A program made the position numbers and the translations under genes. A DNA stretch of 22,883 bases, taken from the IMG/VR virus record IMGVR_UViG_3300034375_008440, positions 1-22,883 of that record. One strand, written 5' to 3'. Position 1 is the first letter of the stretch; each line of letters opens with the position of its first letter. Shown here in pieces: positions 1-22,883 of this stretch. The notes beneath the pieces were generated by a model, which ran no database searches, was not told where the DNA came from, and saw only the letters and a list, made by a program, of their open reading frames with translations. The DNA comes from a virus.

Positions 1-489
1 GGGTCAGCATATTATGGAGAAGCAATTGAAAATATGCCAGTACTAGAAGCATTTCCTAATGAACTTCAAACTATGAAGTATAAATTAGTTACTTTACCTA
101 GATCAACAGCAGTAATGCCTACTTTAACTGTTGGGACAAATGTAATTCAATTAGTAACAGGTGAGTCCCAATTAATAACTCCCCAAACCCAAACTTTTGA
201 AGGAACTAATGCAGAATCAAATGGTTATACTGCTACTATGTCAAATATTACTTATGCTAATATTATAGGAGCAGGTGCTGCATCTAATAGTACTTTAAAT
301 ACACAACAAACTTTAGGAACAAACGTATCTAAAACTGTTACAGGTAATACATTTACATTAAATGCAACATCAATAAATGTATTTGGTACAGCAACTGTTT
401 TATACGCTACATTAACTCTAGTAGGTAGAAGTACAGGAGCTAGATTACAAGTTCCAGTAGAATTAAGAAAATCAGCAGGAATGCAATAA
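1..489 (+). CDS. Virion-type protein, 3' end only
   Basis: The reading frame is open from the first base of the window, so this is the C-terminal 162 residues of a longer protein. A Met codon at 34 is probably internal, because the frame continues upstream without a stop. The sequence is rich in Thr, Ser, Asn, Gly and Ala, with few charged residues and many short alternating hydrophobic stretches. That composition is typical of beta-rich phage tail, baseplate or head-decoration proteins. I do not recognise a family. The next two genes are also virion-like and follow in the same direction after only 19 bases, so a structural role is the best inference. Confidence 0.6.
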   Translation, partial: GSAYYGEAIENMPVLEAFPNELQTMKYKLVTLPRSTAVMPTLTVGTNVIQLVTGESQLITPQTQTFEGTNAESNGYTATMSNITYANIIGAGAASNSTLNTQQTLGTNVSKTVTGNTFTLNATSINVFGTATVLYATLTLVGRSTGARLQVPVELRKSAGMQ

Positions 490-508
490 AACATAAAAAC
501 AAAAAAAC

Positions 509-1564
509 ATGGCTAACGGAGCTTTTACTCAATTTCAACCAAGTGATATTATTAATAGTGTAGATTCTATAACAGGAACTGTATGGAGTGGTAATGCTCC
601 TAGACTTACAGAAGTATACACATCATCGGTTCAAAATGCATCTAATTCAGGACAATATTATGTTCATGTATACCAAACTTCATCCACAGAAACTACAGCA
701 GCAGTTCAATTTGACATTGCTTATGCTGATGAAGTTGGTAGTGGTAGTTTACTTTATAATGCTTTAGTTGATGGTAAATCACCTTCATCTACAATATATG
801 GTCAATATCAAAATATAGCATTAGGTGATGATACAGAGGATTTTGTATTTGGTAATGCTTCATCATCATATTTTTATGCTTTATCAGTTGAAAGAGCTAG
901 ATATAAAGAATCGTTAGCTTTAGGTACAATGGCATTAATATTAAATGATGGTACTGCAGCTGGTAATAATAATTTACATTTAACTGATAATAGTAATATA
1001 AGTACAGGTAATGTTTTTGGAAATGCTGGAAGGGTTTATCAAGTAGTATCAGGATCTGAAGGAAATGTATATACTGGTACTAATGCTAACGGTTGGACTG
1101 CAACTAAAGGATCATATGGTTTATATCTACCTGATGTAGGTTTGATTTTATTAAATGGTGAAGCTTTAGATTTATCTATAGTTAATGGTGGGATTGCATT
1201 AGCTACAGGAAGAAACTCAAATACTAATGATGCTAATATGAGTAAATTATTTAGTAGATTATCTTCAAGTATAATGGTTAATGATGATTCTTTTAGATTA
1301 AATTCTCAAGAAACATTAGCATCTGATTTTTACTTTGTAAGAGCTCAAAATGCAGACTTTAATTATTCTTCAAACCCATCATTTGTTTCAGGTTCAACAG
1401 GTCAATTATTATGGCCTTCAATGCAAAATAATCCTCAAACATTTATTACAACAGTTGGTTTATATAATGATTCAAATGAATTATGTGCTACAGCAAAATT
1501 AAGTAGACCATTAGTTAAAGATTTTACAAAAGAATTACTTGTTAGAGTTAAATTAGATTACTAA
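509..1564 (+). CDS. Virion structural protein with shared C-terminal module
   Basis: The protein has 351 residues and is rich in Ser, Asn, Gly and Thr, with no signal peptide and no enzyme motif. The last 70 or so residues contain a block with NPSF, then ITTVGLYN, then AKLSRP, ending in a basic VRVKLDY. The same block closes the next gene, so the two share a C-terminal domain. I have the impression that similar ends occur in structural proteins of marine T4-like phages, but I cannot confirm the family. The start at 509 follows an A-rich stretch without a Shine-Dalgarno sequence. A tail or baseplate part is the most likely role. Confidence 0.65.
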   Translation: MANGAFTQFQPSDIINSVDSITGTVWSGNAPRLTEVYTSSVQNASNSGQYYVHVYQTSSTETTAAVQFDIAYADEVGSGSLLYNALVDGKSPSSTIYGQYQNIALGDDTEDFVFGNASSSYFYALSVERARYKESLALGTMALILNDGTAAGNNNLHLTDNSNISTGNVFGNAGRVYQVVSGSEGNVYTGTNANGWTATKGSYGLYLPDVGLILLNGEALDLSIVNGGIALATGRNSNTNDANMSKLFSRLSSSIMVNDDSFRLNSQETLASDFYFVRAQNADFNYSSNPSFVSGSTGQLLWPSMQNNPQTFITTVGLYNDSNELCATAKLSRPLVKDFTKELLVRVKLDY

Positions 1565-1569
1565 AATGT

Positions 1570-2739
1570 ATGTCGGCTTACAAACAATTTACTACAAAGG
1601 ACATTGTAATAACTCCTTTTTCTGCTAATAAAGGATTTAGTTTTACTGGAAATGCCATGACGGCATCTAATGTAGGAATTGAAGTTTATTTTGGCACTCA
1701 ACCCCCAGCTAATAAATTAATATTTGAAACTTCCCAACAATCTGTATGGTATGGTAATTTTGGATCTACAGTTTCAGGATCTCAAAATTTTACAGGATTT
1801 GTAAATAAATTGAATACTAATTCTGTTTATTCAAGTGTAATGCAACTTTATTACTCTAATTATTTTGGAAGTCAATCTGGTAGTTTAGTTGCTACTTCAA
1901 GTTTATTATATGGTTTAGAAGGCCCTCAAAATAATACATTTGCTGAAAATAATAACATTGATATCGGTCTTAGTGGATCAAATAATATACCTATTGGAGC
2001 TGTAAAAAGTCCTCAATATAATAATTATTTATCAAGTACTATTATTCAAACTAGAACAGCATTATTAGGAGAAGATGTTCTTATAGCTAATCAACCTAAT
2101 AATAATTTTATATCATTAATCTCAATTCCTTCAAAATTATGGGGCAATAATATTGAACCCCAAAGTACAAGTATAAAATATATTTCAAGTGGACTTACAT
2201 ACACAGCCCATGATGATGGAAATGGAAATTTATTTGTTTCAGAACCCACAACCCCAATTATTAATCAGTATTGTGGTAATGTAATTTATGAACATGGAAA
2301 TATAATTATAACCCCTGTAAGTGCATCTGCTGGTAATCCATATTCCACCCCAACATCACAGTTTACTGGGCTTGGTGTCTTTGTACTAAAAGGACAAGAT
2401 GGTTATAATGGGGTAAATTTATTACAAAATCTTACTGTAGGATTTTCATCGTCAGTTACATTATATGAACATCAGTATAAATGTGTTGTAAGAGAAAATG
2501 AATTTGGTTACTCTTTAAACCCATCATTACTATCAGGAAGCCAATCTGAAGCACCTTTATTAGGTACAAATTATGTTTATAAAGATTTTGCAACAGGATC
2601 TTATTTTAGTCCTTACATTACAACAGTAGGATTATATGATAATGATCAAAATTTATTAGCTGTTGGAAAACTATCAGTACCAACAAAAGTACCGATGAAT
2701 GCTGACTTAGAAATTCAAGTAGCATTTGATACAAATTAA
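1570..2739 (+). CDS. Virion structural protein, relative of the preceding gene
   Basis: The 389-residue product is rich in Asn, Ser, Gly and Tyr, as expected of a beta-rich virion component. Its C-terminus (about residues 311-389) repeats the layout of the upstream neighbour: NPSLLSGS, then YITTVGLYD, then VGKLSVP and a final hydrophobic strand. The N-terminal parts are much less alike, so the pair looks like a divergent duplication or two proteins sharing an assembly domain. The start follows the previous stop by five bases. An out-of-frame ATG at 1566 is not used. Exact place in the particle is unknown. Confidence 0.65.
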   Translation: MSAYKQFTTKDIVITPFSANKGFSFTGNAMTASNVGIEVYFGTQPPANKLIFETSQQSVWYGNFGSTVSGSQNFTGFVNKLNTNSVYSSVMQLYYSNYFGSQSGSLVATSSLLYGLEGPQNNTFAENNNIDIGLSGSNNIPIGAVKSPQYNNYLSSTIIQTRTALLGEDVLIANQPNNNFISLISIPSKLWGNNIEPQSTSIKYISSGLTYTAHDDGNGNLFVSEPTTPIINQYCGNVIYEHGNIIITPVSASAGNPYSTPTSQFTGLGVFVLKGQDGYNGVNLLQNLTVGFSSSVTLYEHQYKCVVRENEFGYSLNPSLLSGSQSEAPLLGTNYVYKDFATGSYFSPYITTVGLYDNDQNLLAVGKLSVPTKVPMNADLEIQVAFDTN

Positions 2740-2757
2740 TTATATTAATAATCCTAA

Positions 2758-3258
2758 ATGATAAACATGCCAACAACCGCTACCTGGATATACCAGGGAA
2801 GGGTTATAACATCAATAAAAGATATGCCTGAGGGAACTTATGGATTTATCTATGAAGTTAGGTATAAACCTACTGATATAAGATACATAGGTAAAAAAGT
2901 TCTTTATTTTGAAAGAAATAAAAAATTAGGTAAAAAAGCATTACAAGCTTTAAAAGAAGAAAGATCTAAACAAGGTCTTAAAGGTCGTACTCCCTTAAAA
3001 CAAAAAATAATAACTGAATCTGATTGGAAATATTATTTTGGATCTCAAAAAGAAATATTAGATTTATCTAAAAAAGATAACGATGGAAAAAATTGGGAAA
3101 AACGTATATTAGAATTTGTACCCAATAAAAAATTGCTTACTTATTATGAAACAAAACATTTATTTTTAAATGAAGTATTAGAAAATAAATATAGTGCTCA
3201 TATTAATGATAATATTTTAGGTAAGTTTTTTTCACGTGACTTTGGAGACACAAAATAA
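2758..3258 (+). CDS. SegE-like GIY-YIG endonuclease
   Basis: The protein has 166 residues. A GIY-YIG core is readable: YGFIY at residues 28-32 and RYIGKK at 42-47, about ten residues apart as the family requires. It continues with a basic stretch, a DWKYYFGS segment, and a C-terminal YETKH whose Glu131 is the likely metal ligand. The FIY and YIG strands, the downstream Glu and a late Asn/His-rich part match the SegE type of T4-like phages, which are homing or free-standing endonucleases. It sits between structural genes and a primase, as a mobile gene might. A second in-frame Met at 2767 is an alternative start. Whether the enzyme is active or mobile cannot be told here. Confidence 0.75.
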   Translation: MINMPTTATWIYQGRVITSIKDMPEGTYGFIYEVRYKPTDIRYIGKKVLYFERNKKLGKKALQALKEERSKQGLKGRTPLKQKIITESDWKYYFGSQKEILDLSKKDNDGKNWEKRILEFVPNKKLLTYYETKHLFLNEVLENKYSAHINDNILGKFFSRDFGDTK

Positions 3259-3261
3259 TAG

Positions 3262-3270
3262 TCGTATATT
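3262..3270 (+). promoter_or_regulatory. Candidate non-late promoter element TCGTATATT
   Basis: TCGTATATT lies seven bases before the primase start. The same nine bases occur upstream of the FAD dehydrogenase (16639) and the NadR-like kinase (18472), both non-structural genes. This copy lacks the ATAA extension present at the other two. Its promoter role is inferred only from recurrence and position. Confidence 0.35.
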
Positions 3271-3276
3271 CCCCAT

Positions 3277-4209
3277 ATGATAAATGAACTACTAGTAAGC
3301 TTAGTAAGTAGAGTATTAGGCGAAGGAAAAATGACTGCTCGTGGTAATAGAGCATTTCATTGTCCTTTATGTAATCATCATAAACCTAAATTAGAAATTA
3401 ATTTTACTGATAATAAAAAAGGTCACCATCCTTGGCATTGTTGGGTTTGCAATGAAAAAGGAAAATTTTTAAATACATTATTTAAAAAAGTAAAGGCATC
3501 ACCTGAAGTATTTACAGAATTAAAATCATTAGTAAAGACTGGTTATCAAGTTAAAGATGTAGAAGTAATTAAATATGACTTAAAACTACCAGAAGAATTT
3601 ATTCCTATAACTACTAATGATAAAAATATAATAGGAAGACAAGCGTGGTCTTATTTAAAAAATAGAGGTATAACTATTGAAGACATTGAAAAGTACAATA
3701 TAGGATATTGTGAATATGGTAGATATGCTAAAATGATTATTATTCCATCTTATGATAAAAATGGTCAATTAAATTATTATACTGGAAGATCATTTGAAAA
3801 AGATCCATATATAAAATACAAAAATCCAGAGGCATCAAGAAATATAATACCAAATGAACATTTAATTAATTGGAATTTACCTTTAGTTATATGTGAAGGT
3901 ATGTTTGATTCTATAGCTATTAAACGTAATGCTATACCTTTATTAGGTAAAAATATACAATCTGAATTAATGAAAAAAATAGTAACATCTACTATTGAAA
4001 AAATATACATAGCATTAGATACAGATGCTATGAAACAAGCAGTCAAATTCGCAGAAGAATTTATAAATGAAGGAAAAGAAGTTTATTTAATTGATCTTAA
4101 AGAAAAAGATCCTAGTGAAATGGGGTTTCATGATTTTACAAAATTAATTCAAAATACATTCCCCTTAACCTCCTACCAATTAATGGAAAGGAAATTACAA
4201 TCAATATGA
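3277..4209 (+). CDS. 61: DNA primase, T4 gp61-like (zinc finger plus TOPRIM)
   Basis: The 310-residue protein would make RNA primers for lagging-strand synthesis, working with a gp41-type helicase that lies outside this window. A zinc-binding module is visible at the N-terminus: CPLC at residues 29-32 and CWVC at 55-58. A TOPRIM core follows: the EGMFD motif with Glu207 and Asp211, and ALDTD with Asp248 and Asp250. This order and the length fit T4 gp61 (about 340 residues). The last codons overlap the next gene by four bases (ATGA), so primase and nuclease are probably translationally coupled. A replication gene between structural blocks is unusual compared with T4. Confidence 0.88.
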   Translation: MINELLVSLVSRVLGEGKMTARGNRAFHCPLCNHHKPKLEINFTDNKKGHHPWHCWVCNEKGKFLNTLFKKVKASPEVFTELKSLVKTGYQVKDVEVIKYDLKLPEEFIPITTNDKNIIGRQAWSYLKNRGITIEDIEKYNIGYCEYGRYAKMIIIPSYDKNGQLNYYTGRSFEKDPYIKYKNPEASRNIIPNEHLINWNLPLVICEGMFDSIAIKRNAIPLLGKNIQSELMKKIVTSTIEKIYIALDTDAMKQAVKFAEEFINEGKEVYLIDLKEKDPSEMGFHDFTKLIQNTFPLTSYQLMERKLQSI

Positions 4210-4976
4210 AAAAGAGAAATATAAAAAAATCTTATAATAGGATTTTAGAAATTAGTGAAGATGCAAAACAAATAACTTTACCTGATGCTAGATATTATAG
4301 AAGAAATGGTAAATATTATCCATCTGTAACTTACGTATTAAGTTATTACCCAAAAGGAAAACACTTCCAAGATTGGCTTAAAAAAGTAGGATACTCAGCT
4401 GATTGGATTGTTAAAAAAGCAGGAGAAGAAGGTACACAGGTACATGAAATGATTGAAGATTATTTAAATGGAGAAGAATTAAATTTTCTTCAAAATGGTA
4501 CCCCAATGTATAATCCTGATATTTGGCAAATGTTTTTAAAATTTGTTGACTTTTGGGAAGAATACAAACCAACATTAATTGAAACCGAAGTACATTTATT
4601 TTCAGATGAATTAAAAGTAGCAGGTACCTGTGATATGGTTTGTGAAATTGATGGTAAATTATGGATTATAGATTTTAAAACCTCTAATCATCTTCAAACT
4701 ACTTATGATTTACAAACTGCTGTTTATGGTAAAATGTATGAGGAATGTTATGGTAAAACAGCAGACCATTATGGGGTATTATGGTTAAAATCATCTAAAA
4801 GAAAAAAATCCCAAGATAAAATGCAGGGCAAAGGGTGGGAAATGTATGAATCAAAACGTACACAAGAAGAAAATATTGATATTTTTAATACTGTTAAAAA
4901 ATTATTTGATTTAGAAAACCCAAAACATTCCCCAACATTTACAGAATTTAAAACTACAGTGAAGAGAAACTTATAA
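4206..4976 (+). CDS. PD-(D/E)XK nuclease, RecB/Cas4-like
   Basis: The 256-residue protein carries the ordered motifs of the RecB/Cas4-type nuclease superfamily. These are a His in GTQVHE (His80), a Glu in ETEVHLF (126-128), GTCD with Asp143, IIDFKTS with Asp156 and Lys158, and the QxxxY helix motif with Gln170 and Tyr174. Such enzymes cut DNA ends with Mg2+ or Mn2+. I see no four-cysteine iron-sulphur cluster of the Cas4 kind, so it is closer to stand-alone RecB-family phage exonucleases. The four-base overlap with the primase suggests a role in replication, recombination or host DNA breakdown. The superfamily call is firm; substrate and polarity are unknown. Confidence 0.85.
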   Translation: MKKRNIKKSYNRILEISEDAKQITLPDARYYRRNGKYYPSVTYVLSYYPKGKHFQDWLKKVGYSADWIVKKAGEEGTQVHEMIEDYLNGEELNFLQNGTPMYNPDIWQMFLKFVDFWEEYKPTLIETEVHLFSDELKVAGTCDMVCEIDGKLWIIDFKTSNHLQTTYDLQTAVYGKMYEECYGKTADHYGVLWLKSSKRKKSQDKMQGKGWEMYESKRTQEENIDIFNTVKKLFDLENPKHSPTFTEFKTTVKRNL

Positions 4977-4985
4977 TATTTATAA
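4976..4985 (+). promoter_or_regulatory. Candidate late promoter element ATATTTATAA
   Basis: The motif overlaps the end of the nuclease gene and lies nine bases before the kinase start. It is one of five perfect intergenic or gene-end copies, each 9 to 21 bases before a start codon and each followed by an A-rich stretch. All five precede genes with capsid-type leaders or the portal. Confidence 0.45.
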
Positions 4986-4994
4986 TAAAAATAT

Positions 4995-5798
4995 ATGATA
5001 AGTTTAGTTGAAATTTTAAATGAAGCTGTTGGTAAACCTAAAGCTATTATATTAGCAGGTGCGCCTGGAGCAGGTAAAGGATTTATCTTAAGAGGATTAG
5101 ATCTTTCAGGATTAACTACATATAATTTAGATTTAGATTTTGTTCCTTTATTAAAAAAAGCAGGTGTAAGTTTAGATTTAAAAAATGCTACACCTGAAGA
5201 AAGAAGCCAGGCAGCTAAATTAATGAGACAAGCTGCATCTAAATTAAAAGATGAAGATTTACCTAAAGCAATAGCTAGTAGAGAATCATTTATATTAGAT
5301 GGAACAGCAGCATCATTAAAAGCTACTCTTAAATTAAAGGATGAATTAGAAAAGGCAGGGTATGAAGTATTTATGCTTTATGTTTATACAGATTTAGAAC
5401 GTTCATTAAAACAAAACCAAGATAGATTTGATAAATCTGGGGGTGAAGATAGAAGTTTAGCTCCTGCTATTGTGATGCGTACGTGGAATGATGTTACTAA
5501 AAATTACGATGAATATAAAAATGCTTTTGGTAATAATTTTGTATCTGTTTCAAATTTATTAAAAGATGAAAAACTAAAAGATTTAGAATCAATAGTAAAA
5601 AAATATTTAGATCCTTTTAAACCACAAGGAACAAAACCAAAAGATGCTAAAGCACAAGCTAGATCAGATAAAAGAAAAGCTGAGATAAATGCGCAAATTA
5701 AAGCTCTATTAGCTGATGATGGAGTAAAAAACATAATAGATAATTCAGTATCAGCTGAAGAAGCACAATCAAAAATAAAACAATTTTTAGGTAAATGA
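4995..5798 (+). CDS. P-loop kinase (zeta-toxin/PNK-like) with capsid-type leader
   Basis: The 267-residue protein has a Walker A motif GAPGAGKG at residues 22-29, after the hydrophobic strand AIILA. An NLDLDF segment (about 43-48) sits where zeta-toxin and polynucleotide-kinase-like enzymes hold a catalytic Asp. FILDGT and an arginine-containing stretch (QNQDRFDKSGG) resemble a Walker B region and lid. This points to ATP-dependent phosphorylation of a small molecule, nucleotide or nucleic-acid end. Residues 1-11 end in ILNEA, like the leader that sends T4 internal proteins into the prohead. The last 50 or so residues are Lys/Ala-rich and helical. It overlaps the next gene by four bases. The kinase fold is fairly sure; substrate and packaging are inference. 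Confidence 0.7.
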   Translation: MISLVEILNEAVGKPKAIILAGAPGAGKGFILRGLDLSGLTTYNLDLDFVPLLKKAGVSLDLKNATPEERSQAAKLMRQAASKLKDEDLPKAIASRESFILDGTAASLKATLKLKDELEKAGYEVFMLYVYTDLERSLKQNQDRFDKSGGEDRSLAPAIVMRTWNDVTKNYDEYKNAFGNNFVSVSNLLKDEKLKDLESIVKKYLDPFKPQGTKPKDAKAQARSDKRKAEINAQIKALLADDGVKNIIDNSVSAEEAQSKIKQFLGK

Positions 5799-7909
5799 AC
5801 CATTTAACAAGATCTTTATTAGAAGGATTATTAGAAGAAGATAAAAAAGTAGTTGCTCTTTATGGTGGAGGTTTTAAACCACCAATTGGAGGACATTTTG
5901 AAGTAGTAGATGAAGCTTTAAAACAATATCCTGAAATTGATGAATTAATTATATTAGTAGGAGGTGGAGAAAGAAATGGTATTTCACAAGCTGAAGCTAT
6001 TTTAATATGGGAAATTTATCAAGATTATTTACCACCAAAAGTTAAAATTCAACCATCAAAAATGCCAATTGGTGATATTTATAGTTTTGCTAAAAATAAT
6101 CCTCAAGATATTATTTATTGGATAATTGGTAGAAGAGAAGGTGCTGATGATGATAATAAAGATATAATTGATAGAGCAAAAGCACTAAAAAAGAATCCTG
6201 AAAAATATAATAATTTAGATTTAAAAGTTATTACTACCCAAGATGAAAGTATGAGAGGTAGAAATTCTAGGGAAGCAGCTAAAAAAGGTAAATTATATTT
6301 TACCCCATTCTTACCTAAAAAATTATCAAAAGAAGATAAAAGTAAAGTATTTGACATAGTTTCTCCTGTATTAAAAGAAAACGCTACATATTCCCAGAAT
6401 ATAGATTATAAACAGATGATTCAAGATCTAACTGATTATATGATAAAAAAAGGTAGAAATATAGAACCATTACCTAAAGTAGAATTTGTAGATGGTGATT
6501 CAGAAAATGCAAAAGATTTTTTTGGTAAAACAGCATATTATGATCCTAATACTCAAACTATAGTTTTATATACCGAAGGTAGACATCCTAAGGATATAGT
6601 TAGATCATTTTCTCATGAAATGGTTCATCATACCCAATTTTTAGAAGATAGATTAGGTGATGTTCAAACAACTAATACTACTGAAGATGATAATTTAGAT
6701 AAGATTGAACAAGAAGCTAATTTAGTAGGTACAATGACATTTAGAAATTGGACTGATAATATAAAAGAAAAGAAAAATAAAGATCCATTTGGTTTAAATG
6801 CTTATGCTCTTGAATTAGCTCGAGGATTAGAAGAAGGAGATACTTATGAAAAAATGGCTGCTAAAGGGAAAAAAGCAGGTAGTTTAAAACAAGGTACTGT
6901 TAGAAAAAGATTAGGTATTTCTAAAGATAAAAAAATTCCATTATCCTTAATTAATAAAGAAATTGCTCGTTTAAAGAAAATGGATAAAGATCCTGATAAA
7001 AAGGGTGCTCAATTAGGTGATAAAAATCAAAAATATTATAAAGCATTACAATTAGCTAAAACATTAAAAACAACAACTAATATTAATGAATCTGATCCTA
7101 AAAAAGGCACGGGTAAAAAACCTAAAGGATCAGGACGTAGATTATATACTGATGAAGATCCTTCTGATACAGTAGGTATTAAATTTTCAACTAGGCAAGA
7201 TATAGTTGATACTTTAAATAAAACATCATTTAAAAATAAATCACATGCTAGACAATCTCAGATTATTAATTTAATACATCAGAGAGTAAGGGCAGCATTA
7301 GGTAGAACTAAAGATCCTAAGAAAAAAAAGAAATTACAAACTGCTTTTAGCTATATTAAAAAACGTAAAGAAGCATCTAAAGAAAAAACTAAAAGGTTGC
7401 AAGTACAAAAGAAAAAAATAAAAGAAAATATTAATGGAAATTATACTATTTATTCTGATATGGATGGGGTATTAGTTGATTTTGATAAAAGATTTAAAAG
7501 ATTTTCAGATGGAATACCTCCAACAGAATATGAACAAAAGTTCGGTAAAGATAAATTTTGGGAATTAGTTGATGGTGTAGGAGTTAGATTTTGGGTTGGA
7601 ATGGATTGGATGTCTGATGGTAAACAATTGTGGAATTATATTAAAGAATATAATCCTACATTACTATCATCACCTTCAAGATCTAATTATTCTAGAATGG
7701 GTAAAAGAATATGGAGAAAAAGAAATTTACCTTCAACTAAATTAATATTAGCACAAGCTGCAAATAAGCAGAATTATGCAGATCCAGATAGTATATTAAT
7801 TGATGATAGAGAATCAAATGTAGATCAATGGATTAAAGCTGGAGGAATTGGTATATTACATACTGATACAGTTTCAACAATAAATAAGTTAAAAGAATTA
7901 GGTTTATGA
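5795..7909 (+). CDS. Four-part protein: nucleotidyltransferase, HExxH peptidase, basic domain, HAD phosphatase
   Basis: The 704-residue protein joins four regions. Residues 17-190 form an HIGH-type nucleotidyltransferase (NMN adenylyltransferase or cytidylyltransferase-like), with GGGFKPPIGGH at 24-34 and RGRNSREA near the domain end; the first His of the HxGH signature is replaced by Ile. Residues 197-430 hold a zinc peptidase motif HEMVH at 274-278, with Glu305 or Glu307 as possible third ligand. Residues 433-543 are a basic helical domain of a type I associate with T4-like phages. Residues 549-704 are a HAD hydrolase close to 5'-nucleotidases: DMDGVLVD at 555-562 and a double Asp at 670-671. 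The regions are separated by LKE|N (195), INE|S (432) and IKE|N (544), which resemble T4 prohead protease sites. The N-terminus has LLEG and LLEE. It overlaps both neighbours by four bases. Confidence 0.75.
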   Translation: MNHLTRSLLEGLLEEDKKVVALYGGGFKPPIGGHFEVVDEALKQYPEIDELIILVGGGERNGISQAEAILIWEIYQDYLPPKVKIQPSKMPIGDIYSFAKNNPQDIIYWIIGRREGADDDNKDIIDRAKALKKNPEKYNNLDLKVITTQDESMRGRNSREAAKKGKLYFTPFLPKKLSKEDKSKVFDIVSPVLKENATYSQNIDYKQMIQDLTDYMIKKGRNIEPLPKVEFVDGDSENAKDFFGKTAYYDPNTQTIVLYTEGRHPKDIVRSFSHEMVHHTQFLEDRLGDVQTTNTTEDDNLDKIEQEANLVGTMTFRNWTDNIKEKKNKDPFGLNAYALELARGLEEGDTYEKMAAKGKKAGSLKQGTVRKRLGISKDKKIPLSLINKEIARLKKMDKDPDKKGAQLGDKNQKYYKALQLAKTLKTTTNINESDPKKGTGKKPKGSGRRLYTDEDPSDTVGIKFSTRQDIVDTLNKTSFKNKSHARQSQIINLIHQRVRAALGRTKDPKKKKKLQTAFSYIKKRKEASKEKTKRLQVQKKKIKENINGNYTIYSDMDGVLVDFDKRFKRFSDGIPPTEYEQKFGKDKFWELVDGVGVRFWVGMDWMSDGKQLWNYIKEYNPTLLSSPSRSNYSRMGKRIWRKRNLPSTKLILAQAANKQNYADPDSILIDDRESNVDQWIKAGGIGILHTDTVSTINKLKELGL

Positions 7910-8481
7910 GTCAAGATAATGTTTTAAGAAAAGAGTTTTCTAAAAAAGATGTACAACGTGTTAGAAACTTAGTACAAGGAAAAACTAGTGATAGAACTAC
8001 TGAAGGAATAGGTTATTCAAAAAAAGATACATTTTATAAAGAAGGTGATATTTGGGAAGAAAATGGTCGTAAATGGACTATTAGAGATGGTATTAAACAA
8101 AATATTACAAAATATGATGAAATAAAAAAAGCAATTAAAATGCCTTTATTTTGTCCTAATTGTAGTAAACAAATGAAACATAAATTTGATCCTAGTTATT
8201 ATAAAATTCATAAAAAATGTTATGACTGTTTTTTAAAATTTGCTACAGACTTAAAAAGAATGGGAGCTTGGGAAGTATATGAAAAAAATATTCACAATTC
8301 AGATTTAGATGTTTTTATTAAAGATTTTAAAGATTTTGTTGAAGATCAATTAACGGTATCTAATGAATCTTATATAACAGAGCAAGGGGATGTTGAAAAG
8401 TGGGTTGGTGGTTATGATAAAGAAAGAGTATTAGAAAGTTTAGAAAAAACAGTAGAATACTTAGAAAACTTAAAAAAATAA
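7906..8481 (+). CDS. Zinc-ribbon protein, conserved phage type
   Basis: The 191-residue protein has a four-cysteine zinc ribbon: CPNC at residues 83-86 and CYDC at 105-108, with HKK just before the second pair. The N-terminal part (KEFSKKDVQRVRNLV, GYSKK, WEENGRKWTI) and the C-terminal SNESYITE segment are features I associate with uncharacterised proteins of marine T4-like phages. No catalytic motif is visible. A nucleic-acid- or protein-binding role is plausible from the ribbon. It starts inside the stop of the 704-residue gene and ends the kinase-polyprotein cluster, so it may be co-expressed with them. Confidence 0.65.
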   Translation: MSQDNVLRKEFSKKDVQRVRNLVQGKTSDRTTEGIGYSKKDTFYKEGDIWEENGRKWTIRDGIKQNITKYDEIKKAIKMPLFCPNCSKQMKHKFDPSYYKIHKKCYDCFLKFATDLKRMGAWEVYEKNIHNSDLDVFIKDFKDFVEDQLTVSNESYITEQGDVEKWVGGYDKERVLESLEKTVEYLENLKK

Positions 8482-8508
8482 AACTCGCACATTTTATATA
8501 GTCTTTAT

Positions 8509-8518
8509 ATATTTATAA
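8509..8518 (+). promoter_or_regulatory. Candidate late promoter element ATATTTATAA
   Basis: The motif lies in the 58-base gap before the leader-bearing gene at 8540, 21 bases from its start. The sequence on both sides is almost pure A and T. It is identical to the copies at 4976, 9472, 19021 and 21661. Confidence 0.5.
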
Positions 8519-8539
8519 TAAAATTAACATTAGAATAAC

Positions 8540-9451
8540 ATGGCTAAGGACTTTTCATTAACTAAATATTTTAGAGAGCAATATATTAATGAATTTAAAA
8601 GTAATGCTCAAAAAGAAACTAGCGCTATGCGTAGTTCTACTTTCACAGCATATGATGAAGATGGTGAACAACCTTACTTAAATGAAAAAAGTATTGAAGA
8701 TTATAGAAGAGTATCTGCACCTAGAGCTAAAAAAGACAAAAATAATCCTAATTTTTTAAATGTATTTATAGATTATGATATCGGTCCTGGAGGTGCTACT
8801 ATGGCATTTGGTAAAGAAACAATGACAGGTCAAATTAGAAGATTAAGTTCAGAAAGAGCTCGGCTAATAATGAATAATATAGCTGTTATGCTTCAAAATA
8901 AATATGATATAGAAGATATTGAAGTTACAGATTTAGAGAATGGTAAAGTAAGATTATTTGCAGTGTCAGATGATTTTATAGACATGAAAGGTGATGAATT
9001 TGGGGATTTTGGCCTACCAGGTAATTTACAAGAAATAGATATGAATGATCCTGTTTTAGTAAAAATGAGAGCAGCTAAATCAGCAAATAAAAAAGCTGAC
9101 AAAGAAATAGATAATATCAAAAGAATGAACCCAAAAGCAGATAGAAAATCTCTTGATATGATTAAGCAAATAGGTATGTTGCAAAAAGAAAGAGAACAAT
9201 TAATGCGAGATATGGAGCAAGAAGCTGAACCAGAAGGTGGACCTATTGCTGATATGTATGGTGCTAAATTAAATCGTATTGATAGCAAAATTGCTAAATT
9301 AACAGGTAGAAAAGAAATGACTTACAATCAGGCAATAGCAATGGATGAAGGTTCTTGTGGTTATACACCAGATGGAGAACCAAGATCTAAACCAGCAGGT
9401 CCAAATTTAATGGAACTAAAAGAAAAAATATTTAACTCATTAAAAAAATAA
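8540..9451 (+). CDS. Putative internal head or scaffold protein with capsid-type leader
   Basis: The 303-residue protein starts with an amphipathic leader in which FSLTKYFREQYINE ends at Glu18. It closely resembles the leader of the gene at 16152 (FNLHSFYKKQYIAE) and, more distantly, the T4 internal-protein leader ending FIAEA. The middle contains an alpha/beta segment (FLNVFIDYD, then IEVTDLENGKVRLFAVSDDF). Residues 180-265 are charged and look coiled-coil. The C-terminus is the amphipathic helix LMELKEKIFNSLKK. I recognise no enzyme motif. A packaged internal protein or prohead-core component is the best inference. It is preceded by a candidate late promoter and followed by another leader-bearing gene. 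Confidence 0.6.
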   Translation: MAKDFSLTKYFREQYINEFKSNAQKETSAMRSSTFTAYDEDGEQPYLNEKSIEDYRRVSAPRAKKDKNNPNFLNVFIDYDIGPGGATMAFGKETMTGQIRRLSSERARLIMNNIAVMLQNKYDIEDIEVTDLENGKVRLFAVSDDFIDMKGDEFGDFGLPGNLQEIDMNDPVLVKMRAAKSANKKADKEIDNIKRMNPKADRKSLDMIKQIGMLQKEREQLMRDMEQEAEPEGGPIADMYGAKLNRIDSKIAKLTGRKEMTYNQAIAMDEGSCGYTPDGEPRSKPAGPNLMELKEKIFNSLKK

Positions 9452-9471
9452 TAATAATAATAAATTTTTAT

Positions 9472-9481
9472 ATATTTATAA
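9472..9481 (+). promoter_or_regulatory. Candidate late promoter element ATATTTATAA
   Basis: This copy sits in the short gap before the acidic scaffold-like gene, 16 bases upstream of its ATG. It is followed by CAAAATAAA, like the A-rich stretch after the other copies. Confidence 0.5.
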
Positions 9482-9497
9482 CAAAATAAACACTAAA

Positions 9498-10142
9498 ATG
9501 GCAAACGAATTTAACTACAGAAATTACTTAAAAAACAACCCACTTTTAGCTGAAGCCAAAAAAGATGAGGAAGTTAAAGAAGAGTATAAAAAAGACATGG
9601 ACGAAGGATATAAAAAGGACATGGATGAAGAAATGAAAGCAGATAAAAAATCATCTAAGATGAAACTATCAGAATTTAAAGCTCAAATTAAAGAAAGAAT
9701 TTTAGCTGAAATGTCGGATGATTTAGATGAAGCTGATGCTGTTTCATTTAGAAGACAAAATTCTCCTTCATATACTATGGATGCTGATGGCGGTCCTGTT
9801 AACCCACAACCTCATAAAGTAGGTAAATCTACTGTTGAAGAAATGGAAGACATGGATGAAGAAATAGATAAAATGGATGAGCAAGAAGATGTAGAAGTTG
9901 AAGATAATGAAGATATTAATATTGATGTTGAAAAAGATATCGATATTGATGACGAATCTTCAGAATCAGATATTGAAGTTAAATCTACAGTACCTGGAGA
10001 ATCATCTGATGTATCAGCTATATTAGGTCTTTTAACTAAAGCTCAAGAAAGAGCAGAAAAAATGGGTGATGAAAAACTATTAGATCAAATAGGAAATACT
10101 ATCACATATTATACTAGAGCACACGTAGTAAAAGCAAATTAA
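9498..10142 (+). CDS. Acidic scaffold-like protein with capsid-type leader
   Basis: The 214-residue protein is very rich in Asp, Glu, Lys and Met and should be helical or disordered. Its N-terminus (FNYRNYLKNNPLLAEA) ends in LAE|A at Glu19, like a capsid-targeting leader. A second site, RILAE|M at Glu71, follows a segment (KLSEFKAQIKE) resembling the leader of the gene at 19045. Residues 30-45 hold a tandem YKKDMDE repeat. Residues 110-155 are a long acidic tract alternating Asp with Ile or Val, also found at the C-terminus of the gene at 11422. The last 45 residues look like a folded helical end. Such proteins suit the prohead core (compare T4 gp22, gp67 and gp68), but I do not claim homology. 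Confidence 0.6.
   Translation: MANEFNYRNYLKNNPLLAEAKKDEEVKEEYKKDMDEGYKKDMDEEMKADKKSSKMKLSEFKAQIKERILAEMSDDLDEADAVSFRRQNSPSYTMDADGGPVNPQPHKVGKSTVEEMEDMDEEIDKMDEQEDVEVEDNEDINIDVEKDIDIDDESSESDIEVKSTVPGESSDVSAILGLLTKAQERAEKMGDEKLLDQIGNTITYYTRAHVVKAN
9585..9632 (+). repeat. Two tandem 24-base units encoding YKKDMDE(G/E)
   Basis: Two adjacent 24-base units inside the acidic protein gene differ at four positions. They encode YKKDMDEG and YKKDMDEE. This is a recent in-frame duplication in a disordered, charged part of the protein. Confidence 0.8.
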
Positions 10143-10161
10143 TAATAATAAAATAAAAGTA

Positions 10162-10329
10162 ATGACACAAGAAATTTTTGATAAAATTGAAGTGCTTTAT
10201 GAAACATTCAAAGCAGAACATGCTGGAACTTCTAAAGCAGCTCATGGCCGTGCAAGAAAAGCACTAGGTAATATAAAAAAGCTAATTTCAGAATATAGAA
10301 AAGCATCTGTAGCTGAAGATAAAAAATAA
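10162..10329 (+). CDS. Small histone H1/Hc1-like DNA-binding protein
   Basis: This 55-residue protein starts at the ATG at 10162 after an A-rich leader and ends at TAA 10327-10329. It begins MTQEIFDKIEVLYETFK and contains SKAAHGRARKALGNIKKLI, then SEYRKAS and a Lys-rich end. The motif of small residues, then R-A-R-K-A-L, then K-K-L and E-(F/Y)-R-K matches the short histone H1-like (Hc1 family) proteins frequent in Bacteroidota, which bind and condense DNA. Its position between the acidic scaffold-like gene and the EF-hand gene, starting six bases before the latter, suggests a role with packaged DNA in the head or on host DNA. The family call is from remembered patterns and needs a profile search. 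Confidence 0.65.
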   Translation: MTQEIFDKIEVLYETFKAEHAGTSKAAHGRARKALGNIKKLISEYRKASVAEDKK

Positions 10330-10334
10330 TTTTA

Positions 10335-11429
10335 ATGCTCAACGAAAAAAAGCTTACTAAAGCAGAACTCGATAAAAGAGAAGATATCATAATGAAAATG
10401 AAAAAAAACAAGCGTGCGCTTGTTGACAAATATGGTAAAGATGCTGAAGCTGTAATGTATGGGCGTGCAACTAATATGGCTAAAAAACAAGCAGAATCTA
10501 TGAAAAATGATAGACTAAGTGAGTTAATTAAAGACGCACTCACAAATCCTGAAAAAGCAGATTTAAATAAAGATGGCAAATTATCTGACTACGAAAAAAC
10601 CAGAGGAAAAGCTATTGAAAAAGCAATGATGAAAGAAACTTTGGATGATGAAGTTTTTGCAATGGCTGATAGAATGGTAGCAACAATGGGTGCTGAAGCT
10701 GTTGTTGATGCAATAGTTAGAGCAATGTCTACTGATGATGCTAAATTATATTTTAGTGCTATAATGAGAGATTATGATATCAATGAAGTAGCAGGATATG
10801 ATAGAAAAGGTAATAAAGTTATGGATTCATCAGATGATACTAAAAGAAGAAAAAGAGGTATTGGAAGTGTATCTTTAAAAGACATTAAAGAGACTATTAA
10901 GCAAATGAGATCTATAAATGAAAAAGCATATCCATTTGATCAATGTCTTGATGATAATGAACCTAAATACGGTAAAAAAGGAGCTGCTAGAGTATGTGGT
11001 TCAATTAGAGCCGCATTTGGTGAAGGAATTAAAGAAGGTTTACCTAAAGGCTATTTCAAGAAAGAATTTGGAGTAGGTAAAAAAAAAAGTCTTAAAGAAG
11101 CAAGCGGTCCCGCAACAATAGAAGACACTGAAAAAGCTGCAAGAAAAGTCGTAGCAGCAATCAAGCTAGAACAACCTGAAGATGATATAAAGGTATCAAG
11201 AGGATTAGAAGAAGGTTCTTTTGATATAGATATAAATGATCGCGCTTATGAAGGAGGATCATATACAGTAGATAGTGATGGAGACATAACATTAGTATCA
11301 ATTAGAAAACCAGGATTTGTTGGTAATTTAAATGATGCCCCAAGTACTATACAAACAACTATGAATGATGTTTTAAATAACTCCCCATCTAAACCAAGAC
11401 CAGTATATAATCCAGAAAATAATGAATAA
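10335..11429 (+). CDS. Modular protein with EF-hand and possible protease-cut segments
   Basis: The 364-residue protein has several distinct segments. Residues 7-58 contain the KAELDKREDII ... YGKDAEAVMYGRATNMAKK type of helical motif seen in many phage proteins. Residues 76-87 are a complete EF-hand loop, DLNKDGKLSDYE, with Asp76, Asn78, Asp80 and Glu87 as calcium ligands. Residues 198-225 hold the YPFDQC ... ARVCGSIRAAFG motif with Cys204 and Cys221. The C-terminal 100 residues look like a small alpha/beta domain. INE|V (151), INE|K (196) and LKE|A (255) separate the segments and resemble prohead protease sites. The stretch before Glu196 resembles the leaders of other genes here. It overlaps the next gene by eight bases. 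Confidence 0.6.
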   Translation: MLNEKKLTKAELDKREDIIMKMKKNKRALVDKYGKDAEAVMYGRATNMAKKQAESMKNDRLSELIKDALTNPEKADLNKDGKLSDYEKTRGKAIEKAMMKETLDDEVFAMADRMVATMGAEAVVDAIVRAMSTDDAKLYFSAIMRDYDINEVAGYDRKGNKVMDSSDDTKRRKRGIGSVSLKDIKETIKQMRSINEKAYPFDQCLDDNEPKYGKKGAARVCGSIRAAFGEGIKEGLPKGYFKKEFGVGKKKSLKEASGPATIEDTEKAARKVVAAIKLEQPEDDIKVSRGLEEGSFDIDINDRAYEGGSYTVDSDGDITLVSIRKPGFVGNLNDAPSTIQTTMNDVLNNSPSKPRPVYNPENNE

Positions 11430-11889
11430 AGCTGATTTTAAAGAAAGAATTAGATTACTTGTAAAACAAGTATACTCAAATACAAAAGAAGCTGAAGCAG
11501 CTGCTGTTGAGTATGATGAATTAACTAAATTTCCTGAATTAAAAGCAGTTATTATAGATTTATTAACTCATGAGTTTGATTCATTTTTAGCATCAATTGA
11601 TTGGGTTGCACCTCGTCCTACTACATTTAGAATTAATTTAAGAAATGATGAAAATTTCTATCTTATTTGGATGCAAAGAAGTTGGATTGCACAAGTAGAA
11701 GGTAAAAAATATTATTTACTTAACTTACCAGAAGAAGAAAATTGTGTTCAACATATAGCTAGAATTTTAAGATATGGAGCACCTGGTGATGGAGCTGAAG
11801 CTAGTGAAGGAGGAGAAGAAGATATTAATGTAGATGTCGAAGACAACGTAGATGTAGATGTTGACGATACAACAGACGTAGAAGTATAA
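11422..11889 (+). CDS. Unknown protein with acidic Asp/Val tail
   Basis: This 155-residue protein has a folded-looking part of about 118 residues with many aromatics (DWVAPRPTTFRINL, FYLIWMQRSWIAQV). It ends in an acidic tail, residues 130-155, alternating Asp with Val or Ile (DINVDVEDNVDVDVDD). The tail closely resembles the tract in the gene at 9498. Acidic tails of this kind could contact basic head-interior proteins or DNA-binding proteins. I do not recognise the family. It starts inside the EF-hand gene and its TAATG junction shares one base with the next gene, so the three are probably expressed together. Confidence 0.55.
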   Translation: MNKADFKERIRLLVKQVYSNTKEAEAAAVEYDELTKFPELKAVIIDLLTHEFDSFLASIDWVAPRPTTFRINLRNDENFYLIWMQRSWIAQVEGKKYYLLNLPEEENCVQHIARILRYGAPGDGAEASEGGEEDINVDVEDNVDVDVDDTTDVEV

Positions 11890-13097
11890 TGGATCCAATT
11901 ACTAAATATTTAAATAATATAGCATATAAATTTCCTAAAGGGTATCCTGATATGAATGATCCTAAGGATAAAACTATGTTATTTGAACTTATAGAACAAC
12001 AATTGAATTTATTTTCAGATGAAGAATTAGATAAACTTACTGTAAAAATAAAAGATAAAACTGGAGTTGATTTAGATAAAGTAGACAAATCAACTAAAAA
12101 TCAAATATTAGATATAATAGGTGATGATGAATTAAGTAATGATGAAATAAAAAGAATTAAAAATTTAGTTAGTGGTTTTAAATATGAAGAAGATTTTTAT
12201 AATTATACTCAATCAAAAGGTTTATCTGTAAAATCACAAAAGGCTATTTTTAATAAAGCATCTCAAATGGGTGAACTTCCATCTTTAATTAGTTATATTA
12301 AATCTTCAAAACCAAAATTTGAAGAAGCTGGAGAAGGAAGTATTTTAACTTTATTTAATGGGTCTGGAATATCAGAGGATTTTTTACTTTGGTTATATCA
12401 ATATACCATAGGAGCAGGTGATGATATTTTAGGAGTGGGTAGGATGGAAGAATTTATTATTTTTATGTTTGATAATACTATTAATCCTCCATCAGGTGAT
12501 GCTGGATTAAAAGATGGAACTGAAATTGAAGTAAAAGGAAATAATGCTAAAATTTGGGGACAAAAAGATGGTATTTTAAATAGTACTGGATTTAAAATTG
12601 GTCAAAAATCAATTGATAGAGAATTTAGTAAAATAATGGATAATCCCTATATAGGAGCATTTCAAAAAATGTCTGAACCAGATGAACAAGGTAAAAGAAA
12701 AACACTTGTAAAAGGAGATACAGCTTTAGATTCTATTTTAATAAAAAATGTACAACGAGCTATAAACCAAGGAGTAAATTTAGATGATATTCACCAAGCT
12801 ATATTAAATATTTTATTTGATTTTTATAATAAAGATGTATCCCAAAATGAGGTCAAAAGATTTGTTACTAAAGATGTAATAACAAATCAAAATGAATTAA
12901 ATAAAGCTATGTTTACAGCTCAATTAGTTGCTTATTCAAAAGCTGAAGGATGGGAATATTTATGGTTAGGTGTGCCAAATTTAGGTACATATAAAGTATA
13001 TGTTGTTGATGATATTCCAAAAGCAGTAGAAAATGGGGAAATTATTATTAACAGTAAACTAGGATTAGGTAATGTATTTAGAGCAAAATTAAATTAA
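11889..13097 (+). CDS. Putative PD-(D/E)XK-fold protein
   Basis: The 402-residue protein is mostly helical in its first 170 residues. The centre contains a GVGRMEEF motif (Glu187 and Glu188), then GDAG with Asp204, then EIEVKG with Glu212, Glu214 and Lys216, followed by NAKIWG. The spacing Glu ... Asp ... E-x-K is what a PD-(D/E)XK nuclease core would show, and I recall similar glycine-flanked EVKG segments in uncharacterised proteins near the structural genes of T4-like phages. The C-terminus (GWEYLWLGVPNLGTYKVYVVDD) looks like an alpha/beta end. No capsid-type leader is obvious. Nuclease activity is a hypothesis; a purely structural relative with a residual fold is possible. Confidence 0.5.
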   Translation: MDPITKYLNNIAYKFPKGYPDMNDPKDKTMLFELIEQQLNLFSDEELDKLTVKIKDKTGVDLDKVDKSTKNQILDIIGDDELSNDEIKRIKNLVSGFKYEEDFYNYTQSKGLSVKSQKAIFNKASQMGELPSLISYIKSSKPKFEEAGEGSILTLFNGSGISEDFLLWLYQYTIGAGDDILGVGRMEEFIIFMFDNTINPPSGDAGLKDGTEIEVKGNNAKIWGQKDGILNSTGFKIGQKSIDREFSKIMDNPYIGAFQKMSEPDEQGKRKTLVKGDTALDSILIKNVQRAINQGVNLDDIHQAILNILFDFYNKDVSQNEVKRFVTKDVITNQNELNKAMFTAQLVAYSKAEGWEYLWLGVPNLGTYKVYVVDDIPKAVENGEIIINSKLGLGNVFRAKLN

Positions 13098-13098
13098 T

Positions 13099-14952
13099 AT
13101 GTGTAAATGTGGATGTAATAGCTGTGAAACCAAAAGTACTACGTTAGTACTTAAGGAAAGTAAATTTATACATACTCCTATATCGGAGGGGTTAAAATAT
13201 CATATAGACAATCAAATACCGTTAAGTGAAAATATATATCGTATTGGTTCCAAAGAATATATGAAATTATACACTGAAGCTAGATCATTATATTCTCGTG
13301 GTAAATTAGATGTAAATGAAGCAGATAAATATTTTTTAACAGAAACTCATGTTGGTAGTTTTGGTATGTTTGAAGGTAAAAGAGTACCACTAGATATTCC
13401 TATGATAAATGAAGAAGAAGAATATTATGTAACTGTTAATCGTGGACCTAAAATTGGTAAATCATTAGTAAGATCAGCTGAATCTGATTATGAAGAACCA
13501 AGAATATTTTCAAAAGAAGAAGCTGAAGAATATATTAAACGAGTTAAAAACTCAGGAGCTACACCTGGACAAATAGCCTCATATTGGGTGTCTGATAGAG
13601 ACATGAATAGAATAGATGAAAATGAGGATAAATTATCAAAAATCAAACAAGAACTTGAAGCATTAAGACCAGGTATTAGTTGGATAGATGATATATTTAT
13701 TTCTTCATATGATGGTAGCTTACGAGTTGAATTAGATTATACATTATATCCTAACGAAATAAAACAACTTGCCCAAATTGCTGCCAAATATGGTATGGAA
13801 TTAAAATACATGACAGGTAAAAATGCTTCTTTAGTAAAAAATAAATTAAATGAAAATATTGACACAGGTGATTTTTTAAATAAAAATAGAGATCAAATTG
13901 AATTAGATTTTGGTCCTAGAACATTTAGAATGTTACAAATGCAATTAATGAAAGATGATGAAGCTTTTGTTAGAGATTGGTTAATAGCAAATGGTTATAT
14001 GGAAGAAGAAAAATTACCATTTGAAGAAAATCAATTAAATGAAAAAAAGGAAAAATCTAAACTTTGTAAAAGAGGTAGAGATTATATAGCTGCAAGAAAA
14101 AGAGCAGGTGAAAAATCATCAGCTTATCTATCAGGTAGAGCAGTTAAAGTTTGTAAAGGTTCAATAAAAGGAGCAGGTGGTAAAAAGAAAAAATCATATA
14201 AAAATGAAAATATAGCTCCTAACCATGATGGTAAAGCTGCACCTTATGGATCAGGATATAAAGTATTAGATATAGATAAAATAGCTGAGTCATTAAAAGA
14301 TTGGTTTGAAAAAGAAAATTGGGTAAGAATTAACACATCAGGTAATATAACGGGTGCTTGTGGTACAATGAAAAAAGGTAAAGCTACTACAAGATGTCTT
14401 CCTAAGAAAAAAGCTCAAGCAATGACTAAAGCAGAGCGTAAAGCTACTGTAGCTAAAAAAGTAAGAGGTAGTAAAAAAGGTAAACAATTTGTTTCTGTAA
14501 AAGAAGCTATGGTTGATTATGATTTTTCAAAAGAAGAACTAATCAGAGTTATTAAGCAACTTAAAAGAGGGGCTAGTACTGAAGTAAGTATGATTAAAGC
14601 ATTTGAAAAAGCTTTAGGTAGAAAACTTACAGATGATGAAATTAGAGGGTTTAAATTAAAAGAAGCAGAATTTAGAGGTAAAGAAGTATCTTTAAATAAA
14701 CCTAAAAGAGGTGGTTCTAAAGCATACTATGTTTATGTTAGAGATCCTAAAACTAAAAAAATTAAAAAAGTATCATTTGGTTCAGGTGGATTAAGAGCTA
14801 AAATTAAAAACAAAGATGCTAGAAATGCTTTTGCAAAAAGACATAATTGCGATAAGAAAAAAGATAGAACAAAAGCAGGATATTGGTCTTGTAACTTGCC
14901 TAGATATGCTAAGCAACTAGGTTTAGGGGCTAATATGAATACATTCTGGTAA
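13099..14952 (+). CDS. Large modular protein, Cys-rich N-terminus and several phage domains
   Basis: The 617-residue product starts MCKCGCNSC, a possible zinc site (Cys2, 4, 6, 9). It then carries closely spaced LKE|S (20), ISE|G (30) and LSE|N (44) sites. Residues 100-250 look alpha/beta. LNE|N (252) and LNE|K (315) bracket a helical segment with FGPRTFRMLQMQ. Residues 322-353 hold the CKRGRDYIAARK ... AVKVCKGSIKG motif (Cys323, Cys352). Residues 400-462 form a W-x-x-I ... CG ... KCLPK-like basic domain (DUF6321-like by memory). Residues 541-617 have YVYVRDPKTKKIKKVSFG and a YWSCN ending that I associate with T4-like phages. It looks like a concatenation of small domains, perhaps separated by the head protease. 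Individual functions are unknown. Confidence 0.6.
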   Translation: MCKCGCNSCETKSTTLVLKESKFIHTPISEGLKYHIDNQIPLSENIYRIGSKEYMKLYTEARSLYSRGKLDVNEADKYFLTETHVGSFGMFEGKRVPLDIPMINEEEEYYVTVNRGPKIGKSLVRSAESDYEEPRIFSKEEAEEYIKRVKNSGATPGQIASYWVSDRDMNRIDENEDKLSKIKQELEALRPGISWIDDIFISSYDGSLRVELDYTLYPNEIKQLAQIAAKYGMELKYMTGKNASLVKNKLNENIDTGDFLNKNRDQIELDFGPRTFRMLQMQLMKDDEAFVRDWLIANGYMEEEKLPFEENQLNEKKEKSKLCKRGRDYIAARKRAGEKSSAYLSGRAVKVCKGSIKGAGGKKKKSYKNENIAPNHDGKAAPYGSGYKVLDIDKIAESLKDWFEKENWVRINTSGNITGACGTMKKGKATTRCLPKKKAQAMTKAERKATVAKKVRGSKKGKQFVSVKEAMVDYDFSKEELIRVIKQLKRGASTEVSMIKAFEKALGRKLTDDEIRGFKLKEAEFRGKEVSLNKPKRGGSKAYYVYVRDPKTKKIKKVSFGSGGLRAKIKNKDARNAFAKRHNCDKKKDRTKAGYWSCNLPRYAKQLGLGANMNTFW

Positions 14953-14953
14953 A

Positions 14954-15238
14954 ATGTTTAGATTTAAAATTGACATATTTAATGAAATACCATGGCAAAA
15001 ATTTAGACGCCTACCAGAAATTAAACTTTTACTTTTAAATGAACAAGTAAAAAAATATAATCTTTATATAAATGAACTTACGTATGAACGTAATGTTTAT
15101 TTACATTGGTTAGAAGGACATAAAAAAGGACCTAAAGTTGAAACTACTCCTACCCCACCAGTAGAAGAGGGATTTTTATTACAGGAAAATTTATTTGACT
15201 TACTACAAGAAACAGGAGATAAAATTATAATAACATAA
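14954..15238 (+). CDS. Small unknown protein
   Basis: The 94-residue protein begins MFRFKIDIFNEIPW and is helical and aromatic over residues 1-54. It has a short Pro/Thr-rich linker (about 62-71), then a helix LLQENLFDLLQET. It contains LNEQ and INEL, which match the short cleavage-site pattern, but these are too common to mean much alone. I do not recognise it. It starts one base after the stop of the large modular gene and comes just before the fibre-like gene, so a minor virion or assembly role is possible. Confidence 0.5.
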   Translation: MFRFKIDIFNEIPWQKFRRLPEIKLLLLNEQVKKYNLYINELTYERNVYLHWLEGHKKGPKVETTPTPPVEEGFLLQENLFDLLQETGDKIIIT

Positions 15239-15248
15239 TAACATAACA

Positions 15249-15896
15249 ATGCCAAATTTACCAATTTCAGGATTACCAGCAGGGAGCGCATTAGACGGAA
15301 CCGAATTATTTGCTATTGTGCAAGATGGTGTAACCAAATACACTACCTTAAACGCAATTAATACTAGCACTACCTCCAATTATGGTTTATTTAACCAAAC
15401 AGGTTCATCAGCACCTATATCAGGTAGCACCCACGTTTCAGGTAATTTAATTGGAGGAGGAGTTGGAACACTATCGGTTCCCGCCAATGGCTTTACTAAA
15501 GGAGATGCATACCAAGCTACTTTTTCAGGAGTATTAAATGCTGAAAATAATAAAACACTTCAAATTACAATTAAGACTGATAGTGTAATTTTAGCAGATA
15601 CTGGAGTAATATCTATGCCTGGGATTACTGGCAATAAAAGATGGAGAATGGATGTTGATTTCTCTATTAGAGAAATTGGTGGGACTGGAACTGCTGAAAT
15701 AGCAACTGCAGGCACAATACAATTTAGAACAGATTCATCAGGTAATGTTATAACTGAAATTTTTAGTGATGTTAATAATACAACTTTTGATACTACAATA
15801 AGTAATACTTTAACAGTTGAAGCAGAATGGGGTAGTGGTCCAACTGATTTAAGTTCTATTTATTCTAAGTTATTTACTCTATTAAAAACTTACTAA
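15249..15896 (+). CDS. Fibre-like virion protein
   Basis: The 215-residue protein begins MPNLPISGLPAGSALDGTEL, followed by FAIVQDGVTKYTT. The motif I-S-x-L-P ... L-x-G-T-E-L ... V-Q-x-G-V-T-x-x-T is a common N-terminal module of phage tail and head fibres. The remaining 150 residues are Gly/Thr/Ser-rich beta sequence (GNKRWRMDVDFSIREIG, EWGSGPTDL) that could form a trimeric jelly-roll or knob. Tail fibre, head fibre or decoration cannot be separated from sequence alone. It ends with LFTLLKTY, and its TAATG junction shares one base with the cupin gene. Confidence 0.65.
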   Translation: MPNLPISGLPAGSALDGTELFAIVQDGVTKYTTLNAINTSTTSNYGLFNQTGSSAPISGSTHVSGNLIGGGVGTLSVPANGFTKGDAYQATFSGVLNAENNKTLQITIKTDSVILADTGVISMPGITGNKRWRMDVDFSIREIGGTGTAEIATAGTIQFRTDSSGNVITEIFSDVNNTTFDTTISNTLTVEAEWGSGPTDLSSIYSKLFTLLKTY

Positions 15897-16159
15897 TGCA
15901 TCCATACACTAATCTCGAAACTACAGACAAATACATTATCAGAGAATTTGGTCAAGATATTGATCCTATAGAACTAGTTTGGCATCAAGATAAAGAAGAT
16001 AGATTAGTTGAGGTATTAGAAGGAGAAGGGTGGAAATTTCAAAGAGATAATAATGTACCTGTGGATATGAAAATAGGAGATCGTATATTTATACCCGAAG
16101 GAGAGATACATCGTATTATAAAAGGTACAACTGATTTAAAAATAAAAATAAATGGATAA
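15896..16159 (+). CDS. Small cupin-like protein
   Basis: The 87-residue protein has the pattern of a one-domain cupin. It reads LVWHQDKEDRLVEVLEG, then GWKFQRDN, then MKIGDRIFIPEGEIHRIIKG and LKIKI. The G-D-x-x-x-I-P-x-x-x-x-H-R part is the second cupin motif, with His75 as a candidate metal ligand. The first motif is degenerate, so a full metal site is uncertain. Phages of the T4 supergroup often carry small cupins of unknown role. Junctions of one base upstream and eight bases downstream suggest coupled translation with the fibre-like gene and the leader-bearing gene. Confidence 0.6.
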   Translation: MHPYTNLETTDKYIIREFGQDIDPIELVWHQDKEDRLVEVLEGEGWKFQRDNNVPVDMKIGDRIFIPEGEIHRIIKGTTDLKIKING

Positions 16160-16463
16160 TTTTAATTTACATTCTTTTTATAAAAAACAATACATAGCTG
16201 AAGCATTAGCTAGTGATGTAGATAAAATTGAAATATCTTATACAGATCCAGGATTTCGTTTTTATGGTATGTATCTTTATAAAGATGGTAAAAGAATTAA
16301 TAAAATTAGTTTTATTAAAGATGTAGATGAATATCTTAAAGATTTAGGTATTGATACTGAAATACCAAGAAGATATGATACTGATGTATTAGATAAAATT
16401 GTAGATGAGTTAAAAGAAAAAGGAATTGATGCAGACCACGATGCTGCTATGGACGTAAGTTAA
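16152..16463 (+). CDS. Small protein with T4-like capsid-targeting leader
   Basis: The 103-residue protein starts MDNFNLHSFYKKQYIAEALA. The QYIAEA ending is nearly the same as the EFIAEA ending of the T4 internal head protein leader, and the whole leader aligns with that of the gene at 8540. Cleavage after Glu17 would leave a mature protein of about 86 residues with a small alpha/beta fold (KIEISYTDPGFRFYGMYLYK, then VDEYLKDLGI) and an acidic C-terminus. This is the clearest candidate for a packaged internal protein in the window. The function of the mature part is unknown. It starts inside the cupin gene. Confidence 0.65.
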   Translation: MDNFNLHSFYKKQYIAEALASDVDKIEISYTDPGFRFYGMYLYKDGKRINKISFIKDVDEYLKDLGIDTEIPRRYDTDVLDKIVDELKEKGIDADHDAAMDVS

Positions 16464-16483
16464 ATTAATTAAAATTAAAAATT

Positions 16484-16546
16484 ATGTGTAATTGTCAAGA
16501 ATGTAAATGTGGAACAAGTTGCAAATGCGCTTGTTGCGATTGTTAG
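16484..16546 (+). CDS. 20-residue cysteine-rich, metallothionein-like peptide
   Basis: A short frame from ATG 16484 to TAG 16544-16546 encodes 20 residues, nine of them cysteine (positions 2, 4, 7, 9, 13, 15, 17, 18, 20), in C-x-C, C-x-x-C and C-C patterns typical of metallothioneins. It contains CKCGTSCKC. The start follows an A/T-rich leader like those of neighbouring genes, and a terminator follows 58 bases later, so it would be the last gene of the transcript. The N-terminus of the protein at 13099 (CKCGCNSC) has a similar pattern. Such a cysteine content is very unlikely by chance in this A+T-rich DNA. Expression is unproven; metal binding is the obvious guess. Confidence 0.55.
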   Translation: MCNCQECKCGTSCKCACCDC

Positions 16547-16561
16547 TAAAATAAAAGTATA

Positions 16562-16580
16562 GTCTGATTCATAGCCAGAC
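16562..16580 (+). other. Small hairpin in the untranslated tail
   Basis: GTCTG and CAGAC form a five-pair stem around a nine-base loop, between the cysteine-rich peptide and the terminator. It could protect a transcript end or belong to a short untranslated RNA. It is weak on its own. Confidence 0.25.
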
Positions 16581-16604
16581 GATTGATTAAAATTTTTTAA
16601 GGAG

Positions 16605-16639
16605 CTGTGGCCCAATATTTGGAGCCACAGTTTTTTTTT
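16605..16639 (+). terminator. Rho-independent terminator
   Basis: CTGTGGC (16605-16611) pairs perfectly with GCCACAG (16624-16630) around a 12-base loop, and nine T bases follow. The stem is the most G+C-rich stretch in this region. It separates the small-gene cluster ending at 16546 from the FAD dehydrogenase, whose candidate promoter begins at the last T. Confidence 0.85.
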
Positions 16640-16651
16640 CGTATATTATAA
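16639..16651 (+). promoter_or_regulatory. Candidate non-late promoter element TCGTATATTATAA
   Basis: The 13-base motif starts at the end of the terminator T-run and lies 20 bases before the dehydrogenase start. The same 13 bases are at 18472, before the NadR-like kinase. Placement straight after a strong terminator supports a promoter. Confidence 0.5.
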
Positions 16652-16671
16652 CATATAAACTTAAGTAAAAA

Positions 16672-18180
16672 ATGAGTAAAAAAGTAGTAATTGTAGGAGC
16701 AGGAGTTGCAGGTGTAAATGCAGCAACTAAATTAGTAGACAATAATTTTGATGGTGAAATCACTATTATTGATATGGGTAAAAATCCATATGATAGATTA
16801 CCTGAAGAAGTAATGACAGGTTTTTTAGGAGCAGGTGGTTGGTCTGATGGTAAGTTAACATATCATACAGCAATTGGAGGTCACTTAACTAAATATACTG
16901 GTGATGAAAAAGCAATGGAATTGATGGATCAAGTAATTGAAAATTTTAAACGATTCCATCCTAAACCAGAAGAAGTACAGTGTTCTAATCCAGTTGCAGA
17001 ACCAGATTTTATTAAACCATATTTTGGTTTACGATTATTTCCTGTGTGGCACGTTGGTACAGACTATTTACATGAAATTGGTAAAAATTGGTATGATTAT
17101 TTAGTAGATAAAGGTGTGGAATTTATATGGGAAACTAAAGTATCAGATATAGATTTTGATAATAATAAAGTATATTATCCTAAAGTAGCAGAAATGGATA
17201 GTGCTGGATTACCAGAGGATTTAAGTTGGGTAAATAATAATGTACTAGAATATGATACACTTATTTTTGGTGTAGGTAAATCAGGAATTGATTTTGGTAA
17301 ACAATTAGCTGAAAAATATGAATTACCAACTGAGTCAAAACCAGTACAAATTGGAGTACGTTTTGAAGCACCACAAAAACATTTCCAAAAATTAATTGAT
17401 GTAAGTTATGATTTTAAATTATATCGTAAATTTGAAGATGAAGGTGTATCATTAAGATCATTTTGTACTAATAATAATGCTGCTTATGTAGCTGTAGAAG
17501 AAACATATGGTGATCATAGTTATAATGGTCATGCTAAAAAAGATATGTCATATAGAAATGACATGACTAATTTTGGCATATTAATGGAAGTAAGAGGTAT
17601 TGATAACCCATTTACTTGGTCTCGTGAATTAGTATCTAAAGTACAAAAAGATAGTACTGGTTTATTTTATAGCCCTACAAGAAATCCATCTACAACATCA
17701 GAAGGAGACAACGTATCAGCTATTAAAATTGATGATTTAGAAATCGTTAAAGAAGCATTTCAAGGTTATTATAAATACATTGAAGATTTTATTAATGATA
17801 TGAAAAAAATATTTCCAACTCTTGAAGATGATTGGGGTATTTATATACCAGAAGTAAAATATTTATCTCCTGAACCACTTGTAGATTATGATACATTAGC
17901 ATTAATCGATTATAATAATGTACATTTTGTAGGAGACGCCCTATCAGCTCGTGGTATTACAGTTTCAGGAGCACAAGGTAATTATGTTGCAGAATGGATA
18001 TTACAATGTATGGAAGATGAATTATCATGGGAAGATAACCCAGATGTTCAAGATTTTTTAGAACATGCCGATAAACCAGGATCTTGGTCTGAAGAAGATA
18101 ATAAAATTCATACTGTAGGAGGTTTAACTAATGATAAAGAAAAATCATTTATAAAATTTCAAAATAAAATAAACAAATAA
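16672..18180 (+). CDS. FAD-dependent dehydrogenase (COG2509-like)
   Basis: The 502-residue protein begins with a Rossmann dinucleotide-binding motif, VVIVGAGVAG (residues 5-14). Near the C-terminus it has FVGDALSARGITVSGAQG (about 419-436), the second FAD-contact motif of the glutathione-reductase-like superfamily. In the middle, RSFCTNN and a later GHAKKDMSYRNDMTNFGIL segment recall the uncharacterised FAD-dependent dehydrogenases of COG2509. Length is normal, there is no frameshift, and there is no signal peptide, so it should be a cytoplasmic flavoprotein. It begins a separate transcription unit after a terminator. This is an unusual gene for a phage and looks like an acquired metabolic gene; substrate unknown. 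Confidence 0.8.
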   Translation: MSKKVVIVGAGVAGVNAATKLVDNNFDGEITIIDMGKNPYDRLPEEVMTGFLGAGGWSDGKLTYHTAIGGHLTKYTGDEKAMELMDQVIENFKRFHPKPEEVQCSNPVAEPDFIKPYFGLRLFPVWHVGTDYLHEIGKNWYDYLVDKGVEFIWETKVSDIDFDNNKVYYPKVAEMDSAGLPEDLSWVNNNVLEYDTLIFGVGKSGIDFGKQLAEKYELPTESKPVQIGVRFEAPQKHFQKLIDVSYDFKLYRKFEDEGVSLRSFCTNNNAAYVAVEETYGDHSYNGHAKKDMSYRNDMTNFGILMEVRGIDNPFTWSRELVSKVQKDSTGLFYSPTRNPSTTSEGDNVSAIKIDDLEIVKEAFQGYYKYIEDFINDMKKIFPTLEDDWGIYIPEVKYLSPEPLVDYDTLALIDYNNVHFVGDALSARGITVSGAQGNYVAEWILQCMEDELSWEDNPDVQDFLEHADKPGSWSEEDNKIHTVGGLTNDKEKSFIKFQNKINK

Positions 18181-18182
18181 AA

Positions 18183-18470
18183 ATGGCGAAACCAAAAGTA
18201 AATATAAACGAACATATTAAAAATAAAAAATATCGTAAAAAAGAAGAAGATGGATCTATTACTACTATGTTGTGTTTAGAATGTAATGGGATGAATAAAC
18301 TTCATAGCATAGAAGAACCAGCATTGATTAATGTTGAACAAAAAAGAAAAGAATATTATCTAAATGGTATTCAATATGACTATGAGACGTGGAATGAAAT
18401 TAGAAAAGGAAGAGAAGGTTTACCTTGGTATAAAAAACCTGCTCCTAAAGGTATGACTCATAGAAATTAA
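18183..18470 (+). CDS. Small unknown basic protein
   Basis: The 95-residue protein starts two bases after the dehydrogenase stop. It has a basic N-terminus (KNKKYRKKEED), one CLEC motif that could be half of a metal site, and an aromatic C-terminal part (GIQYDYETWNEIRKG, LPWYKKPAPKG). No family is recognised. It is probably on the dehydrogenase transcript, since the next candidate promoter starts just after its stop. Confidence 0.5.
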   Translation: MAKPKVNINEHIKNKKYRKKEEDGSITTMLCLECNGMNKLHSIEEPALINVEQKRKEYYLNGIQYDYETWNEIRKGREGLPWYKKPAPKGMTHRN

Positions 18471-18471
18471 T

Positions 18472-18484
18472 TCGTATATTATAA
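18472..18484 (+). promoter_or_regulatory. Candidate non-late promoter element TCGTATATTATAA
   Basis: Exact 13-base repeat of the element at 16639, here 12 bases before the start of the NadR-like kinase, in the 26-base gap between genes. Confidence 0.5.
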
Positions 18485-18496
18485 TAAAAATTAGTT

Positions 18497-19021
18497 ATGA
18501 AAATAGGATTTTGTGGTACAATGAGTGTAGGAAAAACTACACTAGTAAATGCATTAAAAGATTTACCTGAATTTAAAGATTATGTTTCTAGAACAGAACG
18601 TTCAAAATATCTTATGGAAATGGGTATACCTTTAAATACAGATTCAACTTTAAAAGGTCAATTAGTATTTGCAGCTGAAAGAGCTACTGAATTAATGCAA
18701 GAAAAAATAATTACTGATAGAACTATTATTGATGTTTTAGCCTTTGCTAAATTATCTACATCTATGACTGATGGAGAAAAATTTTATTTAGGAGCTACTA
18801 TTCAACCTTTAATGAATGAATATGATATTTTATTTTATGTATCTCCTAAAGGTGTAGAAATAGAAGATAATGGTGTTAGAGAAACAGATGCTGAGTATAG
18901 GATGGCAATTGATAAAGAAATAAAATCAATTATACAAATGCATGGAAATAAAAAAGTAATTACTATTAGTGGTACAACTGAAGAACGTATAAAACAAGTT
19001 AAACAAGCAATTTTTTCGTAA
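18497..19021 (+). CDS. P-loop kinase, NadR/AAA_28-like
   Basis: The 174-residue protein has a Walker A motif GTMSVGKT at residues 7-14, directly after the first strand. A TDRTIIDVLAF segment (about 73-83) carries the D-R ... D pattern typical of nucleoside- and nucleotide-kinase-like AAA_28 proteins. ILFYVSPKGVEIEDNGVRETD resembles the strand and lid of the ribosylnicotinamide kinase part of NadR. Substrate could be nicotinamide riboside, a deoxynucleoside monophosphate or another small molecule. It lacks a capsid-type leader and has the TCGTATATT-type promoter, so it probably acts in the cytoplasm during infection. Its stop shares a base with the next late-type motif. Confidence 0.7.
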   Translation: MKIGFCGTMSVGKTTLVNALKDLPEFKDYVSRTERSKYLMEMGIPLNTDSTLKGQLVFAAERATELMQEKIITDRTIIDVLAFAKLSTSMTDGEKFYLGATIQPLMNEYDILFYVSPKGVEIEDNGVRETDAEYRMAIDKEIKSIIQMHGNKKVITISGTTEERIKQVKQAIFS

Positions 19022-19030
19022 TATTTATAA
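19021..19030 (+). promoter_or_regulatory. Candidate late promoter element ATATTTATAA
   Basis: The motif begins on the last base of the kinase stop codon and lies 14 bases before the next start. It is preceded by TCGTA, so both motif types partly overlap here. Confidence 0.45.
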
Positions 19031-19044
19031 TAAAATATTTTATA

Positions 19045-19395
19045 ATGAAAAAATCAGACTTAAAATTATCTATTAAAGAAGAAATAATTGAAATATTATC
19101 TGAGGCAACTCCCGAAGACATAGCAGCACAAAAAGAATTAAATGATGAATTAGAAAAAACTAAGGAACTTCAAGATGATATAATGGCTGAAGATGAAGAA
19201 CCTACTAAATCTCAATTAAAAGGAGCTTCTAAAGACTCAATAGCTACTATAGCTAATAAGTTACAACAAACAGCTAAAGAAATGAAATCTACTGTTAATA
19301 AGTGGAAAACATCAGAAGGTGAAGAAAAACAAAAATTAAGAGATAAATTATTGAAACTAACTAATATTAAAAAAGAGTTAGAATCAATGTTATAA
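19045..19395 (+). CDS. Small coiled-coil protein with capsid-type leader
   Basis: The 116-residue protein starts with an amphipathic helix, SDLKLSIKEEIIEILSEA, ending in LSE|A at Glu20, which fits a capsid-targeting leader with a prohead protease site. The rest is highly charged and helical (KELNDELEKTKELQDDI, then LRDKLLKLTNIKKELESML) and should form a coiled coil of about 95 residues after cleavage. No other motif is seen. A candidate late promoter lies just upstream. It resembles a prohead-core or internal protein in form; homology is not claimed. Confidence 0.6.
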   Translation: MKKSDLKLSIKEEIIEILSEATPEDIAAQKELNDELEKTKELQDDIMAEDEEPTKSQLKGASKDSIATIANKLQQTAKEMKSTVNKWKTSEGEEKQKLRDKLLKLTNIKKELESML

Positions 19396-19405
19396 AACTA
19401 TTGTT

Positions 19406-19696
19406 ATGAATAAATTATGGAAATTGTTACTTGCAATTGGTGGAATCATTGGGGGTATGTTACTAGTATCTAGTAAGAAAAAATCAAATTATAAAAAAGA
19501 TTTAAAAGATAATAAAGCTAAATTAAAGGAAGTAGAAGAAAAAAAATCAAAAGTAGAAAAAGCTAAAGCTAAAACTAAAGCTAACATTAAAAAAACTTCT
19601 AAAAAAGTAGCTACAACTAAATCTAAAATTAAATCTACTAAGTCAGCTAAAAAAACAACATCTGATTTTAAGAAAAAATACAGAAAAAATAAATAA
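19406..19696 (+). CDS. Membrane-anchored, lysine-rich H1-tail-like protein
   Basis: The 96-residue protein has one membrane segment (LWKLLLAIGGIIGGMLLV, residues 4-21). It is followed by about 70 residues made mostly of Lys, Ala, Thr and Ser, with many KKTSKK, TKSKIKSTKSAKK type runs like a eukaryotic or bacterial H1 tail. The strongly positive tail should stay in the cytoplasm, so it could bind DNA or RNA at the inner membrane. An inner-membrane spanin would need the opposite orientation, which makes that role less likely. The last base of its stop codon is the first base of the next start, where a signal-peptide protein begins. Confidence 0.6.
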   Translation: MNKLWKLLLAIGGIIGGMLLVSSKKKSNYKKDLKDNKAKLKEVEEKKSKVEKAKAKTKANIKKTSKKVATTKSKIKSTKSAKKTTSDFKKKYRKNK

Positions 19697-20091
19697 TGAA
19701 ACAAAAAATAGCTTATATATTTGTTATTATTTTTTGGTTATTTGTTTCTAATTTATTTGCACAAGATAAGATAGTAGAAATACCAGAAGTAGAATTAGAA
19801 GGATTTTTTTTAGCTCTTGATACATTAGAATATCAAGATTCTATTAAGGATATTTTAATTAAAGATTTAGAAACACAAGTATTAAATTATAAATTATTAT
19901 CTAACCAAGATAGTTTATTAATTGAGTTTCAAAAACAACAATTTATTCTACAAAAACAACAAATAGATTTACATTTAGATAGATTAAAAGTTGTAGATAG
20001 ATGGTATCATAAACCTTGGGTTGGATTTGTAGGTGGAGCAGCAACTACAATACTAATGATTCATGTAATAGATTATTCTTTACCTAAATAA
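19696..20091 (+). CDS. Exported coiled-coil protein with C-terminal membrane segment
   Basis: The 131-residue protein starts with a signal peptide: Lys at 2 and 4, a hydrophobic core, and SNLFAQD with likely cleavage before Gln23, as is common in Bacteroidota. Residues 50-98 are helical and rich in Leu, Gln and Asp and probably coiled-coil. A hydrophobic segment near the C-terminus (WVGFVGGAATTILMIHVI, about 108-125) would anchor it in a membrane. A short exported coiled coil with an anchor is the layout expected of a spanin-like envelope-disruption protein. No lipobox Cys is present, and no endolysin is in the window. Its single-base junctions with both neighbours couple it to the terminase. 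Confidence 0.6.
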   Translation: MKQKIAYIFVIIFWLFVSNLFAQDKIVEIPEVELEGFFLALDTLEYQDSIKDILIKDLETQVLNYKLLSNQDSLLIEFQKQQFILQKQQIDLHLDRLKVVDRWYHKPWVGFVGGAATTILMIHVIDYSLPK

Positions 20092-21659
20092 TGGCAGATT
20101 TAAAGAAAATAATAAGACAAGAATATATAAAATGTGCAAAAGATCCTGTTCATTTTATGAAAAAATACTGCTACATTCAACACCCACAACGAGGTAGAAT
20201 TCAATTTAGTTTGTATCCATTTCAAGAAAAAGTATTAGGTCTATTTAAAGACAATCCTTACTCAATAATTCTTAAATCAAGACAGTTAGGTATTTCAACA
20301 TTAACTGCAGGTTATTCTTTATGGATGATGACATTCCATAAAGATAGAAATATACTTTGTATTGCAACTAAACAAGACACAGCTAAAAACATGGTTACAA
20401 AGGTAAAATTCATGTATGAAAATTTACCTTCATGGTTAAAAGTTGATGCAATGGAGAATAATAAATTAACATTGCGGCTTAATAATGGATCTCAAATTAA
20501 AGCAACATCTGCAAGTAGTGATGCTGGTAGATCAGAAGCAGTATCTCTTCTATTAATTGATGAGGCAGCTTTTATTGATAATATTGGAGAGATTTGGGCT
20601 TCAGCTCAACAAACATTAGCAACTGGAGGTGGATGTATTGCTTTAAGTACACCTTATGGTACTGGTAATTGGTTTCATCAAACCTGGACAAGAGCAGAAT
20701 CACAAGAAAATGAATTTTTACCTATTAAATTACCTTGGTATGTGCACCCAGAACGAAATCAAGAATGGAGAGATAGACAAGATGAATTATTAGGTGATCC
20801 TAGGATAGCAGCTCAAGAGTGTGATTGTGATTTTAGTACTTCTGGTGATATAGTGTTTTACTCTGAATGGATTGAATTTCTCCAACAAACTACTATTAAA
20901 GATCCAATAGAAAGAAGAGGTGTAGATCAAAATTTATGGATTTGGGAAAATGCAGATTATTCTAGAGAGTATATGGTTGTAGCTGACGTTGCAAGAGGTG
21001 ATGGAAAAGACTTTTCAGCATGTCATGTAATGGACATTGAGACAAATACTCAAGTAGCAGAATATAAAGGACAATTACCACCTAAAGAATTTGGTTATTT
21101 TTTAACTGGGCTAGCTACAGAATTTAATAATGCTATGTTAGTAGTTGAAAATGCTAATATAGGATGGGCTGCTTTAGATGCAATTAGAGAAAGAGGATAT
21201 AGAAATTTATATCAATCACCAAAATCAGATCAATTAACAGCAGAATCATATTTAAGAGTATATGAAGGCAACTCTGAAATGGTTCCTGGTTTTACAATGT
21301 CAATGAGAACAAGACCTCTTTGTATTAATAAATTTAGAGAATTTGTTGGTGATAGATCAGTAACTATTCAATCAAAACGTTTATTAGAAGAGATGAAAGT
21401 ATTCATTTGGAGAAATGGAAGACCAGAAGCTCAAAGTGGTTATAACGATGACTTGGTTATGTCATTTGGGATTGGTATGTTCCTACGTGATACTTCATTG
21501 AAGTTTCAACAACAAAGTTTAGACGGAGCTCGTGCAGCATTAGGTAATATACAAAAATCAAAAACCTCACATAGTGGAGGATATAGTGCTAACAGTGTTC
21601 AAAATCCTTATACAATGAAAATAGGAGGAAAGGATGAGGACATTAAATGGCTATTATAA
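20091..21659 (+). CDS. terL: Terminase large subunit, T4 gp17-like
   Basis: The 522-residue protein is the ATP-driven motor and nuclease that packages DNA into the prohead through the portal. In the ATPase part, KSRQLGIST at residues 62-70 is a deviant Walker A: the T4 SRQLGKTT lysine is Ile here, with a Lys at the start of the loop. LLIDEAAF gives Walker B Asp157 and catalytic Glu158, and STP at 186-188 is the coupling motif. The nuclease part has VADVARGDGKD with Asp299, VVENAN with Glu353, and YNDDLVMS with Asp453 and Asp454, the acidic triad of the RNase H-like fold. The protein is complete. The portal gene follows after a late-type motif. Confidence 0.93.
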   Translation: MADLKKIIRQEYIKCAKDPVHFMKKYCYIQHPQRGRIQFSLYPFQEKVLGLFKDNPYSIILKSRQLGISTLTAGYSLWMMTFHKDRNILCIATKQDTAKNMVTKVKFMYENLPSWLKVDAMENNKLTLRLNNGSQIKATSASSDAGRSEAVSLLLIDEAAFIDNIGEIWASAQQTLATGGGCIALSTPYGTGNWFHQTWTRAESQENEFLPIKLPWYVHPERNQEWRDRQDELLGDPRIAAQECDCDFSTSGDIVFYSEWIEFLQQTTIKDPIERRGVDQNLWIWENADYSREYMVVADVARGDGKDFSACHVMDIETNTQVAEYKGQLPPKEFGYFLTGLATEFNNAMLVVENANIGWAALDAIRERGYRNLYQSPKSDQLTAESYLRVYEGNSEMVPGFTMSMRTRPLCINKFREFVGDRSVTIQSKRLLEEMKVFIWRNGRPEAQSGYNDDLVMSFGIGMFLRDTSLKFQQQSLDGARAALGNIQKSKTSHSGGYSANSVQNPYTMKIGGKDEDIKWLL

Positions 21660-21660
21660 C

Positions 21661-21670
21661 ATATTTATAA
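21661..21670 (+). promoter_or_regulatory. Candidate late promoter element ATATTTATAA before the portal
   Basis: The motif directly follows the terminase stop and ends ten bases before the portal start. This copy also reads TATAAATA at 21666-21673, the exact T4 late promoter consensus. Confidence 0.5.
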
Positions 21671-21680
21671 ATAAAACAAA

Positions 21681-22883
21681 ATGGCAGATAAAGGCTTATT
21701 TTCACGATTAAAACGATTATTTTCTACAGATGTATTGATACGTAATGTAGGTGGTAATCAATTAAAAGTCATGGATGTTAATCAGATCCAAATGACTGGT
21801 GAATTAGAAACAAATTCTTTAGTAGATAGATTTAATAGAGTTTATACAAATTCTCCTAATTCATTATATGGTCAACAACAAAATTTTAACTATCAAACAT
21901 TAAGACCTTACCTATATTCAGAGTATGATGCAATGGATACAGATGCTATTGTAGCATCAGCATTAGATATTGTAGCAGATGAATCTACTCTTAAAAATGA
22001 TATGGGAGAAGTTTTACAAATTAGATCTACTGATGAAAATATTCAACAGATATTATATAATTTATTTTATGATGTTTTAAACATTGAATTTAATTTATGG
22101 CCTTGGATCCGTAATATGTGTAAATATGGTGATTTCTTCTTAAAATTAGAAATTGCAGAAAAATTTGGTGTATATAATGTTATACCTTATACAGCATACC
22201 ATATTGAAAGAATTGAAGGGGGAATGGGAATAGACCAAGATGGAAATCCAATTAACCCTACAGAAGTAAAATATAGATTTGATCCAGATGGTATATCAGG
22301 AGCCGACTCAGGTTATTTTTCAGTCCCTAACTCAGGGAATCAAGCAAATTCCATTATATTCGATAATTATGAAATGGCACATTTCCGTTTATTAACGGAT
22401 ATGAATTTCTTACCTTATGGTAGAAGTTACATTGAACCAGCTCGTAAGCTATTTAAACAATATGTTTTAATGGAAGATGCTATGTTAATTCATAGAATTG
22501 TTCGTGCTCCTGAAAAAAGAATTTATTATATGAATGTTGGAGCTATTCCTCCAAATGAAGTAGATGCGTTTATGGAAAAAACTATTTCTAAACTTAAACG
22601 TACTCCATATATGGATGAAAAAACTGGTGAGTATAATTTAAAATATAACATGCAGAATATGCTTGAAGATTTTTACATACCAATCAGAGGAAATGATTCA
22701 ACAACAAAAATAGATAATTTGGCAGGTTTACAGTGGGATGGAATTGCTGATGTTGAATATTTAAGAGATAAATTATTCGCAGCTCTTAAAGTTCCTAAGG
22801 CATTTATGGGTTATGATGAAAATACAGATGGTAAAGCTACATTAGCAGCTCAAGATATTAGATTTGCTAGAACAGTAGAACGT
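21681..22883 (+). CDS. 20: Portal protein, T4 gp20-like, 5' part
   Basis: The frame opens at ATG 21681 and runs to the window edge, giving the first 401 residues. T4 gp20 has about 520, so roughly three quarters are present. It forms the dodecameric ring at the head vertex through which DNA is packaged. Recognisable parts are the early YSEYDAMDTDAIVASALDIV helix, the WPWIRNMCKYGDFFLKLE region, VRAPEKRIYYMNVG, and the stem-wing part IPIRGNDSTTKIDNLAG (from about residue 333) followed by DVEYLRDKLFAALKVP, all typical of gp20. No capsid-type leader is present. It directly follows the terminase, whereas T4 places genes 18 and 19 between them. Confidence 0.93.
   Translation, partial: MADKGLFSRLKRLFSTDVLIRNVGGNQLKVMDVNQIQMTGELETNSLVDRFNRVYTNSPNSLYGQQQNFNYQTLRPYLYSEYDAMDTDAIVASALDIVADESTLKNDMGEVLQIRSTDENIQQILYNLFYDVLNIEFNLWPWIRNMCKYGDFFLKLEIAEKFGVYNVIPYTAYHIERIEGGMGIDQDGNPINPTEVKYRFDPDGISGADSGYFSVPNSGNQANSIIFDNYEMAHFRLLTDMNFLPYGRSYIEPARKLFKQYVLMEDAMLIHRIVRAPEKRIYYMNVGAIPPNEVDAFMEKTISKLKRTPYMDEKTGEYNLKYNMQNMLEDFYIPIRGNDSTTKIDNLAGLQWDGIADVEYLRDKLFAALKVPKAFMGYDENTDGKATLAAQDIRFARTVER

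Follow-up and report, generated by a model that had tools for sequence, protein, structure and literature searches.

Previous studies have reported that the T4 prohead protease gp21 cleaves after L/I-x-E (PMC9026906), and mutagenesis of the capsid-targeting sequence of T4 IPIII has indicated that residues 4 and 7 mainly serve targeting and residues 8 and 10 serve processing (PMC9026906). Replacement of the P1 Glu by Asp is reported to block processing in T4 (PMC9026906). T4 packages single proteins (IPI, IPII, IPIII and Alt), and each of them carries a leader. Head cargo of the giant phages phiKZ, 201phi2-1 and SPN3US has likewise been described as cut at Glu-specific x-x-E sites (PMC9026906, PMC10052503); in SPN3US, every cut identified outside the protease itself removes an N-terminal propeptide (PMC10052503). 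Polyvalent proteins are multidomain chains of mosaic architecture in which a zincin is common, and they are likely delivered with the DNA. In the sections of the article drawn on here, the authors draw a polyprotein analogy, processing is credited to embedded peptidases, and no prohead-protease site at domain joints was seen (Iyer et al. 2017, PMC5512222).

In the present study, we analysed the IMG/VR virus fragment IMGVR_UViG_3300034375_008440 (22,883 bases), the whole of which is referred to as the window. The fragment was assigned to a T4-like phage because it carries a T4-type terminase large subunit gene (20091-21659), its gene order is common to the T4-like Flavobacterium phage vB_FspM_immuto_2-6A (immuto), and gp23 capsid and gp21-type protease genes were found in a 93%-identical relative (G003/L003). 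An initial annotation had proposed that one 704-residue chain of the window, if a prohead protease cuts it, is a polyprotein that delivers separate enzymes in the head. The exchange of modules at the sites, the leaders, and the gp21-type protease and gp23 motif of relatives lent this reading strong inferential support. Most likely, the product of the ORF is head cargo in the form of a polyprotein that the prohead protease cuts.

Compared with the T4 internal proteins, the system is alike in a leader of about 10 residues, whose functional positions are clear in the kinase leaders, in the hydrophobic-x-Glu cut motif, and in the T4-like capsid and protease genes of relatives. In contrast to T4, one leader precedes a multi-module chain with predicted cuts between the modules and with shuffling. 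The motif also resembles the x-x-E cuts of the giant phages, whereas a chain of separable retained modules like the present one is not described for SPN3US in PMC10052503. The traits listed above for polyvalent proteins would apply here as well, and several unrelated domains (six modules) indeed lie in one chain near late genes, with the terminase downstream. The joints, however, bear a prohead-protease motif, unlike the embedded-peptidase processing of polyvalent proteins, and the modules (NT, HAD, BAS1, BAS2 and cupredoxin) form a different set from that in the sections of the article drawn on (PMC5512222). The best reading is that the system would work like T4 internal proteins joined in a chain, and that it resembles polyvalent proteins, as presented in those sections, with a different cutter (PMC5512222). 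No description of such a system was found in the open-access literature searched.

The ORF was confirmed as single and uninterrupted. Comparison with relatives divided its product into a leader and six modules, whose coordinates are listed in the table below: a nucleotidyltransferase (NT), a metallopeptidase (MP), a short peptide, two basic modules (BAS1 and BAS2) and a HAD module. Every unit except the last terminated in hydrophobic-x-Glu (LLE, LKE, IKE, LEE, INE and IKE).

Features of the window and the evidence for them (a slash marks a predicted cut; residues are those of the 704-residue chain)
Feature	Coordinates	Strand	Evidence or remark
Zeta-toxin-like P-loop kinase, leader MISLVEILNE/AVGK	4995..5798	+	PF06414, E 7.9e-19; directly upstream of the polyprotein
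Leader MNHLTRSLLE/ (residues 1-10)	5795..5824	+	Capsid-targeting-sequence-like; first cleavage-like site at its end
NT module (residues 11-195), putative cytidylyltransferase-superfamily nucleotidyltransferase, end LKE/N	5825..6379	+	Foldseek; motifs
MP module (residues 196-325), HExxH zincin-like metallopeptidase, end IKE/K	6380..6769	+	Motif; weak Pfam M91
Small peptide module KKNKDPFGLNAYALELARGLEE (residues 326-347; 22 residues), end LEE/G	6770..6835	+	Split from MP in relatives
BAS1 basic module (residues 348-432), end INE/S	6836..7090	+	56 unrelated contexts upstream; 54 contexts downstream
BAS2 basic helical module (residues 433-544), end IKE/N	7091..7426	+	125 distinct contexts
HAD module (residues 545-704) and stop, 5'(3')-deoxyribonucleotidase-like	7427..7909	+	PHROG 2643
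Likely cargo polyprotein, leader-like N-terminus MAKDFSLTKYFREQYINE/, shared EQEAEPEGGPIADMYG module	8540..9451	+	Module sharing
Likely second polyprotein (617 aa), small modules KLCKRG... and GKAAPYGSGY... common with the first type	13099..14952	+	Sequence comparison

The initial annotation had named LKE/N at 195, INE/S at 432 and IKE/N at 544 as joints; the alignments of relatives end there, which identified them as real module joints. It had missed LLE/G at 10, IKE/K at 325 and LEE/G at 347, which bring the number to six. Its single basic domain proved to be two basic modules (348-432 and 433-544), and a separate peptide module was recognised at 326-347. The ends of the relatives' alignments clustered at 193, 345 and 430-434 and at 195-196, 347, 432-433 and 536-547, and their position at the motif joints was well beyond chance. 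A raw count of [LI]xE in the chain (12, compared with 6.4 expected from shuffles) was too weak as evidence by itself. A second candidate site, LLE/E, was observed at residue 14, and further [LI]xE motifs lie within folded modules at 50, 73, 618 and 701, so that accessibility must decide which are cut.

The three enzyme-like regions proposed initially were broadly right. The NT module gave Foldseek matches to phosphopantetheine adenylyltransferase (PPAT), nicotinate-nucleotide adenylyltransferase (NadD) and ATP sulfurylase, and it carries GGFKPP at 25 and GGHF at 32, which identify a cytidylyltransferase-superfamily fold. Where the usual HxGH motif begins with His, the window chain has Ile and its relatives have Thr or His, so that the nucleotidyltransferase activity is putative. 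A structural match to a cyanophage S-RIM2 cytidyltransferase-like protein was also noted; sequence comparison did not bear on it further, and the main text of the published cyanophage virion proteomes (PMC3037559) held no usable detail. The MP module contains HEMVHH at 274 and matched Pfam M91 weakly (E 0.0017, below the cut-off); it occupies changed positions in the chains of relatives, as expected of a relocated module. The peptide KKNKDPFGLNAYALELARGLEE, which falls into module clustering families 8 and 13, was parted from MP by inserted modules in four relatives (L010, L012, L024 and L035). The HAD module matched PHROG 2643 (E 2.8e-24) with invariant DMDGV and IDD motifs, and its structure matched HAD phosphatases in Foldseek. 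Among isolate phages, no match was obtained for BAS1 and a single weak, partial one for BAS2; a fold search with BAS2 also gave no match (best E 1.3). A scan of uncultured phages with BAS2 recovered at least 573 relatives. No relative of the 704-residue chain was found in the bacterial or archaeal genome contigs searched.

To place the sites on a structure, we used an AlphaFold model of the chain folded from a collinear-row alignment (A2); a mixed alignment of module fragments (A1) was rejected before folding, as the fragments were misplaced in it. The mean pLDDT was 79.7, and the NT, MP and HAD domains were confident. Values below 50 were observed at 195-201, 327-364 and 425-456, where the low confidence within 327-456 may partly stem from the thin alignment there. 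Most joints fell in such low-confidence linkers. The site at 544 closes a long predicted helix (508-544), directly before the HAD domain and without a clear linker. A helix was predicted at 3-12, covering most of the leader, and BAS2 was all-helical with a disordered basic N-tail. Thus, the predicted sites were placed in linkers or at a domain edge, not within folded domains, and this check did not refute the polyprotein reading.

The arrangement of the modules varied among relatives in IMG/VR, and the orders NT-MP-BAS1-BAS2-HAD, NT-BAS2-BAS1-MP-HAD, NT-BAS1-MP-BAS2 and NT-MP-BAS2-BAS1 were found. Extra modules occurred at the joints, including a plastocyanin-type cupredoxin (PF00127, E 2.6e-16; about residues 505-595 of the chain in L008 and 451-557 in L006), a piece resembling a zinc ribbon, another HExxH protein and several others. 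BAS1 was 95-98% identical (92-94% in DNA) among loci in which NT was only 50-60% identical, so BAS1 has probably moved recently between loci. Alignment breakpoints at 85% identity or more were collected from 159 non-redundant chains. [VILMF]xE stood at 71% of the 520 breakpoints, compared with 12% of random positions in the same proteins, the motif having been widened from L/I to V/I/L/M/F after the data were seen. No P1 residue other than Glu was enriched, and at P3 a strong signal came from hydrophobic residues only; charged or polar classes were not enriched, and Gly/Ala/Pro was slightly raised (1.6-fold). A first control with other large proteins of the same loci gave a similar enrichment (0.55-0.57), which would have weakened the case, but these proteins proved to be further predicted polyproteins that share modules. 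In 388 large proteins outside the module network, only 4 breakpoints were found, 0 of them at a site. For the grouping of modules, single-linkage clustering of over-cut fragments lumped nearly all of them, and a stricter clustering was used instead.

The joints of individual modules gave the same picture, with the limit that the contexts counted are partly interdependent. Upstream of BAS1, Glu occupied P1 in 56/56 unrelated contexts and V/L/I/M/F occupied P3 in 54/56, with P2 and P4-P10 weakly conserved or unconserved; downstream of BAS1, Glu was present in 51 of the 54. BAS2 occurred in 125 distinct contexts. The joint Glu was encoded by both GAA and GAG, which indicated that it is held as an amino acid. 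As had been anticipated if the sites matter, conservation at the joints was highest in the sites themselves, and their neighbours varied.

Module copies that are free-standing or open a chain start with a leader of about 10 residues closing in hydrophobic-x-Glu. The motif was present in all 101 kinase leaders, 57 of 58 HAD leaders, 18/18 BAS2 leaders and 45/48 NT leaders. The kinase leaders were conserved at residues 4 (Leu in 95/99), 7 (Leu/Ile in 97/99), 8 and 10, which are the targeting (4, 7) and processing (8, 10) positions of IPIII. NT leaders fitted less tightly, with a hydrophobic residue at position 4 in 83% and at position 7 in only 52%; the window leader has Leu at 4, Ser at 7 and the processing motif SLLE/G at 10. 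No protease or capsid gene lies within the 22.9-kb window fragment, and Peptidase_S77 (PF03420) was detected in 8 of 16 related records, among them those of the 93%-identical relative and immuto. The capsid protein N-termini of these related phages bear hydrophobic-x-Glu too, for example LVTE/T, which we take from alignment to T4 gp23 to be the expected propeptide end.

In immuto, a cultured phage, the products immuto26A_183 (907 aa) and immuto26A_184 are syntenic with the window chain, and NT, MP and HAD are common to both phages. Several sites coincide with the edges of modules, and downstream there is a gene for a prohead protease. Unlike in the window, the HAD is encoded separately and preceded by a leader, as in other distant relatives, extra N-terminal modules are present, and BAS1 and BAS2 were not found. 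The existing annotation of immuto26A_183 is only NadR-like adenylyltransferase. The same site pattern was observed in this 907-aa chain (14173-16896 of record L080) and in an 841-aa chain (21048-23573 of L080, immuto26A_192). A strict leader pattern occurred at 13% of immuto ORF starts, compared with 4.8% of internal stretches, and was clustered at 100-120 kb.

Other genes of the window may belong to the same cargo. The kinase upstream of the chain is a candidate injected protein; in one relative (L189), a kinase resembling it occurs as an internal module. The ORFs at 8540-9451, 9498-10142, 10335-11429 and 13099-14952 begin with leader-like sequences or contain several hydrophobic-x-Glu sites, and some of their small modules recur in large proteins of other phages. 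Based on these features, the phage probably encodes several cargo polyproteins. A peptide of about 20 residues, GKAAPYGSGYxxVNE, present in 13099-14952 and in many relatives, is shuffled as its own unit. Between the cargo genes and the terminase lies a 502-aa FAD/NAD(P)-dependent oxidoreductase-like protein (16672-18180).

The conserved joints could also be read in other ways. If the product stayed uncut as a multidomain protein, the motifs would be remnants of the leaders of once-separate genes, with recombination occurring there since linkers tolerate it; the leaders of free-standing genes do terminate in this motif, and the joints would therefore retain it after fusion. Such fossil leaders are disfavoured, however, because internal joints lose P7 and P4 (hydrophobic in 34% and 12%) yet keep P3 (98% hydrophobic) and P1 (100% Glu), which suggests selection on processing. 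This pattern argues for one leader per chain with cuts between the modules. Moreover, modules diverged to 65% retained the Glu, sites were also present at module C-termini, and an uncut multidomain enzyme would be expected to have joints without a conserved protease motif, whereas hydrophobic-x-Glu was strongly enriched. We regard an uncut chain as improbable.

A chain that is cut need not be cut by the head protease. The embedded HExxH metallopeptidase might process the joints itself, as proposed for phage P1 DdrB, and the zincin is a frequent module for which such a role has been proposed in the sections of PMC5512222 drawn on here. The same joints were nevertheless found in chains without an MP match (for example L113, L117 and L129), and they carry the head-protease motif, which is common to capsid protein N-termini and to the leaders of single-module genes; self-processing therefore seems very improbable. 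Cutting by gp21 would also fit a core or scaffold role, in which the fragments fill the prohead core and are degraded and expelled like T4 gp22 and gp67. T4 core proteins are cut by gp21 into several pieces that mostly exit the head (PMC9026906), and several of the present modules are small and basic. Conserved NT, MP and HAD enzyme motifs and a cupredoxin (PF00127) would be unexpected in a throw-away scaffold, and we give this role hardly any credence.

Under the favoured reading of a prohead-protease polyprotein, we infer cleavage, packaging, ejection and enzyme activities as follows. The N-terminal leader would dock the chain on the prohead core, as the leader of a T4 internal protein does, and a gp21-type protease would cut after hydrophobic-x-Glu at 10, 195, 325, 347, 432 and 544 in head maturation. 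The head would then hold a nucleotidyltransferase, a zincin metallopeptidase, a 22-residue peptide, two basic proteins and a deoxyribonucleotidase, all of which would leave the head together with the DNA and act early, as infection begins. Since each module bears its own cutting site, modules could be gained, lost and reordered by recombination without loss of delivery. With less assurance, we lean towards a broader, combinatorial system, in which many polyproteins per genome would draw on a common stock of tens of exchangeable modules, comprising enzymes, metal proteins, basic proteins and short peptides and bounded by protease sites; protease specificity would define the evolutionary unit, and one leader would deliver a set of effectors.

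Provided that the site grammar is correct, the modules that are injected could be predicted from sequence alone, together with their precise ends and how they mature, across a very large number of uncultured marine T4-like phages. If the reading is true, a single gene would suffice to fill the head with many separate proteins, which would represent a natural design for delivering several proteins in a phage head, and the recognition motif of a virus protease would set the recombination units of a protein family.
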